Origin: Muribaculaceae bacterium
GTDB lineage: Bacteria > Bacteroidota > Bacteroidia > Bacteroidales > Muribaculaceae
Length of the DNA: 64,000 bases
Assembly (NCBI GenBank): GCA_023667015.1
Contig: JAMPAX010000001.1
Span: forward strand, 297,443-361,442
Direction: 5' to 3'
This document shows positions 1 to 64,000 of the stretch, one piece after another (position 1 is the first letter of the stretch; every line of letters starts with the position of its first letter). A program made the position numbers and the translations under genes. A model generated the notes under the pieces. That model was not told the origin of the DNA, made no database searches, and saw only the letters and a program-made list of their open reading frames with translations.

Positions 1-74
1 ACTACTATAACAACGAAATCGACAAAATCTATCACACTAAAAAGAGGAAAAACTGCTAAAAATTGTTAATCTTA

Positions 75-107
75 TTTGGAAGATAACTATAAAAAGCGTT
101 ATATTTG
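75..107 (+). promoter_or_regulatory. metK promoter, Bacteroidetes type
   Basis: TTTG at 75-78 and TATATTTG at 100-107 are separated by 21 bases, matching the Bacteroidetes sigma-ABfr consensus TTTG-N19-21-TAnnTTTG. Transcription should begin near 113, immediately ahead of the candidate riboswitch. Confidence 0.75.
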
Positions 108-120
108 CAGTCCGAAAAAA

Positions 121-245
121 GGTAGTGGAAAAATTTGGCTGCTTGCAACCACTTAAAAAAATGCTAAAACTGCACACGACGCCGGATTTCATAGCGAAGA
201 AGTCGGCAAGCGGTAGAGGCATTTCCCCGGGAGATGCCTTTTTTT
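121..245 (+). promoter_or_regulatory. Candidate SAM-II riboswitch plus intrinsic terminator, metK leader
   Basis: The leader begins with a 5-bp stem, AGTGG (124-128) with CCACT (149-153). The loop carries TTT (134-136) and TTGCAA (143-148), and the stem is followed by an A-rich stretch and GCTAAAA (163-169). This order and these motifs resemble the SAM-II aptamer (UUU..UUGCAA, then GCUAAAA). GCA (145-147) can pair with TGC (162-164) as a pseudoknot; the second pseudoknot helix is poor, with GCTG/CTGC leaving a U-U mismatch. Downstream, AGGCAT (217-222) pairs with ATGCCT (234-239) followed by seven T, an intrinsic terminator 59 bases before the metK start. Control by S-adenosylmethionine fits the gene, which makes that compound. 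Family assignment is from memory of the consensus. Confidence 0.55.
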
Positions 246-251
246 GTGGAG

Positions 252-278
252 CTCCTTAAACTCCTTAAACTCCTTAAA
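252..278. repeat. 9-bp tandem repeat, 3 copies
   Basis: Three exact copies of CTCCTTAAA lie between the terminator and the metK start. Read on the other strand the unit is TTTAAGGAG, related to the AAGGAATTT array after the foldase gene at 3946-4025. Confidence 0.85.
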
Positions 279-303
279 AACAACAACATCAAAACTAATA
301 ATA

Positions 304-1644
304 ATGAATTACTTATTCACATCAGAGTCTGTATCGGAAGGACATCCCGACAAAGTAGCAGACCGCATATCCGACGCATTGCTGGATGAATTTCTGGCAC
401 GCGATCCCAAAAGCCATGTGGCGATCGAAACCCTGTGTACGACAGGCCAAGTAGTAGTAGCCGGAGAGGTAACCTCCGATGCATACGTAGATATTCTCTC
501 TACAGTGCGCGACGTAATCAACGAAATTGGCTACAACAGAGGAGCCTATCGTTTTGACGGCGACTCATGTGGCGTAATCTCCGCAGTACATGAGCAGAGT
601 GCCGACATAGCTCGCGGAGTAAATCGCGATGACAACGGCGAAGACATAGACGCCGAAAAACAAGGAGCCGGCGACCAAGGGATGATGTTTGGCTACGCAG
701 TAGACGAAACCGAAGACTACATGCCTCTGACCCTGGCCTTAAGCCACATGCTGATGAGCGAACTCGCAGCCATCCGTCGCGAAGGAAAAGATATGACCTA
801 CTATCGCAAGGGGGTGCTCAAATCCTACCTGCGTCCCGATGCAAAGAGTCAGGTGACAGTAGAATACGACGAGAACCATCAGCCGGTAAGGATCGACACA
901 ATCGTAGTATCCACCCAGCATGACGAATTCATCGCACCGATGGACGACAGCGCTGCCGCACAAGAATCAGCCGACCGCGAGATGCTCAAGCAAATCCGCA
1001 AAGACGTAGAAGAAGTGCTCATTCCCCGGGTAAAAGCAAAACTTCCCGGGAAAATCCAATCCCTGTTCAAAGAAGACATGATTCTTCACGTCAACCCCAC
1101 AGGCAAATTCGTATTGGGAGGGCCACATGCAGACACCGGACTGACCGGCCGTAAGATAATCGTAGACACCTATGGAGGACGCGGAGCCCACGGCGGAGGC
1201 GCCTTCTCCGGCAAAGATCCCTCGAAGGTAGACCGCTCGGCAGCATATGCATGTCGGTGGATAGCCAAGAACCTGGTAGCCGCCGGTGTAGCCCGCGAGG
1301 CACTGGTACAGGTAGCTTATGCCATAGGTGTAGCAGAGCCGGTATCACTGTTTGTCAACACCTTTGGCACAGGCAAGACAGGACACAGCGATGCAGAGAT
1401 AGCCGAAAAATTAGGGAAGATATTCGACCTTCGTCCCCGCGCCATTGAACGTAGCTTAGGGCTACGTGAGCCAATCTACAAAGAGACCTCGGCCTACGGA
1501 CACATGGGACGCCGACCGCAGAAGGTGGTAAAACGGTTTGAAAACCGCTACGAAACCGGCCGACCGATAGAAAGAGAAGTAGAGCTATTCACATGGGAAA
1601 AACTCGATAAAGTCGACGAGATCAAGCGCGAGTTTATGAGTTGA
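304..1644 (+). CDS. metK: S-adenosylmethionine synthetase
   Basis: Makes S-adenosylmethionine from ATP and methionine in the cytoplasm, the cell's main methyl donor. The 446-residue product has GHPDK at residues 13-17, GAGDQG at 121-126 and the [14 protein letters not shown] phosphate-binding loop near 297-310, all hallmark MetK motifs. Length is slightly above the roughly 385-residue E. coli enzyme but usual for Bacteroidetes. The start at 304 is chosen because [17 protein letters not shown] is the family's normal N terminus; an in-frame start at 244 would put translated repeat sequence in front of it. It sits alone, behind a candidate SAM-responsive leader, and its last codons enter an ATGAGTTGATTAGTGGATGAG-like repetitive stretch. 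Confidence 0.97.
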
Positions 1645-1677
1645 TTAGTGGATGAGTTGATGAAATTTAGCAAATAG

Positions 1678-1709
1678 TTTGCTAAAAAGAAATCTTATTG
1701 CTAAATTTG
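1678..1709 (+). promoter_or_regulatory. Promoter of the PpiD-like foldase gene
   Basis: TTTG (1678-1681), 20 bases, then TAAATTTG (1702-1709). The predicted start near 1715 gives a leader of about 28 bases before the ATG at 1744. Confidence 0.75.
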
Positions 1710-1743
1710 CACACTAAAGAAAATAATAACACAGCTATATAGA

Positions 1744-3876
1744 ATGGCAACACTTGAAAAAATCAGGAAAAGATCAGTTCTTCTCCTTATTGTAATCGCC
1801 GCCGCATTGCTTGCATTTATTTTAGGAGATGCAATCAGCAACGGGCGCAACCTGTTTGGCAACGGCACGACCGTAGCAAAAATCGGATCAGAAAAGATAG
1901 ACATCACCGAGCTTCAGCAGCGTCAGGAGCAGCTCAATCAGCAACTTGAAGAAGCCCGACGCAACAACCCGCAATCGGTAGCCAACTTCGACACACAGAC
2001 ACTATCGCAGATGGCACTTGAGCAGCTGATCAACGAGCACCTCTTCAATGAGGCCGTAGGGAAGATGGGAATTAAAGCATCGCCCGAGACACTCCGTTTC
2101 TTCATGCTTGAGTCACCCCAGATGCTACCGGAGCTCCAGAATATCGTAGGAGCAGCTCAGCAGATAGCTCCCAACGTAGCTACCTCCCAGCAGGCCTACG
2201 ACGTAATCTTCAATCCTCAGAAATACAACCTCACCCGGAATCAGGTAGAGCACCTTCAGCGTGCATGGCTCGGCGTAGAGAAGAAATATGAGGCAGAAAT
2301 CAGCAAAATGACATATGCCGGACTTCTTCAGCGCACTCTCAAGGCCAATGATCTCGACAAGAAAGCTCTCTACAACGACTACGTAGCTACGAGCCGCGTA
2401 AGCATGGCCTTCCAACCCTACGGACAGCTCGACCCGAAGAAATATCCTGTCAGCGACGCAGAAGTAGAATCCCTCTATAAAGACGAAAGAGGTAAATACA
2501 AAGTAGAAGAGCCCACCAAGGAAATCGCCTTCATCGCCTACAACGTAGAGCCCTCCCGGCAGGATCTCAAGGCTGCCGATGCTCTTAGCAAGAAAGTAGC
2601 AGTTCAGTTGGCTCGCACCGGCACCCTCGACAAAGACTTGAAGAAAGAAGGATTGAGCGTAGACCGCCGTCAGATGCGTGCCTCCGATCTACTTAACGCT
2701 CCCCTCAAGGAATTCCTGATGGTAGCCTCCCCCGACACAGTAAAGATTCTCTACAGCGACAACTCCGGATTCAAAGTTGTTAAAATGGGGAAACGCTATG
2801 CTGCAGTAGACTCCGTAGAGGTACGCATGATACAGGTAGCCGGAGGTAAACTTCCCTCACAGGTACTTGCCAAGCTCAACGCCGGGCTTTCTGCCGACTC
2901 TCTGAGCAACGTCTTCTCCCCCGACAGCGTAATGGCAGCTCCCGCACAGTGGCTTCCCCTCTATACTAAAGAGGGCAAGAGCAGCGTAGGTCTGACTGAT
3001 GCACAGCTCGATTCCATCATCAACTCCAATGGTCGCTACATCATCCTCAACCAGCAGGCAGAAGGAGCCGTACTCGCCACTGCGACAAAGAAAAACGCAC
3101 CGGTAGAGATATATGAGTACGACGAAGTTGAATACACCATCCAGCCCTCTGCCAAGACAATGGAAGATGCACGCGCTAAACTTGAAAAATTCCTTGCAAC
3201 CAACAGCGATGCCAAGAAGTTTAAGGCCAACGGCATTAAATCCGGATATACCGTTCAAGAATACCAGGTAAGCCAGTCGACACCGGCAATTCCGCGTGTA
3301 CAGGGATACAACATGTACTTCCCCGACAGCCGCCAGGTAGTACGTTGGGCAATGATTGATGGCGAAGTTGGCGACGTATCCCACGTTTACGAGTCGAAAG
3401 ATGCAGTACATCCCGTACTCTATGCAGCCGCAGTACTTGATGCCTACGATGACTTCATCCCCGTCAGCAACCCTCGCGTAAAAGACGAGCTCACAGAGAA
3501 GGTACGCCGTTCAAAAGCAGGCGACCAGAGAGTGGCACAATATAGCAAGATGGGCAACATTGCCGCAGTAGCTCGCGCAATGGGTGTTGAGCCTCGCGAT
3601 ATCGAAGCCTTCCGTTTTGCACCCGGAGCTACAGGCGATCCGGCCGTTACCGGCAAGATTGCAGGTATGAAGCCCGGTAATAAGATGGTAGTTCTAAAGG
3701 GCGAAGACGGCGTATATGCCATAATTCTCAAAGGAAATGCCAAAGAAAGCTTCCCCTATGATGCAGCCACCTACGAACAGCAGTTCATGCAGCTGATCAA
3801 CCCCGACATCAACAAGATGCTTCGTGGCAACCGCAAGGTAGTCAACAACAGCTATCGCTTCGAAGCCGGAAACTAA
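1744..3876 (+). CDS. Periplasmic peptidyl-prolyl isomerase, PpiD/SurA type
   Basis: A 710-residue membrane-anchored folding factor. It starts with a short basic stretch (MATLEKIRKRS) and a hydrophobic segment at about residues 12-28, giving a cytoplasmic N terminus and a periplasmic body as in PpiD. A SurA_N-like helical region (EKIDITELQQRQEQLNQQLEE) follows, and middle and C-terminal regions fit parvulin-like and chaperone segments of Bacteroidetes PpiD homologues. It probably helps fold outer-membrane proteins. No partner gene is adjacent. It has its own promoter and a strong terminator, so it is likely monocistronic. The family call rests on the N-terminal architecture and length; I cannot confirm that the parvulin active site is intact. 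Confidence 0.85.
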   Translation: MATLEKIRKRSVLLLIVIAAALLAFILGDAISNGRNLFGNGTTVAKIGSEKIDITELQQRQEQLNQQLEEARRNNPQSVANFDTQTLSQMALEQLINEHLFNEAVGKMGIKASPETLRFFMLESPQMLPELQNIVGAAQQIAPNVATSQQAYDVIFNPQKYNLTRNQVEHLQRAWLGVEKKYEAEISKMTYAGLLQRTLKANDLDKKALYNDYVATSRVSMAFQPYGQLDPKKYPVSDAEVESLYKDERGKYKVEEPTKEIAFIAYNVEPSRQDLKAADALSKKVAVQLARTGTLDKDLKKEGLSVDRRQMRASDLLNAPLKEFLMVASPDTVKILYSDNSGFKVVKMGKRYAAVDSVEVRMIQVAGGKLPSQVLAKLNAGLSADSLSNVFSPDSVMAAPAQWLPLYTKEGKSSVGLTDAQLDSIINSNGRYIILNQQAEGAVLATATKKNAPVEIYEYDEVEYTIQPSAKTMEDARAKLEKFLATNSDAKKFKANGIKSGYTVQEYQVSQSTPAIPRVQGYNMYFPDSRQVVRWAMIDGEVGDVSHVYESKDAVHPVLYAAAVLDAYDDFIPVSNPRVKDELTEKVRRSKAGDQRVAQYSKMGNIAAVARAMGVEPRDIEAFRFAPGATGDPAVTGKIAGMKPGNKMVVLKGEDGVYAIILKGNAKESFPYDAATYEQQFMQLINPDINKMLRGNRKVVNNSYRFEAGN

Positions 3877-3893
3877 AAATATAAATCGCAAAT

Positions 3894-3927
3894 AAAAAAG
3901 GATTCGCTTTACGGCGAATCCTTTTTT
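3894..3927 (+). terminator. Intrinsic terminator of the foldase gene
   Basis: GGATTCGC (3900-3907) pairs with GCGAATCC (3914-3921), followed by a run of six T and preceded by A's. Confidence 0.9.
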
Positions 3928-3945
3928 ATTGCCAAGACCTAAAAA

Positions 3946-4025
3946 ACTTAAGGATCTTAAGGAATTTAAGGAACTTAAGGAATTTAAGGAACTTAAGGAA
4001 TTTAAGGAATTTAAGGAGCCTAAGG
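3946..4025. repeat. 9-bp tandem array, AAGGAAYTT-type units
   Basis: About nine imperfect copies of a 9-base unit (AAGGAATTT, AAGGAACTT, AAGGATCTT) lie between the converging foldase gene and trmD. It is related in sequence, on the opposite strand, to the repeat before metK. Confidence 0.9.
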
Positions 4026-4075
4026 ACACCTCAAGTCATCCGGTCTTCCACTGTTCAACTCTGCAACTCATCCAC

Positions 4076-4756
4076 TCACTTCAGGAGGTCAGGGCGCAGG
4101 CGGCGAGTTCTTTCCAGCGACTGTTCGTAGCGCCATTCGTCAATTTTTGCTTCATGGCCTGAGAGTAAGATGTCGGGGACTTTCCAGCCGTTGTAGTTGG
4201 CAGGGCGAGTATAAATAGGAGGTGCAAGAAGATTATCTTGGAACGAATCAGAGAAAGCCGACTGCTCATCACCGATGACACCGGGGATAAGCCGTACAAT
4301 AGAGTCAGCGATAACAGCGGCTGGCAGTTCCCCACCGGTCAAGACATAGTCTCCGATAGAGATTTCGCGAGTCACCAGATGCTCGCGAATACGATAATCG
4401 ATACCCTTATAGTGGCCACAAAGGATGATGATATTATTGAGTAAGGAGAGCGAATTGGCCATTGGCTGAGTAAGCGTCTCCCCATCGGGAGAAGTAAATA
4501 TTACTTCATCGTAGTCCCTCTGGTGGCGAAGATCGGAGATGCAATCGTCAACAGGCTGAATAGTCATAACCATTCCCGCCTCACCGCCGAAAGGATAGTC
4601 ATCCACCTTGCGATGCTTATTCTTAGAATAGTCTCGTAGATTATGAACCACAATTTCAGCGAGTCCACGATCCTGAGCACGCTTCAGAATAGAACAGTTC
4701 AACGGTCCCTCAAGCATTTCAGGTAGGACAGTAATAATGTCGATACGCATATTCAT
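4076..4756 (-). CDS. trmD: tRNA (guanine-N1)-methyltransferase
   Basis: Methylates G37 of tRNAs that have G at position 36, preventing frameshifting, with S-adenosylmethionine as donor. The 226-residue product has the TrmD start ([12 protein letters not shown]), the FGGEAGMVM motif near residue 57, and the SAM-knot sequence [14 protein letters not shown] followed by [14 protein letters not shown]. This full set defines the SPOUT-family enzyme. Two in-frame ATGs exist (4756 and 4750). The first is preceded by GGAG nine bases away, inside the stem of a terminator-like hairpin, which may make its translation or transcription conditional. It ends at the repeat-filled gap shared with the foldase gene. 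Confidence 0.95.
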
Positions 4757-4760
4757 TAGT

Positions 4761-4795
4761 AAAAACTCCTCTCGGCCTCAACGGTCGAGAGGAGT
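4761..4795 (-). terminator. Terminator-like hairpin directly upstream of trmD
   Basis: On the minus strand, a perfect 10-bp stem (4786-4795 with 4765-4774) is followed by five T, and the trmD ATG begins a few bases later. The 3' arm contains GGAG, the only Shine-Dalgarno-like sequence for trmD. Confidence 0.75.
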
Positions 4796-4891
4796 ACACA
4801 ACAAAAAATCAATCTTATGGAACAATGTTTTTTTTTAAAAACATGTCAATATTTTTAACTACATAGACCCCATCTCCTAAAGATTATACAC

Positions 4892-4935
4892 TTAAGTAGC
4901 TGTAGAATTTAAATTCAAATCGACAATCTACTTAG
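4892..4935. repeat. AT-rich palindromic intergenic element, copy 1
   Basis: TTAAGTAGCTGTAG, an AATTTAAATT core, and CGACAATCTACTTA on the far side form an imperfect inverted repeat. It lies between the inositol synthase gene and trmD, and similar elements occur near 12282, 28101, 44747, 50655-50815 and 56454. Confidence 0.75.
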
Positions 4936-4954
4936 GGGTCTCGCAGAGTAGATC

Positions 4955-6280
4955 TTAATCTATTTCCTCGTCAGCCTCATAGCCACCCATTTCGCGGATA
5001 GCATTCTTCAGCATAGTATACTGCTGGAAGAGGTTGTTGACGGGGACTTCATCCTTAGTATAGTCGTGCATCGGGCTCTTGAGGAAGAAGCTCAGGAAGC
5101 GCTGGATACCGTAGCGGTCTGCACGAGCGGCGAGGTCACTAAGGAGAACGAGGTCAAGGCAGAGGGGGGCAGCGAGGATAGAATCGCGGCAGAGGAAGTT
5201 GATCTTAATCTGCATCGGATATCCCATCCAGCCGAAGATGTCGATGTTGTCCCAACCTTCCTTGTTGTCGTTGCGAGGGGGATAGTAGTTGATACGAACC
5301 TTATGGTAGTACTGAGTATCTTCATCGTTGCCATGGCCATAGAGGTCAGGTTGCTCTTCAGGCACGAGGATAGACTCGAGAGTTGAGAGCTTGGAAACCT
5401 CCTTAGTACGGAAGTTGGCGGGTTCGTCGAGAACGAGGCCGTCACGGTTGCCGAGGATATTGGTAGAGAACCATCCGGCAAGACCCAGACAACGAGTACC
5501 GATGATAGGAGCGAAACCGGACTTAACCAGAGTCTGGCCGGTCTTGAAATCCTTACCGGCGATAGGCATCCTAGTCTGCTCAGCGAGCTCCCACATAGCG
5601 GGGATATCTACAGTAGTATTGGGAGCACCCATGATGAAAGGAGCACCCTCCATGAGAGCAGCGTAAGCGTAGCACATAGAGGGAGCTATACGTTCGCGGT
5701 CATCGGCCTTCATAGCCTTCTCGAGAGCTTCGAGAGTACCATGCACTTCCATGTCAACGGGAACGTAAACTTCTGTAGAAGCAGCCCAGAGAACGACAAC
5801 ACGCTCAACGCCGGTTTCCTTCTTGAAGTTGCGGATATCCTCACGCAGACGTTCTACCATCTCCCAGCGGGTGATGTCGCCCATAATGTTGTCACCTTCA
5901 AGACGCTTAGCGTAGTTTTTGTCGAAAGCAGCCTTCATAGGTTTGATTTTCAGGAGCTCATCCTTAACGGGATTGATATCCTTCTCCTTGAGCACCTCTG
6001 CATTGATTGCAGACTCGTAAGCATTTGCGGGATAAACGTCCCAAGCAGCGAACTCGATGTCGTTGAGGTCCGCAATGGGGACGATGTCCTTATAATGAAG
6101 GTATTTCTTATCAGCGCCTTTACCGACACGGATTTTGTCGTATTGGGTCATAGAGCCAACGGGCTTAGCGAGACCCTTGCGAGTCATCATGACACCAGTC
6201 ATGAAAGTAGTGGAGACAGCACCGAGGCCGACCACCATCACACCCAGCTTACCGTTGGGAGCTTTAGCTTTTGTTGCCAT
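4955..6280 (-). CDS. ino1: myo-Inositol-1-phosphate synthase
   Basis: Converts glucose 6-phosphate to myo-inositol 1-phosphate with NAD, the committed step to inositol. The 441-residue product has the N-terminal Rossmann sequence VMVVGLGAVSTTF, the family motif WAASTEVYVP, and a C-terminal catalytic region including IIGTRCLGLAGWFSTNILGN and the lysine-bearing GKDFKTGQTLVK. The start at 6280 (MATKAKAPNGK) is preferred over a longer frame at 6331 because it follows the promoter and begins just before the conserved region. In Bacteroides this enzyme feeds phosphatidylinositol and inositol-sphingolipid synthesis. Candidate partners lie 19 kb away at 25332-28095 rather than adjacent. Confidence 0.95.
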   Translation of the reverse strand: MATKAKAPNGKLGVMVVGLGAVSTTFMTGVMMTRKGLAKPVGSMTQYDKIRVGKGADKKYLHYKDIVPIADLNDIEFAAWDVYPANAYESAINAEVLKEKDINPVKDELLKIKPMKAAFDKNYAKRLEGDNIMGDITRWEMVERLREDIRNFKKETGVERVVVLWAASTEVYVPVDMEVHGTLEALEKAMKADDRERIAPSMCYAYAALMEGAPFIMGAPNTTVDIPAMWELAEQTRMPIAGKDFKTGQTLVKSGFAPIIGTRCLGLAGWFSTNILGNRDGLVLDEPANFRTKEVSKLSTLESILVPEEQPDLYGHGNDEDTQYYHKVRINYYPPRNDNKEGWDNIDIFGWMGYPMQIKINFLCRDSILAAPLCLDLVLLSDLAARADRYGIQRFLSFFLKSPMHDYTKDEVPVNNLFQQYTMLKNAIREMGGYEADEEID

Positions 6281-6365
6281 ATTGAAAACAAATATACTTA
6301 AGATAAATAATTCATTAATAATCGCTTTCACCCCAAAAGGAGAGATAGAGGGGGAAATTGCGGGT

Positions 6366-6396
6366 CAAAATTACTGCTGATTTTAAAAAAAGCAAA
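6366..6396 (-). promoter_or_regulatory. Promoter of the inositol-1-phosphate synthase gene
   Basis: On the minus strand TTTG (6396-6393), 19 bases, then TAATTTTG (6373-6366). Leader about 80 bases. Confidence 0.75.
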
Positions 6397-6529
6397 GAAA
6401 AAAAGGAGAAAAGTTAGGGTAGCAATTGTTAAATATTATTAATAAAATAATGATTTGGTAAATTAATGTTAAATTTAATATGATTACAAGGGTAATTGTT
6501 AAAATTATTTAAATAGGAAACTTGGGAGT

Positions 6530-6605
6530 ATAGGTCCGACAGGTCGGAGCTGTCTGACCTGTCGGACTGATCGGACTGGCCTGACTGATCGGACTTGTCG
6601 GACTT
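6530..6605. repeat. GTCCGAC / GATCGGACT degenerate repeat block
   Basis: Multiple short direct and inverted copies of CGGACTGATCGGACT-like units around GGTCCGACAGGTCGGAGC, able to fold into several alternative hairpins. It has no coding potential beyond proline/serine-rich frames created by the repeat. Confidence 0.8.
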
Positions 6606-6678
6606 GGATAGCTCGGTCTTGAGAGGGGTGAATGCTGATTTTTTGGGGTTGGGATGTGGGATTTTGGGGAAATATCAT

Positions 6679-6686
6679 TAATTTTG
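6679..6686 (+). promoter_or_regulatory. -7 element (TAATTTTG) abutting the divIC start
   Basis: TAATTTTG ends only six bases before the ATG at 6693. I find no well-spaced TTTG upstream. If used, the mRNA would be leaderless or nearly so for the start at 6693. Confidence 0.5.
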
Positions 6687-6692
6687 CAGATT

Positions 6693-7055
6693 ATGGGTAA
6701 GAAGACAAAGAAAGCCAGTTTTTGGATGAAGCGCCGTTCACATATCCCTACCATTATTATTGGTACGGGTATAATAATGCTTCTTTATTTTAATGAGGAG
6801 ACATCTTGGTCCCGCTCCGTTGAGTATGACCGTCGGATAGCGGAACTCAAGGAGCAGATAAAGCAGGAACGCGATTCTCTGGAATTTTACAGAAGTCGCC
6901 GGGCGGCAATCGTCAGCGGACAGGCAGATCTTGAGCATATGGCACGTGAGCAGTTCCACATGCAGCGTCCGTCGGAAGATGTCTTTCTTCTGACAGACCT
7001 TGTCGCAAATGAAGCTGCATCTTCAAGTACTGACAATCATGAAAAAGAGCAATAA
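6693..7055 (+). CDS. FtsB/DivIC-type septum initiator
   Basis: A small bitopic division protein of 120 residues. It has a basic cytoplasmic N terminus, one membrane segment (PTIIIGTGIIMLLYF), then a coiled coil (residues about 43-70, RRIAELKEQIKQERDSLEF) and the DLEHMAREQFHMQRPSEDVFLL tail typical of the DivIC/FtsB family. The family couples FtsL and FtsQ in the divisome. It overlaps the next gene by 17 bases, so both belong to one operon with coaX. The start is uncertain: 6693 follows the -7 element directly, and an internal ATG at 6726 (MKRRSH) would give a normal 30-base leader and still keep the membrane segment. Confidence 0.88.
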   Translation: MGKKTKKASFWMKRRSHIPTIIIGTGIIMLLYFNEETSWSRSVEYDRRIAELKEQIKQERDSLEFYRSRRAAIVSGQADLEHMAREQFHMQRPSEDVFLLTDLVANEAASSSTDNHEKEQ

Positions 7056-7602
7056 GAAATCAAATAACACCGGAACGACATCCGAAGAGAGCACCAAAGC
7101 TGAGAAAAGATCTCAAGCCGGGGCAGACTCAAAAGGCGGAGTTGATTCAAGCAGAGGAGTAGACTCCAAGATTATAAAGCGACAGCGCTGGACAGAGGTT
7201 GTAGCAACGGCCGGGCTTACCATCGTAGCCTTAGCGATGATTCTTCCCTTCGCCACGGGTCTTGAGGACTCCTTATATTATATAGGTATCTATAAATGGG
7301 TGTATGCCTTCGGAGCAGTGCTCTACACCGGAGCCCGACTGGTCAATGTCAACGCGCCCGGCGACTCCCTGCGATTGAAGAGATTGCGTCGATTGGAATT
7401 TTGGGCAGGGATGGCCTTCTGTATTGGGGCATTCCTACTCTTCTATCATTGCAACAAATACCATATTGATAATCCGGCGGCTGCCTTCACAGTGGGACCA
7501 TTGGCAGTACTTCGCGACACGATACTATTCTCCTTGGTAGGTGCGCTGATTCAGCTCATAGCCAGCTGGATGATAGCCTTCCGGATGCGTAAGGAAAGAT
7601 AG
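7039..7602 (+). CDS. Four-helix membrane protein, unknown function
   Basis: A 187-residue protein with a hydrophilic, Ser/Gly/Lys-rich N-terminal 45 residues containing imperfect repeats (SKGGVDSSRGVDSK), then four predicted membrane segments: VVATAGLTIVALAMILPF, WVYAFGAVLYTGARLV, FWAGMAFCIGAFLLFY and LFSLVGALIQLIASWMIAF. It overlaps the end of the divIC-like gene and ends five bases before coaX, so it is co-transcribed with both. I do not recognise a named family. The position suggests a conserved Bacteroidetes accessory of the division/coaX operon, but that is inference. Confidence 0.8.
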   Translation: MKKSNKKSNNTGTTSEESTKAEKRSQAGADSKGGVDSSRGVDSKIIKRQRWTEVVATAGLTIVALAMILPFATGLEDSLYYIGIYKWVYAFGAVLYTGARLVNVNAPGDSLRLKRLRRLEFWAGMAFCIGAFLLFYHCNKYHIDNPAAAFTVGPLAVLRDTILFSLVGALIQLIASWMIAFRMRKER

Positions 7603-7606
7603 AAAA

Positions 7607-8428
7607 ATGCAATTTCTCGCACTCGACAGAGGAAACAGCCTCCTGAAGGCGACAGTATTAGAGCGTACTCCTGAGAGGAGAGTGCGTGTACTCGCACACA
7701 CTGTCATTGAGGGGGAAGATGTGGTGAAGGAGGTAGGGCGGATTGCTTCTATGATGGTTTCCACCTCCGAGATTACAGGAGGAATGTACTGTGGGGTTGG
7801 CCCGGAGAATGGCGAATACGAACGACTCCGAGAGAATTTAGCTACGAAAGGGATAATGCTTGAGCGGCTTGACAGTAGCACTCCCCTACCAATATCAAAC
7901 CATTACCACACCCCGGCCACCTTAGGAATGGATCGCATAGCGGCACTATGCGGAGCAGCCACACTCTATCCTGCCACGTCATTAGTAGTCGCGGATGCCG
8001 GCACAGCGTTGACGCTGGATATACTCTCATCGACTTCCGAAGGAGAGATGGTCTTTGAAGGAGGCAACATATCTGCCGGGGTAACCATGCGGCTACGTGC
8101 GCTGAACGCCTACACCGACAAGCTACCACTCGTAAGTCACGAAGAATTAGAGAAACACATCGGAGACCACATCGGAACCGACACACTATCTGCACTAAGT
8201 TGCGGAGCACTTACCGGAGTAGCTACAGAAATACTCTCCGCCTTCCGATATGCAAAGAGCAGATACTGCGCCACAGCAATTATAGCCACCGGAGGCGACA
8301 GCAGGCTCCTAAGCAAAGAGTTGCAAGACTTAGCAGAAAGGGAAGGGACAGAAACAACGATAAAAGAGGAGCCCGACCTATTGGCCATAGGGCTCATGAG
8401 AATATACGAACACAAACATCAGAAATGA
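7607..8428 (+). CDS. coaX: Type III pantothenate kinase
   Basis: Phosphorylates pantothenate, the first step of coenzyme A synthesis. The 273-residue product opens with LALDRGNSLLK, the DxGN(T/S)xxK phosphate motif, and has TLGMDRIAALCGA around residue 105 and DAGTALTLD near 126, both diagnostic of the CoaX fold (ASKHA superfamily). Type III enzymes are not feedback-inhibited by CoA and need a monovalent cation. Its stop overlaps the start of the outer-membrane protein gene by four bases (ATGA), indicating translational coupling. Confidence 0.95.
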   Translation: MQFLALDRGNSLLKATVLERTPERRVRVLAHTVIEGEDVVKEVGRIASMMVSTSEITGGMYCGVGPENGEYERLRENLATKGIMLERLDSSTPLPISNHYHTPATLGMDRIAALCGAATLYPATSLVVADAGTALTLDILSSTSEGEMVFEGGNISAGVTMRLRALNAYTDKLPLVSHEELEKHIGDHIGTDTLSALSCGALTGVATEILSAFRYAKSRYCATAIIATGGDSRLLSKELQDLAEREGTETTIKEEPDLLAIGLMRIYEHKHQK

Positions 8429-9693
8429 AACTTATAAAGAAGACACTGGCCATAGCCATGACACTAGCGGGTGCAGTCCTGCCTACGATGGGTCAAAACA
8501 TCACCACTCCCTATTCGATGTATGGATACGGAGTATTGGGAGACCGAGCCACCTCGATGCAGCGGCAGATGGGAGGCATAGGCTACGCCATGCAATCGGG
8601 ACGACAGATCAACGTCATGAACCCCGCCTCATACGCCTCGACCGACTCGTTGACATTCCTATTTGACCTCGGAGCCGACCTAAGTTTTATCAATAGCAAA
8701 GAAGGGAGCATCAGCGATCATGCCACGGGGGGAGGACTCGACTACCTGACAATGCAATTCCCGATATCGAAACACTTTGGGGGGTCGTTCGGACTCCTCC
8801 CCTACTCCGGAGTAGGATATGCGTTTGGCAACGAGGTAGAACATGGAGCCTTAGAGAATCAAGGCTCCGGGGGCATCAACATGGCCTACCTCGGCTTTGC
8901 CGGAAGAATTAAAGGGCTGTCAGTCGGAGTGAACGTCAGCTACAACTTCGGCAACATCATCAATGACGTATACACCAACCCCTCGAATCAGGGGCGCACA
9001 CTCTTTGAGCACGTAATGCAGATTCGCGACTGGGACATCAATATTGGAGCACAATATGCATTGAATCTGACGAAGACCGACCGCATAGTACTGGGCGTAG
9101 TCTATTCCCCCAAGAAGAGTCTTCATGGCAAGAGTTGGGCTACGGTGCAAGAGTTGACCCAGGAGAGTATGCCGGACACCGTAGGGTATCTGAAGATGGG
9201 GAGCAACTACTACACTCCCACCTCGATTGGGGGAGGCATCAGCTACCGCCACCTACGCTCCTCGCGATTCACGGCAGAAGTTGACGTACTCTGGCAACAA
9301 TGGAGCAAAGCGAAATACTCCGCCATGTATGACATCGAGCGCCCCGAAAACATCATCTTTCAAGGGATGAAGTTTGACGACAGGTTGAAGATATCGGCCG
9401 GCGTAGAATACGTGCCCAAAGTTCGTGGCAGTTATCTGCAGAGAATGGCCTATCGTCTTGGAGGGTTCTACAACGATGACTATATCAATATCATGGGCAA
9501 CCGGGTTCGCGAATATGGTCTTAGTTGCGGCTTTGGCTTCCACACCCCTCAGGACAAGACTATCATCAACCTCGGCTTCGAATGGCGTCATCGTCAGGCA
9601 CACCCCCAGCCGATGATTACAGAAAACTACTTCAATATAACACTGGGAGTCAACTTCAACGAACTTTGGTTCTACCAGAGGAAGATTAAGTAA
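8425..9693 (+). CDS. Outer-membrane beta-barrel protein
   Basis: A 422-residue predicted outer-membrane protein. It has a signal peptide (MKLIKKTLAIAMTLAGAVLPTMGQ, cleavage after about residue 23) and then an N-terminal region rich in Asn, Gly and Tyr (MYGYGVLGDRATSMQRQMGG), followed by many alternating amphipathic strands, ending in a strand-like ITLGVNFNELWFYQRKIK. It resembles Bacteroidetes porin-like proteins of the FadL/long-chain transporter superfamily. It is translationally coupled to coaX by an ATGA overlap and followed by lptC, a context tied to envelope assembly. Substrate unknown. Confidence 0.85.
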   Translation: MKLIKKTLAIAMTLAGAVLPTMGQNITTPYSMYGYGVLGDRATSMQRQMGGIGYAMQSGRQINVMNPASYASTDSLTFLFDLGADLSFINSKEGSISDHATGGGLDYLTMQFPISKHFGGSFGLLPYSGVGYAFGNEVEHGALENQGSGGINMAYLGFAGRIKGLSVGVNVSYNFGNIINDVYTNPSNQGRTLFEHVMQIRDWDINIGAQYALNLTKTDRIVLGVVYSPKKSLHGKSWATVQELTQESMPDTVGYLKMGSNYYTPTSIGGGISYRHLRSSRFTAEVDVLWQQWSKAKYSAMYDIERPENIIFQGMKFDDRLKISAGVEYVPKVRGSYLQRMAYRLGGFYNDDYINIMGNRVREYGLSCGFGFHTPQDKTIINLGFEWRHRQAHPQPMITENYFNITLGVNFNELWFYQRKIK

Positions 9694-9720
9694 AATATTG
9701 AAGCAGGGCTTCAATATTTT
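9692..9720 (+). terminator. Perfect hairpin after the outer-membrane protein gene
   Basis: A 13-bp stem AAAATATTGAAGC / GCTTCAATATTTT with a 3-base loop starts within the stop codon. The 3' arm ends in four T only, so it may attenuate rather than stop transcription into lptC. Confidence 0.6.
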
Positions 9721-9746
9721 GATGGATGGTTTATGGTTGACAGTTT

Positions 9747-10355
9747 ATGCGAGTTCTGATTTATTTGATAATCACTGTGGCTCTGATTGGGAGCGGATCT
9801 TGTCAGGAGAAAGACAAGCTAAACGTTGCTGCGCATATAAAAGCCGACACCATGCCGACTATGAAGACGCGCAACATTGCCACTCTCATATCCGATTCGG
9901 GTATCGTGCAATATAAAATCGTAGCGCCCCTATGGAAAGTCTACGACAATACTACCGACCCCTATTGGCTATTCCCAGAGGGGGTATATCTTCAGAAATT
10001 CGATCGACGGAAGAAAGTCATAGCCACGGTAGCCGCAGACTCAGCGCGCTACTTCAAGAACCGCAAGCTCTGGAAGCTTGACGGACATGTAGAGATCTTC
10101 AAGCAGCCCAAAGACAAATTTTTCAGTTCGCAAGTATTTTGGGATCAAAACCGCCATGAAGTATACTCAGACTCCTTCATCCACATAGAGAATTCTACCC
10201 ATGTACTCGAGGGGATAGGATTCCATGCCGACGAAAACTTCAGAGACTACAGCATACATAAGCCAATGGGAATCTTCCCCATAGAGAACGACGCCCTTAT
10301 GCCGGAAGTTCCACCCAATGCATCGGCGCCTCAGGAATTAGGAATTATGAATTAG
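9747..10355 (+). CDS. lptC: LptC, periplasmic LPS-export protein
   Basis: Periplasmic component of the Lpt machine that carries lipopolysaccharide from the inner membrane to LptA and the outer membrane. The 202-residue product has a short signal with a lipobox-like GSGSC, so it may be lipid-anchored in contrast to the transmembrane anchor of E. coli LptC. A beta-rich OstA-like body follows (LWKVYDNTTDPYWLFPEGVYL, RKLWKLDGHVEIF). The last residues, QELGIMN, are encoded by a GAATTAGGAATTATGAATTAG repeat that continues into the intergenic gap, so the natural C terminus may originally have ended earlier. Confidence 0.9.
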   Translation: MRVLIYLIITVALIGSGSCQEKDKLNVAAHIKADTMPTMKTRNIATLISDSGIVQYKIVAPLWKVYDNTTDPYWLFPEGVYLQKFDRRKKVIATVAADSARYFKNRKLWKLDGHVEIFKQPKDKFFSSQVFWDQNRHEVYSDSFIHIENSTHVLEGIGFHADENFRDYSIHKPMGIFPIENDALMPEVPPNASAPQELGIMN

Positions 10356-10371
10356 GAATTTACAAATTATA
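10331..10371. repeat. GAATTAGGAATTA repeat running into the lptC stop codon
   Basis: Imperfect GGAATTA / TGAATTA units begin inside the last codons of lptC and continue past the stop. The same unit is found near 12830 and at 25285-25341. Confidence 0.8.
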
Positions 10372-10382
10372 ATTTAGGATAA

Positions 10383-11663
10383 TTGGAACTATCTACATTG
10401 ACAGCGGTCATAATGACCCTTATAGCCATTATATTTTCAGGGCTCTTTTCGGGTACTGAGATAGCCTTTGTGCAGAGTTCAAAAGTAAGAATGGAGATTG
10501 ATGCCACTCGTGGCGGCCTCATCAACAGAATAATACGCAAATTCTCGCGCCACGAAGATATGTTCATCTCAACACTGCTTGTGGGCAACAATGTGGTGCT
10601 GGTCATCTATGGTATTACAATATCTTTGCTAATCAATCCCTTGCTAAACAACATATTTAACAACGATGCCTTAGTTTTGATTAGCAACACCGTCTTATCT
10701 ACCTTGATAATCCTCTTCATGGGAGAGTTTATGCCAAAGGCCACATTCAGAATCAATCCTAACCTGATGATACGGATAATGGCAATACCTATCTACATTA
10801 TATATATCATCCTGTATCCCATATCATGGTTTGTCAGTCTCATCTCACGCGTGCTTATGAAGATATTCCACATCGAAGGGAGCAATCGTGAAGGGAGCAA
10901 GCTGACAATGGAACAACTCGACGACTACATAGAGCGCAGTATTGATGAGAAAGAAGACAAAACACTTGTAGAAAACGAAGTAAAAATCTTTCGCAATGCC
11001 ATAGACTTCAAAGACACTCAGATCTCAGAGTGTATGATACCGCGCAACGAGATAGTAGCCGTCAACATCGACGACACCGATCGCGAGAAGCTAACGCGGC
11101 TCTTTATAGAGACCGGACTATCCAAGATAGTAGTATATCGCAAAGAGATCGACGACGTCATTGGCTATATCCACGTCAGCGAGCTCTTCACCCCCGACAC
11201 TGACTGGAAAGAGAAACTCAAACCCGTAATCTTCACACCTGAGACGATGCTCGCCAACAAGATGATGCGCAGGATGCTTGGCGAAAAGCGCTCGCTGGCC
11301 ATAGTCATTGATGAATTTGGAGGAACCTGTGGACTGGTAACATTAGAAGACCTTGTAGAAGAAATATTCGGAGAGATAGAAGACGAGCACGACCGCAAGA
11401 AACTACTTGGGGTAAAACTCGGAGAAAATATCTGGGAATTCTCCGCACGCGCCGAGATTTCTCACCTCAACGAAGAATACAATCTGGATATAAAAGAATC
11501 TGAAGAATACCATACCCTTGCCGGCTATATGCTCTACAACCTCGAAGCCTTCCCCGAAAAGGGGAAAAGTTACGACATTGGATCGTTGCGAATGACCGTA
11601 CTGAAGATGACATCGAGCCGCATTGAGCTGGTGAAAGTTGAAAAAATTACAGAAAAAACATAA
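10383..11663 (+). CDS. CNNM/CorC (hemolysin-C) family transporter
   Basis: A 426-residue inner-membrane protein with a CNNM transmembrane domain (about residues 1-150; LIAIIFSGLFSGTEIAFVQSSK is typical), a CBS pair (about 200-330; SECMIPRNEIVAVNIDD and IDEFGGTCGLVTLEDLVEEIFGEIEDEHD), and a C-terminal CorC_HlyC/FAD-like domain. Members export Mg2+ or other divalent cations; in gliding Bacteroidetes the relative is called GldE. The start codon is TTG at 10383, chosen because it gives the family's usual 18-20 residues before the FSG motif. An ATG at 10413 would remove part of the first helix. The C terminus (KITEKT) lies in a 22-bp direct repeat that continues downstream. Confidence 0.9.
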   Translation: MELSTLTAVIMTLIAIIFSGLFSGTEIAFVQSSKVRMEIDATRGGLINRIIRKFSRHEDMFISTLLVGNNVVLVIYGITISLLINPLLNNIFNNDALVLISNTVLSTLIILFMGEFMPKATFRINPNLMIRIMAIPIYIIYIILYPISWFVSLISRVLMKIFHIEGSNREGSKLTMEQLDDYIERSIDEKEDKTLVENEVKIFRNAIDFKDTQISECMIPRNEIVAVNIDDTDREKLTRLFIETGLSKIVVYRKEIDDVIGYIHVSELFTPDTDWKEKLKPVIFTPETMLANKMMRRMLGEKRSLAIVIDEFGGTCGLVTLEDLVEEIFGEIEDEHDRKKLLGVKLGENIWEFSARAEISHLNEEYNLDIKESEEYHTLAGYMLYNLEAFPEKGKSYDIGSLRMTVLKMTSSRIELVKVEKITEKT

Positions 11664-11680
11664 AAAAATTACAGAAAAAA
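11641..11680. repeat. 22-bp direct duplication across the CNNM stop codon
   Basis: AAAAATTACAGAAAAAA occurs twice with a period of 22; the first copy encodes the last codons and the second is non-coding. Confidence 0.8.
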
Positions 11681-11723
11681 GCATTTTTTCGGGGAGATAG
11701 TGCAAAAAGATAAAAAATAATTA

Positions 11724-11731
11724 TATCTTTG
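11724..11731 (+). promoter_or_regulatory. -7 element of the ECF sigma gene
   Basis: TATCTTTG fits TAnnTTTG. No good TTTG is seen at the usual distance, so the -33 box is weak. Leader about 40 bases to the ATG at 11778. Confidence 0.55.
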
Positions 11732-11777
11732 CACCGAAATACAATTGAAAAACATCTATTCAATATCGAACTGCCTG

Positions 11778-12284
11778 ATGAGCAAAGACTCTAAATTCAA
11801 GAATTCAGTACTGGGTATGCAGGGCAATCTTCTATCATTTGCCCTAAAGTTGACTCTGAACAACGACGAAGCAAAAGACCTTGTGCAGGACACCACTCTG
11901 AAAGCACTCAACAACGAAGAGAAATACGTTGACGACAACAACTTCAAAGGGTGGATGTTTACCATCATGCGCAACATCTTCATCAACAACTACAATCGCA
12001 CTCCCCGAATAAATACCAATATAGACGTCACCGACGATCTCTACTCCCTTAACGACGCCGGCGGCACAGTAGCCGAGACTCCGGAAAGCGTTGTAGCATG
12101 CAGAGAGATATCCGAGATACTCTCGCAATTCCCCGACAGCTATCGCCGACCATTCTCAATGCATGTAGCCGGCTACAAATACGAAGAGATTGCCGAACGA
12201 CTGAACATGCCAATGGGAACAGTCAAATGTCGCATCTTCTTCACACGCAAACGCCTGCGCGAGATGCTGAAAGACTATCGTTAA
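11778..12284 (+). CDS. ECF-type RNA polymerase sigma factor
   Basis: A 168-residue sigma-70 family regulator. Region 2 is at about residues 10-80 (AKDLVQDTTLKALNN, FKGWMFTIMRNIFINNYNR) and region 4 at about 110-165 (LSQFPDSYRRPFSMHVAGYKYEEIAERLNMPMGTVKCRIFFTRKRLREML, with the helix-turn-helix at its centre). The ATG at 11778 (MSKDSKF) is preferred over the TTG at 11745. No anti-sigma gene of the FecR type follows; the next gene encodes an exported PepSY-like protein, so control is unclear. Similar stand-alone ECF factors respond to oxidative or envelope stress in Bacteroides. Its stop codon TAA lies within a TTAAGTAGATAGTCGATTT copy of the intergenic palindromic element. Confidence 0.93.
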   Translation: MSKDSKFKNSVLGMQGNLLSFALKLTLNNDEAKDLVQDTTLKALNNEEKYVDDNNFKGWMFTIMRNIFINNYNRTPRINTNIDVTDDLYSLNDAGGTVAETPESVVACREISEILSQFPDSYRRPFSMHVAGYKYEEIAERLNMPMGTVKCRIFFTRKRLREMLKDYR

Positions 12285-12300
12285 GTAGATAGTCGATTTA
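12281..12300. repeat. Half-copy of the TAAGTAG palindromic element at a stop codon
   Basis: TTAAGTAGATAGTCGATTTA matches the left arm seen at 50655 almost exactly and supplies the TAA of the sigma gene. I do not see the right arm. Confidence 0.65.
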
Positions 12301-12390
12301 TATTCTCTCCCAAAAGATTGAACAATCAGATATTGAACAATTAGCACAGTTCAGTCATTACTAATAATAGAATGAAAAATAAAACAAAAT

Positions 12391-12822
12391 ATGAAAAAGC
12401 TAATTGCAATTATCATGATGGTCGTTGCCATCACTACAGCATGTGAAGCTCGCGACCACTTCACACGCGACCTCAGCGTCCTGCCCACCCAAGCCCAACA
12501 GACACTTAAAAAATACTTCACAAAAGTCAACCATATCAAGATTGACAAAGGTGTATTCGGAGTAGATGGCTACGATGTCATCCTCACCGACGGCACCGAA
12601 GTAGAATTCACCTCCAACGGAGACGTCAAAGAGGTAGAGAGCTACAAGGGGGTACCAAAAGCACTTATGCCTAAAGCCCTCACCGACTACGTATCGCGCA
12701 ACCATCGCGGAGCGAAGATTGTAAAGCTCGATGTAGACCGCAACAAATACGAGGTAGAGCTCGACAACGGCATAGAACTTGAGTTCGACCGCAGCGGGCG
12801 CTTCCTGAAAATGGACAGATGA
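12391..12822 (+). CDS. Exported PepSY-like protein (DUF2874 type)
   Basis: A 143-residue secreted protein. It has a signal peptide (MKKLIAIIMMVVAITTACEA), then ARDHFTRDLSVLPTQAQQTLKKYF, characteristic of the Bacteroidetes PepSY-like/beta-lactamase-inhibitor-like family. Two repeats follow, YDVILTDGTEVEFTSNGDVKEVE and YEVELDNGIELEFDRSGRF, each forming a beta hairpin plus helix. Periplasmic location is likely; biochemical role unknown. It follows the ECF sigma gene by about 100 bases and could be a target or sensor for it, which is inference from position only. Confidence 0.85.
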   Translation: MKKLIAIIMMVVAITTACEARDHFTRDLSVLPTQAQQTLKKYFTKVNHIKIDKGVFGVDGYDVILTDGTEVEFTSNGDVKEVESYKGVPKALMPKALTDYVSRNHRGAKIVKLDVDRNKYEVELDNGIELEFDRSGRFLKMDR

Positions 12823-12945
12823 AGGAAATTGGGAATTAGGAATAATGTCGCTAAATTAGCGACAGGTTAATGAGTCTATAAGTTTATGAGTTTAAATAAT
12901 ACGCTTGATAGACAATTATTTCAACTTAAACTAATAAACTAAAAT

Positions 12946-12978
12946 AAAATACTCTGAATCAAAGATTCAGAGTATTTT
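12946..12978. terminator. Bidirectional terminator between converging genes
   Basis: A perfect 15-bp stem (12946-12960 with 12964-12978) with an AAA loop. It carries A's on one side and T's on the other, serving the PepSY-like gene and the fucosyltransferase gene. The stop codon of the latter starts at the stem edge. Confidence 0.85.
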
Positions 12979-13804
12979 ATTTTATCTCCCGAAAGAGAGT
13001 CGCGAAGGGTTTGAAATCTGAGGCAGCTTCCGGGTCGGAAATCCAGTAGAGAGGAGTGTCGCGATACATTGCTGCTACGAGTGAGAAAGTGCTCGGAGGT
13101 CCCAGAATACGATTACATCTTGAGAGCATACACAGATCCTCACCGGGATTGCCCGCCGCGAAATGGAAGCTCAACCTTGGATTCTCCTCAGCCAGCTTAA
13201 GATATGGAGAACGGTTCAGATTCGGGTCATTGCCACATATGCAGAATGCGACTTGCCCTCCGGGTATAGACTCCGCCACACGCTTACAGGCGCAAGCCAT
13301 TTGAGAATCATCAAAAAAATATCTCCCCCCATTCCATCTTGCATAGTCACCTCTACGGATATGCACACCGACAGTTATAGCTGACGGGGCTACATTACCG
13401 AAAAAAGAATCCACTGCCTTCTCCACCTCCGGACGGAAAGCAAACATCGCCGTAATCTCCCGGCGATATTTAAGAAAGAGATCGTAGAAACGCACCTCCC
13501 ATCCCTCCACGAGGAGATTGCGACAGCATGCCATACGAGCTACAAGGGCATCATAAGCCTCAGGATTAACGTCGCGGGGAGTATTAAAACTGACAACAGG
13601 AAGAAGATGCAACGCTGCCGCCGACTTAGCGAAAAAATAAGTCAAAAAATTATGACCCGAAGATGAAGAGATACTGAAATAAGGATACTTATAGGCAAAA
13701 CGCATAGAGATCGCTCGACGTTCATGCTCCTTAGCCCATGCCCAGACATGGGCAAACTGCAGGATGTTGTTGCACATCCTCCCCTTATCTCTAACAAAAA
13801 TCAT
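12977..13804 (-). CDS. Alpha-1,2-fucosyltransferase-like glycosyltransferase (GT11)
   Basis: A 275-residue cytoplasmic glycosyltransferase. The motif VGVHIRRGDY near residue 145 is the HxRRxD donor-binding signature of alpha-1,2/1,6-fucosyltransferases (GT11, using GDP-fucose). The N terminus (GRMCNNILQFAHVWAWAKEH) matches the usual GN.xxQ.F..A.A opening, with MCNN in place of the common LGNQ, and the C-terminal LGPPSTFSLVAAMYRD fits the conserved S-T-F/S-WW region. Fucosylated surface glycans are common in gut Bacteroidales. The gene overlaps the M28 peptidase stop by four bases, so the two are co-transcribed. Confidence 0.82.
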   Translation of the reverse strand: MIFVRDKGRMCNNILQFAHVWAWAKEHERRAISMRFAYKYPYFSISSSSGHNFLTYFFAKSAAALHLLPVVSFNTPRDVNPEAYDALVARMACCRNLLVEGWEVRFYDLFLKYRREITAMFAFRPEVEKAVDSFFGNVAPSAITVGVHIRRGDYARWNGGRYFFDDSQMACACKRVAESIPGGQVAFCICGNDPNLNRSPYLKLAEENPRLSFHFAAGNPGEDLCMLSRCNRILGPPSTFSLVAAMYRDTPLYWISDPEAASDFKPFATLFREIK

Positions 13805-14796
13805 AGCGTATAGAGATATTGAACCACGGTCTGACCCACGGCCTTAAGGGTTTCAGGCGAGATATTGCCGATACCATCGGCCGTAGTGTGCCAAGCGGGA
13901 TCGAAGCCCTGCGGGTTCATCCTATAATCAATAATATCAATAGCCGGGATTCCCGCATCGATAAACGGCTTATGGTCGTCGGTCACGGCACCACCCACTG
14001 TAGGAAGGAAATACCGGCCATAACCCGCAGCGGCCGCAGCCGTCCACACCTGTGAGGTCAGATCAGGGGCAGCCTGCTCCGAGAAATACTCCTTATAGAA
14101 CGTAGCGCCGGGGGCTCCCACCATATCCAAGAGAATAACCTTCGAGGGTCGGTACCCGGCAATTGGAGGATTATTCACAAAGTAATTAGCACCGAGAGCC
14201 CACGAGTCCTCAATCTCATAAGCACCCCAATCCTCAGCATCGACAAACAAGAAATCTACACCCTGTGCCGACTCCGGCAGAGGATGAGAATGAATCTGAC
14301 GAGCGATCTCCAAGAGCACACCCACACCCGAAGCGCCGTCATTGGCACCATCCACGGGAAGATTACGCTTAGCCGGATCGGGATCCTCATCTGCCCAGGG
14401 CCGACTGTCATAATGAGCAATAAAGAGGATACGCTCCTTAGCCTGCGGCTTATATTGGGCAAGTATATTGACAGCCCGCAGAGGAGTACCATCGAAAGCA
14501 GGCAAAGTCACTCTCTGCAAAGTAATCTGAGCGCCATACTGCTTCATCTTCGACTCAATCCAAGCAGCAGCGGCATCATGTGCACCGGTATTAGGGACAC
14601 GCGGACCGAAATCCACCTGCTTTTTCACAAACGAAAAAGCCGAATCTGCAGAAAAGGTCGGCACTTCAGCTTGAAGAGCAGCCTCTCGGGTAGTGGCAGA
14701 GTCTGCAGATGAAGAAGAAGCCGAACGGCAAGAACACATCATAATTCCAACCGTAAAAAGGCCTGATAATATAGCTAAACGATAAGGTAAAGACAT
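13801..14796 (-). CDS. M28 family zinc peptidase / glutaminyl cyclase-like lipoprotein
   Basis: A 331-residue exported enzyme. The signal ends in a lipobox-like IMMCSC, followed by a Ser/Ala-rich linker, so it is probably a lipoprotein. Zinc ligands of the M28/glutaminyl-cyclase fold are visible: HYDSRP, the bridging Asp in GANDGASG, DAEDWG, the Asp in LLDMVG and the final His in WHTTAD. Relatives are aminopeptidases or glutaminyl-peptide cyclotransferases that cap N-terminal Gln as pyroglutamate; the sequence alone does not decide. It is first in a two-gene operon with the fucosyltransferase and has a divergent promoter to tyrS. Confidence 0.9.
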   Translation of the reverse strand: MSLPYRLAILSGLFTVGIMMCSCRSASSSSADSATTREAALQAEVPTFSADSAFSFVKKQVDFGPRVPNTGAHDAAAAWIESKMKQYGAQITLQRVTLPAFDGTPLRAVNILAQYKPQAKERILFIAHYDSRPWADEDPDPAKRNLPVDGANDGASGVGVLLEIARQIHSHPLPESAQGVDFLFVDAEDWGAYEIEDSWALGANYFVNNPPIAGYRPSKVILLDMVGAPGATFYKEYFSEQAAPDLTSQVWTAAAAAGYGRYFLPTVGGAVTDDHKPFIDAGIPAIDIIDYRMNPQGFDPAWHTTADGIGNISPETLKAVGQTVVQYLYTL

Positions 14797-14832
14797 ATTG
14801 ACAAAAAATATTATGAGACTGTCTCAAAGTTG

Positions 14833-14863
14833 CAAAATTAATGATTAAATTTGCAACATCAAA
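14833..14863 (-). promoter_or_regulatory. Promoter of the M28 peptidase operon, overlapping the tyrS promoter
   Basis: On the minus strand TTTG (14863-14860), 19 bases, TAATTTTG (14840-14833). On the plus strand TAAATTTG at 14846-14853 can serve tyrS, so the two -7/-33 regions interleave and may compete. Confidence 0.7.
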
Positions 14864-14959
14864 ATGATGGGAAGAACCCATTTGCTACATAACAAGATTT
14901 ATTATCTCTCATACCGGAGCGCTCGCTCCATTGATACTTATAAAAAGAAAACATACACT

Positions 14960-16252
14960 ATGGACTTTATAGAAGAACTCACCTGGCGCGGAATGATTCA
15001 TTCCATGATGCCCGGAACTGACGAACAGCTCCGTAAGGAGATGACAACTGCATACTTAGGTATTGACCCGACAGCCGACAGCCTGCATATCGGCCACCTC
15101 TGCGGCGTCATGATGCTACGCCACTTCCAACGTTGTGGCCACAAACCCTTAGCACTCGTAGGAGGAGCCACGGGTATGATTGGCGATCCCAGCGGCAAAA
15201 GTGCCGAGCGCAACCTCCTCGACGAAGCCACCTTGCGCCACAATCAAGAGGCTATCAAGAAACAGCTCAGTCGCTTCCTCGACTTCGAAAGCGATGCACC
15301 AAACCGTGCCGAACTGGTCAACAACTACGACTGGACAAAAGACATAACCTTCCTCGACTTCGCCCGCGAGATCGGCAAACACATTACAGTCAACTACATG
15401 ATGGCCAAAGAGAGCGTGCAGAAGCGTCTCAACGGTGAAGCACGCGACGGCCTGAGCTTCACGGAGTTTACATATCAGCTACTGCAAGGGTTCGACTTCC
15501 TCCACCTCTACGAAGCCAAAAACTGCAAACTCCAACTCGGAGGCTCCGACCAATGGGGCAATATCACCACAGGCTCCGAACTCATCCGTCGCAAACTCGG
15601 AGGTGAAGTATACGCCCTCACCTGCCCGCTGATTACCAAAGCTGACGGTGGCAAATTCGGCAAAACCGAGAGTGGCAATGTATGGCTCGACGCCCGCTAT
15701 ACAAGCCCCTACAAATTCTACCAATTCTGGCTCAACGTCAGCGATGCCGATGCTGAGAAATACCTCAAGATTTTCACCTTCCTGAATCGTGAAGAAATCG
15801 AAGCCCTCGCTGCTGAGCATGCTGCCGACCCCGGACAGCGTCCGATGCAGAAACGTCTCGCACAAGAAGTCACAGTAATGGTCCATGGCGAAGAATCCTA
15901 CAACGCTGCCGTAGAAGCATCATCCATCCTCTTCAGCAACAAAGCCAAAGAAGCCCTGCTACATATAGACGAGAAAACACTGCTCGACATCTTCGAAGGA
16001 GTGCCCACCAGCCATATCGCCAAGTCAGAACTCGAAGCCGGCATACCCCTGCTGGAATTCCTTGCTGTAAAGACAGGAGTGTTCCCCTCGAAAGCTGAAG
16101 CCCGCAAAATGACTCAGGGTGGCGGCGTCAGCATCAACAAAGAGAAAATCACCGATCCTCAGGCAATCGTCAACGCCACGAGCCTGCTTCAGGGCAAATA
16201 CATTCTCGTACAGCGCGGCAAGAAGAACTATCATCTGGTAGTTGCCGACTGA
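14960..16252 (+). CDS. tyrS: Tyrosyl-tRNA synthetase
   Basis: Charges tRNA-Tyr. The 430-residue class I enzyme has the HIGH motif ([11 protein letters not shown], about residue 42), the tyrosine-pocket sequence [24 protein letters not shown], the KFGKT form of KMSKS, and a C-terminal S4-like RNA-binding domain ([23 protein letters not shown]). The start at 14960 ([12 protein letters not shown]) matches the normal TyrRS N terminus; a longer frame from 14864 is rejected. The leader is about 100 bases with no T-box, as expected for this phylum. The TGA stop overlaps the aroB start, so the two are co-translated. Confidence 0.97.
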
Positions 16253-17295
16253 TGAAGAATCCTCATAAAGAGCTAAGCGATATCCTGGCGGGTCTCCAAC
16301 CGGAACCCGACAGGATATTCTTGCTTACCGACACCAATGTGGAGCCTCTAATCGGCGAATACCGCATCATTTGCCGACAGCAGGCGCCAACTATCACTAT
16401 TGTCATACCTCCCGGCGAACAGAGCAAGACCCTCAGCCAAGCCTCTCGCATAGCAGAAACACTCAGTCGCGAAGGGGCCACACGCTCATCGGTAATGGTA
16501 AACATCGGCGGAGGAGTAGTCACCGACTTAGGGGGATTCACAGCCTCCATATTCAAGCGGGGTATACGCACCGTCAACGTAGCCACTACACTCTTGGGAG
16601 CCGTAGACGCAGCCATAGGAGGGAAGACAGGAGTAGACTTCTCCGGTCTTAAAAACGAACTGGGAACCTTCTGGCTCCCCTCCGGAATAGTCACCGCCAC
16701 AGACCTCCTGCCCTGCCAGCCATACGAAGTAAAGATCGATGGATATGCCGAGATGCTCAAGACAGCGATGCTCAGCGACAGCAACCTCTACCGAAGACTT
16801 CTCAACGTAGAAGACGTCATCGAAGACCCGCAGACATTAGGGAGGGCCGCAGAAAAATGCGCAGCCTTCAAAAAAATGGTAGTAGAGACCGACCCTCGAG
16901 AACAGGGACTACGCCGAATACTCAACCTTGGCCACACCTTTGGCCATGCATTTGAGAGTCATTGCAGAAAGAACGGGGTGGATATTGGACACGGCACAGC
17001 AGTGGCACACGGCCTACTGTGTACCCTCATACTAAGTAAAATCAGCTCAGGACTCAACAGCAAAGAAATAAGCCGATATCGCACAATGTTGCTGGCCAAC
17101 TATAAGCGGCTACCCATAAAATGTACAGACCGGGATTCACTGATAGAACTCATATTCCACGACAAGAAATGTGGACGGGACGGACGTCCGAGATTTGTGA
17201 CGCTCAAAGAAATCGGAGTTCCCATAGAGAGCTATATGGCCACAGATGAAGAAATCCGCAACACCATTGAGTGTTATGAGTGGATGAGTGGGTGA
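16252..17295 (+). CDS. aroB: 3-Dehydroquinate synthase
   Basis: Second enzyme of the shikimate pathway, converting DAHP to 3-dehydroquinate with NAD and a divalent metal. The 347-residue product carries GGGVVTDLGGFTASIFKRGI, the TTLLGAVDAAIGGKTGVD motif and the metal ligands in NLGHTFGHAFE and GHGTAVAHG. Its partner in the next step, aroQ, is also in this window at 19818. The last residues (ECYEWMSG) are encoded by a GAGTGTTATGAGTGGATGAG repeat that continues for about 50 bases beyond the stop. Confidence 0.95.
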   Translation: MKNPHKELSDILAGLQPEPDRIFLLTDTNVEPLIGEYRIICRQQAPTITIVIPPGEQSKTLSQASRIAETLSREGATRSSVMVNIGGGVVTDLGGFTASIFKRGIRTVNVATTLLGAVDAAIGGKTGVDFSGLKNELGTFWLPSGIVTATDLLPCQPYEVKIDGYAEMLKTAMLSDSNLYRRLLNVEDVIEDPQTLGRAAEKCAAFKKMVVETDPREQGLRRILNLGHTFGHAFESHCRKNGVDIGHGTAVAHGLLCTLILSKISSGLNSKEISRYRTMLLANYKRLPIKCTDRDSLIELIFHDKKCGRDGRPRFVTLKEIGVPIESYMATDEEIRNTIECYEWMSG

Positions 17296-17346
17296 GTGTA
17301 ATGAGTGGATGAGGGGGTGAGTGTTATGAGGGGGGTGGGTGTTATG
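17268..17346. repeat. GAGTGGATGAG / GAGTGTTATGAG repeat overlapping the aroB stop
   Basis: Imperfect units of 10-20 bases (GAGTGTTATGAGTGGATGAG, then GGGTGAGTGTAATGAGTGGA and a degraded GAGGGGGGTGGGTGTTATGAG) start in the last aroB codons and fill the gap to the converging permease gene. Confidence 0.85.
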
Positions 17347-17348
17347 AG

Positions 17349-18590
17349 TTATATGCGGAGACGGCGACGGGCGAAAGATGAGGCTGAGAAGGCTGTGATG
17401 CCACCTATAATTGCCAATGGGACTATCGTCGGAATTAAATCAGAAAGCATAACCTTCACCGGATAGGCCGTCAATATCAGATTTCCCGGGTCACCTCCGA
17501 GTTTTAAGAAACCCCAATGTTGCTGCGCCAGACACAGAGAGATACCGAGCACAATGCCTGCCAGCCCACCTATAATAGTCACAAATGCGCTCTCCCAGGC
17601 AAAGACAGAACCTATCTTCGCTTCAGACAGTCCCAGAGCATGCAAAATACGGATCTGGCGATCCTTCTCAATGACAAGCATCGACAAAGTGCTGACAATA
17701 TTAAAACCGGCCACTATCAGAATAAAGAAAAGTAGCAGAAACGTCACCCACTTCTCAATATTTACCATCCGGAAATTATCCTGCTGAGACTCCATTCGAG
17801 TAAGCACCTTCAACGACGGAGCCACATTCGCTGACACGATACCCGCCAATGACTCCTCATCCACACCCCGGGCACACTTCAGAGCTACGTATGATGCCTC
17901 CGTATCATACATGAACATATCGCGAGCTGTCTGTATAGGCACGATTACCACATCGCGGTCGAAATCACTGCGCTTAGACTCATATACCGATGAAAACCTA
18001 ACAGAATCAACCACAAACGAGCTGACTGGATTAGCCATATTGACACGTCCGAATCTGCGAGGTGCGAAAATCAATACCTTCTCACCCGGCATTGGAGAAC
18101 CCAGACCCGCCACTGCACCAATAGAAGCCACAGCAGGAGTAGACGGAAGAATGTCCCGCTCAGCAAGCATCTCAGAGGCTCTATCCTCCTTCGCAATAAT
18201 CAGAGAATCCAGTAAAGTCAACTTACTATACGCCCCCAAATCTACACCTCGCAGGGTAATCGGCATCTCATGCGAATCCCACAAAGCCAAAGCCTGATCC
18301 TCCACCACCGGCACAGCCAGCTCCACCCCCTTCAATTCCGAGAGAGCCCCGGCCAAAGAATCGCCATCAGCTATAGTCTTCCCATCGGCAGGGACTACTA
18401 CCACATCCGGAGTCAGTGAGTCGAGTTTGGAAGTCAGCACCTCCCGGAAGCCGTTGAAAACAGAGAGCACACAGATGATAGCCGCCGTGGCTACAGCCAC
18501 GCCGATAATAGAGACCAGAGCTACGGCATTCACCGCACCATGCGATTTTTTAGACCTCAGAAACCTTAAGGCCAGAGACGCTGACAGCAT
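17349..18590 (-). CDS. FtsX-like ABC permease (LolC/LolE family)
   Basis: A 413-residue inner-membrane permease with one N-terminal membrane helix (VALVSIIGVAVATAAIICVLSVFNGF), a large periplasmic MacB_PCD-like domain (about residues 45-270), and three C-terminal helices of the FtsX fold (VTFLLLFFILIVAGFNIVSTLSML, a second at ESAFVTIIGGLAGIVLGISL, a third at LIPTIVPLAIIGGITAF). The RQIRILHALGLSEAKI coupling loop resembles LolC/LolE, which pull lipoproteins out of the inner membrane. No ATPase gene is adjacent. It lies 40 bases downstream of rbfA and probably shares its transcript. Confidence 0.88.
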   Translation of the reverse strand: MLSASLALRFLRSKKSHGAVNAVALVSIIGVAVATAAIICVLSVFNGFREVLTSKLDSLTPDVVVVPADGKTIADGDSLAGALSELKGVELAVPVVEDQALALWDSHEMPITLRGVDLGAYSKLTLLDSLIIAKEDRASEMLAERDILPSTPAVASIGAVAGLGSPMPGEKVLIFAPRRFGRVNMANPVSSFVVDSVRFSSVYESKRSDFDRDVVIVPIQTARDMFMYDTEASYVALKCARGVDEESLAGIVSANVAPSLKVLTRMESQQDNFRMVNIEKWVTFLLLFFILIVAGFNIVSTLSMLVIEKDRQIRILHALGLSEAKIGSVFAWESAFVTIIGGLAGIVLGISLCLAQQHWGFLKLGGDPGNLILTAYPVKVMLSDLIPTIVPLAIIGGITAFSASSFARRRLRI

Positions 18591-18630
18591 TAGAAAGGTC
18601 TAAAAAAACGTTAAATCGAGGATTGCACTA

Positions 18631-18966
18631 TTACTTCTCAAGGAGCCTGTCAATATTCTCAATATAATCCAAAGAATCATCAAGGAAAAACTCCAAATCG
18701 GGACATTTTCTCAAAGCATCCTTCACCTTCGAAGCCAGCTCGTATCTTACGGTTTTAGCTTGTCCCTGAATATTCAGAAGAATCTCTGCAGCACGCTCAG
18801 AGGGGAAAATACTGAGGTATACCCTGGCAAGACTCAGATCGGGAGTGACGCGAACGGTGCTGACACTGACCAGCACACCACCGAGTTTCGCCGTCTGACG
18901 GCGAAAAATTTCACCAAGCTCCTTCTGCAGAAGACGTGATATTTTTGCAAGACGTTTACTTTCCAT
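18631..18966 (-). CDS. rbfA: Ribosome-binding factor A
   Basis: Small KH-domain protein (111 residues) that binds the 30S subunit during late 16S maturation and is needed for cold growth. The start ESKRLAKISRLLQKELGEIF and the central VRVTPDLSLARVYLSIFP are diagnostic, as is the C-terminal LEFFLDDSLDYIENIDRLL. It heads a probable two-gene operon with the LolC-like permease. Confidence 0.94.
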   Translation of the reverse strand: MESKRLAKISRLLQKELGEIFRRQTAKLGGVLVSVSTVRVTPDLSLARVYLSIFPSERAAEILLNIQGQAKTVRYELASKVKDALRKCPDLEFFLDDSLDYIENIDRLLEK

Positions 18967-19092
18967 AACTTAATCTTTATTTATTCAGCCCATTACCTCA
19001 CTTACACCTTGGAGATACTCCTTAGATATATATAAGATATATATATGATAACGTGTGGAGATATGCTTACATTCAAGATGGGCTCCATAGAA

Positions 19093-19752
19093 TTAACGCT
19101 TTTTTGGCGTGTTTCGTTTGCGAATAAGCGACAAACCATCGCGAATAGGAAGAATTACTACCTCCACCTCATCGTCTGCGGCCACCAGGTCATTAAAACT
19201 CTTAACACCGAGGGTCTGTGGGTCGTGGAACTCCTCCCCGACCACACGCCCGTCCCAGAGAGAATTATCTACAAGAATATATCCCCCCGGAGGCACCAGA
19301 CGTTTCGCCTCAACATAGAAATCCGGATAGGAACGCTTATCAGCATCAATAAAGACCATATCAAACGAAGCGTCCTGCATCGAGCGCATGATAGCCAACG
19401 CCTCACCGATACGAAGTTCTATAAGGTCACCATAGGGGGAAGCATCGAAATTCGAGCGGATGAAATCTTCAAGCTCATCGTTAGCCTCAATAGTAGTCAG
19501 ACTGCACTTCAAGAGATCTGCTACATCGGACTCTGCCAGTCCCTCAGCCAAACAGAGAGCTGAATACCCCGTAAAGGTACCTAATTCCAGAATTCTACTC
19601 GGACGAATCATCTGCACCATCATCTTCAGGAGGCGCCCCTGAAGATGGCCCGAACACATACGACCGTGCACCATCTGCAGATTCGACTCCCTGACGAGAC
19701 GATGCAACTGTTGGGGTTCAGGCGAGATATGCGATTCGATATAATCCAACAT
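19093..19752 (-). CDS. Class I O-methyltransferase (CCoAOMT/TrmR-like)
   Basis: A 219-residue SAM-dependent methyltransferase. Motif I is ILELGTFTGYSALCLA (about residue 55), followed by the acidic strand LTTIEAND, and DMVFIDADKRSYPDFY, whose Asp residues bind the metal in the caffeoyl-CoA/catechol OMT family, then LVPPGGYILVDNSLWDGRV. Bacterial members include TrmR, which methylates 5-hydroxyuridine 34 in tRNA. In Bacteroidetes this gene is commonly near aroQ and rbfA, as here, but its true substrate is not shown by the sequence. It lies 65 bases downstream of aroQ. Confidence 0.9.
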   Translation of the reverse strand: MLDYIESHISPEPQQLHRLVRESNLQMVHGRMCSGHLQGRLLKMMVQMIRPSRILELGTFTGYSALCLAEGLAESDVADLLKCSLTTIEANDELEDFIRSNFDASPYGDLIELRIGEALAIMRSMQDASFDMVFIDADKRSYPDFYVEAKRLVPPGGYILVDNSLWDGRVVGEEFHDPQTLGVKSFNDLVAADDEVEVVILPIRDGLSLIRKRNTPKKR

Positions 19753-19817
19753 ATTTTAGGTAAGAGGTATTAGTTATGAGTTACGAAGCAGGCCCAATAA
19801 AGCTGTCAGAAGAACTA

Positions 19818-20252
19818 TTACGAGACAAGATACCCGATAGCGGCTCGATATCCGCTAATGCCGATACCGGAGATTAGGGCCGTCGCAGCTTCGGCAGTGA
19901 CCGAATTGCGTCGCCATTGGTCGCGAGCATTGACATTGCTCAGATGCACCTCAATGACGGGAACAGAGCAATCGCGGATAGCATCAGCGATAGCGTAGGA
20001 ATAATGAGCATAAGCACCGGGATTAATAACGATACCGGCGACATCTCCGCCAGAGCGAGCCTCATCATCGGCAAGTTGTATTTGATTGATGATCTCCCCT
20101 TCCGAGTTAGATTGGAAGAAGAGCAAAGCGACATCAGGGAACTCAGCATCTAAAGCATTATTGATATCATTGAGAGAGGAAGACCCATAATATTCCGGGT
20201 CACGAAGACCGAGACGGTTAAGATTAGGGCCATTAATAATGAAGACTTTCAT
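19818..20252 (-). CDS. aroQ: 3-Dehydroquinate dehydratase, type II
   Basis: Third step of the shikimate pathway, forming a dodecamer in the cytoplasm. The 144-residue product has INGPNLNRLG with the flexible loop LRDPEYYG (the catalytic Tyr), SNSEGEIINQI, INPGAYAHYSYAIADAI and VEVHLSNVNARDQWRRNS with the catalytic His. Its aroB partner is 2.5 kb away on the opposite strand. Confidence 0.95.
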   Translation of the reverse strand: MKVFIINGPNLNRLGLRDPEYYGSSSLNDINNALDAEFPDVALLFFQSNSEGEIINQIQLADDEARSGGDVAGIVINPGAYAHYSYAIADAIRDCSVPVIEVHLSNVNARDQWRRNSVTAEAATALISGIGISGYRAAIGYLVS

Positions 20253-20265
20253 AGCAGCGGAAATT

Positions 20266-20358
20266 AAGTATTAAGTATGAGTTATGAGCGATGAAGTAAC
20301 AGAGACGGAGCTTTAACGAAGTATTAAGTATGAGTTATGAGTGATGAAGTCACAGAGA
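20266..20358. repeat. 53-bp-period tandem duplication upstream of aroQ
   Basis: A 40-base block starting AAGTATTAAGTATGAGTT occurs at 20266 and again at 20319 with two mismatches. It is followed to about 20425 by TTATAAGATCTATAAAA-type units. The stretch lies between aroQ and the terminator of tRNA-Asp and contains no gene. Confidence 0.85.
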
Positions 20359-20442
20359 AGAAGTTTATAAGATCTATAAAATTTACAAGATTTATAAGAC
20401 TCATAAATTTATAAGATCTATAAAAGCGAAACTATGGTTAAA

Positions 20443-20483
20443 CAAAAAAGAGTAGCAAGTAACCGAAGTTAACATTGCTACTC
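20443..20483 (-). terminator. Terminator of tRNA-Asp
   Basis: GAGTAGCAA.GTAAC pairs with GTTAA.ATTGCTACTC around a CGAA loop; on the minus strand it is followed by a run of T's. Confidence 0.8.
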
Positions 20484-20498
20484 TTCCTCTCTCCTCGG

Positions 20499-20572
20499 CG
20501 GTGCGGACGGGACTCGAACCCGCGACCCCAGGCGTGACAGGCCTGTATTCTAACCGGCTGAACTACCGCACC
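20499..20572 (-). tRNA. tRNA-Asp (GTC)
   Basis: Minus-strand cloverleaf of 74 bases. The acceptor stem is GGTGCGG/CCGCACC with discriminator G, the T-arm is GCGGGTTCGAGTCCCGT, and the anticodon loop is CTGTCAC with anticodon GTC. CCA is not encoded. Confidence 0.95.
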
Positions 20573-20622
20573 AGAAAATATGTCTTTTTGCTTTCAGAAC
20601 TCTTATGTCCCGTTTGCGAGTG

Positions 20623-20654
20623 CAAAGTTACGACAAGTTTCCGGTTCCACCAAA
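20623..20654 (-). promoter_or_regulatory. Promoter of tRNA-Asp
   Basis: On the minus strand TTTG (20654-20651), 20 bases, TAACTTTG (20630-20623). Confidence 0.75.
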
Positions 20655-20755
20655 TTTTTTCGCAACTTTTTTTTGAAAAAATTTAATTATTTTCAATCAC
20701 CCCCTGGAAATCTTACTGTTACAATCGAAGATTTTTCAAGAAAATTTCGCTCTTC

Positions 20756-21721
20756 TTAGCGGAACACCTGTCGGAGATCTGAACCGATATCCTGCATGAA
20801 GCTCCGCAGGGGATCACGTACCGGTTTGAATGGCTTATCAACGTCCTTACCGGCAACTACGCGCAGACACTTCGGACGACAACTCAACCTCACCATCTTT
20901 CCGGGATTGATCACTTCCCCATCGATATGGGCAGGATCATCATCAAGTCTCGAGATATCTACTCTCGACACTCTGAAAGTGTCAACAAGGAGATTCTTAT
21001 CTATCTGCCCTGAGAGGAGCTGAAAGCCCGCCAGAGCCTGCTGAAGCATTGACCCGTCGTGGATGACGGTGACATCAAGCAGTCCATCGGTAAGCGAAGC
21101 ATAGGGCGCTATATAGGCATTATTGCCATACTGCGAAGCATTGCATACTGCCACTACCATTGCCTTCTCCGTAATGACCTTCCCCTCTATTGAGATTCCA
21201 TATACTTTCGGAGAAAACTTTAGAAACTCCAACAACGCGCTTTTGACATACGACATTCTGCCTCGACGCTTCTCATGAGAAAACTTCTCAGTCACTGCTG
21301 CGTCAAACCCCATACCGAAAGTACAGAAGAAGTTTCTATCGTTGGCCACGCCGCAATCGATATCTACAATCTTGCCATCGGCGATAACATCTACCGCCTG
21401 GCGGAAATCCTGAGGGATACCCAGTGAGCGAGCAAGGCCATTCCCTGAGCCGCAAGGGATGATAGCCATAGGCACCTGAGTGTCGCAAAGCGTGCGGGCA
21501 GTCTCATTGACCGTACCGTCGCCACCGGCGACTACCACACAAGTTATACCCTCATCGATAGCTTCACGAATCATCTGTGGAGCCTGATTCGGACCGGTAG
21601 TCACCCGGCAGACCACCTCAAAATCCTTCGGTGCAAGGGCCGAACGCAGTAATTCCGGCAGATGCTCCTTAGAGCGAGTGCCGGAATTAGGATTGACTAT
21701 AAGTAGCGCGCGATTTTTCAT
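20756..21721 (-). CDS. Diacylglycerol kinase-family lipid kinase
   Basis: A 321-residue cytosolic or membrane-peripheral lipid kinase of the DagK/YegS/sphingosine-kinase family. It has the N-terminal VNPNSGT motif (residues about 9-15), the nucleotide-binding VVVAGGDGTVNETA (about 65) and PCGSGNGLARSLGIP (about 90), then the DAG-kinase C-terminal half. The substrate could be diacylglycerol, a sphingoid base or another lipid; Bacteroidales make sphingolipids, so that option is open. The ATG at 21721 is used rather than a GTG three bases earlier. It follows the tyrosine autokinase gene by 25 bases on the same strand. Confidence 0.9.
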   Translation of the reverse strand: MKNRALLIVNPNSGTRSKEHLPELLRSALAPKDFEVVCRVTTGPNQAPQMIREAIDEGITCVVVAGGDGTVNETARTLCDTQVPMAIIPCGSGNGLARSLGIPQDFRQAVDVIADGKIVDIDCGVANDRNFFCTFGMGFDAAVTEKFSHEKRRGRMSYVKSALLEFLKFSPKVYGISIEGKVITEKAMVVAVCNASQYGNNAYIAPYASLTDGLLDVTVIHDGSMLQQALAGFQLLSGQIDKNLLVDTFRVSRVDISRLDDDPAHIDGEVINPGKMVRLSCRPKCLRVVAGKDVDKPFKPVRDPLRSFMQDIGSDLRQVFR

Positions 21722-21746
21722 CACTACGTTGACTTTATTTCAGAAT

Positions 21747-24197
21747 TCATTTACTCTTCTGCCCGTAGCCATAGTTATAGTAGCTCCTTTTGCTGTAGCC
21801 GTAGCCATAGCGATAGGAATATCCATAGCGAGAGCCGGTCACGGAGTCGTTGAGGATTACGGACATATTGGGATACTTCTTCTCGCTGTAGAGGCGCTCA
21901 AGATGGTCGAGCATGACGCGTTCGAACAGACCTACACGAACCACGAAGAAAGTGCGGTCGCACACCTGAGCTACGATCTGAGCGTCGGCCATCATCTCCA
22001 CAGGAGGACAGTCGAGGATTACGTATTCGTACTCTGAGCGCAGGTATTCTATAAGGTTGGAGAAGCGCTGAGTTTCGAGAAGCTCGGTGGGGTTGGGAGG
22101 GATAGCACCTACGGGAAGGATATCAAGACCTTCAGCGAAGGCATTCCTCTGGATTACGGGGTCGACATCGTGGATAGCGCCGGCAAGATAAGTAGCAAGA
22201 CCCTTATGGGGAGCGCTCACAAAGCGGGAAAGAGAAGCGCGGCGGAGGTCGCAGTCTACCAGGAGGACCTTACGATGTTTGATAGCCAGCGAAATACCGA
22301 GGTTGACACTGACGAAAGTCTTACCGGAACCGGGGTTGAACGACGTCAGCATGACCACCGTCGGGGTTGAGTCGGCAGTAATGAAATTGACATTAGTACG
22401 CAATACGCGGAAAGCCTCGTTGACCAAGTCGCGGTTACCTTCCTCCACTACGACATCGCGGAGCACAGACTTACGGTCACGGCGATGCTTTGGATCTTTG
22501 AAATAGGATACCGACAGCTTGGAGGTATGCTTGAACTTGGGAATTTCTCCGATGACGGGGAGGTGGAGCGACTCGAGGTCCTTACGACCGCGCACCTTAG
22601 AGTTGGAAGACTCCATAGCATAAGTTACACAGAACGGCAGTGCAAGACCTACAACGAAAGCAATCAGATAAATCTGCTGAGTATTCGGAGAGGTAGGGGA
22701 TCCGGAGCCGTCAGGACGACGGATTACACGGGTATTGACCTGAGTGAAAGCCTGTGAAAGCTCATTTTCCTCACGCTTCTGGAGCAGGTAGAGATAAAGA
22801 GATTCCTGCACCTTCTGTTGACGTTCGGCAGAGAGAAGAAAGCGAGCCTGGCGGGGATTGGCAGCCACGCGAGCTGTAGCACTCTGCTCATTGCGTTCAA
22901 GGTTTGAGATTGAAGTAGTCAGCGACACTTCCTGATTATCGATAGAAGAGAGAATCGAGCGACGCAGAGCAGCGAGTCGAGAGTCATATTCCTGAACGAT
23001 GGGGTTTGATTCAGAAGAGTTGTCCACGCGTGCATTGCGTTGCATCATTGCAGTGTTATACTCAGTAATCAACCCCTCAATATTGGAATTGGAAAGACCT
23101 GTATTGACGGGGAGCACCTGGTTTTTACCCTCAGTTGTCACATAATTTCTCAGATAGCGAGCCATCTGGAGCTGATTGTTGAGAGCAAGAATCTGGTTGG
23201 CAGTCTGGTTGCTCTCCTGCATATACAAGTTGGAGGCCTGAGAGACATCGGGGATAAGATTACTACTCTTGAAGTTCGAAATAGAGCCGTCTACGCTACC
23301 GAGCTCAGCTTCAACAGCGGTGAGACGCTCAGTAATAAATCTATTGGTATTGGCTACAACCTGAGCCTTAGCGTTAATCCAATTCTGATTATAAGCCTCA
23401 ATAAGAGCCGTCAGCACATCGTTAGCACGAGTCTGGCTAGGGTCTACACACGTAATATCTACGACGTTACTTTTCTTCTGCGGGCTGGAGATGTTGACTT
23501 CTCCGAGATATTTATTTACGGCATTCTTGAGAGGGAGTTTTATGACGATGAGGTCATACTCGACGCCGGGCTGATAGAACGGTGAAGCATCAAACTTGAT
23601 AGGGCCGACGGAAGTAGCCAGAGAAGAGCCTAGGCGTATTTGCGAGCCGGAGACCAACGAACGATTGTTGACTATTGCCTCTTGAAGATCTATATCTCCA
23701 TTGGCATTAACATGGAACTTAATAGTCGCACCCTCCTCGCGGGGCATAGCATCGAAAGAGACGATAACCGGGACATCCTTGCCATAGAGAACCTTATCGT
23801 GGAACATACCGGGCGTCCGGTAGCATACATCGATACCGAGTTTTTCGACAACTACCTGCATAAGGTCCGGCGACTTCAGAGCAACCATCTCATCTTCGAT
23901 GACCGTATTGGTACTCTTAATACCCAACTCCTCAAAGTCAATACTCGAAGCACCCATAGGACTCTGGGCGTCATCGCGAATCATTACCTGGCAAGAGGAC
24001 GTATATAGAGGCACTGTCGACTGCAGGTAAAGCCAAGCGATACCTACACAAACAACAAGAGAGAGGACTATCCAGTACCAATGTTTAAGTGTAATCACCA
24101 GAACGTCAGCAATATTAACCATATTGACGTTCGGTTTTTTCAACCCGAGAGAGTGAGCGGCCTCAGGGGCGTGAGGTGTTTCCGTCAAATCCGCCAT
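21747..24197 (-). CDS. Wzc-like polysaccharide co-polymerase / tyrosine autokinase
   Basis: An 816-residue inner-membrane protein controlling polysaccharide chain length and export. It has a Wzz domain with membrane segments near residue 40 (WYWIVLSLVVCVGIAWLYL) and 515 (IYLIAFVVGLALPFCVTYA), a long periplasmic coiled-coil region between, and a cytoplasmic BY-kinase with Walker A (FNPGSGKTFVSVNLG), Walker A' (KVLLVDCDLRR) and Walker B (YVILDCPPV). The tail is a tyrosine cluster (YGYSYRYGYGYSKRSYYNYGYG), the autophosphorylation site region. No wza export gene or glycan synthesis cluster flanks it, so its polysaccharide partner must be elsewhere. It has its own promoter. Confidence 0.94.
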   Translation of the reverse strand: MADLTETPHAPEAAHSLGLKKPNVNMVNIADVLVITLKHWYWIVLSLVVCVGIAWLYLQSTVPLYTSSCQVMIRDDAQSPMGASSIDFEELGIKSTNTVIEDEMVALKSPDLMQVVVEKLGIDVCYRTPGMFHDKVLYGKDVPVIVSFDAMPREEGATIKFHVNANGDIDLQEAIVNNRSLVSGSQIRLGSSLATSVGPIKFDASPFYQPGVEYDLIVIKLPLKNAVNKYLGEVNISSPQKKSNVVDITCVDPSQTRANDVLTALIEAYNQNWINAKAQVVANTNRFITERLTAVEAELGSVDGSISNFKSSNLIPDVSQASNLYMQESNQTANQILALNNQLQMARYLRNYVTTEGKNQVLPVNTGLSNSNIEGLITEYNTAMMQRNARVDNSSESNPIVQEYDSRLAALRRSILSSIDNQEVSLTTSISNLERNEQSATARVAANPRQARFLLSAERQQKVQESLYLYLLQKREENELSQAFTQVNTRVIRRPDGSGSPTSPNTQQIYLIAFVVGLALPFCVTYAMESSNSKVRGRKDLESLHLPVIGEIPKFKHTSKLSVSYFKDPKHRRDRKSVLRDVVVEEGNRDLVNEAFRVLRTNVNFITADSTPTVVMLTSFNPGSGKTFVSVNLGISLAIKHRKVLLVDCDLRRASLSRFVSAPHKGLATYLAGAIHDVDPVIQRNAFAEGLDILPVGAIPPNPTELLETQRFSNLIEYLRSEYEYVILDCPPVEMMADAQIVAQVCDRTFFVVRVGLFERVMLDHLERLYSEKKYPNMSVILNDSVTGSRYGYSYRYGYGYSKRSYYNYGYGQKSK

Positions 24198-24267
24198 ACG
24201 ACGATATATATATTAAGATATTTTTAAATACTAAAAATAAAAGTTAAACAAAAGGCAATAATCGCGG

Positions 24268-24298
24268 CAAAATTAACAAAATTTGGTGGATTGTCAAA
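24268..24298 (-). promoter_or_regulatory. Promoter of the tyrosine autokinase operon
   Basis: On the minus strand TTTG (24298-24295), 19 bases, TAATTTTG (24275-24268). Leader about 65 bases. Confidence 0.75.
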
Positions 24299-24365
24299 AA
24301 TACGAATCAGAATCTTGAAAAAATTCGGCTTGGAGGGCCGGGGAGTGGCTTGGAAGGCCGGGGCC

Positions 24366-25277
24366 TCAGTCGGTGACGGAGGTGATGTGGCGGCCGGAGA
24401 GGTCGTAGGTCTGCCGGCGCAAATACCAACCTAAGGCTTCGTAGTCCTTGCCAAATTCAGCTTGCTTCTCTACGCTTATTGGCTCGCCGATTGTCACCCG
24501 CATTGGCTTACCCCTCTTCTTGAAGAGTTCACGAGGGAGCATCGCTGACCGCATCTGCCAGAAATGATGCCCTAAGAAGTTGAAAAGCTTCGAATTGTTG
24601 CCATGGAAATAAATAGGAATCACCGGCACCTTAGCCTTGGCTATCAGCTGGAGGATAGTGGGTTGCCAGGGACGGTCGGAGAGTATCCCATCCTTATCGG
24701 TCTTACTCATAGCACCGGCGGGGAAGAAACCCATCGGTTCGCCATTCTTCAACTGTTTGAGAGCCTCGCGAATGCCGAGAACTGACACACGGCGCTTCTC
24801 AGGATCATCAGAAGCCCAGGCATCAACAGCGATAAAATTCGGTCGCATAGCCGTCAGTTTATTGAGAATCATATTGACCATCACCTTAAATTCAGGTCTC
24901 ACTTGCGTGACTATATAAATTAGAGCTATGCCATCGAGCGACCCGAAAGGATGGTTGCTGACAGTGATATACGGTCCGGACTTGAAACGTTCGAGAATCT
25001 CGAAATTGTCTACTTGGAGTTTTACTCTGAAATCATCCTCTATCAGGTGTTTCACAAACTCCGGACCCGGGGTCTTTGCCCAGCGGGAATGCACCCTGTT
25101 GACCTCGTCAAACTGCAAAAGATGCATCACCCACTCCACGAGCTTAGGATGCTTCTTAAGAGCCGGGACAGCCTCCGAAAGGTCACGGAAATTTATAGCG
25201 TCGGGACGCACTTCAAGACCCGGATACTCATCGAAAGTATAGATAGTTTCGCCGAATTCGTTCTGTCTTGTTTCCAT
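24366..25277 (-). CDS. PlsC-like glycerol/lysolipid acyltransferase
   Basis: A 303-residue acyltransferase. The catalytic HX4D motif is NHPFGSLDG at about residue 109, followed by the acyl-acceptor motif FFPAGAMSK (about 186) and a third block VPVIPIYFHGNN. Length exceeds simple PlsC because of an 85-residue N-terminal extension, as in the hemolysin-type/ornithine-lipid or glycine-lipid O-acyltransferases of Bacteroidetes (OlsA/GlsA). No N-acyltransferase partner is adjacent, so a phosphatidate role is equally possible. It is downstream of the PAP2-CDP-alcohol transferase operon but separated from it by a GAATTAG repeat. Confidence 0.87.
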   Translation of the reverse strand: METRQNEFGETIYTFDEYPGLEVRPDAINFRDLSEAVPALKKHPKLVEWVMHLLQFDEVNRVHSRWAKTPGPEFVKHLIEDDFRVKLQVDNFEILERFKSGPYITVSNHPFGSLDGIALIYIVTQVRPEFKVMVNMILNKLTAMRPNFIAVDAWASDDPEKRRVSVLGIREALKQLKNGEPMGFFPAGAMSKTDKDGILSDRPWQPTILQLIAKAKVPVIPIYFHGNNSKLFNFLGHHFWQMRSAMLPRELFKKRGKPMRVTIGEPISVEKQAEFGKDYEALGWYLRRQTYDLSGRHITSVTD

Positions 25278-25284
25278 AGCATTT

Positions 25285-25341
25285 TGGAATTAGGGATTAG
25301 GAAAGAGGAATTAGGAATTAGGAATTAGGAATTAGGAATTA
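25285..25341. repeat. GGAATTA tandem repeat
   Basis: About seven imperfect 7-base units (GGAATTA, GGGATTA, GGAAAGA) fill the gap between the PAP2 gene and the acyltransferase gene. Confidence 0.9.
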
Positions 25342-26282
25342 TTTGAGGAGGTGATGTAAGCTTTATAAGAGTCTATGAAGCGGGAAAAAGCCGGGATTTT
25401 CATCAGACCCTGTTCGAAGAGCAATATCCCAATAATGCTCACAGCGATGCCACCCAACACATCAATAATATAATGGTGGGAGGTATATACAGCTGTAGAC
25501 CATATGCCGAGAGTGACGACACCCAAGGCAATTTTCCATGCCAGAGGAGACTTTGAGCGCAAAGCATAGATGAATGCCACGAAAGTATAGGCACTATGCA
25601 GAGAGGGCAACGCCGCAAACACATTACTGTTTCGAGCATAGAGGCCATCGAAGACAGAGAGCCCGGTCATAGCATCGAAAGCACCAAGACCCGCCACCTC
25701 ACCATGGGTACCGGGCACCACCTCGAAGCCATGATAAGCGACATACCAGGGCGGGGCGGCCGGATGAATATAATATATAGCGAAGCCAATAAGATTGACC
25801 AGCAAAAAGACGATAGCAAAGTGCAGATATGGGCCCTTCTTCCCGGAGAAATAGAGATACAAGCCGAAAGCCACCGGTAGCGGCACCCAGCAGAGATAAA
25901 AGATACCGGCAAAGAAATCAGCCGGTAGAGAAGTATGAAGGGCAAAGAACTCATTCGGAGTCAGCACGCCGGAAGCAGTAGAGATTCCGAACAGCGACTT
26001 CTCCATATTATAAATTCCGGCGACATCTACAGGATTCACCTCATAATTAGGGAGGAGATTCATCCAATCGTAGGAGATAGCGAAGACGATAAAAGGGAGG
26101 AGAGCCACCGTCAGACGCCTCGTATCCGGAGCAATAAAAAACAGCGCGGCTATAAGAAGCCCCATAAAGAGATGCTCCACGCGGAAACCTATAAAGAAAC
26201 CGGTGACCAGAAGCCAGACTGCCAAGGCTATCAGACAGCTCCAGGTTTCGCGGGCAGTAGCCCTATTTGAATGATTAATCAC
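25332..26282 (-). CDS. PAP2-superfamily membrane protein, candidate inositol phosphorylceramide synthase
   Basis: A 316-residue integral membrane protein with about eight hydrophobic segments. The C-terminal half carries PAP2-type motifs: ALPSLHSAYTF (PSLHS) near residue 223 and STAVYTSHHYIIDVLGG (SxxYxxHHYxxDV) near 262. This HHYxxDV form resembles eukaryotic inositol phosphorylceramide synthase/AUR1-type PAP2 proteins. The known Bacteroides inositol-lipid cluster (BT_1522-1526) contains such a gene next to the phosphatidylinositol-phosphate synthase. The start codon is GTG (26282); no upstream ATG is available in frame. It is last in a four-gene operon with pgpA, gtrA-like and the CDP-alcohol transferase. 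Confidence 0.85.
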   Translation of the reverse strand: MINHSNRATARETWSCLIALAVWLLVTGFFIGFRVEHLFMGLLIAALFFIAPDTRRLTVALLPFIVFAISYDWMNLLPNYEVNPVDVAGIYNMEKSLFGISTASGVLTPNEFFALHTSLPADFFAGIFYLCWVPLPVAFGLYLYFSGKKGPYLHFAIVFLLVNLIGFAIYYIHPAAPPWYVAYHGFEVVPGTHGEVAGLGAFDAMTGLSVFDGLYARNSNVFAALPSLHSAYTFVAFIYALRSKSPLAWKIALGVVTLGIWSTAVYTSHHYIIDVLGGIAVSIIGILLFEQGLMKIPAFSRFIDSYKAYITSSNNS

Positions 26283-26307
26283 GACCTTAATTCAATCTAA
26301 AAATTAC

Positions 26308-27030
26308 TCAACAACTCTTCCTCTCCACAACTCTTCCAATCATATGGCGCTTACAGTGAGCTATACGGGCAAAGGCAGTAAGATTAGCGAAGACTGCGAT
26401 AATAGAGACTGACACAAGGAGGATTACGAATGGAGCAGACCAGCCGGTAGAGAGATCATCGCAACATTGACCAACGATGCCGGCGAGAACCACACCAAGG
26501 GTTAGTGTCACAACTCTTTCGGGACGTTGCATAAATCCGATCTTGCACTCAATACCGAGACCCTCAGCTCTGGCTCTGACATAGCTGACCATCAGGGAGC
26601 CGACAAGGGCGAGGAAGGCTACTACAGCCGCAATCTCATGACCCGTCTGAAGGAAAAAGAAGATGACGCCACCGAGATTGAAGAGCTCGCAATAGCGGTC
26701 GAGGATAGAGTCGTACATCGCTCCGAAAGAAGAGACCATATTGCCAAGGCGGGCCACCTGTCCATCAATCATGTCGAACAGAGAAAAGCCCACCATCAGG
26801 CAAGCTGCCAGAGTCAACATCCACCACTCCACAGGGTTATTATCTGAAGCTCGATATCCGGCCACGACCATCACGGCGGCTGCGGCAATCTGGCCTAAAC
26901 AGCCAATGGTAGTGACCATATTTGGAGTGAAACCGATACGTATAAGCAGACGGACAAAGGGATTTATGATCTTATATATACCCTGTTGGATAGAATCTCG
27001 TCCGGACTTTGCTTCTTTCTTGATATCCAT
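26308..27030 (-). CDS. CDP-alcohol phosphatidyltransferase, candidate phosphatidylinositol-phosphate synthase
   Basis: A 240-residue membrane enzyme that joins a CDP-lipid to an alcohol. The complete family signature D-x2-DGx2ARx8Gx3Dx3D is present as DMIDGQVARLGNM..FGAMYDSILDR (about residues 86-113), with about five membrane helices after a cytoplasmic N terminus. Its likely acceptor is inositol 1-phosphate: an inositol-1-phosphate synthase is in the window and a PgpA-type phosphatase and PAP2 protein share its operon, as in the Bacteroides inositol-lipid cluster. Glycerol phosphate or another acceptor remains possible. The start at 27030 is preferred over 27060, which lies inside the upstream gene; the two genes are one base apart. 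Confidence 0.9.
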   Translation of the reverse strand: MDIKKEAKSGRDSIQQGIYKIINPFVRLLIRIGFTPNMVTTIGCLGQIAAAAVMVVAGYRASDNNPVEWWMLTLAACLMVGFSLFDMIDGQVARLGNMVSSFGAMYDSILDRYCELFNLGGVIFFFLQTGHEIAAVVAFLALVGSLMVSYVRARAEGLGIECKIGFMQRPERVVTLTLGVVLAGIVGQCCDDLSTGWSAPFVILLVSVSIIAVFANLTAFARIAHCKRHMIGRVVERKSC

Positions 27031-27031
27031 A

Positions 27032-27568
27032 TTATTTATTCTTTTTGTAAGTATGGCCAAATCCGAAGAGATCTACAAAGCGGATAGCATACTTATCGAA
27101 GGGATTGACACGATATACGAAGTAACGTTGGAGCAGGAAGTTCCATGCCCAAGAGACAATCAGAGCTACAAACAGACGGGCAGCAAGGAAGAAGCCATCC
27201 TTCTTGAAACCGATAGTTTCAAGCCAGTCCCAGTCGTTGATAAGATAATATAAGAACTGAGTGCCAAAAGAATTGAGCAGAAGCGAGCCGACCCAAACCA
27301 GAGCATACTTCACCACGACAGCACGCCAGTCGCACCCCTCAGCATGGAAAGTGAACCGATAATTGATAATACAATTGACGATACCTCCGGCTACAGCACC
27401 AAGAGCCGTAGAGAGAAACGGGGTGAGCCCCACGAGGGAGAAAAAGATAAAAGAAACGGCAGTGTCGGTCCAACCGGAAGCTTGGGAAGAAACAGCCGAC
27501 CTTAAGAAGGTGAAGATGAAATTATCATTATGCAGCAGGTTATCGCCTACTTTATTAAGCTTTTTCAT
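27032..27568 (-). CDS. GtrA-like four-helix membrane protein
   Basis: A 178-residue membrane protein of the GtrA family. It has the N-terminal FLRSAVSSQASGWTDTAVSFIFF region, four hydrophobic segments and the GGIVNCIINYRFTF motif (N-Y-x-x-N-F-x-W/F-like), then a helix at ARLFVALIVSWAWNFLLQRYFVY. GtrA proteins are thought to flip undecaprenyl-linked sugars or act as accessory translocation proteins. Sitting between pgpA and the CDP-alcohol transferase with overlaps or minimal gaps, it may move an inositol-lipid precursor or glycan-lipid, which is inference. Its first codons overlap pgpA by four bases. Confidence 0.87.
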   Translation of the reverse strand: MKKLNKVGDNLLHNDNFIFTFLRSAVSSQASGWTDTAVSFIFFSLVGLTPFLSTALGAVAGGIVNCIINYRFTFHAEGCDWRAVVVKYALVWVGSLLLNSFGTQFLYYLINDWDWLETIGFKKDGFFLAARLFVALIVSWAWNFLLQRYFVYRVNPFDKYAIRFVDLFGFGHTYKKNK

Positions 27569-28095
27569 GAGACCAGAAAAAAATTCAGAGCCAAGAGGAT
27601 AAAGACAGAATATATACCGGCGAGAATATCGTCGGCCATCATGCCATACCCTCCCGGGAGGTTTTCGAGTCGTCGGATTCCGAGGGGTTTAAAGATATCG
27701 AAATATCGGAACAACGCCAGAGAAAGGGGAATCTCCCACCACGGGCAGCCTGCAACACCGGCAGAAAGGGGGAGCAGAGAAAACCACTGTCCCACAGTCT
27801 CATCAGCGCAAGCCACAACCGGATCCTTCCCCCAATACTTTTCTGCCACGCCGGAGGCCCAAGTTCCGGCAATAGTCAGCGCCAAAGCAGCACCGAGGGT
27901 AGACCAGAAGATGACCGACGGAGAAGCCCGGAGATATAGAGGGAGCCACAGCAGAATTGCGAAGATAGCGCCCCAGGTACCGGGAGCCACAGGAAGATAC
28001 CCTACACCGAGGGATGTAGCAATCAGCCTGGGAAACATAGGGAGAGGTTTTCCCGTAATATTTTTTGGCCATCGAGCCTTGGGATTAAAATTCAT
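27565..28095 (-). CDS. PgpA-type phosphatidyl-phosphate phosphatase
   Basis: A 176-residue membrane phosphatase of the phosphatidylglycerophosphatase A family. Visible features are SLGVGYLPVAPGTWGA (about residue 28), the acidic ADETVGQWFSLLPLS segment (about 98), LFRYFDIFKPLGIRRLENLPGGYGMMADDILAGI, which contains the family's FD-K-P and DD motifs, and a C-terminal helix. In E. coli it makes phosphatidylglycerol; in the Bacteroides inositol cluster the relative removes phosphate from phosphatidylinositol phosphate. First gene of the operon. An internal ATG at 28038 (MFPRLIATSLG) would give the more usual short N terminus; 28095 is the first available. Confidence 0.88.
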   Translation of the reverse strand: MNFNPKARWPKNITGKPLPMFPRLIATSLGVGYLPVAPGTWGAIFAILLWLPLYLRASPSVIFWSTLGAALALTIAGTWASGVAEKYWGKDPVVACADETVGQWFSLLPLSAGVAGCPWWEIPLSLALFRYFDIFKPLGIRRLENLPGGYGMMADDILAGIYSVFILLALNFFLVS

Positions 28096-28100
28096 CTGCG

Positions 28101-28140
28101 ATAAGTAGCGTTCAATTTAAATTCAAACATTCTGCTTAAG
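28101..28140. repeat. AT-rich palindromic intergenic element, copy before pgpA
   Basis: ATAAGTAGCGTTCAATTTAA and, on the far side, AACATTCTGCTTAAG form imperfect arms around an AATTTAAATT core, matching the copies at 4892 and 56454. Confidence 0.65.
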
Positions 28141-28229
28141 CGATTACCGGCAAAACGCGAAGAATCGGGATTTCGGGGAAATTATCAAGCAAAATTAACA
28201 TTTTTTTTCAAACCCACAAAATTTAAGAT

Positions 28230-28290
28230 CCGAAGAGCACGAAGAGCCGAAGAGCACGAAGAGCCGAAGAGCACGAAGAGCCGAAGCCCC
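28230..28290. repeat. 17-bp tandem repeat, GAAGAGCACGAAGAGCC
   Basis: Three to four copies of a 17-base unit built from GAAGAGC, between the SusF-like gene and pgpA. Confidence 0.85.
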
Positions 28291-28336
28291 TCCCCGACCC
28301 TCACGGGTTTCATCAGGTTTCATCTTGAGGAGAAAT

Positions 28337-28372
28337 GAAAAGGAGGAGGGTGCCGGTTTGGCACCCTCCTCC
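28337..28372 (-). terminator. Terminator of the SusCDEF operon
   Basis: A perfect 13-bp GC-rich stem (28342-28354 with 28360-28372), followed on the minus strand by TTTTC. Confidence 0.88.
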
Positions 28373-28425
28373 GGTTTGGTATTGGGGAGAAGCAATTACT
28401 GCTTCTCTATTTTTGCATTTCGGAA

Positions 28426-29931
28426 TTACTTCTTCACTACTGTTGCTGTCCAGGGATGCTTGGAGACATCGAGACGGACATGGTAGGTTCCGGCCTCATC
28501 TACTGCGATGTTTTCGCCACCTGTAGTCAGGTCTGAGAGGCTTCCTCCGAGGTTGATATCCCAGTTATCGTTCATACGGAACTTGAACGCTCCGGGTTCA
28601 CTGAAGGTCACATCTCCTTCCCAGATTGTGAACGCTGTAGGATTCTGCGGAAGAGCTGTGAGAGCTACGTCCTTCGATGTATCCCAACCATTGTAGGTGC
28701 CTGAGAGGAAGATATCCTTGATATAGGTAGCAGAGTATGTCAACTTGACGATGTTGGCATCAATCCAGTAGAGACCTCTGGAAGTACCGGGCTGAGGAAT
28801 ACCCACCTTGTTGGCAGCGTTAAGGCTTGTATTCTTGGCAACCTGAGCGAGAGTACCCTCACCCTCACCATTCATGAAACAAACATCACGGAAATTATTG
28901 GTTGTAGTCAACGCCCAGAATCCGGAGATATAGGCAAAACCGGAATAGTTGATATAATCCTTAGTAGTTAGAGTCTGGCAGCTACGAGTGAAGTTGGAGT
29001 TATTACCTGTGCAGGGTACCCAGAGCTGTTCGTAGGCAAGAGTAATAGTATAGACCTTAGTCTGCATATTGACCTCGATCTTGTAAGGACCGGCCTTATC
29101 GATCTTCAGAGGATCGCCACCCTCAACGAGGCGACCGCTGACGGCAGTCGCGTCAGAACCATTAACTACGCCATAGACGATAGAGGGTTTCTCAGTCGGA
29201 CAGATATTGAAGGTGAATCCGGCTGTAGCTTGCTCTTCAGTGACTGTGATAACGCCGGAGAATACGGGATCATCATAGATATGTTTGTCAGATCCATGCA
29301 TCATAGCGATACCTTCAGCCACAGTGCCATTACCGATTTGCGGGCCATAGATAGTATAAGCGGGATAAACATCGAGCTTGAGGTCTACGGGAGTGACATT
29401 CACCTTGCGAGAGGGCCACCACTGCTGACCGTTGTATTCGAGGATATTAGCCTGAGAGCCATCCTGAATAAACATATTGTAGCGCATGTAAAGTTCCTTG
29501 GCAGCAGGAGCATTGCCATATAGCTTTACGAAAGCCTCTTCAACGAGGTTGCCCTCAACGTAAGCCTGCATGGCACGCACAGGGTTTTCCACACCCTCAG
29601 AAGCCGCGTTCGCGCCATCCACTACAGCGGAAGTATACTGAATTTCCTGGGGATGCTCGAACTTATCATCGGTAGCAATTTGAAGAGTACCGGAGATAAC
29701 GGCAGCGGCGGGGAAATTGCTGTTCATAGCAATATCCATGATCGGGATATTGACATTTTGGTAATTATTCAGGTCGAGGGAACCGCCGAGCAAATCCGCA
29801 GTAGCCACGCCATTAGAAGCCACTACCACGGGGGGCTGATTGACCTGCATGATGCCCAAGTCGGAGTCATCGTCACAGGCGGTGAACGCAACGCCGAGGG
29901 CAACAGTCATTAATATAAGTGATTTTTTCAT
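28426..29931 (-). CDS. SusF-like surface glycan-binding lipoprotein
   Basis: A 501-residue lipoprotein with lipobox AFTAC and Asp residues right after it (CDDDSD), which in Bacteroidetes favours surface export. The region to about residue 160 resembles the SusE/SusF N-terminal FN3-like domain. Then come repeated beta-sandwich modules of similar length that carry YKIEVNMQTKVYTITLAYEQLW and FLSGTYNGWDTSKDVALTAL with RMNDNWDINLGGS, resembling starch-binding modules of SusE and SusF with aromatic Trp at the binding face. Last gene of the operon. It is inferred to hold glycan at the cell surface; ligand identity is not shown. Confidence 0.82.
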   Translation of the reverse strand: MKKSLILMTVALGVAFTACDDDSDLGIMQVNQPPVVVASNGVATADLLGGSLDLNNYQNVNIPIMDIAMNSNFPAAAVISGTLQIATDDKFEHPQEIQYTSAVVDGANAASEGVENPVRAMQAYVEGNLVEEAFVKLYGNAPAAKELYMRYNMFIQDGSQANILEYNGQQWWPSRKVNVTPVDLKLDVYPAYTIYGPQIGNGTVAEGIAMMHGSDKHIYDDPVFSGVITVTEEQATAGFTFNICPTEKPSIVYGVVNGSDATAVSGRLVEGGDPLKIDKAGPYKIEVNMQTKVYTITLAYEQLWVPCTGNNSNFTRSCQTLTTKDYINYSGFAYISGFWALTTTNNFRDVCFMNGEGEGTLAQVAKNTSLNAANKVGIPQPGTSRGLYWIDANIVKLTYSATYIKDIFLSGTYNGWDTSKDVALTALPQNPTAFTIWEGDVTFSEPGAFKFRMNDNWDINLGGSLSDLTTGGENIAVDEAGTYHVRLDVSKHPWTATVVKK

Positions 29932-30009
29932 TTGAATCTTTGGTTTTAAAACTCTAAACTCTAAACTGCCGGTTTCTGATTTAAACCGGAAACCGGAGTT
30001 TTGTATTTA

Positions 30010-30969
30010 TCACTCTGCGGGGGGAACATATCCGGGTTCAGCGCGGAAAGTCACCTTCATGTCAATCATATTGACAGTAATGCGCATCCAGCCGCCTTCG
30101 AAGTTCTGGATACTCCAGTTACCCTTACCCTGAGTACAGCTACCGTTATAGATACCTTCATCCATCTCTACGGACTGGTTGTCGCCATCATTAGCAGCAG
30201 CACCCACAGAGGGGAGAGAGCCGTCGGAGCCCCAGTCGCCGAGTTCAGTATAGAAACGGAAACCGGTCTTAGCCTGGTCGGCAGTCATGTTGATGTAGCC
30301 CTCATATATCTGCGAGCCGATTTCAGTTTCAATCAGAGCGACGGTAGTATCAGTGCCTTTAACATCCCAACCCTGGTAGTCACCGATAACGTAGAGTTCA
30401 CCGGGTTTAGGCACAACGAAATAGGGTTTCACGCTATTAAGGGTAATGACATTCGAGAGAATGTAGGAATAGGGAACATATCCTGTCAGAGAAGCCGGAT
30501 CAGCCACGTAAGCAGCAACGCGGACATACACGCGAACAGCATTAGGATTGAAGAGAGCCTCATCTTCCGGCTCCTGAATACCCATCAGAGAGCACATGGC
30601 AGTAGCCATCTCTACATCCTTGACGGTAATGATACTCTGAGTGTTGACAGTCTTAAGGATATAATAAGTATCGGGGATCATGACACCCGGATTTTCGGGG
30701 TCTTCCTTCTCCTTCCATTCGTTGGTCAGAGATACCTGTACCTGATACTGAGTGGGGGTAGCCACACCGTAATCGGGCTGGCCGCTTGTGGTCAGTTCGA
30801 TAGTGCCATCAGCAGACAGATAGTAAGTATAATTGTTCATGGCAGGTGCGTACAGCTCGAAAGAGTCAGCCTTCGGAGTCTCCAGGCGGGGCTGGGTGTC
30901 GTCCTTACAGCCTGTCAGAGCCAAAGCCATCATAGGGAGCAACGCTGCCGTCAATGCTAATTTATTCAT
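30010..30969 (-). CDS. SusE-domain surface lipoprotein
   Basis: A 319-residue lipoprotein with lipobox LTGC followed by KDD. It has a SusE-type N-terminal domain (residues about 30-150, TPKADSFELYAP..) and a C-terminal binding module with GELYVIGDYQGWDVKGTDTTVAL and RFYTELGDWGSDGSLPS, parallel to the module in the next gene. It lies 48 bases after susD and 78 bases before the SusF-like gene, in the order SusC-D-E-F of the starch system. Expected to be on the outer leaflet helping the SusCD pair recruit glycan. Confidence 0.87.
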   Translation of the reverse strand: MNKLALTAALLPMMALALTGCKDDTQPRLETPKADSFELYAPAMNNYTYYLSADGTIELTTSGQPDYGVATPTQYQVQVSLTNEWKEKEDPENPGVMIPDTYYILKTVNTQSIITVKDVEMATAMCSLMGIQEPEDEALFNPNAVRVYVRVAAYVADPASLTGYVPYSYILSNVITLNSVKPYFVVPKPGELYVIGDYQGWDVKGTDTTVALIETEIGSQIYEGYINMTADQAKTGFRFYTELGDWGSDGSLPSVGAAANDGDNQSVEMDEGIYNGSCTQGKGNWSIQNFEGGWMRITVNMIDMKVTFRAEPGYVPPAE

Positions 30970-31017
30970 ATTGATGAATTATCTTAGAATTAGACTTCTT
31001 TTTTTATTATCCGGGGA

Positions 31018-32757
31018 TTAATTATATCCCTCATTCTGTTTGTAGGTAGAACTGTAGGAATTGATTACCTGAGAAGGAATCGGATACAAGTTCATGTAGG
31101 AAGGCAGGTCGGCACCCAGAGGGATGTTGCGCTTCCAGTTCCAGGTATATCCGCTGGTGAACTGATTGTAACGCACCAGGTCGGTACGGCGGTTGTTCTC
31201 CCAGTAGAGCTCACGGCAACGCTCATCGAGGATATTGGCGAGAGTAAGTTCGGAAGTACCGAAGGTAGGCACACCGGCGCGTGAGCGGATATAGTTGACA
31301 TACTTCATAGCAGTTTCGCGGTCCCCCACATTTCCGCGCAGGTGGGCCTCAGCAGCGGTGAGGTAGATTTCAGCCAGACGTATTACGGGGAGGTCAGTAT
31401 TAGCGAAAGTAGCGTTGGCAGCGATACCATAGTTCTTGGAGGAATCATCGTTGCCCTTAACGCCAACGCGGTTCAAGCCGGTAGCATCGTCAATCCAGCG
31501 GGGCATAGTACCATCATCGTTGCAGTTCACGTTGGTGAACTTCACGGGTACGTAGCCATGCTTGTAGGTCGAGAAGTCATTATTAGTGATAGTGAAGCCA
31601 TCGAGGTCCGTCATCCAGAGATAGGTACGTGCATCGGAGCTTACACCGTTTTTAAAATGAAACTTCTCAGAGAACTGCTGGCGAGCATGCATACATGTCC
31701 ACTGACCGTTGATACCATACCATTCGGGAGTAGCGGTAGTCTGGTCGGAGATAGAAGCAAGCAGAAGGAACGTAGAGCCGCCGTAGCTTTCAGTCAGCTG
31801 ATAGCTGTAGGGGATATTCCAGAGAGACTCATTCTGGTCAGCCAGAGAACCACCGGGAGCGAACATGTCATTGTTAGCGCAGAACAGAGAGAGATAATCC
31901 TTGGCAAGACCATGGTTATCGTTGACATCATGGCGGTCAATGATAGCCTTGCAGTGGTCCCAGCACTTCTGCCATTGGGCAGTACCGGTATATACCTCAG
32001 CGTTCAGATAGAACTTGCAGAGGAGAGCCTCAACAGCATCCTTACCGATACGGCCATAGACGGGAGTAGTGGAGGGGAACTTGGTCAGAACATCTTCAAG
32101 GTCAGCTACAACAGTATTGAAGAGCTCAGCACGTGTCATCTGGGGAGGTTCCTGGCCTGTCACCTGAGAGTCCCAAGCGTAGGCAGCATTGCCGAAGATA
32201 TCGATAACGTAGAAATAGCTAAGGTCGCGAAGAGCACGGGCCTCGAGAACGAACTGGTCGATTTCAGCTTGAGAGATAGCTTTTTCGCCCTCGCCACCAA
32301 CGGGAACATCGTATGTGCCAAGATTGCGGGTAAGACGGATAAAGTCATTGCAAATCGCAATATGGCAATAAAGACGGGAATAAGTACCAAACACGTTTTC
32401 ATTATTGGTACCCCAAGTAGCAGTCACGAGGTCGAACACGCCGGAGTCCTTCCAAATCCAGGAGCACTCATCGGTAGGGAACTCATTGAGCATAAAGATA
32501 GCACGACTCCAGCAGCTACGGCCATTATCGAGGCCGGAGATATCGGATTCCCCGGCACCGCCCTGACCGGAGATAGCAATACCGGAATAGCACTTACCCA
32601 TAGCGCCGCTAATATATTCCCGGGGATTTTCCTTGAACTCAGCGGGAGTCAGCGTACGGGAGTCAGCGGGGAGCTGGTCGAGGTCACCCACGCAAGAGGT
32701 AAGACCCATGGTAGCCAGCGCGCCGCAGATTAAAAATCTATTGATATATGATTTCAT
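31018..32757 (-). CDS. SusD/RagB-type nutrient-binding lipoprotein
   Basis: A 579-residue outer-membrane lipoprotein (signal ends in LTSC), the lid of the SusCD transporter. The TPR-rich helices and the RagB/SusD C-terminal region are visible (LPVIRLAEIYLTAAEAHLR, YVNYIRSRAGVP, ILDERCRELYWENNRRTDLVRYNQF). The last signature, ERxxELxxExxRxxDLxRW, is the family's best-known motif. It directly follows susC by 23 bases. The predicted ligand is a glycan or glycoconjugate; without an enzyme in the locus the substrate cannot be named. Confidence 0.96.
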   Translation of the reverse strand: MKSYINRFLICGALATMGLTSCVGDLDQLPADSRTLTPAEFKENPREYISGAMGKCYSGIAISGQGGAGESDISGLDNGRSCWSRAIFMLNEFPTDECSWIWKDSGVFDLVTATWGTNNENVFGTYSRLYCHIAICNDFIRLTRNLGTYDVPVGGEGEKAISQAEIDQFVLEARALRDLSYFYVIDIFGNAAYAWDSQVTGQEPPQMTRAELFNTVVADLEDVLTKFPSTTPVYGRIGKDAVEALLCKFYLNAEVYTGTAQWQKCWDHCKAIIDRHDVNDNHGLAKDYLSLFCANNDMFAPGGSLADQNESLWNIPYSYQLTESYGGSTFLLLASISDQTTATPEWYGINGQWTCMHARQQFSEKFHFKNGVSSDARTYLWMTDLDGFTITNNDFSTYKHGYVPVKFTNVNCNDDGTMPRWIDDATGLNRVGVKGNDDSSKNYGIAANATFANTDLPVIRLAEIYLTAAEAHLRGNVGDRETAMKYVNYIRSRAGVPTFGTSELTLANILDERCRELYWENNRRTDLVRYNQFTSGYTWNWKRNIPLGADLPSYMNLYPIPSQVINSYSSTYKQNEGYN

Positions 32758-32780
32758 AAGAATTCAGATATAAGGTGATT

Positions 32781-35700
32781 TTAGAAAGTGGCTACGACAC
32801 CCAGAGTGAAGGTAACGGGACGCGGATACACGCTGTTGTCGATACCATCGAATACTTCGGGGTCAAGACCTTTGTATTTAGTAATCACGAAGGGGTTCTG
32901 AACGGCACCGAATACACGCAGGCGAAGGTTATCGTTCAGCAGATTGGGCCAGGTATAGCCGAGAGTGATGTTGTCGCAACGAACGAAGCCGGCATTTTCC
33001 AACCAGTAGTCAGACAGGTAAGTATTAGTAGTCTGTCCACCCTGCATATAGAAATCGGTCTTCATAAGGTTGCTCAAGCCATTGCGGAAAGTCTCAGAGA
33101 GAGTAGAGTTTCCGGCCAGAGCGTTGTTGTAGACATAATTGCCGATGGAAGCGCGGAGCTGGAATCCGAGGTCCCAGTTTTTCCAAGTGAACGTATTGTT
33201 CCAGGAAAGAGTGACCTTCGGGTCGCGGCTGTGCTTGATGACGAGGTCGTTGGAGTCGATAGTACCATTACCGTCCTGATCAACGTAAGCACCCTCGATG
33301 GGGTTGCCGGCCTGGTCATAAATCTGTTCGTAGAGCAGATATGAGAAGGCAGGATAGCCTACCTGGTGTACCTGAACAGTATTACCGTTACCGCCGGAGA
33401 TACCGCCGGTCTGTACGTAAGTACCCTCGTTGTTCAGCTTGGTGATTTCATTCTTGTTCCAAGCGGCATTCAGAGTAGATTGCCATGTAAAGTCGCGGGT
33501 ATCGAAAATACGGGCGCCGATAGTAGCCTCCACACCGATATTGCGAAGAGTACCGATATTCTGGTCGAGCATATTGGTAGTGAACGCACCCGGAGTAGCG
33601 GTCACGAAGGAAAGGAGATCCTTAGTGTTGCGCAGATACCAGTCGAGGGCAACAGTCAGACGATTGTTCCACCATCCCATGTCAACACCAACGTTCCAAG
33701 TAGTTGTTTCCTCCCACTTCAGGTTGGAGTTATAACCGTTGGGATAGTAAGTATTAGAGATGACATTGTCGGAAGTAATGCCGAGAGCCGGGTTGAGCAG
33801 ATACTGACCATTCCACATATTGGGATAGAAAGACCCCTGAGTGGATTGAGAGTAAGTAGCCATATAGGGGAACCAGCCGCCCACATCCTGCTGACCGGTG
33901 ACACCCCAGCCCAGACGGAGTTTAAACTCGTTCATATCAGCGCGGAAATTCTCCATAAAGGGCATATTGTTGATTTTCCAGCCGAGGGCTACAGAGGGGA
34001 AGAGACCCCAACGGTTGTCCTTGGAGAAGCGGGAAGTGCCGTCATCACGAAGAGTGAAAGTCAGAAGATAGGTATCCTTGAAGCTATAGTTCAAACGACC
34101 GAAGAAAGATACGAGCATCAGGTTACCGCTGGAGTAGGGGTAAGTGATGTAGGCAGGCTTATTGAGCTGATAGAGCTCGTCGCCGGCCTGGTTGATAACG
34201 TATCCATCGGGAGTAACCTCCTGTGGAGTCAGGACCTCTCCTGTGGGGAGGAAACCTGAAGAGAGCATCAGAGTGCCATTACCACGGTTGTGGTAGTCAA
34301 AGCGCTGCCAGGAATAGCCGGCCATAACATCGAGGTTAGACTCGATAGCATCGAAATTCTTCTTATAGTTAAGGTAGAAATCCAACAGTGTGTTGCGTTT
34401 GAGCTCGTAGTAGTGCTCATAAGTAGCGGCACCATTCTGGAAATTGTTTTTCCAAGCTGTCGGAGAGTTCTGAGCTATTTCAGTCACAGAAGTAGACTTA
34501 GCCACGTCATAACCGAGGTTCAAGTTGGCATGAAGGTCGGGGAGGAAGTGGAAAGCATAGTCAATCTGGATATTACCATTAGAGCGCCACACGTCGGAAT
34601 AATTAGTCTTATCCTTAATCATAGCGAGGGGGTTGAGCGCAGCGTTGACATTAAACTGATGCTTGCCACCATATATAGTGGTGTAGCCATTCCAGAAATA
34701 GGGGAACTGTTCATTGCCGGAAGCGATGTTGCTCATCACGGGCACAGTGGGGTTGAAGCTAACGGCAGAACCGATAGAGCCCGTATCGGCCCAATTGTTG
34801 CGAATATAATAGCCCTTCACGTTAGCATTGATTTTGAGCAAGCCTCCGAAGAACTGAGGAGTCAGATTGAAACCGGCAGTCACACGTTGCATACGGGTAT
34901 CCTTAAGAATACCGGAGTTGGAAGCGTAAGAACCGCTGACACGATAAGGGAGGAAACCGACAGTACCACCTACAGAGAGATTATACTCATGGCTAACAGC
35001 AGTGCGGAGTACCTCATCCTGCCAGTTGGTATCAGCAGTGCCAAGAGCGGCAGCAGCCTCAGAGTCAGCACCCCAGTATTTACGAATCATGTCGGAATAT
35101 TCGGCAGCGCCGAGCACTTCCCAAGTCTTGCGAGGAGTGTTAACACTGACGTTGGCAGAGAAGTTCACCTGCGGGCGACCGCTCTTACCTTTCTTGGTAG
35201 TAATGATGATGACACCATTGGAAGCGCGCGAACCGTAGATGGCGGTAGCGGAAGCATCCTTAAGGATGGTCATCGATTCGATATTGTCCGGAGCAATCAT
35301 AGCCAGAGGGTTGCCCATACCGGAAACGTCACCGGAAGCCAGGGGCACACCATCGAGCACAATAAGCGGGTCATTGTTGGCGTTCAGAGAGGCACCACCA
35401 CGAATACGGATAGTAGCGCTACCCTGAGGAGAGCCGCCCGAAGAAGTTACGACAACACCCGGAGAAGCGCCGGTCAGCAGGTCCTGGGCTGAAGTAGCGA
35501 TATTGGCGTCGACCTCATCGGGAACCACCATCGCCACAGAGCCGGTAGCATCGGCCTTCTTCACAGAGCCGTATCCGATAACAACAGTTTCCTTCAGCAT
35601 CGTGGCATTTTCCTTCAACACGATGTGGAGGGATGTTTGGCCCTTTACAGCCACATCCATTGGATTATAACCCACATAGCTCACCACGAGGGTAGCATTG

Positions 35701-35918
35701 GGATTGACGCTAATCTGGAAATTACCGTCGATATCGGCGGCAGTACCATTGGCGGTACCCTTTTCCATAACAGTCGCGCCAATGAGAGGTTCGCCAAACT
35801 CATCGACTACGTCACCATGGACAGTAATCTTTTGAGCCAAGGCAGGGAAAGCTAAGGCAATGACCATCGCGATGGTCACCCAAAGTTTCCGATTCAGATG
35901 CAAACAAATGTTCTTCAT
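32781..35918 (-). CDS. SusC/RagA-type TonB-dependent receptor
   Basis: A 1045-residue outer-membrane receptor. Order: signal peptide ending in FPALAQ, a carboxypeptidase-D-like regulatory domain (GDVVDEFGEPLIGATVMEKG, about residues 35-110), TonB-box region (KETVVIGYGSVKKADATGSV), plug (SSGGSPQGSATIRIRGGAS; ILKDASATAIYGSRASNGVI), and a 22-strand barrel ending in VTFTLGVVATF. It is first in the operon SusC-D-E-F and imports glycan oligosaccharides with TonB energy. The leader is about 135 bases if the promoter at 36058 is used. No HTCS, SusR or sigma/anti-sigma pair is adjacent. Confidence 0.96.
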   Translation of the reverse strand: MKNICLHLNRKLWVTIAMVIALAFPALAQKITVHGDVVDEFGEPLIGATVMEKGTANGTAADIDGNFQISVNPNATLVVSYVGYNPMDVAVKGQTSLHIVLKENATMLKETVVIGYGSVKKADATGSVAMVVPDEVDANIATSAQDLLTGASPGVVVTSSGGSPQGSATIRIRGGASLNANNDPLIVLDGVPLASGDVSGMGNPLAMIAPDNIESMTILKDASATAIYGSRASNGVIIITTKKGKSGRPQVNFSANVSVNTPRKTWEVLGAAEYSDMIRKYWGADSEAAAALGTADTNWQDEVLRTAVSHEYNLSVGGTVGFLPYRVSGSYASNSGILKDTRMQRVTAGFNLTPQFFGGLLKINANVKGYYIRNNWADTGSIGSAVSFNPTVPVMSNIASGNEQFPYFWNGYTTIYGGKHQFNVNAALNPLAMIKDKTNYSDVWRSNGNIQIDYAFHFLPDLHANLNLGYDVAKSTSVTEIAQNSPTAWKNNFQNGAATYEHYYELKRNTLLDFYLNYKKNFDAIESNLDVMAGYSWQRFDYHNRGNGTLMLSSGFLPTGEVLTPQEVTPDGYVINQAGDELYQLNKPAYITYPYSSGNLMLVSFFGRLNYSFKDTYLLTFTLRDDGTSRFSKDNRWGLFPSVALGWKINNMPFMENFRADMNEFKLRLGWGVTGQQDVGGWFPYMATYSQSTQGSFYPNMWNGQYLLNPALGITSDNVISNTYYPNGYNSNLKWEETTTWNVGVDMGWWNNRLTVALDWYLRNTKDLLSFVTATPGAFTTNMLDQNIGTLRNIGVEATIGARIFDTRDFTWQSTLNAAWNKNEITKLNNEGTYVQTGGISGGNGNTVQVHQVGYPAFSYLLYEQIYDQAGNPIEGAYVDQDGNGTIDSNDLVIKHSRDPKVTLSWNNTFTWKNWDLGFQLRASIGNYVYNNALAGNSTLSETFRNGLSNLMKTDFYMQGGQTTNTYLSDYWLENAGFVRCDNITLGYTWPNLLNDNLRLRVFGAVQNPFVITKYKGLDPEVFDGIDNSVYPRPVTFTLGVVATF

Positions 35919-36031
35919 GCAAGAATGAATTTAGTTCTACATTGGGTTGTTAATTATGTTATTTATCTCTTTTCAGCTTTAAAGGTTTTCGTGTTTTTCT
36001 TATTCGAGCCTTTCATGGTCTGAAGTACACA

Positions 36032-36043
36032 TGTATGCATACA
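36032..36043. promoter_or_regulatory. Perfect palindrome near the susC transcription start
   Basis: TGTATGCATACA is a 12-base perfect palindrome about 10-20 bases downstream of the predicted susC start site, in position to act as an operator. The protein that would bind it is unknown. Confidence 0.4.
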
Positions 36044-36057
36044 GCAAATCCAATATG

Positions 36058-36090
36058 CAAAAGTAAACAATTTTTTTATTTTTTTTACAA
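36058..36090 (-). promoter_or_regulatory. Candidate susC promoter
   Basis: On the minus strand TACTTTTG (36065-36058) is a good -7 element; the nearest upstream TTG (36090-36088) is 22 bases away, slightly outside the usual spacing. Confidence 0.55.
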
Positions 36091-36495
36091 TTGCAACATG
36101 ATTTTAACACTCAAAGTATGATTTTTTATTTCAATACCCGAAATTTCTATCCACATCAAACGATTATGAGATTTGTTCTTTTGTAATGTCTGTTTTTGTA
36201 TTTATTTAACTTTTATGCATTAATATTTGCATAATGATTTACGTTTCTATATCAACAAGACCTAAATCACGAAGAATCACTAACAAAATGATTCAACCGA
36301 TTTCAGGCTTGTGACGAACTACTAACATGAGACGTTTTTTCATTCTTTGCTAATTTCATAAACTTTCTACAAACACTTTTCATGACTTGGACATGCCTTT
36401 AATCTTATGCCGACAATGCATGAAATTCACGAATTGTCTAAATTTTGGGTTATATACATTAGTAATTTCTATCTATCTGTCTTAACGGACAGCAA

Positions 36496-36525
36496 AAAGC
36501 CGACTGTCGGGAGACAGACGGCTTT
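36496..36525 (-). terminator. Terminator of the ribH transcript
   Basis: AAAGCCG-A-CTGTC pairs with GACAG-A-CGGCTTT around GGGA with one A-A mismatch, followed on the minus strand by TTTTTG. Confidence 0.85.
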
Positions 36526-36586
36526 CTTATTTTAAGCTATAGCCGAATTGGTTGGTTTGCGAGCCGGAAACTCGCCGTCCCCGGTT

Positions 36587-37132
36587 TTACCAATCCACGT
36601 TGTTGTTTCGCAGATCTTCGGCAAATTCCGCTGAATACTTTTTCTTCATGTCAATATGTAAATTGGACATTGATATGGCAGCTGCGGCTGCTTCGCTCCC
36701 TTTATTGCCCAATTTCCCTCCGGCTCGATCCAGTGCTTGCTGAAGATTATTTACGGTAAGCACTCCGAAGATGACGGGGGTATCCCCCTTCGCATTAATT
36801 TCTGCTATGCCCGTGGCGGTATGTTGACAGACGTAGTCAAAGTGAGGAGTATCGCCACGAATGACACACCCCAACACTATTACCGCATTATAGTTATGTA
36901 TGACCACTGAAGCAGCAGCGTTGACTAGCTCTACTGTCCCCGGAACGCTATACAGCGTAATTTTATCCGGAATGACACCGGCATCCAAGAGCGTCTCCTT
37001 TGCGCCATCGCGCAGAGCATCGGTCACTATAGGATTCCATTCTGCTGTTATGATGCAGCATGTGAATTCCTCCGGATTGTAGGGGCGAGGTAGTTCCTTT
37101 TTCTCGCCATTGGTATTTAATATTGTAGACAT
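36587..37132 (-). CDS. ribH: 6,7-Dimethyl-8-ribityllumazine synthase
   Basis: Penultimate enzyme of riboflavin synthesis, forming a large icosahedral or pentameric assembly. The 181-residue product has AEWNPIVTDALRDGA, the VPGTVELVNAAASV loop, VLGCVIRGDTPHFDYVCQ with the catalytic His, and GVLTVNNLQQALDRAGG. RibF, the next step in flavin metabolism, is also in this run at 41276. It follows the TPR gene by two bases. Confidence 0.95.
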   Translation of the reverse strand: MSTILNTNGEKKELPRPYNPEEFTCCIITAEWNPIVTDALRDGAKETLLDAGVIPDKITLYSVPGTVELVNAAASVVIHNYNAVIVLGCVIRGDTPHFDYVCQHTATGIAEINAKGDTPVIFGVLTVNNLQQALDRAGGKLGNKGSEAAAAAISMSNLHIDMKKKYSAEFAEDLRNNNVDW

Positions 37133-37134
37133 TC

Positions 37135-37986
37135 TTATTCAGCTTTCGTTTCTTTCTTGCGTCGGGGATGGGTCAGAGTATGCAAGAAGTGTTTCCATTT
37201 TGATTCCTTTTCCGTCTCGGAGCCGAGAATCTCAGTGAGTGCGAGTATCTCCTCCTCGAGTTCGATGGTTTCCAGAGCAATAGCATGCGGCAGGATAGCG
37301 GTGAGCAGTCTCTTGGCACGAGGACGCATTGCCCCCACCCTCATCATAATCTCTGCCATTTCTATTGTCATCTTAACCTCCTTGCGTGTGACCCTGCCGG
37401 CACGCTTCTTGGAAATTTTGATAGCCTCAGCAATAAATTTCATAGCAGCGCGATAGTCGCCGGAAGATGCAAGTAGCTGACCGACACGACGCAACGACTC
37501 CACGAGCTTATCGGTAGCAGCAGTGACACCGGAGTTGACCTTCTCGTAGAGCTGTTCGGCATTGATTTGCTGTTTTACGAGCATATCCATAGCCTTCTTG
37601 CGGGAGCGAAGAATGCGAGTAGAGAGTTCCATGGCGAGCACATGGAACTGGCCGAAGCGTTCAGAGTCACTTTTCACGAGAGGGGCGAGCACCTTGAAGA
37701 GAGTGTCGAGTTCCTTTTCGCTCTGTTTGTAGTCTTTGAGGGCGAAATGTATCTCACTGAGATCGAACAGAAGAGCCACGAGCAAAGCACGAAACTCTGT
37801 ATTCTCAAAGTCGGAGAAATCACGTAGAGTCTTCATGGCAGAGACGGTACGTTCCAGAGCATCGACGTATCGTTTAGCCTCTATCATCTCATGGGCTGTC
37901 TGCCGAGCGGCTATGGCATCTGTGAGAATAAGGAGGTCAGGGTTCTTCTTGTCGAATTTTTCAAGATTGACGTTAATGTCTATCAT
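37135..37986 (-). CDS. Helical TPR-like protein, unknown function
   Basis: A 283-residue, almost wholly helical soluble protein without signal peptide or membrane segment. Repeating A-x-E-x-L-x-x-L-type helix pairs suggest tetratricopeptide repeats (AHEMIEAKRYVDALERTV, ALKDYKQSEKELDTL, SSGDYRAAMKFIAEAIKIS). It ends in a basic tail (HPRRKKETKAE). It lies between the SIS isomerase gene and ribH, two bases from ribH, so it is co-expressed with riboflavin synthesis. A scaffold role is plausible; no catalytic motif is seen. Confidence 0.75.
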   Translation of the reverse strand: MIDINVNLEKFDKKNPDLLILTDAIAARQTAHEMIEAKRYVDALERTVSAMKTLRDFSDFENTEFRALLVALLFDLSEIHFALKDYKQSEKELDTLFKVLAPLVKSDSERFGQFHVLAMELSTRILRSRKKAMDMLVKQQINAEQLYEKVNSGVTAATDKLVESLRRVGQLLASSGDYRAAMKFIAEAIKISKKRAGRVTRKEVKMTIEMAEIMMRVGAMRPRAKRLLTAILPHAIALETIELEEEILALTEILGSETEKESKWKHFLHTLTHPRRKKETKAE

Positions 37987-38057
37987 AACTTTAAAAGATT
38001 TTTCATGTATACTTTCGCAAGCTGTCGCCTACGAAATTTTGGAGATTAGGGGGATTG

Positions 38058-38666
38058 TTACTTTACGGCTCCCGACTTTTTACCCAGATAGCCTCCATGG
38101 TGGCGCTTGGCATAGTCCTCGCGCTTGAAGTCGATAGCCTTCATCGTAGATACTACGAGAATATCGCCTATGACGGTCATCTGGGTGGTAGAGGTTGTGG
38201 GTGTCAGTCCTAAGGGGCACACTTCCGGTGCGCCTCCGGTGTGGAGGGTTACGTCGGCAATGTCGGCCAATGGGGAGTTGATATCACCTGTTATAACAAT
38301 AATTGAGAGTGAGGGGTTCAGTGCGCGGGCAAGATCAACGAGCTCTAAGATCTCGCGAGTCTTTCCGGAATTGCTCAACAGGAGCATAGCATCGTTTGGC
38401 TGAAGGATTCCCAAGTCGCCATGTTGAGCCTCAGAAGGATGGAGATATACTGAGGGAGTGCCTGTAGAGCAGAAAGTTGTAGCAATATTCATAGCTATCT
38501 GGCCGGCCTTTCCCATTCCGGAGGTGACAAGTTTTCCGCCACGTCGGGCCACACGCTCAACGATAATATCTACGGCTCTCTGATAGCCGTCGCTCACGGG
38601 TATCTGTCGGATAGCGCGAGATTCGGCCTCCAAGATAGAGTTCATGAGTTGTTTTATATCTGTCAT
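38058..38666 (-). CDS. SIS-domain sugar-phosphate isomerase (KdsD-like, no CBS domains)
   Basis: A 202-residue sugar-isomerase (SIS) protein. The sequence GGKLVTSGMGKAGQIAMNIATTFCSTGTPSVYLHPSEAQHGDLGIL and LLLSNSGKTREILEL is that of arabinose-5-phosphate isomerases (KdsD/KpsF), which supply Kdo for LPS. Those enzymes normally carry two C-terminal CBS domains and are about 320 residues; this protein ends after the SIS fold. It may be a catalytic single-domain isomerase or another phosphosugar enzyme. The ATG at 38666 is preferred to a TTG at 38672. It is followed by the TPR and ribH genes on the same strand. Confidence 0.87.
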   Translation of the reverse strand: MTDIKQLMNSILEAESRAIRQIPVSDGYQRAVDIIVERVARRGGKLVTSGMGKAGQIAMNIATTFCSTGTPSVYLHPSEAQHGDLGILQPNDAMLLLSNSGKTREILELVDLARALNPSLSIIVITGDINSPLADIADVTLHTGGAPEVCPLGLTPTTSTTQMTVIGDILVVSTMKAIDFKREDYAKRHHGGYLGKKSGAVK

Positions 38667-38683
38667 AGTCAAGTTGTTTCAGA

Positions 38684-39133
38684 TTACTTCCCGATTGTAT
38701 CGCCCTCAAAGGCAGTAATATCGCTGCGCCACTGCTCAGAGACCTCCTCCGTGGTATGGGTATCGGGGTTGTAACATACCATAACAGTCTCGCACACAGA
38801 ATGGATAACATCCTTGTCGTCAACAAGGATTTGCTGTAGTGTAAACGACTTGTGGCCGATGTGGGTGCAGCGAGTCATCACTCGGATTTTGTCGCCATAT
38901 TTAATTTCCTTGATAAAAGCGCAATCGATGTTAACGATAATAGTATCTACTCGTTGCCAGTTGACGTGGCCTGTACGAACGGCACCCATCCAGCGGGCCT
39001 TACCTAAGTCATAGATTGAGAGATAGACGGTATTATTGACATGTCCGAGGATATCGATGTCATTAAATCTCAACTGCACATCCTCCCTGTGGCGAAAGAG
39101 GCTGAGGGAGGGTAGTTCTATAGGAGCTTTCAT
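38684..39133 (-). CDS. 4-Hydroxybenzoyl-CoA thioesterase-type (hotdog) acyl-CoA thioesterase
   Basis: A 149-residue single hotdog domain. FNDIDILGHVNNTVYLSIYDLGKARWM carries the catalytic Asp and the D-x-x-GHVNNxxYL signature of the YbgC/4HBT family. Substrate may be short or medium acyl-CoA or acyl-ACP. It overlaps the DUF721 gene start-to-stop by four bases and precedes the SIS gene by 17. Confidence 0.9.
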   Translation of the reverse strand: MKAPIELPSLSLFRHREDVQLRFNDIDILGHVNNTVYLSIYDLGKARWMGAVRTGHVNWQRVDTIIVNIDCAFIKEIKYGDKIRVMTRCTHIGHKSFTLQQILVDDKDVIHSVCETVMVCYNPDTHTTEEVSEQWRSDITAFEGDTIGK

Positions 39134-39426
39134 AGTGCACAGAATCTTATGTCGGTTATGATTTCACGATGCATGAGGGTATTGATAGCCTTCACGAGTT
39201 CAGAGCGACATTGTGTAAATTCCTGACGCAGAGCGGCCGATTGAAGCCGAACAGTCATGACTCCCTTATGCACGGTAGGCATCGGGCTACGGCGGGCATG
39301 AGCCTCGCCGATAACGATAGCCCAGCATCTGGCGGCTTCGATTTCATCCAGGCGGTCTGTCATCTCACATTCCTGGATTGTCTGTCGGAGCACGTCGCCA
39401 AATTGTAGTGTCTGAACGCGTTTCAT
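39130..39426 (-). CDS. DUF721 (DciA-like) protein
   Basis: A 98-residue protein of the DUF721 family: ARCWAIVIGEAHARRSPMPTVHKGVMTVRLQSAALRQEFTQCRSELVKAIN matches the KH-like core seen in DciA, a replicative-helicase loader. Its place next to recF, usual in many bacteria, supports a DNA replication link. The four-base overlap with the thioesterase gene indicates coupling. Confidence 0.88.
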   Translation of the reverse strand: MKRVQTLQFGDVLRQTIQECEMTDRLDEIEAARCWAIVIGEAHARRSPMPTVHKGVMTVRLQSAALRQEFTQCRSELVKAINTLMHREIITDIRFCAL

Positions 39427-39452
39427 GCAGTACGTATATTTTATTCTACATT

Positions 39453-40553
39453 TTATTCCAATATTCGGAACTGACCATTATCTGCACCAAACAGACGTCT
39501 GTCTCCTTCGATGAAGGAGAGGATTTCGTCGAGGTGCTGACGGTTGGTGTCAGTAATGAAGATTTGACGGAAATTGTCGGCGGAGCTTACGAGTTGCATT
39601 ATTCTGCCGACACGTCCCGAATCGAGCTTGTCGAAGATATCATCGAGGAGCAACAGCGGCGTCATCCCCCCTGTTTCTTTCAAGAAGTCGAAGATTGCAA
39701 GGCGCAAAGCGAGCACAAAGGTCTTCACCTGACCCTGACTACCCAGTCGGCGCATACTGTAGCCATCGAGCGACATGTACAGGTCGTCGCGATGGATCCC
39801 TTGGGAGGTGTATCCCAAGGCAGTATCCTTACCTCTGGAGCGGGCGAGGACATCGTGGAGAGTAGTATCATTGACCACCGACTTATAACTCAGCGAAGCC
39901 ACCTCATTGTCACCGGCTATCAGAGAATAATATTTGCCGGCCACCGGAGCAATCCGCTCTACCCACCGGCGACGGGCACTGCTGACAATTTCGGCCGACT
40001 CTTCCATACCGGTCTCTACCGACTCGTAGAGAATAGGGTCACGCATACCGGCGCGAAGCATCCTATTGCGCGACTCCAAAGAACGGTTATAGCGCACCAG
40101 AGCATTGAGATAAGCCGGATTAGACTGTGAGATAACCATATCGGTCAGTCGACGTCGTTCCTCGCCGGAACCGCTGACGAGTTCCGAATCGCGGGGAGTA
40201 ACACTGACAATCGGGAAGGCACCGATATGTCGCGACAAGCGATCGTATTCCTTACCATTGCGCTTCAGCGACTTACCCTTCCCTCGAACTATGCCGATGC
40301 GAACATTCTCATCTGAGCCGTTGTCGGCCACAAAGTCGCCGCGAACGCTCATCAGATCCGTGCCATGACGTAGCAGTGCACTTTCCGGAATTGAGCTCAT
40401 CGGGCGTGCCAGACACAGGAAATGGATAGCCTCGAGCAGATTACTCTTACCCATACCATTATCGCCAAGGATACAGTTGACACCGGCCGGAAACTCCAGA
40501 GAGGTTTCAGCTATGTTCTTAAAATTGATTATCTCGATATTACGAAGTACCAC
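39453..40553 (-). CDS. recF: DNA replication and repair protein RecF
   Basis: Loads RecA at gaps with RecO and RecR. The 366-residue SMC-like ATPase has Walker A GDNGMGKSNLLEAI (about residue 30), the ABC signature-like LGSQGQVKTFVLALRLA (about 275), and Walker B PLLLLDDIFDKLD (about 300), then FITDTNRQHLD. It starts with GTG at 40553; no suitable ATG exists nearby. It is 27 bases upstream of the DUF721 gene and 14 downstream of upp. Confidence 0.95.
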   Translation of the reverse strand: MVLRNIEIINFKNIAETSLEFPAGVNCILGDNGMGKSNLLEAIHFLCLARPMSSIPESALLRHGTDLMSVRGDFVADNGSDENVRIGIVRGKGKSLKRNGKEYDRLSRHIGAFPIVSVTPRDSELVSGSGEERRRLTDMVISQSNPAYLNALVRYNRSLESRNRMLRAGMRDPILYESVETGMEESAEIVSSARRRWVERIAPVAGKYYSLIAGDNEVASLSYKSVVNDTTLHDVLARSRGKDTALGYTSQGIHRDDLYMSLDGYSMRRLGSQGQVKTFVLALRLAIFDFLKETGGMTPLLLLDDIFDKLDSGRVGRIMQLVSSADNFRQIFITDTNRQHLDEILSFIEGDRRLFGADNGQFRILE

Positions 40554-40566
40554 CTTATACTATCCT

Positions 40567-41238
40567 CTACTTATCCTCCTTTTGGCCATATGCCAGGTCG
40601 CCGGCATCTCCGAGACCGGGGACAATATACGAATGGGAGTTGACCTCCTCATCTATGGCACCAATCCAGAGAGTAGTTCGATCTTCAGGGAAATGCTCCT
40701 TGACATACTCTACACTCTGTCGGGAAGCAATGACAGAAGCCACATGAATATGTGCCGGAGTGCCCTTGGTTAGCAATGCCCTATAGGCCAGTTCCATAGA
40801 AGAGCCGGTAGCGAGCATCGGGTCAACCAGAACAAGCGTTTTCCCTTCAATGCTTGGAGAAGCAAGGTATTCTACCAGGACATCGAAGCTGTCTCCCTTT
40901 TCGCGATAGCGGCGATAGGCACTGACAAAGGCATTTTCCGCATGGTCGAAATAGGATAGGAATCCATGATGGAACGGCAGTCCGGCACGCAGAATCGTGG
41001 CCAGCACTACCTTGTCGGCAGGTTGCTGACACTTTGCGATTCCCAGAGGCGTTTCCGCATCTACATCCTCATAATTAAGGCGCTTGGAAATTTCATATGC
41101 CATTATTTGACCTATACGGTCGAGATTCTCACGAAAGCGCAGAGGATCTTTCTGGATCTTCACATCGCGAAGCTCCAGCATATAGCGGCTCACCAGGCTT
41201 GGAGTATCCGCAAAGTTGATTACTTCTATTTGATTCAT
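40567..41238 (-). CDS. upp: Uracil phosphoribosyltransferase
   Basis: Salvages uracil to UMP with PRPP. The 223-residue product has the PRPP loop LVLVDPMLATGSSMELAYRAL, the early LRAGLPFHHGFLSYF, and the uracil-binding C-terminal SYIVPGLGDAGDLAYG. These three blocks are diagnostic. Spacing to recF is 13 bases. Confidence 0.95.
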   Translation of the reverse strand: MNQIEVINFADTPSLVSRYMLELRDVKIQKDPLRFRENLDRIGQIMAYEISKRLNYEDVDAETPLGIAKCQQPADKVVLATILRAGLPFHHGFLSYFDHAENAFVSAYRRYREKGDSFDVLVEYLASPSIEGKTLVLVDPMLATGSSMELAYRALLTKGTPAHIHVASVIASRQSVEYVKEHFPEDRTTLWIGAIDEEVNSHSYIVPGLGDAGDLAYGQKEDK

Positions 41239-41275
41239 GGTCGCATATATTTATCGTTAAACGCTAAACGCTCAG

Positions 41276-42166
41276 TCATAGATAATTCAATCTCACATAG
41301 GTTAAGTCGGAGGCAATAGCCTCTTGAAGTTCCTGAAGATTGGCAAATTTACGTTCGTCGCGTACTCTTCCCGCGAAATGGAGTGTCAGCTCTTGGCCGT
41401 AGAGATCCTCATTGAAGTCGAGCAGATGAGCTTCAATCTGCGGCTCCGGAGCGTTGCCAAGAGTTGGGCGTAATCCGACATTGACGATAGCCGGAACTTT
41501 TCTGCCCCCCACGAGCTCGGCCACAGCTGCATAGACTCCGTTTTTGGGATACAGTGCCGGATAAGTCGGGCGCAGATTGGCCGTTGGATACCCCAAGGTG
41601 TGACCTATGGAATGTCCATGGACAACAGTCCCTTTTATTTGAAACATTCGGCCGAGCATTTCGTTTGCATTGTTGATATCGCCGGCTGCTACTTTTTTGC
41701 GAATTGCAGACGAACTGATACCATCTACGAGGGGAGCTTCAAGAACCTCTACCCCCTCCTCACGTCCCAATTGGATATAATCGGCAACACTCATAGCGAC
41801 ACCATCAGAACCAAAAGTATTGTCGTATCCGATAATAAGCAATCGCGCATTGAGAGAATCGCGGAGCAGACGTATAAAATCGCGGGCAGTCATGGCGGCC
41901 GCCTTGGGGGTAAATTCCATCTCAAGGGTCTTCACACCCTCAGAGCCTATCAGACGGCGTCTGAGAGCCGGAGCGCTCAGCAGTCGCGGAGCCCTCTGCG
42001 GACACACCGTAGCCAACGGATGACGGTCGAAGCCAACGGCTATCGGCTCGAGACATCTTGCCGCAGCCTCACTGCGCAAGGCTCGGACCACAGCCTGGTG
42101 GCCGCGATGATAGCCGTCGAATGTACCCACAGTGACGGCAGAGGGTTGCTGCCTGCTATTACTCAT
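41276..42166 (-). CDS. ribF: Bifunctional riboflavin kinase / FAD synthetase
   Basis: Makes FMN and FAD from riboflavin. The 296-residue protein has the N-terminal adenylyltransferase motif TVGTFDGYHRGHQAVV (residues 10-25) and DNTFGSDG, then the kinase domain GTVVHGHSIGHTLGYPTANL with NVGLRPTLG and EAHLLDFNEDLYG. Its first codons overlap the HAD hydrolase gene by eight bases. Confidence 0.95.
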   Translation of the reverse strand: MSNSRQQPSAVTVGTFDGYHRGHQAVVRALRSEAAARCLEPIAVGFDRHPLATVCPQRAPRLLSAPALRRRLIGSEGVKTLEMEFTPKAAAMTARDFIRLLRDSLNARLLIIGYDNTFGSDGVAMSVADYIQLGREEGVEVLEAPLVDGISSSAIRKKVAAGDINNANEMLGRMFQIKGTVVHGHSIGHTLGYPTANLRPTYPALYPKNGVYAAVAELVGGRKVPAIVNVGLRPTLGNAPEPQIEAHLLDFNEDLYGQELTLHFAGRVRDERKFANLQELQEAIASDLTYVRLNYL

Positions 42167-42854
42167 TATCCTGCAATCTCCTTATTGTATTATTCTTAGA
42201 ATGAATTAAATTTTCGGTAATAGCGAGCATATCATCGTCTGAGACATTTCCTACCTGCCAAGCGAGCATTCCGGCCTTTCTAGCGCCCTCGCAGTTGGCA
42301 GCGGAGTCATCGAGCATCAGAGTTCTACGCCCCTGAAGGCCGTAGCGGGTCAATACGCGCTTAAACAGCTCGGGATCCGGCTTGCAGGTAAGTTCCTGAA
42401 AGGATACTACGATGCCGTCGAAATAATCGTTGAGGCTCAACCCCTCTTGGCGAAAAGCTTCGGCTATCCAGCCGTTGTACATGACGGGGTTGGTGTTGGA
42501 AAGCACATATAGTCTAAATCCCTTCTCTCTGAGCTTGCGCAGGCGTTGGAGCCTGCCGACGGGGATACCGACAAGAAAGCGGGAAAAGGCGCGCGCCATT
42601 GTTACGTCATCGGCACCATTACACAATGGTCGCATCGTGTCGAAGAATTCCGACTCCGTAATTCGGCCTGTCTCAAGACCCAAGAACGGCTCTTCCTGCC
42701 TATAAAGGCCTAACAATTCGTCAGCATTAGCGAGTCCCAGGTCCCGATAGGCCTCTACGGCACTCTCACGACTTAGGTCTATAATTACCCCTCCCAGATC
42801 GAATACGATATTATCAATCCCGGCGATGTTCAAAACATTTTCGGTTTCCTCCAT
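42159..42854 (-). CDS. HAD-superfamily phosphatase (YihX-like)
   Basis: A 231-residue HAD hydrolase with motif I NIVFDLGGVIIDLS (residue about 15), motif II YVLSNTNPVMYNGW, the Lys in FQELTCKPDPELFKRVL, and motif III TLMLDDSAANCEGARKAGMLA. This matches the YihX/alpha-glucose-1-phosphatase subgroup, where the second Asp of motif I is replaced (DLGG). First gene of a probable operon running through ribF. A -7 element TAAATTTG on the minus strand (42884-42877) lies 23 bases upstream. Confidence 0.9.
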   Translation of the reverse strand: MEETENVLNIAGIDNIVFDLGGVIIDLSRESAVEAYRDLGLANADELLGLYRQEEPFLGLETGRITESEFFDTMRPLCNGADDVTMARAFSRFLVGIPVGRLQRLRKLREKGFRLYVLSNTNPVMYNGWIAEAFRQEGLSLNDYFDGIVVSFQELTCKPDPELFKRVLTRYGLQGRRTLMLDDSAANCEGARKAGMLAWQVGNVSDDDMLAITENLIHSKNNTIRRLQDNE

Positions 42855-42891
42855 TGAGTTATTCCTATTTGTTTGGCAAATTTAACGAATT

Positions 42892-42923
42892 TTTGCCAAA
42901 ATCCACATATTTATTTAAATTTG
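42892..42923 (+). promoter_or_regulatory. Promoter of pfkA
   Basis: TTTG (42892-42895), 20 bases, TAAATTTG (42916-42923). Leader about 110 bases, with an AGAGTCCATTTCATAAA motif near its start and a GGGGACTTCACCCC hairpin. Confidence 0.75.
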
Positions 42924-43038
42924 CGTTGGCTTAGAGTCCATTTCATAAATTTCAGGGGACTTCACCCCGAGTCTTAATCTTATTTATGACCGACGGTGTT
43001 ATATATTCGAGAGTCCCTTTCAAAAGTTTATAATAGGT

Positions 43039-44019
43039 ATGCAAAAGATTAAGTCAATAGGTATCTTGACGTCCGGCGGCGATGCCCCCGGTATGAACGC
43101 GGCAATACGCGCGGTCACTCGCGCGGCGATTTTTGCCGATATGAAAGTTTACGGTATCTACCGCGGCTACCGCGGTCTGATAGCCGATGAAATCGAGGAG
43201 TTCTCCACTCAGAATGTTTCCAATATAATACAGCGAGGAGGCACCATCCTCAAGACGGCACGCTGCAAGGAGTTTGCCACTCCCGAGGGGAGGCAGTGTG
43301 CCTACGACGTGCTCCGTCGGCGTGGTATTGACGCCCTGGTCGTAATCGGTGGCGACGGATCTCTCACGGGTGCAAGAATCTTCGCCAATGAGTTCTCTTT
43401 CCCGATTGTGGGCCTACCTGGTACTATCGACAACGACCTGTTTGGCACCGATTCTACAATAGGCTACGACACGGCACTGAACACAATCATGGAATGTGTC
43501 GACAAGATCCGCGACACCGCCACTTCTCACGAGCGTCTCTTCTTCATTGAGGTCATGGGGCGCGATGCCGGCTTCTTGGCTCTCAACGGTGCCATAGCTT
43601 CGGGTGCTGAGGCTGCCATCATCCCGGAAATCTCCACTCAGGCCGACCAGCTTGGCGAGCTGATAAAGAATGGCTTCCGCAAGTCGAAAAACAGCTCTAT
43701 CGTTCTTGTGGCAGAGTCGCCGGTCACGGGTGGAGCTATGGGGTTGGCAAAGCGTGTAGAAGAGGAATATCCCGACTATGACGTGAGGGTCACCATCTTG
43801 GGACATCTACAGCGTGGCGGCTCACCAACAGCCTACGACCGCATCTTGGCTTCGCGCATGGGAGCCGCGGCCATCGATGCACTACTCGACGACCAGCGCA
43901 ACGTCATGATAGGCGTGAAAAACGATGAGATTGTCTACGTCCCGATTACCAAGGCTATCAAAAACGATAAGCCGATCAACCATGAGCTTCTCTCCACTCA
44001 GCGTCGTCTCAGCATTTAG
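43039..44019 (+). CDS. pfkA: ATP-dependent 6-phosphofructokinase
   Basis: Commits fructose 6-phosphate to glycolysis. The 326-residue product has the nucleotide motif [29 protein letters not shown] (GGDG, with Gly at the position that is Asp in PPi-dependent enzymes, so ATP use is expected), catalytic PGTIDND, substrate-binding [11 protein letters not shown], and [13 protein letters not shown]. Monocistronic: it has its own promoter and a shared terminator with the converging slyD gene. Confidence 0.96.
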
Positions 44020-44083
44020 GATATATTATTAAGATTTGCGAACTGAGAACTCACTGTCATTAAGGCTCTTGAGATTCTTGAAC

Positions 44084-44126
44084 AAGGAAAGTCCGATTTT
44101 CGTATTGAAAATCGGACTTTCCTTTT
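44084..44126. terminator. Bidirectional terminator between pfkA and slyD
   Basis: A perfect 17-bp stem (44084-44100 with 44108-44124) with a CGTATTG loop; TTTT follows on the plus strand and A-rich sequence precedes it. Confidence 0.88.
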
Positions 44127-44150
44127 AACTTCTATTTGTCTTTGGGAGGA

Positions 44151-44726
44151 TTAGTGGCATCCTCCGCAGTTGCCGTCGGAACAACCTTCGGAGTCGCATC
44201 CACCGCCACAGCCTCCGGAGCAGCCGCCACCACAGCAGCCTCCCTCGGCAGTCTTCAGTTCTTCAGCAGTGGCCGGGCGTAAGTCTACTATCTCCCCTTC
44301 CCATTTCACTGTCTTTCCGGCAAAGGGATGGTTGAAGTCCATGATGACATCTGAGTCCTTAATTTCTACCACACGCCCCAACACACGATAACCCTCGGCT
44401 GTCATCATCGGGAGCTCAGCGCCCACCTTGACTTCTTCGGCGAGTTTGCCATCGCGCATGAAGATATCCCGGCTGAGAGTCAGCACATTCTCCTTAGTAT
44501 ACTCACCGAAAGCGGCAGTTGGAGGGAGTTCCACCTCGAAGCGGTCTCCAATCTTAAGGCCCTTCATAGCCGCTTCCAATCCGGGGACTATCTGAGGAGT
44601 CCGGCCGAAAAGGAACGTATCCGGAGCATCTGTGGGAGTGGCAAACAGCAGTTCGCCGGTTTTTGCATCGCTAAGCCGATAAGCATAGCTCACGAGCATA
44701 TCTTTATCTACAATATTTTCTTTCAT
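44151..44726 (-). CDS. slyD: SlyD-type FKBP peptidyl-prolyl isomerase with metal-binding tail
   Basis: A 191-residue cytoplasmic folding helper and metallochaperone. Residues about 5-75 form the FKBP part (VSYAYRLSDAKTGELLF.., TFLFGRTPQIVPGLEAAMKGLKIGDRFEVELPPTAAFGEY), interrupted by the insert-in-flap domain, and then VIMDFNHPFAGKTVKWEGEIVDLR. The last 30 residues are a Cys/Gly tail (CCGGGCSGGCGGGCDSEGC) expected to bind Ni or other soft metals, with Cys where E. coli SlyD uses mostly His. The ATG at 44726 is used; a TTG at 44735 is also in frame. Confidence 0.93.
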   Translation of the reverse strand: MKENIVDKDMLVSYAYRLSDAKTGELLFATPTDAPDTFLFGRTPQIVPGLEAAMKGLKIGDRFEVELPPTAAFGEYTKENVLTLSRDIFMRDGKLAEEVKVGAELPMMTAEGYRVLGRVVEIKDSDVIMDFNHPFAGKTVKWEGEIVDLRPATAEELKTAEGGCCGGGCSGGCGGGCDSEGCSDGNCGGCH

Positions 44727-44746
44727 ATTTTTCAATTATCTCTGTT

Positions 44747-44786
44747 TAAGTAGCTGTTCGATTCAGAGTCCATCTCATAAATAACA
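44747..44786. repeat. TAAGTAG element left arm joined to AGAGTCCATCTCATAAAT motif
   Basis: TAAGTAGCTGTTCGATTC runs directly into AGAGTCCATCTCATAAAT, the latter also present in the pfkA leader (42932) and, inverted, near 46270. Confidence 0.6.
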
Positions 44787-44817
44787 GTATATTATACAGC
44801 AATATCCCCTGCTTATA

Positions 44818-45657
44818 TTATTCTGCGGGGAGATCGTCGGGATTGTCGGCATCGGCGTCTTCATCCTCGTCTTCCTCGTCTGATTCGGGGTGTTTCAGTT
44901 CGTACTGTTCTTGAGGAATAACGACGTTGAAATAGAAGCCGTTGGCTTGTCGGCCACGCTGTTTGACATCGGGGAGGGGACGGACGGTAAGATAATCTAT
45001 TCCGGGATCGAGGAAATCAGCATCGGTAGCCTCATATCCTAATAGTTGCACCATATCATACTCATGCATAGGATATATCACATACCAGGCATTCTCCTTG
45101 TCTTCGCCGGTACCGGTACTCTTAATGGCTCCGAGCAGGTGTTCAAGTCGGTATTCAAAAATCTTGGCAGTCATATCCTTACGTTTCTCCTTGAGGACAT
45201 GGACTAAAAAAGACATCTGACGCAGGTCGAACGGATTGTCGAGAAGAGCGAGTTCGGAGTATTTACGGATTGTATCGACTTCCTCCTTGGTGTATGTCTT
45301 CTTCATACGCAGAGAGTCGGTACGGCTCGCATATGGAGAGGTGCGATAGGGGTCGTAGTCTTCCTGAAACATATATCCTAAGTAGAAGTAGCGATATTCT
45401 TCATTGGTCATGACCGTATCGTTCTGTTGATACTTCTTCCTTAGTTTTGGGAAATAGAATTCAGATTTAGGGTTGAGAGTAGCTTCCCGAATTTTATTGA
45501 GGTCGGGCTTCTCCACCTTAATCTTACGCTTGTCCGGGGCTGGCTCAGCGCTCATAGGGCGAGTAACCTCTCGTCGGCGTTGGCTATAGGCATCGCCACA
45601 GAAGATTGTTGCGGCGAGGATGAAAATTAGGGCGAATGTTATATGTTGCGGTTTCAT
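44818..45657 (-). CDS. DUF4919 exported protein
   Basis: A 279-residue secreted protein with a signal peptide (HITFALIFILAATIFCGDAYS). The body PDLNKIREATLNPKSEFYFPKLRKKYQQNDTVMTNEEYRYFYLGYMFQEDYDPYR is typical of DUF4919 proteins of Bacteroidetes, and YVIYPMHEYDMVQLLGYEA fits the second half. It ends in an extremely acidic tail (DEEDEDEDADADNPDD). Function unknown. It follows a small membrane-protein gene by 40 bases on the same strand. Confidence 0.8.
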   Translation of the reverse strand: MKPQHITFALIFILAATIFCGDAYSQRRREVTRPMSAEPAPDKRKIKVEKPDLNKIREATLNPKSEFYFPKLRKKYQQNDTVMTNEEYRYFYLGYMFQEDYDPYRTSPYASRTDSLRMKKTYTKEEVDTIRKYSELALLDNPFDLRQMSFLVHVLKEKRKDMTAKIFEYRLEHLLGAIKSTGTGEDKENAWYVIYPMHEYDMVQLLGYEATDADFLDPGIDYLTVRPLPDVKQRGRQANGFYFNVVIPQEQYELKHPESDEEDEDEDADADNPDDLPAE

Positions 45658-45697
45658 GTTTTGCGTTCCGATTTTTCATGTTAGCTACGGGGTCTTC

Positions 45698-46243
45698 CTA
45701 AACTGTGATAGGGCGATTATAAAGCGCCAAGACAATAACCAGTACAATACCTATTTGCATCATTGTGATAGCCGTTGGAAAACCCTTGGCCAAGAGATAT
45801 CTGAAGAAATTGCCCGACTGCAGGCTAAGGCCGACTCCGCGGGGAGTATTGGTATACATCAGGAAGCCGAAGAAAATTCCCGCCACTGTGGCCACGACCA
45901 TTATGCCGTAGAGCAGTGGGAGGCTTGTGGAGAAAGTGAAGCCAAGCAGACCGACAATCATACCTGCCAGCCCACCGCCAATGATATAACCGACACCCTG
46001 AGTGGAATTTTTCAGCGGCTCAGGTTGCATGAGGGTTGCGAGCATGACGATTATCGACATGCACAGCCAAGTGACGAGGATTGTATTGTTGAGCGGGATA
46101 TAATATATCCCCTCCTTTTGGGCAAAGCTAATGGCAAACAGTCCCAGATATGCCAGAGCCGGAGAATAAAGAGCCTTCCGGGGAAGGAGTATTATAGCAC
46201 CTATCCAGAGCAGGCAACTGATTATTATGAGAGTGATAGCCAT
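45698..46243 (-). CDS. Five-helix membrane protein, unknown
   Basis: A 181-residue hydrophobic protein with about five membrane segments (ITLIIISCLLWIGAIILL; ALAYLGLFAISFA; TILVTWLCMSIIVMLATLM; YIIGGGLAGMIVGLLGFTF; LYGIMVVATVAGIFFGFLM; and a last helix at FPTAITMMQIGIVLVIVLAL). No known motif. Adjacent upstream of the DUF4919 gene, so they may be co-transcribed. Confidence 0.72.
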   Translation of the reverse strand: MAITLIIISCLLWIGAIILLPRKALYSPALAYLGLFAISFAQKEGIYYIPLNNTILVTWLCMSIIVMLATLMQPEPLKNSTQGVGYIIGGGLAGMIVGLLGFTFSTSLPLLYGIMVVATVAGIFFGFLMYTNTPRGVGLSLQSGNFFRYLLAKGFPTAITMMQIGIVLVIVLALYNRPITV

Positions 46244-46310
46244 AGCTTTTTGTTTTAGTATCGGTAAAATTTTATGAGATGGACTCTAAAATAAAACGGG
46301 TGTCTAAAAT

Positions 46311-46333
46311 AAAAACGCTTGGGAGCGCTTTTT
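46311..46333 (-). terminator. Terminator after the GT4 gene
   Basis: AAAACGCT / AGCG.TTTT hairpin with a GGG loop; on the minus strand it ends in a T-rich run just past the GT4 stop. Confidence 0.65.
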
Positions 46334-46348
46334 TATTTTCTCATAAGG

Positions 46349-47506
46349 CTATTTCTTTGGTTTTATATTGGAGGTGATTTTATGATAGATATCTATAACG
46401 CGTCGGATATCGAATCTTCTTTCTGCGAGCTTTCTGCCGGCACGCCCCATCCCGCGTCGCTTCTCGGCATTGAGCTTCAAGAAGGTTTCAATAGCCTCGA
46501 CAAGGCTTTGGGTGTCTTGTGGCTTACAGAGAATACCTGTGACGTTCTCCTCTACAAGATCCTGACAGCCGGGGATACGAGTTGTAATGACCGGCTTCTG
46601 CAGAGCCAATGCTTCCATCAGCACTCGCGACATCCCCTCATTGTAGAACGACGGGTGTACGATACAATCAGCCCCCTTCATGACATCCACGACATCCGAA
46701 CAATACCCCAAATAAATAATCGCTCCACGATCTACGTCATGGTCAAGCACACTGCGTGGCACATGATGGGGGAAAGCAGGATCTAAATCTCCGAGAAGAT
46801 AAAATTCACATTCAGGATGACGTCTGCGAATTTCTGCCGCAGCATCTACATATTCTTGATAACCCTTTTCATAGAGTACCCTGGCAATCATTAGGAATTT
46901 AGACCTACCATCATTTCTCTGAGCATCATTTCTCTGAGCATCCTCAGTCCTAAACTTTTCAAGGTCTACGCCCTCTCCCCCCGGCAGAAGAATGAGCTTG
47001 TCGGCAGCTACTATCTTTTTATCGCGCAGGAGTTCCAGGTTGTGCTGATTAAGTACGATTACATGCTCCGTACTGCGCATAGCCATGCGATACAACTGTC
47101 TTCCGACAAGCGCGCCAAAGTTGGTAGCTGTAAAGACATACCCGAGACCGGCTATCATTGCCGAACACCTTATCTTAAGAATATATGAGGCCAAGGTTCC
47201 ATATATATTCGGCTTGATTGTATAATGATAGATATAGTCCGGGCGCTCATTGCGATATATTCTTAGGAGTTGGAGAAAATATCGGAAGTCGGAAAATGGA
47301 TTCGTACCGCCACGCGAGAGCTTCACCGGATAATACCGGAAGTGGGGACCTAAGTCCGGACATTCCCTATTCTGCGGTGCAACTGCTATTACATCCCATC
47401 CCCCCCGGATATACGATTGCATTACGGGTAGACGAAAGTTGACAAGCTCCCGCAGGGAGTTGTCGCAGAATAAGACCTTGGGACGTGCCGGACGCTTTGA
47501 TTGCAT
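46349..47506 (-). CDS. Glycosyltransferase family 4 (PglA-like)
   Basis: A 385-residue retaining glycosyltransferase with a GT-B fold. The N-terminal domain has LFCDNSLRELVNFRLPVMQSYIRGGWDVIAVAP and the C-terminal GT4 block SKFLMIARVLYEKGYQEYVDAA, and the E-x7-E-type FYNEGMSRVLMEALALQKPVITT loop. It resembles enzymes that add a sugar to undecaprenyl-linked intermediates (PglA-type). The ATG at 47506 is used. A 15-base in-frame duplication has produced DAQRNDAQRND near residue 190. It is downstream of the GT32 gene. Confidence 0.9.
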   Translation of the reverse strand: MQSKRPARPKVLFCDNSLRELVNFRLPVMQSYIRGGWDVIAVAPQNRECPDLGPHFRYYPVKLSRGGTNPFSDFRYFLQLLRIYRNERPDYIYHYTIKPNIYGTLASYILKIRCSAMIAGLGYVFTATNFGALVGRQLYRMAMRSTEHVIVLNQHNLELLRDKKIVAADKLILLPGGEGVDLEKFRTEDAQRNDAQRNDGRSKFLMIARVLYEKGYQEYVDAAAEIRRRHPECEFYLLGDLDPAFPHHVPRSVLDHDVDRGAIIYLGYCSDVVDVMKGADCIVHPSFYNEGMSRVLMEALALQKPVITTRIPGCQDLVEENVTGILCKPQDTQSLVEAIETFLKLNAEKRRGMGRAGRKLAERRFDIRRVIDIYHKITSNIKPKK

Positions 47507-47623
47507 CGCCGTGTTTGAAAAGTTCTCTTGTTGCCTAACGTTTGATTGTTTCGCAAGAATATAACTCCAACCTGTCAGCAACAGATTGGGGTTTCCTTTT
47601 CTTGTAACGAAGTTTCCTCTATT

Positions 47624-48394
47624 TTATTTTGCCAACGGGTCAGAACCTTTTAATAATATACGCTTGAAAAATTTCTTTAGGCGCACACCCCCGAGTTTCA
47701 ACAGCAATTTCCGGACAATACGACGTGAGGGACTCTGCCATGTCTGATCGTAGTAGTGAATGCTTACCGTATTGGACGTAATCTTCAGCTCGCCATCCTC
47801 GATAGATATCGGACAAAAATAATCGACCGGGTATATCGTCATTCCCTCAATTTCCTGTATCCCCGGAATATCCCTAAGCCCCAACTCCTTGAGCATCTTT
47901 GTTGTAAAGATTACGATCGTGATTGGAATGGACTTGCCGTCCGGATTCTCATATTGAGAATTCTTATAGATATCAAACAGCCTTCCGATTACAGGATTGC
48001 CGGCCTCTGCTCCAAAACCCAAGCCGGGTGCAACTCTCACCCCAAGCCGGTCTTCACTACTCAGAGGAGTATGCTCACTCCCCATGAATGCCCCACGGGC
48101 GATAATTGGGCTCGGATCGGCAATAAGCTCTACATCGGTATCGAAATATATGCCACCATGTTTGTATATGATTTCCATGCGAGCAATATCGCTCACATAA
48201 GCATATTTCTTATCTGCATATGCCGCCGCGGCATATGCAGATCCATTTATATCATAGTTACTCTCATCCCAACGACGAATTTCATAATCGGGGAGAAATT
48301 TGCGCCACGACTCAATACATCTGCGAGCAGACGCCGGGAGCGGTTTGCCGCCAAACCAGCAATAATGAATAACTTTCGGTATCTTCGTATTCAT
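47624..48394 (-). CDS. Glycosyltransferase family 32 (OCH1-like capsular sugar transferase)
   Basis: A 256-residue inverting or retaining sugar transferase with the GT32 pattern IPKVIHYCWFGGKPLP at the start, the DXD motif GGIYFDTDVELIADPSPII (about residue 80) and the SDIARMEIIYKHGG helix before it. Members include capsular mannosyl- and galactosyltransferases. It is followed on the same strand by GT4, so the pair probably adds two sugars to the same surface glycan. A C-terminal basic stretch (RIVRKLLLKLGGVRLKKFFKRILLK) may bind the membrane. Confidence 0.9.
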   Translation of the reverse strand: MNTKIPKVIHYCWFGGKPLPASARRCIESWRKFLPDYEIRRWDESNYDINGSAYAAAAYADKKYAYVSDIARMEIIYKHGGIYFDTDVELIADPSPIIARGAFMGSEHTPLSSEDRLGVRVAPGLGFGAEAGNPVIGRLFDIYKNSQYENPDGKSIPITIVIFTTKMLKELGLRDIPGIQEIEGMTIYPVDYFCPISIEDGELKITSNTVSIHYYDQTWQSPSRRIVRKLLLKLGGVRLKKFFKRILLKGSDPLAK

Positions 48395-48480
48395 CTTCTT
48401 TCAATTAGATAATTCAGAGCCTTCTAAAATGCAAAGGTACAAAATTCTTATGGAAATCAGTCTATAATAAGGAATCGGGT

Positions 48481-48663
48481 TAAAAAGACGATGGTTCTGT
48501 CTCTGCAGTCTTCTGTGCCAAGCTATTCATATCCGGGAAGGCTACTTGGCAGGAAAGCCGTGCTTCTGTCAGCTTGCCGTTGAATCTGTGTAAGGGCGGG
48601 ATCCCGAAGAAAGAGGAGAAGAAGCAAAAAAACTCAGCTTCATTAGAATGAAGCTGAGTTTTT
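48481..48663 (-). other. Startless open frame next to tRNA-Gln, possible gene remnant
   Basis: Reading from the tRNA-Gln terminator to a TAA at 48481 gives about 60 codons open in one frame, including GIPPLHRFNGKLTEARLSC and QVAFPDMNSLAQKTAETEP. The only ATG in frame is near the end. I do not recognise the protein; the amino-acid mix looks protein-like rather than random. It could be a decayed gene or the end of a read-through frame. Confidence 0.3.
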
Positions 48664-48665
48664 GT
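48626..48665. terminator. Terminator of tRNA-Gln, bidirectional
   Basis: A 13-bp stem AACTCAGCTTCAT / ATGAAGCTGAGTT with a TAGA loop, flanked by seven A's and five T's. Confidence 0.9.
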
Positions 48666-48736
48666 TGTCTTACCAGGATTCGAACCTGGACAGGCAGAAC
48701 CAAAAACTGCAGTGCTACCATTACACCATAAGACAA
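48664..48736 (-). tRNA. tRNA-Gln (TTG)
   Basis: A 73-base cloverleaf. The acceptor stem is TTGTCTT/AAGACAA, the anticodon loop is TTTTGGT with anticodon TTG, and the T-arm is CCAGGTTCGAATCCTGG. CCA is not encoded. The discriminator base reads C, which is unusual for tRNA-Gln (normally G or A). Confidence 0.92.
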
Positions 48737-48776
48737 TCCTGAGCTTTCAGCCGACCAAGCGACTCGAAAACGATTG

Positions 48777-48808
48777 CAAAGATAGATATTTTTTTTATTT
48801 CATGCAAA
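48777..48808 (-). promoter_or_regulatory. Promoter of tRNA-Gln
   Basis: On the minus strand TTTG (48808-48805), 20 bases, TATCTTTG (48784-48777). Confidence 0.75.
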
Positions 48809-49036
48809 TTTTTCTCCTTTGCAAACTTTTTTTCTTCGTTTTTTCTTCGTTTTTTCTTGGTTTAAAAATAATTCTCCCCCCTTGTTAATTTTTTTCTTCC
48901 CTTCGCAAACTTTTCTTCTGCTGCTAATGTTATAATGGCAGAACAGATGAGAAAGATGTTCTTCTTCCGATGATTTAAAATATACTGCTATAAGCGTTCT
49001 GAAAAAGTTGTTATTGTTGTTTTAATTGAAGAATTT

Positions 49037-49068
49037 AGCTCGAAGGGATTCGAGCTTTTTCTTTTTTC
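49037..49068 (+). terminator. Orphan intrinsic terminator
   Basis: AGCTCGAA (49037-49044) pairs with TTCGAGCT (49049-49056) around GGGA, followed by a T-rich run. No protein gene ends upstream on this strand, so a short transcript or attenuated leader of the FKBP genes may end here. Confidence 0.65.
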
Positions 49069-49220
49069 ATTCTGAGACTCTCGATTTTTTCAGTTCTTTT
49101 ACTCCTTTGTCTGCTCTTTTTCTCATTTCTTAGTTATTTTTAAGGAGTAGTAATAACATTTTGGGGGTTTATTCGTTATAATTACGAAAAAAGAAGAAAT
49201 AACTAATATATATCGGAATT

Positions 49221-49808
49221 ATGGACAAATTAAGTTATGCTTGGGGCCTGGCAATGGGCAACCAGCTTAAAGCTATGGGTGTGAAAGAACTTGACGCTCA
49301 GAGCTATTGCGACGCTGTAAAGAGCGTCTTTGACGGTTCAGAACCGCAGATGAAGCCTGAAGAGGCCCAGAAAATTATCAATGACTATCTTACTGACCTG
49401 CAGCAGAAGGCTGCAAAGGTTGCTCGCGAGGCCGGTGAAAAATTCCTCGCTGACAATAAGAAGGATGATCGTGTGAAGGAGACACCATCCGGACTGCAGT
49501 ATATGGTGGAAAAAGAGGGTACCGGCAAGCAACCTACTGCCCAGAGCGAGGTGACAGTGCATTATACCGGACGTTTGCTCGATGGCACAGTATTCGACTC
49601 GAGCGTAAACCGTGGCGAGCCCGCCACTTTCCCCCTGTCGCAGGTGATACCGGGTTGGACTGAAGGTGTACAGCTGATGAAAGAGGGAGCAAAATACCGC
49701 TTCTTCATCCCCTCCGACTTGGCCTATGGACCCTCCGGCATTCCGAATGCTATTCCTCCTCACTCTACGCTTATCTTTGATGTAGAACTCATAAAAGTAA
49801 ATTCATAA
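49221..49808 (+). CDS. FKBP-type peptidyl-prolyl isomerase (FklB-like)
   Basis: A 195-residue protein with no signal peptide. The N-terminal helical dimerisation domain (DKLSYAWGLAMGNQLKAMG, to about residue 80) precedes a complete FKBP domain: VTVHYTGRLLDGTVFDSSVNRGEPATFPLSQVIPGWTEGVQLMKEG with FIPSDLAYGPSG. All usual pocket residues appear present. Likely cytoplasmic or periplasmic depending on export; none is seen. It is two bases from the next FKBP gene, giving a tandem pair. Confidence 0.93.
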   Translation: MDKLSYAWGLAMGNQLKAMGVKELDAQSYCDAVKSVFDGSEPQMKPEEAQKIINDYLTDLQQKAAKVAREAGEKFLADNKKDDRVKETPSGLQYMVEKEGTGKQPTAQSEVTVHYTGRLLDGTVFDSSVNRGEPATFPLSQVIPGWTEGVQLMKEGAKYRFFIPSDLAYGPSGIPNAIPPHSTLIFDVELIKVNS

Positions 49809-49810
49809 TT

Positions 49811-50368
49811 ATGAAAAAGACTTTTGCAATCGCCTCTGCGGCTATTCTCTCTATGGCCATGCTGGGAGCCTGCAAGTCTGAAAAGACTGTTGCAGACTCC
49901 GATACTATCCCCGCAACTGAGGAAATTACTTATGAAGTGGACCAGGTAGATTCTACATCTACAGCATTCAAATATGGTCCGGAGTTCTTCAACAATGAAA
50001 GCCTCAAGGGTAATGGCCTCGATTCAACATACTGTCAGACACCTTCGGGACTGAAGTATGTAGTGGTAAAGGCCGGCTCCGGGGTTGCTCCTACGGAGGC
50101 CGACAAGGTGACAGTCAATTATGAAGGTCGACTGACCAACGGTACCATCTTCGACTCCAGCTATGCTCGTCAGGAACCTGCCACATTCCCCCTCGGCGGT
50201 GTAATCAAGGGATGGACTGAAGGTCTTCAGACAATGAAAGAGGGTGGGGAGACCATCTTCTACATCCCCTCTGATCTTGCTTATGGCGAGCAGGGCACAC
50301 CGGATGGTTCTATTCCTCCTTCAGCTCCGCTGATTTTCAGAGTTGAGCTCATCAGCGTCAACAAATGA
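49811..50368 (+). CDS. FKBP-type peptidyl-prolyl isomerase, lipoprotein
   Basis: A 185-residue lipid-anchored version of the preceding protein: lipobox MLGAC, a 60-residue linker, and an FKBP domain (VTVNYEGRLTNGTIFDSSYARQEPATFPLGGVIKGWTEGLQTMKEG, FYIPSDLAYGEQG). It probably helps fold outer-membrane proteins in the periplasm. The ORF order suggests gene duplication with the previous gene. It overlaps neither neighbour and is followed 10 bases later by a small lipoprotein gene. Confidence 0.93.
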   Translation: MKKTFAIASAAILSMAMLGACKSEKTVADSDTIPATEEITYEVDQVDSTSTAFKYGPEFFNNESLKGNGLDSTYCQTPSGLKYVVVKAGSGVAPTEADKVTVNYEGRLTNGTIFDSSYARQEPATFPLGGVIKGWTEGLQTMKEGGETIFYIPSDLAYGEQGTPDGSIPPSAPLIFRVELISVNK

Positions 50369-50378
50369 GAAATCTGAG

Positions 50379-50630
50379 ATGAAAATTTTCAAGAAAACGA
50401 CCGTCGGAGTTCTCATAGCTCTGGCGGCCTTCTCACTTTTTACAGCCTGCAAGGGGCGCACACTCAAGAATATAGAGCCCAACGGCGAGACTGTTGAGGT
50501 CAATATCCCTGAGATGCAGAAAGAAGAAGCTCCGGCATCCACTCCGATGCCTGCCGCCCAACAGCCTGCCGTTTCCGACTCTGCCGAGACGCAAACCTCA
50601 ACCTCCTCTTCGGGGACAACATCTGTCTAA
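50379..50630 (+). CDS. Small lipoprotein, unknown
   Basis: An 83-residue predicted lipoprotein: signal MKIFKKTTVGVLIALAAFSLFTAC, then a short basic segment and a low-complexity Pro/Ala/Ser/Thr-rich tail (APASTPMPAAQQPAVSDSAE). ATG at 50379. It is 10 bases after the FKBP lipoprotein gene and likely shares its transcript. No homologue comes to mind. Confidence 0.7.
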   Translation: MKIFKKTTVGVLIALAAFSLFTACKGRTLKNIEPNGETVEVNIPEMQKEEAPASTPMPAAQQPAVSDSAETQTSTSSSGTTSV

Positions 50631-50654
50631 GAGTCTGTTTATAAAAACTTACTC

Positions 50655-50815
50655 TTAAGTAGATAGTCGATTTAAATTTAAACTTTATGTGCGGTTATTT
50701 ATGTGACAGCTTCTTCACTCGAAGAGGGGATAATGCGAGCATTATGACCGAAGAGAGGGAGAAAATGGCCAAAAAGAACAAGCAGAAAGTATGAATTAAA
50801 TTGAACATCTACTTA
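50655..50815. repeat. AT-rich palindromic element enclosing a small ORF
   Basis: Left arm TTAAGTAGATAGTCGATTTA and right arm ATTGAACATCTACTTAGAG flank about 100 bases. Elsewhere the arms are separated only by the AATTTAAATT core, so this copy looks split by extra sequence. Confidence 0.7.
50687..50794 (+). CDS. Small ORF (35 codons) inside a palindromic element
   Basis: ATG at 50687 to TGA at 50792, encoding 35 residues beginning MCGYLCDSFFTRRGDNAS and ending in a Lys-rich KKNKQKV, with two Cys near the start. There is no Shine-Dalgarno sequence. It is bounded on both sides by arms of a repeated palindrome. Whether it is translated is unknown; the coding-like amino-acid mix and its exact fit between the arms argue for a second look. 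Confidence 0.4.
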   Translation: MCGYLCDSFFTRRGDNASIMTEEREKMAKKNKQKV

Positions 50816-50842
50816 GAGTTATAACGATAATATCCTACGACT

Positions 50843-51694
50843 ATGAAGAAATCACTTATATTCGCCTTAGCACTTCCGACACTCCTTCTTAGTGCCTGTG
50901 GAGGAGAGACAACCTCCCTTTCCGACGTCAAAGATGCCACTAAGGGAGACTCCATCGCCTTCTATTATGGCCGTTCCAAAGGTTTTGACTTCTGGAACGA
51001 GGCTGAAAACGACACTACCCTACGTGGGGAAGATGCTCGCAAGGAATTCCTTAAGGGTGTGAAAGACGGTATGGATGCCGTAAAAGACAATGCTGCCTAC
51101 AATTATGGATTGATGATTGGCATGGGTGTGGCCCAGGATATCATTGACCTGCATAAGACATATCCGGGCGTAGAGATGCCCCGGGATCTGTTTCTCTCCT
51201 CGCTTAAGGGAGCCCTTAAGAATGACTCCGTAGTAGATGGGGTGCAGACCAAGGCCGACTTGTATAAGATTATGGACCAGATGGCTCGCCAGAAAGAGCT
51301 TGAAGATACCAAGGCAGCGCAAGCATCGTTGGCATCTACAGCCAAACAGCTTTCGATGACGAAAATCAATGACTATCTCTATGGAAAGATTATCACCAAT
51401 GGAGATGGACAGGTATTGAAAGATGGCGATAAAGTGAGCCTTGACATTACAGCCGCCACCGTAGATGGTCAGCCCATCGGGATGCAATTCCCACGGGAAA
51501 TAGTCGTGGGTCGCAATCTCTCATCCCCTTTGATTAGCCAGGCATTGCGCACAATGAAAGTTGGACAGACAAGCCAGTTTATTGCCTCTCCCATCCAGCT
51601 GATGCCACGTCGCTATCGTGCAGGAGAATATAAAGGGACAGATCTGGTGAAGTTCACTATCAAGGTCAACTCCATCTCAGACGCCACCGAGTAG
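50843..51694 (+). CDS. FKBP-like lipoprotein with a degenerate active site
   Basis: A 283-residue lipoprotein (lipobox LLSAC). The first half (about residues 35-165) is the helical FKBP N-terminal domain (AFYYGRSKGFDFW.., YNYGLMIGMGVAQDI). The second half has the FKBP strand order (KDGDKVSLDITAATVDGQPIG.., DLVKFTIKVNSI) but lacks the YxGxLxDGxxFDSS and PGWxEG pocket residues of the two FKBPs upstream. It may be a chaperone rather than an isomerase. It ends just before a 20-bp perfect hairpin. Confidence 0.82.
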   Translation: MKKSLIFALALPTLLLSACGGETTSLSDVKDATKGDSIAFYYGRSKGFDFWNEAENDTTLRGEDARKEFLKGVKDGMDAVKDNAAYNYGLMIGMGVAQDIIDLHKTYPGVEMPRDLFLSSLKGALKNDSVVDGVQTKADLYKIMDQMARQKELEDTKAAQASLASTAKQLSMTKINDYLYGKIITNGDGQVLKDGDKVSLDITAATVDGQPIGMQFPREIVVGRNLSSPLISQALRTMKVGQTSQFIASPIQLMPRRYRAGEYKGTDLVKFTIKVNSISDATE

Positions 51695-51703
51695 CCATAA
51701 AAG

Positions 51704-51759
51704 TTGAGAGTTTAGAGAGTCCGACGCCATATAAAGGTGCGGACTCTCTAAACTCTCAA
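51704..51759. terminator. 20-bp perfect inverted repeat between the FKBP cluster and galM
   Basis: The arms at 51704-51723 and 51740-51759 are exact reverse complements over 20 bases, with a 16-base loop. There is no clear T-run, so it may stabilise 3' ends of both converging transcripts. The arms contain TTTAGAGAGTCCG. Confidence 0.75.
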
Positions 51760-51777
51760 CTATAAACTCTCCACTAT

Positions 51778-52815
51778 TTAACAGAAACAGAAGCGAATTG
51801 TACTTCGGTATTCCTCGCCGGGGTTCAGTCGCCGGTCGGGGAATTCCGGATGGTTGGGAGCATCGGGAAAACCTTGACATTCTATAGCCACGCCATCGTA
51901 GTCAAAATAACGGCGGCCACTACGATTGTCGGGACACCCTACGAGCCAGTTGCCGGTATATACCTGCACTCCGGGTTGGTCGGTGAGCACTCGCATAGTA
52001 CGCCCGGAGAAATCCGAAGTTAGCACAGCGGCTTCCTTGAGTTTTCCCTCTTCGCCATCAATAACCCAGCAGTTGTCATAACCCTTGCCATATACCAGAG
52101 CGGGGAAATCCTCGCGAATATCTCTGCCAAGTGTCTTAAATCGGCGGAAATCCATCGGGGTATCCTTTACCTCCGCCAGCTCGCCGGTAGGAATCAACGT
52201 ATCATCGGTTGGAAGCCATTTCGAGGCGTTGAGCTTCAGAGTATGATTGAGCACACTTCCGGCATCCGCCCCATCGAGGTTCCAATAGCAATGATTGGTA
52301 AGATTGACTACAGTAGGCTTGTCGGTGGTAGCCTTAAAATTGAGAGTCAATTCATTATTATCATTCCAACTATAATCTACTATAACAGTAAGATTGCCGG
52401 GATAGCCTTCTTCGCCATCCTTTGACAGATATGAAAAGCGCACACCCGAAGGGATAATCTGCGACTGCCAGATGCGGTTTTGGAAACCCGTTGGTCCCCC
52501 ATGCAGGGCATTGGGTCCATTATTGACAGCGAGTTTGAAATCTTGGCCATCCAGAGAGAATTTACCCAAGGCAATACGATTGGCATAGCGACCGGGACAC
52601 TTACCCATGCAGGGTCCGTCGGCCATATAGGCTACAGCATCAGCGTATGCCAGAGCCACATTCTCCAGACGCCCATAGCGGTCGGGGACTTGCACCCCGA
52701 TGATACCTGCACCGAGAGCTGACAGGGTCACTGCAGCTCCCGAGGCATTCTCAATGCGATAGAGTGCGATATCACCATATGGTGATTTCACATTCTGAAC
52801 TGTAATCTTCATCAT
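51778..52815 (-). CDS. galM: Aldose 1-epimerase (galactose mutarotase)
   Basis: Interconverts anomers of galactose/glucose at the head of the Leloir pathway. The 345-residue protein has NGPNALHGGPTGFQNRIW (catalytic His region), NLTNHCYWNLDG (second His, about residue 180) and VAIECQGFPDAPNHPEFP with the catalytic Glu. It is cytoplasmic, with no signal peptide. It overlaps the end of galK by four bases (ATGA). Confidence 0.95.
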   Translation of the reverse strand: MMKITVQNVKSPYGDIALYRIENASGAAVTLSALGAGIIGVQVPDRYGRLENVALAYADAVAYMADGPCMGKCPGRYANRIALGKFSLDGQDFKLAVNNGPNALHGGPTGFQNRIWQSQIIPSGVRFSYLSKDGEEGYPGNLTVIVDYSWNDNNELTLNFKATTDKPTVVNLTNHCYWNLDGADAGSVLNHTLKLNASKWLPTDDTLIPTGELAEVKDTPMDFRRFKTLGRDIREDFPALVYGKGYDNCWVIDGEEGKLKEAAVLTSDFSGRTMRVLTDQPGVQVYTGNWLVGCPDNRSGRRYFDYDGVAIECQGFPDAPNHPEFPDRRLNPGEEYRSTIRFCFC

Positions 52816-53963
52816 TCCTCAACTTTGCGGGCACCATCGGAGATTACGACATCGTAGATCTTCGGGGCATGCCCATACTTTTCCTTGAAGCTTGCCGATA
52901 CCTCCTCGATAAACTTATCATGGATATCATCGCTGACAAGATTGATCGTGCAGCCTCCGAAGCCGCCACCCATAATACGAGAGCCTGTCACTCCGAGCTC
53001 CTTGGCGCAGTCGTTGAGGAAATCGAGTTCCTCACAGCTCACCTCATAGTCCTTGCTCAGGCCCTCATGTGTAGCATACATATTTCGGCCAACACGCTCA
53101 TAGTCACCGGCCACCAGCGCGTCACAGACGTCTAACACACGATCCTTCTCCTCAATGACATACTTCGCACGGAAATAATCCTCAGCGGAGATATCACTCT
53201 TCACCTTATTAAGCATCTCCATGTCAGCCTCGCGGAGAGTGTCGAGTCCGAGGCGCTTGGCCACACGCTCGCAACTTTCGCGACGCTTATTGTAGGGAGA
53301 ATCCTTAAGCTCGTGTTTTACAGCTGAATCTACGAGCACCAGCTTATACCCCTTAGGGTCGAAGGGGAAATACTCATACTCCAAGCTGCGGCAGTCGAGA
53401 CGCATCAGATGACCTTTCTTGCCGAAAACACTGGCAAACTGGTCCATAATGCCGCAGTTGACGCCGCAATAGTTATGTTCGGTGCTCTGTCCTATCTTAG
53501 CGAGTTCAAACTTCTCGATAGAATTATTATTGTAGAGGTCATTGAGTGCAAAAGCAAAGCAACTCTCAAGAGCGGCGCTGGAGCTCAGGCCGGCACCGAG
53601 GGGCACATTGCCTGCGAAGACAGCGTCAAAGCCCTTGACGGTGCCGCCACGTTTCTGAATCTCACGGCATACACCGAAGATATATCGGGCCCAACCCCGG
53701 GAGGGAGCATCCTCTTCATTTAGGCCAAATTCCGCCATCTCATTGATATCAATGGAGAAAACGCGCACCTTGTCAGTGCCATTAGGACGGATTTCAGCCA
53801 TGATTACCTTATCGATAGCTCCGGGGAATACGAAGCCACCATTATAATCTGTGTGCTCACCTATAAGATTGATTCTTCCGGCAGAGGCATAGAGAGTGCC
53901 GGACTCTCCGAATTTCTGTTTGAAGACCTCGCGGATCTTCTTCTTCATATCTTCTGTTGTCAT
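52812..53963 (-). CDS. galK: Galactokinase
   Basis: Phosphorylates galactose at C1. The 383-residue GHMP kinase has the signature GRINLIGEHTDYNGGFVFP near residue 28, the ATP motif VPLGAGLSSSAALE (about 122), GVNCGIMDQFASVFGKKGH and the third motif RIMGGGFGGCTINLV. galE, galT and a galactose permease are not adjacent. Confidence 0.96.
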   Translation of the reverse strand: MTTEDMKKKIREVFKQKFGESGTLYASAGRINLIGEHTDYNGGFVFPGAIDKVIMAEIRPNGTDKVRVFSIDINEMAEFGLNEEDAPSRGWARYIFGVCREIQKRGGTVKGFDAVFAGNVPLGAGLSSSAALESCFAFALNDLYNNNSIEKFELAKIGQSTEHNYCGVNCGIMDQFASVFGKKGHLMRLDCRSLEYEYFPFDPKGYKLVLVDSAVKHELKDSPYNKRRESCERVAKRLGLDTLREADMEMLNKVKSDISAEDYFRAKYVIEEKDRVLDVCDALVAGDYERVGRNMYATHEGLSKDYEVSCEELDFLNDCAKELGVTGSRIMGGGFGGCTINLVSDDIHDKFIEEVSASFKEKYGHAPKIYDVVISDGARKVEE

Positions 53964-53972
53964 ATTCTTGAT

Positions 53973-54003
53973 ACTCAGATTTTGGCTATGCTAAAATCTG
54001 AGT
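53973..54003. terminator. Perfect hairpin between ferritin and galK
   Basis: An 11-bp stem ACTCAGATTTT / AAAATCTGAGT with a GGCTATGCT loop, downstream of the ferritin gene and 10 bases upstream of the galK start. There is no T-run, so function as a terminator is uncertain. Confidence 0.6.
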
Positions 54004-54040
54004 GGTTTGTTAGTTTATTGGTTTAGGCAATACTCTTCGG

Positions 54041-54547
54041 TTAGAATTGGGGAGCCACGTAGGTGCGGGTGCCGAGCTGGGTGTCTATCTGATAGATACC
54101 GGTGCCATCCTCTCCTACGAGGGTCAGATTGTCAATAATCTGTTGTACGTTTTCCTCCTCTTCCACTTGCTCAGCCACGTAGGCATTGAGCATCTGGCGG
54201 GTAGCGAAGTCTCTCTCATCCTCAGCGAGCTGATAGAGATTATGAATCAGGGAAGTCACCTTCTGCTCATGCTCGAGCGTAGCGATGAAAGCATCCTTGA
54301 TAGAAGCCCATTCTGTAGGGACATCCTGAATCGGGCTCAGGATAGTGCGGGAGCCGCGTGCATGGAGATAGTGCATCATGTTCAGAGCGTGAGCCTGCTC
54401 CTCCTGGAATTGCACCATAAACCAATTGGCAACACCCTTTCTACCTTGAGCATCGAAATATGCCGACATCGAAAGGTAGAGATAAGCCGACCAGAACTCG
54501 GCATTTATCTGCGCATTCAGCGCATCTTCAATTTTCTTCGAAATCAT
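54041..54547 (-). CDS. ftnA: Non-haem ferritin
   Basis: Iron-storage protein of 168 residues with a four-helix bundle. The ferroxidase ligands are visible: Glu in INAEFWSAYLYL, then FMVQFQEEQAHALNMMHYL (ExxH) and EHEQKVTSLIHNL and VAEQVEEEENVQQI. Member of the bacterial FtnA class rather than bacterioferritin, as no haem-binding Met is placed as in Bfr. A -7 element TATATTTG on the minus strand (54622-54615) precedes it. Confidence 0.95.
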   Translation of the reverse strand: MISKKIEDALNAQINAEFWSAYLYLSMSAYFDAQGRKGVANWFMVQFQEEQAHALNMMHYLHARGSRTILSPIQDVPTEWASIKDAFIATLEHEQKVTSLIHNLYQLAEDERDFATRQMLNAYVAEQVEEEENVQQIIDNLTLVGEDGTGIYQIDTQLGTRTYVAPQF

Positions 54548-54664
54548 TGTATCTAAATTTGAGTTTTACCTGTATTGAATTTATTATGATTGATTGGAAT
54601 TAGATTCACTCTTGCAAATATAACAAATTTTTAAGACATTTGCACGCTAATAGATATTAAAATA

Positions 54665-55585
54665 ATGAAAATTCTCATTTCCGGAGGTTCAGGCCTTCTG
54701 GGCCATTATCTTCGCAAAGAGTTTTCGGAGGATTCTATTGTAGAACTCCCCGGCTCATCAAGTCTCGACTTGTCTGAGACACTGAGTATTGAAAAGATTA
54801 CAACTTATGACAACACTCCGGACATACCCTTTGACCTTGTAGTCCATGCTGCGGGGACGTCTGAGCAGGAGCATGCCCGGAGAGTCAACGTTGACGGGAC
54901 TCGCCATCTGCTAAAGGCTCTTTCACGCCTCGAAAAGCGTCCGAAGGCCCTCTGCTTCGTCAGCTGCGCCTCCGTATATAGTCCCGATGCAGGAAGCCTC
55001 ATTTCCGAGAAGACCCCGACCAATCCCTCAGAGGCAGTAGGACGTTCAAAACTTGAAGCTGAAAAAGAATGCAAGCTCTGGGCGGAGGCTGCCAACGTTC
55101 CGCTGACCATACTGCGTCCTGCCATGATGTTCGGCACGGGTGTGGGAGGTTTTGCGCGGCAGATGTTTCGCGATGTAATCGAGGGGCGTTATCTGCATGT
55201 ACGCGGTCTTGAGGGACGGATAAGCATAGTCTGCGCCTTGGACGTAGCACATGCTGTAAGGCTGACCATCGGACTTCCGGGAGTCTTCAATGTCGCTGAC
55301 GAATCCAACCCCCGTTGGGTTGATTTGGCTGAGGCTATGAGTGCCAATGCCGGAGCGCGTAAAAGAATGGTGACGCTACCTCAGAAATGGGCCGACGTCG
55401 CCTGGAGATACGGCCGCTTCATTCCCGCCGTCAAGTGCTCCCTCTCGCCCTGCGTTCGCGAGCTTCGCAGCTCCACATGCACTCTCGACAGCTCCCTTCT
55501 GCGCAACCTATGCTCCTGGACTCCCTTCAACACTTTAGAGGTACTCTCGCGCACCGCAGACAAATATCCCTATGAAACTGAATAA
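54665..55585 (+). CDS. NAD-dependent epimerase/dehydratase, atypical active site
   Basis: A 306-residue extended SDR-like protein. The N-terminal Rossmann motif is ISGGSGLLGHYLRKEF, followed by LVVHAAGTSEQEHARRVNVDGTRHLL and CFVSCASVYSPD. The usual catalytic YxxxK reads VGRSK within SEAVGRSKLEAEK, so the Tyr is replaced by Val while the Lys remains. The rest (LRPAMMFGTG, AHAVRLTI, GVFNVAD) follows the NSDR family. It may be a reductase with another base or a non-catalytic protein. It overlaps the next gene by 14 bases. Confidence 0.83.
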   Translation: MKILISGGSGLLGHYLRKEFSEDSIVELPGSSSLDLSETLSIEKITTYDNTPDIPFDLVVHAAGTSEQEHARRVNVDGTRHLLKALSRLEKRPKALCFVSCASVYSPDAGSLISEKTPTNPSEAVGRSKLEAEKECKLWAEAANVPLTILRPAMMFGTGVGGFARQMFRDVIEGRYLHVRGLEGRISIVCALDVAHAVRLTIGLPGVFNVADESNPRWVDLAEAMSANAGARKRMVTLPQKWADVAWRYGRFIPAVKCSLSPCVRELRSSTCTLDSSLLRNLCSWTPFNTLEVLSRTADKYPYETE

Positions 55586-56429
55586 ACTAAAAAACAGAGT
55601 GTCGCAACTACTTAACGACATAGCCGCAGTAGGGAAAGCCATACTCCTCTCAAAATTTACAGAAAAGCCGGAGAGCCCTGAGCGAAACTCCATTGTCATT
55701 CTTGGCAATGGACCATCCTTGCGACAGACTATAGACAACGATTCCGAATGGCTCAGACTCCACTCACTGATGGCAGTGAACTTCGCGGCAAACACTACCG
55801 ATTACTTCACTCTTCGTCCTGATTTCTATATTCTTGCAGACCCACACTTCTTTGTGGGATATCAAAGGGATGACAACGTAAAAAAACTCTGGGAGAATCT
55901 ATGCGCAACAAGCTGGGAGATGACCCTGTACATTCCCGTAGGACAACGTCGCAATCTGAAAAAACTGACAGAAACCGGAGCATTCACACTCCCGGCAAAT
56001 ATAACTGTCAGAAGGTTCAACCTCACACCGGCAGATGGCAGTTCGGGCATTCTTCACGCCCTCTTTGACCGAGGACTGGCAATGCCACGCCCGCGGAATG
56101 TACTTATCCCGGCCATCATGACAGCAATCAGGGCAGGTTTCAAAGAGATATATCTTGCCGGAGCCGACCATAGCTGGACAAAGACCCTGTGGGTAGACGA
56201 AGACAACCGGGTAGTCAGCGTACAGCCCCATTTCTATAAGGACTCTGACAAGGAATTGAAACGAGTCAGGAACGACTACGAAGGCTTGAGGATTTGCGAC
56301 GTCTTGGGGAGCATGACAACAGCCTTCCGCAGCTACCACGACATTCGCAGCTACGCCGACAAACGCAACATAAAGATCATCAATGCCACCCCCGGCTCTT
56401 TCATCGATGCCTTCCCCCGGAAAATTTAG
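55572..56429 (+). CDS. DUF115/glycosyltransferase-like protein
   Basis: A 285-residue protein lacking signal peptide. The segment SIVILGNGPSLRQTID (about residue 41) is a GNGPSL motif shared by DUF115/MAF-type glycosyltransferases and bacterial sialyltransferase-like proteins; LRPDFYILADPHFF and EIYLAGADHSWTK are also typical of that group. It may transfer a sugar in the cytoplasm. It is translated from a start inside the upstream SDR gene, so the pair is likely coupled and jointly modifies a surface sugar, which is inference. Confidence 0.7.
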   Translation: MKLNKLKNRVSQLLNDIAAVGKAILLSKFTEKPESPERNSIVILGNGPSLRQTIDNDSEWLRLHSLMAVNFAANTTDYFTLRPDFYILADPHFFVGYQRDDNVKKLWENLCATSWEMTLYIPVGQRRNLKKLTETGAFTLPANITVRRFNLTPADGSSGILHALFDRGLAMPRPRNVLIPAIMTAIRAGFKEIYLAGADHSWTKTLWVDEDNRVVSVQPHFYKDSDKELKRVRNDYEGLRICDVLGSMTTAFRSYHDIRSYADKRNIKIINATPGSFIDAFPRKI

Positions 56430-56453
56430 AGCATTTCTCTTAGAGACTCTTGA

Positions 56454-56489
56454 TAAGTAGCTGTTAAATTTAAATTAGACAGCTACTTA
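56454..56489. repeat. AT-rich palindromic element, most perfect copy
   Basis: TAAGTAGCTGT (56454-56464) and its exact reverse complement ACAGCTACTTA (56479-56489) flank a 14-base AT-rich core. The right arm contains the stop codon and the last two sense codons of the GT2 gene on the minus strand. Confidence 0.85.
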
Positions 56490-57232
56490 AGTGAGCGTTC
56501 GTGATGCTTGGCGAGGGTAACGTAGTCGAACAGAGCATCGTTGACGGCAGAGATGAAGCCGGAGACACCGAAGCGGAAGGCACCGCGGATAATATACGTA
56601 GAGAGGAATTTGCCGATAGGCTTCAGTACTATTACGGGCAGAGGGACATTGCGCGAAGGAGCCCGGTTGACACGCTCCGATGTGTGGCGGTTGATGCGAG
56701 TGAGCAAATCGGTGATACTTGGCGCAGCATGAACGAGGGCGAGGTCAGTATTGCCGGCGGGAATCTTCAGCGACCTTCCGGCCACCTTAGCCTGCGAATA
56801 TGGAGTCACCGGCCATTGTACATTATCGCGTTTGAAAAAGCGCATATGGAAATCGGGATAGCTTGAGCGCTTCCAGATATTGAGAACATGATTTTTACGG
56901 GGGATGTAAATACCGGAGACATCGCCGGGATTTTTTACAAAGTTGGTGAGATAATCGCGGAGTTCGGGTGTGACGGTTTCGTCATCGTCAATGACGAGGA
57001 TCCAGCTGGAACGAGCAGAATGAATAGCATAGTTTCTGGCCTCTTCGATAGTCGGGTTAGAGATATCGGAGAGGTCAAGTAGCCTGCAGTTGTTGTCGCG
57101 GGCAATTTGGACAGTTTTCGGGTCGGAACTGATATCGCAGATGATAACCTCATCGAAGCCGTTCAGGGAATCGATGATGGACTGTAGGTTGTCGGTGGCA
57201 CCATGCGTATTGATGATTACGGAGATTGCCAT
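56483..57232 (-). CDS. Glycosyltransferase family 2 (LPS core-type)
   Basis: A 249-residue inverting glycosyltransferase. The N-terminal GT-A fold has ISVIINTHGATDNLQSIIDSL, DEVIICDISSDPKT and the DXD-like ILVIDDDETVTPEL (about residue 78), then RKNHVLNIWKRSSYPDFHMRFFKRDNVQW, a pattern shared with WaaE/KdtX-like LPS core glucosyltransferases. Likely cytoplasmic and peripheral. Its TAG stop and last codons come from a palindromic repeat element. It is alone on this strand. Confidence 0.87.
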   Translation of the reverse strand: MAISVIINTHGATDNLQSIIDSLNGFDEVIICDISSDPKTVQIARDNNCRLLDLSDISNPTIEEARNYAIHSARSSWILVIDDDETVTPELRDYLTNFVKNPGDVSGIYIPRKNHVLNIWKRSSYPDFHMRFFKRDNVQWPVTPYSQAKVAGRSLKIPAGNTDLALVHAAPSITDLLTRINRHTSERVNRAPSRNVPLPVIVLKPIGKFLSTYIIRGAFRFGVSGFISAVNDALFDYVTLAKHHERSLK

Positions 57233-57359
57233 AGATTCATTAAGATTAAGGGTTAGAAATAAATTCTCCCAATGGGTATATCTCTACGTTATATCGGAAA
57301 GTCGATTACGCCACGAGCCATTAAGGAACGGACAAATGTAATAAAAAAGTTGGAAAAAC

Positions 57360-57390
57360 AAAAAAAGAGTATCACTTTTTAGCGATACTC
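57360..57390 (-). terminator. Terminator of tRNA-Pro
   Basis: GAGTATC (57367-57373) pairs with GATACTC (57384-57390); on the minus strand it is followed by seven T. Confidence 0.85.
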
Positions 57391-57400
57391 CAAGACTCAG

Positions 57401-57474
57401 TCGGGGTGACAAGATTCGAACTTGCGACCACACGCCCCCCAGACGCGTACTCTACCGGGCTGAGCTACACCCCG
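57401..57474 (-). tRNA. tRNA-Pro (GGG)
   Basis: A 74-base cloverleaf. The acceptor stem is CGGGGTG/CACCCCG with discriminator A, the anticodon loop is CTGGGGG with anticodon GGG, and the T-arm is GCAAGTTCGAATCTTGT. CCA is not encoded. Confidence 0.94.
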
Positions 57475-57581
57475 AGTCGGCTTCGTTGGGACCAACCATA
57501 ATCAAGACGATTTGCCTTGTTACTTTCACTGCCGCATCTTTAAAATCGGATGCTTCAGCGGGGGTCCCTGTTAAAGCGATA

Positions 57582-57613
57582 CAAAAGTACTGCCTTTTTC
57601 CGACCTATGCAAA
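57582..57613 (-). promoter_or_regulatory. Promoter of tRNA-Pro
   Basis: On the minus strand TTTG (57613-57610), 20 bases, TACTTTTG (57589-57582). Confidence 0.75.
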
Positions 57614-57666
57614 TTTTTAGATATTTTTTAACAATTGTTAACAAACGAGCAAGGCTCTTTAATTCA

Positions 57667-59709
57667 TCAGCCTACTTGGCTGCCGGGAACTACCGGTCCG
57701 GTAGGACCTATTACGGTTAGCTTGCCGTCAGGGCATACTGCGCTAAGTATCATCCCCTGCGACTCTATGCCCATCATACTGCGCGGTGCAAAGTTGGCTA
57801 TGAAGCATATTTCTTTTCCCACGAGTTCGCCGGGGTCTTCGTAGCTCTGAGCTATACCGCTGAGGATAGTACGACCTCCCATGCCATCGTCAATCTTGAA
57901 TTGCAATAGTTTTTTAGACTTCTTCACCTTTGAGCATTCCAGAACTTTTCCTACTCGGATATCCATCTTCTCGAAGTTTTCGAAGTCTACATTTTCTTTT
58001 ATGGGTTCGGGCTGCCAGTTTTTCAACTCGTTGGCTTTCTTAGTGTCTTCAAGTTTCTTGATCTGGGCTTCAACAACGCTGTCATCGATTTTCTCAAACA
58101 GCAGCCCCCCATTGACGACTTTTCTTCCGGCCGGGATAAGGTCGAAATTGCCGGGCATGCTCCAATCTACGCTGTCCATGCCAAACATCTTGCAGATCTT
58201 CTGCGAAGCGAAGGGGGTGAAGGGCTCGAAAGCAGCGGCAAGCTGAGCACAAAGCTGCACACATAGATTCATGACCGTCTTCACTCTCTCAGGGTCGGTC
58301 TTGATTGCCTTCCAAGGCTCGGCATCCGCAAGATACTTATTGCCTATACGGGCAATGTTCATTGCCTCCTTGCTGGCATCGCGGAATTTGAAGTTTTCGA
58401 GATTTCGCGTCAACTCTTCAACCGTTTTTTTAGTTTCGGTCATCATAGACTTGTCCTGCTCTGTAAGCTCACCAAGAGCCGGCACCTCACCGTAGTAATA
58501 CTTACCGAGCAACACAGCTACACGATTGACAAAGTTGCCGAAGATGGCTACGAGTTCCGTATTTACTCTCGCCTGGAAATCTGCCCAGGTGAAGTTATTA
58601 TCCTTAGTCTCAGGAGCATTAGCAGTCAGCACATAGCGCAGCTCATCCTGACGACCCGGGAGTTCCTGAAGATATTCATGGAGCCATACAGCCCAATTTC
58701 TGGAGGTAGAGATTTTGTCGTTTTCAAGATTCAGGAATTCATTGGCCGGGACATTGTCGGGGAGGTTATAGGTGCCATCAGCCATCAGCATAGCGGGGAA
58801 GACAATACAATGGAACACGATATTATCCTTACCGATAAAATGAATCATGCGAGTATCTTTCTGTTTCCACCATTTTTCCCAGTCGTCGCCCACACAGTCG
58901 ATTGTATTGGAGATATAACCGATAGGAGCATCAAACCAGACGTAGAGCACCTTTCCCTCAGCATTCTCAGCGGGCACAGGGATACCCCAGTTAAGGTCAC
59001 GGCTGACAGCGCGAGGCTGCAGACCCATATCGAGCCATGACTTACACTGTCCGTAGACATTGGTTTTCCACTCCTTATGTTCTTCCAGAATCCACTTTCT
59101 TAAAGGCTCTTCCCACTTGTCGAGGGGGAGATACCAATGAGTGGTTTCGCGCAATACGGGGGTATTGCCGGTAATGGCACTCTTTGGGTTGATCAGGTCG
59201 GTAGCATTAAGAGAGGTTCCGCAGGCTTCACATTGGTCTCCATAGGCGTGGTCATTGCCGCAATGCGGGCAAGTACCTGTCACATATCTGTCGGCCAGGA
59301 ACTGATCAGCCTGCTCATCGTATAATTGCTTGGACGTTTTGAGGATAAATTGCCCCTTCCGGTCGAGTCTGCGGAAGAAGTCGGAGGCCACACGGCGATG
59401 AGTTTCGGAGGTAGTACGGCCATAGACATCGAAAGAGATACCCAATCCCTCGAAAGAGTCCTTAATAATATTATGGTAGCGGTCTACGATATCTTGCGGT
59501 GTCACTCCCTCATTTTTTGCTTTGATGGTAATGGGGACACCATGTTCGTCGCTACCACCGACGAAGAGCACTTCCTGGCCACGTTGGCGAAGAAAACGCG
59601 CATAGATGTCAGCCGGCACATATACACCGGCCAAATGGCCGATATGTACAGGTCCGTTAGCATAAGGCAGAGCAGAAGTTATAAGAGTTCGTCTGAAGTT
59701 CTTTTCCAT
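57667..59709 (-). CDS. metG: Methionyl-tRNA synthetase
   Basis: Charges initiator and elongator tRNA-Met. The 680-residue class I enzyme has HIGH ([25 protein letters not shown], about residue 17), the zinc-binding knuckle [18 protein letters not shown] near 148, KISTS in place of KMSKS, and a C-terminal OB-fold tRNA-binding domain ([20 protein letters not shown], from about 570) like EMAP II. Total length fits the dimeric MetRS. A -7 element TAAATTTG on the minus strand (59837-59830) lies upstream, divergent from lrp. Confidence 0.97.
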
Positions 59710-59844
59710 TGTCTCAAAATATTTTCAATACGGCTACGGACATTCAGAATTGAAGCAGAAACGAGCAATTTGAGTCCGTGGCCGAGTGTTTTTATCTAAA
59801 TTTTCCAAGATTCTTACTCAAATTGACTGCAAATTTAGCAATTT

Positions 59845-59876
59845 TTTGCAAATATGCAGAATTACTATTAAATTTG
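59845..59876 (+). promoter_or_regulatory. Promoter of the Lrp gene
   Basis: TTTG (59845-59848), 20 bases, TAAATTTG (59869-59876). Leader about 57 bases to the ATG at 59939. Confidence 0.78.
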
Positions 59877-59938
59877 CAATCTAATTTTTCATAATATTCA
59901 ATAGTGCCCGTATCATAAACCATCGACCTCTTAATATC

Positions 59939-60403
59939 ATGGACAGAATCGACAGATTAGACAGAAAGATTCTGAGCATCGTAATGAAGAATGCCAGAAT
60001 CCCTTCGAAAGACGTAGCCGTAGAATGCGGCGTATCCAGAGCTGCTATTCATCAGCGTCTGCAACGACTGATAGACACCAAAGTAATCACCGGCTCCGGC
60101 TACCATGTAGACCCCAAGACGTTAGGCTACAACACATGCACATACGTTGGCGTGAAACTTGAAAAAGGATCAATGTATAGAGAGGTGTCGAACGAGATTT
60201 CAAAAATTCCCGAGGTTGTAGAATGCCACTATACTACCGGCCCATACTCCATGCTTATCAAGGTATATGCTCGCGACAATCAAGACTTGATGGTAATCCT
60301 CAACGACCAGATTCAGCACATCGCCGGCGTCACTGAGACTGAGACTCTCATCTCCCTCGAACAGAGCTTCAATCGAGAACTCCACGTCTATTTAGATGAA
60401 TAA
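59939..60403 (+). CDS. Lrp/AsnC-family transcription regulator
   Basis: A 154-residue DNA-binding regulator. It has an N-terminal winged helix (LDRKILSIVMKNARIPSKDVAVECGVSRAAIHQRLQRL, recognition helix at about 30-45) and a C-terminal RAM/ligand-binding domain (KIPEVVECHYTTGPYSMLIKVYARD, ITxTxT-like VTETETLISLEQSF). It probably senses an amino acid. It is followed seven bases later by a YfhO gene in the same transcript. The last codons (YLDE) sit in the first copy of a 14-base duplication. Confidence 0.94.
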   Translation: MDRIDRLDRKILSIVMKNARIPSKDVAVECGVSRAAIHQRLQRLIDTKVITGSGYHVDPKTLGYNTCTYVGVKLEKGSMYREVSNEISKIPEVVECHYTTGPYSMLIKVYARDNQDLMVILNDQIQHIAGVTETETLISLEQSFNRELHVYLDE

Positions 60404-60417
60404 ATTTAGATGAATAA
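60391..60417. repeat. 14-bp direct duplication spanning the lrp stop and the next start
   Basis: TTTAGATGAATAA occurs at 60391-60403 and again at 60405-60417. The first copy gives the lrp stop codon, and the second supplies the ATG of the YfhO gene. Confidence 0.85.
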
Positions 60418-62899
60418 GAAAAACCTTATCTACAGCATCATGGCTGCGCTGCTTTTAGCAGTCGTAGCCATCTTGTTTTTTGCCCCGGACGTTTTTGAGG
60501 GCAACACTCTTCAGCAACATGACACCCTCCAAGGTATCGCCAATGGTCAGGAGGGAAAGGCCTTCCATGAGACTACCGGAGAGACTACACGCTGGACAGA
60601 CTCCCTATTCGGAGGTATGCCCAATTTCCAAATTTCTCCGACATATCCGGCCAACACCATGCTCCAATGGGTAGGAACCCTCTTCACCCTCGGCCTTCCG
60701 GCTCCGGCAGGTCTGCTTTTCGCCATGATGTTCGGGTTCTTCATCATGGGCCTTTGTTTCAGACTGAAATGGCCCCTTGCCTTCTTCGGCGCCATAGCCT
60801 GGGGCTTCTCTTCTTACTTCATCATAATCATCGGTGCCGGACACATCTGGAAATTCATCACATTAGCCTACATTCCTCCAACTATCGGGGCTATGTATCT
60901 CTGCTACAGAGGAAAATATCTGTGCGGCACAGCTCTGACAGGACTCTTCGCCGCCCTGCAACTGCAGTCGAACCATCCCCAGATGACCTACTATTTCCTC
61001 TTCCTCATTCTCTTCCTGGTAATAGCATGGCTCTTCATAGCCAAGAAAGAGGGGCAAATCCGCAGATGGCTGGCAGCCTCAGGATGTGTCATTTTCGCAG
61101 CGCTCCTCGCCCTCGGTGTTAACTCCGCCAGCCTCTACAACACCTTAGAATACTCCAAGGAGACAGTTCGCGGAAAATCTACTGAACTCACCGCTACCGC
61201 CGGATCTGCAGAAAATGCCGGTATGGATCGCGATGCCATTACAGCTTGGAGCTATGGCATCGATGAGACCTTCACCCTGCTGATTCCCAACGTGAAGGGC
61301 GGTGCTACAATCAAGCCTGTGGGTGGTGAGAATAAGATGCTGACAATAGCTGAGACCCCTACCGTACAGAAATCCTACGCCTCTCCGGAGGAAATGCAGT
61401 TCTTAGGGTATTTCCCCCAATACTTTGGCAATCAGCCGATGACCAACGGCCCGGTATATGTCGGAGCTTTCATCCTTCTGCTTGCCGTCTTGGCAATGTT
61501 TGTAGTCGACGATACTAAGTTCGTACCCATAAAGTGGGCTCTGTTTGCCGCAATGATTCTGTCGGTACTCCTCGCCTGGGGCCACAACTTAGAGTTCTTC
61601 ACCAACTTCTTCATCGACTACTTCCCGGCATACAATAAATTCCGCGCCGTAGCCTCCATGCTCGTAGTGTTGGAATTCTGCGTTCCCTGCCTGGCTATTC
61701 TCTGCCTGATGAAGATTCTTTCTACTCCTGACTTCCTGCAGAGATATGGCACCACCAGCGCCTGCGTCAGCGGCGTATTCGTACTGATATGCTTCTTCGG
61801 ATGGGTGTCACCCTCAATCTTCGGCAAACCCTTCAGCAACTCCGAACTCGAGATGCTAAATGCCCAGGGGGCTATGTCTGATCCGGCATATTCCAATGTA
61901 CTATCACTCATCTCCCGAGCGCGTCTCGACATGATTAGTGCCGACTCCCTGCGCTCATTGGCATTTATCATCGTTGGAGCACTCGTATGCTGGCTCTACC
62001 TTAAGGGTATTCTGAAGAACAAGACAGCTTTTGTATTGATGCTTACTGCCGTAATGCTCATCGATCTCTTCACGGTCAACAAACGTTACGTCAACCACGA
62101 TAACTTCGTAGCAGCTTCCGAGGCTCAGTCCTCCTTAGAATCAACACCGGCCGACCGTCAAATCCTTCGCGACAAGTCCCACTACCGTGTTATGGACATC
62201 GATGGCTTCGGTTCCGCCCGCTCTTCGTATTTCCACAACACCATCGGCGGATACCACGCTGCGAAGCTCACCCGCTACAATGACCTGATAGAACGCCAGA
62301 TACAGAAAGGCAATCCCGGCGTACTAAATATGCTCAACACCAAGTATGTAATCTCCGGAGGAAAGGCAGAGACCAATCCCGGTGCTCTGGGCAACGCTTG
62401 GTTTGTAGAGAAGATTAGCTACGTAGCCACTCCCGATGAGGAGATGACTATGCTCGACACTCTGCCAACAGCTACTGCCGCCGTAGCCGACGCTAAATAC
62501 AGCAACATCCTTGGCAAAGCAGCGCCGAAGACTCCCGGCGATACAATCTTCCTGAGCTCCTACGCTCCCAATAAGTTGCATTATAAGTACAACTCCGCAA
62601 AAGGGGGACTTGCCGTCTTCTCAGAGGTCTACTTCCCTTGGGGTTGGCAGGCGAGGGTTGATGGCAAGCCGCTGGAAATCGGCAGAGTCAACTACGTGCT
62701 CCGTGCTCTGCAACTTCCTGCAGGCAGCCATGACGTTGAGTTTGTGTTTGACCCGCAGTCACTGAAGGTCACCAATACTATAGGTATCACATCAATGTGT
62801 ATAATCTACCTGCTATGTGCCCTGGCCATAGGCTATACCGCCTATAGGATGGTTCGTAGCAGGAAAGAGACAGACGAAAAAAGAGAGGTAGTCAAATAA
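60410..62899 (+). CDS. YfhO-family multispanning membrane protein
   Basis: An 829-residue inner-membrane protein with about 13 hydrophobic segments, from NLIYSIMAALLLAVVAILFFAPDVFEG onward, with a large non-membrane region near the C terminus (about residues 550-790) before a last helix. The WTDSLFGGMPNFQISPTYPANTM and CFRLKWPLAFFGAIAWGFSSYF blocks match the YfhO family of GT-C-like proteins thought to handle lipid-linked sugars, for example in lipoteichoic acid or surface-glycan modification. It is seven bases from lrp and its stop overlaps the next gene's ATG by one base. Confidence 0.87.
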   Translation: MNKKNLIYSIMAALLLAVVAILFFAPDVFEGNTLQQHDTLQGIANGQEGKAFHETTGETTRWTDSLFGGMPNFQISPTYPANTMLQWVGTLFTLGLPAPAGLLFAMMFGFFIMGLCFRLKWPLAFFGAIAWGFSSYFIIIIGAGHIWKFITLAYIPPTIGAMYLCYRGKYLCGTALTGLFAALQLQSNHPQMTYYFLFLILFLVIAWLFIAKKEGQIRRWLAASGCVIFAALLALGVNSASLYNTLEYSKETVRGKSTELTATAGSAENAGMDRDAITAWSYGIDETFTLLIPNVKGGATIKPVGGENKMLTIAETPTVQKSYASPEEMQFLGYFPQYFGNQPMTNGPVYVGAFILLLAVLAMFVVDDTKFVPIKWALFAAMILSVLLAWGHNLEFFTNFFIDYFPAYNKFRAVASMLVVLEFCVPCLAILCLMKILSTPDFLQRYGTTSACVSGVFVLICFFGWVSPSIFGKPFSNSELEMLNAQGAMSDPAYSNVLSLISRARLDMISADSLRSLAFIIVGALVCWLYLKGILKNKTAFVLMLTAVMLIDLFTVNKRYVNHDNFVAASEAQSSLESTPADRQILRDKSHYRVMDIDGFGSARSSYFHNTIGGYHAAKLTRYNDLIERQIQKGNPGVLNMLNTKYVISGGKAETNPGALGNAWFVEKISYVATPDEEMTMLDTLPTATAAVADAKYSNILGKAAPKTPGDTIFLSSYAPNKLHYKYNSAKGGLAVFSEVYFPWGWQARVDGKPLEIGRVNYVLRALQLPAGSHDVEFVFDPQSLKVTNTIGITSMCIIYLLCALAIGYTAYRMVRSRKETDEKREVVK

Positions 62900-63465
62900 T
62901 GGACCTCTACCGAAGACTGCGTCATACCTACGGCTATGGGGTTCATTCTCCCCTCGCCTTTCGACTTGTCAAAGATATCCTCAATCCATCGGTCTCCCTG
63001 GCTTGGTATGGATATGAGGATATCGAGCAATGGCTCGAGCGCCGGAAAGACTCACCCTTAGCACCCCTCACTCCTATTACATATAGGAGTAGCCGCCAAT
63101 TGCGCAAAGATGCAAGGCTTTTACTGCGATTTGCCACCTTCACATCTTGCTCTACAGCATGGGCTCCTGCTAACACCCCTGAAACCCTCTTCGCCGCACT
63201 GCATCTGGCGGACTCACGGATGATAATTACATCCGACCTTGACAGCCTGGATAGAGCAAATTTTATTCTCGCCCTTGGCAATACCTTGTCAATAGAGGAT
63301 TTGCGCAGAGCTATGTCGCGCACCGGAGTCCGCCTGCTATGGCTAAACCCACCTGAAGAAGCAGTGCCCGAATCGATTATCTCCGGAGGAGTTTGCCTTC
63401 GAGGGAAGCGACGCTGGTTAGCCATCACCGGCGACTCTCCCCTACATCTATATTCTATCCTCTAA
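62899..63465 (+). CDS. Degenerate methyltransferase-like protein, unknown
   Basis: A 188-residue protein starting MDLYRRLRHTYGYGVHSPLAFRLVKDIL, the HGVHSPF-type opening of a Bacteroidetes family related to class I methyltransferases. The SAM-binding glycine motif is not visible in the middle (FATFTSCSTAWAPANTPE), so catalysis is doubtful. The last codons and stop lie in one arm of a perfect 18-bp inverted repeat. It is translated with YfhO. Confidence 0.6.
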   Translation: MDLYRRLRHTYGYGVHSPLAFRLVKDILNPSVSLAWYGYEDIEQWLERRKDSPLAPLTPITYRSSRQLRKDARLLLRFATFTSCSTAWAPANTPETLFAALHLADSRMIITSDLDSLDRANFILALGNTLSIEDLRRAMSRTGVRLLWLNPPEEAVPESIISGGVCLRGKRRWLAITGDSPLHLYSIL

Positions 63466-63499
63466 TTCAAGTCGCACAGCAACTTGAATTAGAGGATAG
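63455..63499. repeat. 18-bp perfect inverted repeat at a gene end
   Basis: CTATCCTCTAATTCAAGT (63455-63472) and its exact reverse complement (63482-63499) flank a 9-base loop. The left arm includes the stop codon TAA and preceding codons. Confidence 0.85.
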
Positions 63500-63600
63500 G
63501 GTTGATGGAGTTTATTGTTGATGGTTGATGGTTTATTGTTGATGGTTTATTGTTGATGGTTTATTGTTTATAGTTCATGATTGATGGTTTATAGTTGATT
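63500..63600. repeat. TTTATTGTTGATGG tandem repeats before xerD
   Basis: Imperfect copies of a 14-base unit (GTTTATTGTTGATG, with GTTTATAGTTGAT variants) fill the gap and end at the xerD ATG. Confidence 0.9.
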
Positions 63601-64000
63601 ATGGCAGAGAGTATCTTTAGAAATTTTCAGACCTATCTGGCTATAGAACGGGGATTCTCCCAAAATACTGTAGAGGCTTATTCTTCGGATATCTCCCATC
63701 TGATGGTGTTTCAAGAAAATTCCGGACGTAATATACTCTCTACTACCGAGGGAGAAATCTCCGAATTCCTGGCTACTCTTCATGACTTAGGTATTTCACG
63801 ACCCTCACAAGCCCGCATGCTTGCAGGAATACGAGCATTCTTCAAATATCTGCGACTCGAAAAAATTATTGATGAAGACCCCACGGCTCTGATACAATCT
63901 CCTGCTCCGGAGCGTACTCTTCCCGACGTGCTTACAATCGAGGAGATAGATGCCATGATTGAAGCCATCCCCGAAGGAAAGAACGAAAGCTTGCGAAACC
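63601..64000 (+). CDS. xerD: Tyrosine recombinase XerD, 5' part (runs off the window)
   Basis: The first 133 codons of a site-specific recombinase of the Xer type. The core-binding domain is visible: FRNFQTYLAIERGFSQNTVEAYSSDISHLMVF, LHDLGISRPSQARMLAGIRAFFKYLRLEKIIDEDPTALI, and the start of the catalytic domain, LPDVLTIEEIDAMI. It normally resolves chromosome dimers at dif with XerC. The catalytic Arg-His-Arg-Tyr residues are outside the window. Housekeeping copy rather than a mobile-element integrase, judged from the domain length and lack of element features. Confidence 0.9.
   Translation, partial: MAESIFRNFQTYLAIERGFSQNTVEAYSSDISHLMVFQENSGRNILSTTEGEISEFLATLHDLGISRPSQARMLAGIRAFFKYLRLEKIIDEDPTALIQSPAPERTLPDVLTIEEIDAMIEAIPEGKNESLRN

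Follow-up and report, generated by a model that had tools for sequence, protein, structure and literature searches.

SAM-II riboswitches acting on transcription have been described from proteobacteria. Corbino et al. (2005; PMC1273637) placed the SAM-II start site a few bases before the P1 stem and found many terminators behind the aptamer, and a 2007 study (PMC2258182) named terminators as the commonest SAM-II association in alpha- and beta-proteobacteria. More recently, Scheuer et al. (2022; PMC9373788) provided support for SAM-dependent termination at S. meliloti metZ, where a short RNA rises at high SAM. Transcriptional SAM-II platforms are thus not unusual, and an initial annotation of the locus studied here, which described the class as best known from proteobacteria acting on translation, needs correcting on this point. 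The Bacteroidetes carry a family of their own, SAM-II long loops (RF01726), catalogued by Weinberg et al. in 2010 (PMC2864571). We found no description of its expression platform or mechanism in the literature searched.

Here we analyze the metK leader within a 64-kb stretch of bacterial DNA (hereafter the window), whose nearest named relatives are Muribaculaceae. The analysis fixes the identity of the leader element and offers a base-by-base switching model for a family catalogued since 2010. Neither the aptamer, nor its metK target, nor control by a terminator is new. The novel part is the predicted expression platform, in which an antiterminator is built from the 3' strand of the aptamer pseudoknot and the 5' arm of the terminator. 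Taking the evidence together, we consider it likely that this long-loop SAM-II riboswitch is a transcriptional OFF switch for metK, working through competing antiterminator and terminator structures.

A long-loop SAM-II aptamer ahead of metK

Scanning with Rfam covariance models (cmscan) matched the leader to all 60 positions of RF01726 at 62.7 bits, with a gathering cut-off of 44 bits and an E-value of 1.1e-09 over the full 64 kb, far above chance. This is the sole RF01726 match across the genome. Besides three tRNAs, no other RNA family reached its cut-off in the window; MIR159, RAGATH-8 and similar weak Rfam matches fell below theirs and are attributed to chance. The stem, the loop with TTT and TTGCAA, the A-rich spacer and GCTAAAA, read from the letters by the initial annotation in SAM-II order ahead of metK, are all present within the match, and the gene itself is identified by TIGR01034 (Table 1). 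The model proposed there as a check, RF00521 (SAM_alpha), reaches 17.5 bits over the same leader, below its cut-off of 36, and is rejected as the correct model.

The window element shares with RF00521 (PMC1273637) the order of P1 and pseudoknot, the UUGCA and GCUAAA core, a start site just 5' of P1 and a terminator that often comes next. It differs in its low score and its loops, and in having a terminator 5' arm that is complementary to the 3' strand of the aptamer itself. From RF01726 (PMC2864571) the window aptamer shows no difference, being alike in sequence and structure over the 60 model positions, in host phylum and in the SAM-cycle gene downstream. By sequence, then, the metK leader element is a SAM-II riboswitch aptamer of the Bacteroidetes long-loop family, and it presumably binds SAM.

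Table 1. Features of the metK leader, in window positions
Feature	Position	Strand	Basis
TTTG, candidate -33 promoter element	75..78	+	direct reading; weak alone
TAnnTTTG -7 promoter element (TATATTTG)	100..107	+	direct reading; ends 17 nt before P1
SAM-II (long loops) aptamer	119..177	+	RF01726, 62.7 bits, E 3.4e-11 (on 2 kb)
P1 5' strand AGTGG (partner 149-153)	124..128	+	3 of 5 pairs changed on both sides, 136 relatives
Pseudoknot 5' strand: P2a GCUG 138-141, P2b UUGCA 143-147	138..147	+	P2a outer pairs covary; P2b invariant
P1 3' strand CCACT	149..153	+	P1 covariation, 136 relatives
Predicted antiterminator 5' strand: AAAUGCU 159-165, ACUGC 169-173; overlaps pseudoknot 3' strand	159..173	+	MFE, pair probability, duplex energy
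Pseudoknot 3' strand: P2b UGCUA 162-166, P2a CUGC 170-173	162..173	+	alignment of relatives
Hairpin within antiterminator loop (GCCG-ATTTC / GAAGT-CGGC)	181..207	+	predicted in antiterminator and SAM-like folds
Predicted antiterminator 3' strand: GCGGU 210-214, GGCAUUU 218-224 (the latter within terminator 5' arm)	210..224	+	folding; genus motif count
Intrinsic terminator: stem 216-226/230-240, U tract 239-245	216..245	+	-15 kcal/mol hairpin, seven T
metK, methionine adenosyltransferase (start codon ATG at 304)	304..1644	+	TIGR01034, 478 bits (cut-off 309)

Compensatory change across 136 distinct aptamers from relatives bears out the fold. The proportion of paired cells was 96.6% in P1, 69.7% in P2a, where three pairs had changes on both sides, and 100% in the invariant P2b; the covariation in P1 and P2a is what the initial annotation had proposed looking for in related metK leaders. 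Overall, 89.4% of cells were paired, compared with 84.6% in column shuffles, none of 500 of which reached the real value, a comparison inflated by relatedness. Sliding the partner strands is the better guide, and it left at most 57% of cells paired.

One pseudoknot helix had been flagged as imperfect, and so it is: U140.U171 is mismatched in the window. Of the 136 relatives, 104 likewise have a non-standard pair here. Around this position most sequences set GCUGC opposite A[C/U][C/U]GC, whereas a U-A pair is usual in members of other families that read GAUUGA or GACUGA. The mismatch is therefore real, but the divergent subclass read into it falls away, the element being the curated RF01726 with a mismatch common to most relatives.

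The element is widespread: it occurs in 34 of 41 genomes of the same genus, 144 of 149 of the same family and 91 of an order-wide sample of 119. In 90 of the 91 loci first read it lies ahead of metK; in the remaining one no metK start was found in the stretch examined. Named flavobacteria, Porphyromonas, Tannerella and other Bacteroidales also carry it 5' of metK. The window element shares with RF01726 the linkage to a methionine/SAM gene in Bacteroidetes, here metK. A chance resemblance, with no SAM-binding RNA in the leader, is extremely improbable in view of the score, the sole match in the genome and the retention of the element across the family with compensatory changes. It is contradicted by both tests that the initial annotation had set, a covariance-model match and conserved pairing.

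The aptamer also sits where transcription would begin. A TAnnTTTG element fitting the Bacteroidetes -33/-7 promoter consensus, as quoted in PMC7366714, precedes P1 in the window and in 127 of 142 metK leaders of relatives. From its position, transcription likely starts about 10 bases before P1, in agreement with the earlier placement of the aptamer a few bases from the predicted start. In three same-genus leaders (L127, L129, L144) the aptamer closely follows the end of a tRNA-Pro (CGG) gene, and no TAnnTTTG was found near the aptamer; in these, tRNA and riboswitch may share one transcript, with tRNA processing making the riboswitch 5' end. About 150 bases before the window begins there is a tRNA-Phe gene (L001, 1153-1228) on the metK strand; a run of masked letters (N) comes after it.

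A predicted antiterminator that borrows the aptamer

The intrinsic terminator seen by the initial annotation lies between aptamer and metK. Its idea of transcriptional control through a terminator platform gains support from this hairpin together with a predicted antiterminator that excludes it. The antiterminator has 12 pairs, joining AAAUGCU to GGCAUUU and ACUGC to GCGGU. It is the minimum-free-energy fold for transcripts ending at 224-234, with a mean pair probability of about 0.97, and from transcript end 238 the predicted fold switches to the terminator. When P1 was imposed and the pseudoknot strands were blocked, the terminator alone formed. In silico, terminator and antiterminator are mutually exclusive, and the antiterminator uses aptamer sequence. 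Because one of its strands is the 3' strand of the pseudoknot and the other includes the 5' arm of the terminator, the antiterminator is incompatible with both structures.

These folds suggest the following model. At low SAM, the pseudoknot 3' strand (159-173) would pair with 210-224, withholding the 5' arm of the terminator, and metK would be transcribed. At high SAM, 162-173 would be held in the pseudoknot and the antiterminator blocked; the terminator hairpin (216-240) would then form, RNA polymerase would stop at 239-245 and metK would be off. Both the direction of the switch and termination in the cell are thus predictions of the model. The S. meliloti metZ riboswitch (PMC9373788) resembles it in description, as a SAM-II element with predicted SAM-dependent termination; it differs in its gene and its phylum.

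Without SAM, the full terminator is more stable at equilibrium than the antiterminator (-39.9 versus -34.1), which requires a kinetic ON state. Since the pseudoknot is beyond what nested folding can score, ligand energetics lie outside our claims. In the window itself, the significance of the antiterminator depends on the method: its duplex energy gave p = 0.010 against dinucleotide shuffles when an internal loop was allowed, while a longest-complement test without internal loops was non-significant (p = 0.17). The genus-wide motif count is firmer evidence.

Complementarity conserved across the genus

We tested motifs and duplexes in 28 same-genus leaders. The hexamer [A/G]GCATT, complementary to aptamer AAUGC[U/C], occurs in 19 of them, whereas dinucleotide shuffles gave 3.8 +- 1.8 leaders and at most 9 in 300 runs. 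Either RGCATT or RRGCAG was present in 24 of the 28 (6.9 +- 2.1 shuffled); four control motifs, reverse-sense included, showed no enrichment in the same leaders. Terminator loops vary widely among these genomes while GCATT is kept. Within the window, RGCATT occurs in one of 19 terminator-like hairpins, that of the metK leader. Duplex energies point the same way, with p = 0.003 in each of L032 and L035, p < 0.05 singly in only 4 of the 28 leaders, and a combined p of 5.5e-6 that is optimistic because the leaders are related.

Individual leaders show how the pairing is kept. L035 can form an unbroken 13-pair antiterminator (CAGTTTTGGCATT). In L144 the aptamer has ATCGC in place of ACTGC, and a downstream CGATTTT restores pairing. 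In L147 the terminator 3' arm, AATGCTAAATTTTTT, repeats the aptamer core. The arrangement of the window recurs in a cultured relative, Muribaculaceae bacterium Isolate-037 (L151). In L131, L138 and L143 the terminator 5' arm carries AAGCAG or AGGCAG, complementary to CUGCUU in the pseudoknot's other strand. An alternative solution using that strand is put forward as no more than a suggestion, since the enrichment of RRGCAG by itself is mild (8 leaders versus 3.7 expected). The genus also has exceptions: some leaders carry the complementary element just upstream of the terminator, some lack it and some have RRGCAG.

These data bear on a rival account, in which a genuine aptamer is followed by a terminator that acts constitutively and does no more than keep basal metK expression low, with SAM acting otherwise, for instance on RNA stability. 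It has a precedent in the S. meliloti metA terminator, which follows a SAM-II aptamer and is not predicted to respond to SAM (PMC9373788), and it would fit the greater equilibrium stability of the window terminator. Against it, the pseudoknot-strand complement occurs in the 5' arm far above chance in the genus even though the loops differ, and other terminators of the window lack it. We regard this account as unlikely and favor the antiterminator switch.

Different output devices under one aptamer

The aptamer is ordinary for its group; the switching part differs strikingly among relatives. Judged from their leaders, the family has at least three platforms behind the one aptamer ahead of metK: a terminator, sequestration of the start codon, and a start codon abutting the aptamer. 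The sequestor type comprises 22 leaders from 7 or more genera (L004, L011, L017, L023, L029 and others) with GC[A/G]TTTTTCCAC upstream of TTGGAAA-ATG. The T-rich part of this segment can pair with aptamer AAAAAATGCTAAA, forming 10-13 pairs in many loci, and has an alternative partner in TTGGAAAAATG at the metK start. Folding of five examples with the aptamer blocked lowered the mean unpaired probability of the start-codon region in every case: it came to 0.01 in three examples, to 0.11 in another and, in the last, only to 0.40, down from 0.63. In the 12 leaders of the abutting type, no more than about 50 bases separate the start codon from the UUGCA core, and some of these start codons follow GCTAAA directly.

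Might the window leader, too, act mainly on translation, as in these other genera, its terminator adding little? Sequestration and abutting start codons elsewhere in the family speak for it. In the window, however, the start codon lies 131 bases past the aptamer core, within an A-rich, unstructured stretch that has no complement to GCATTTTTCCAC. Translational control is thus more doubtful still than a constitutive terminator, and transcriptional switching remains our preferred reading.

On a partial MetK tree the platform types cluster, with at least 7 changes among the three clear types; the backbone is weakly supported, and we therefore claim only clustering and some turnover. We lean slightly toward the view that the Muribaculaceae-type family has repeatedly exchanged the switching device under a fixed SAM-II aptamer and metK, using terminators with a 5' arm complementary to either pseudoknot strand, a sequestor in which UUUAGCAUUUUUCCAC has the aptamer and UUGGAAAAAUG as alternative partners, and abutting starts. 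If true, this repeated exchange would offer a natural series in which the evolution of riboswitch platforms could be studied. With many related metK leaders, a constant aptamer and a changing output device, platform evolution could become directly testable.

Two further observations concern the sequence downstream of the aptamer. Between terminator and metK start, the window has a perfect 9-base tandem repeat in three copies (CTCCTTAAA, 252-278), to which a nine-copy array (AACTTAAGG, 3945-4026) is related. Among other Bacteroidales and flavobacteria (L092-L121, L159-L228), many metK leaders carry CAATC and TTTCC segments that appear complementary to aptamer GATTG and GGAAA and often stand before an ATGGGA start.
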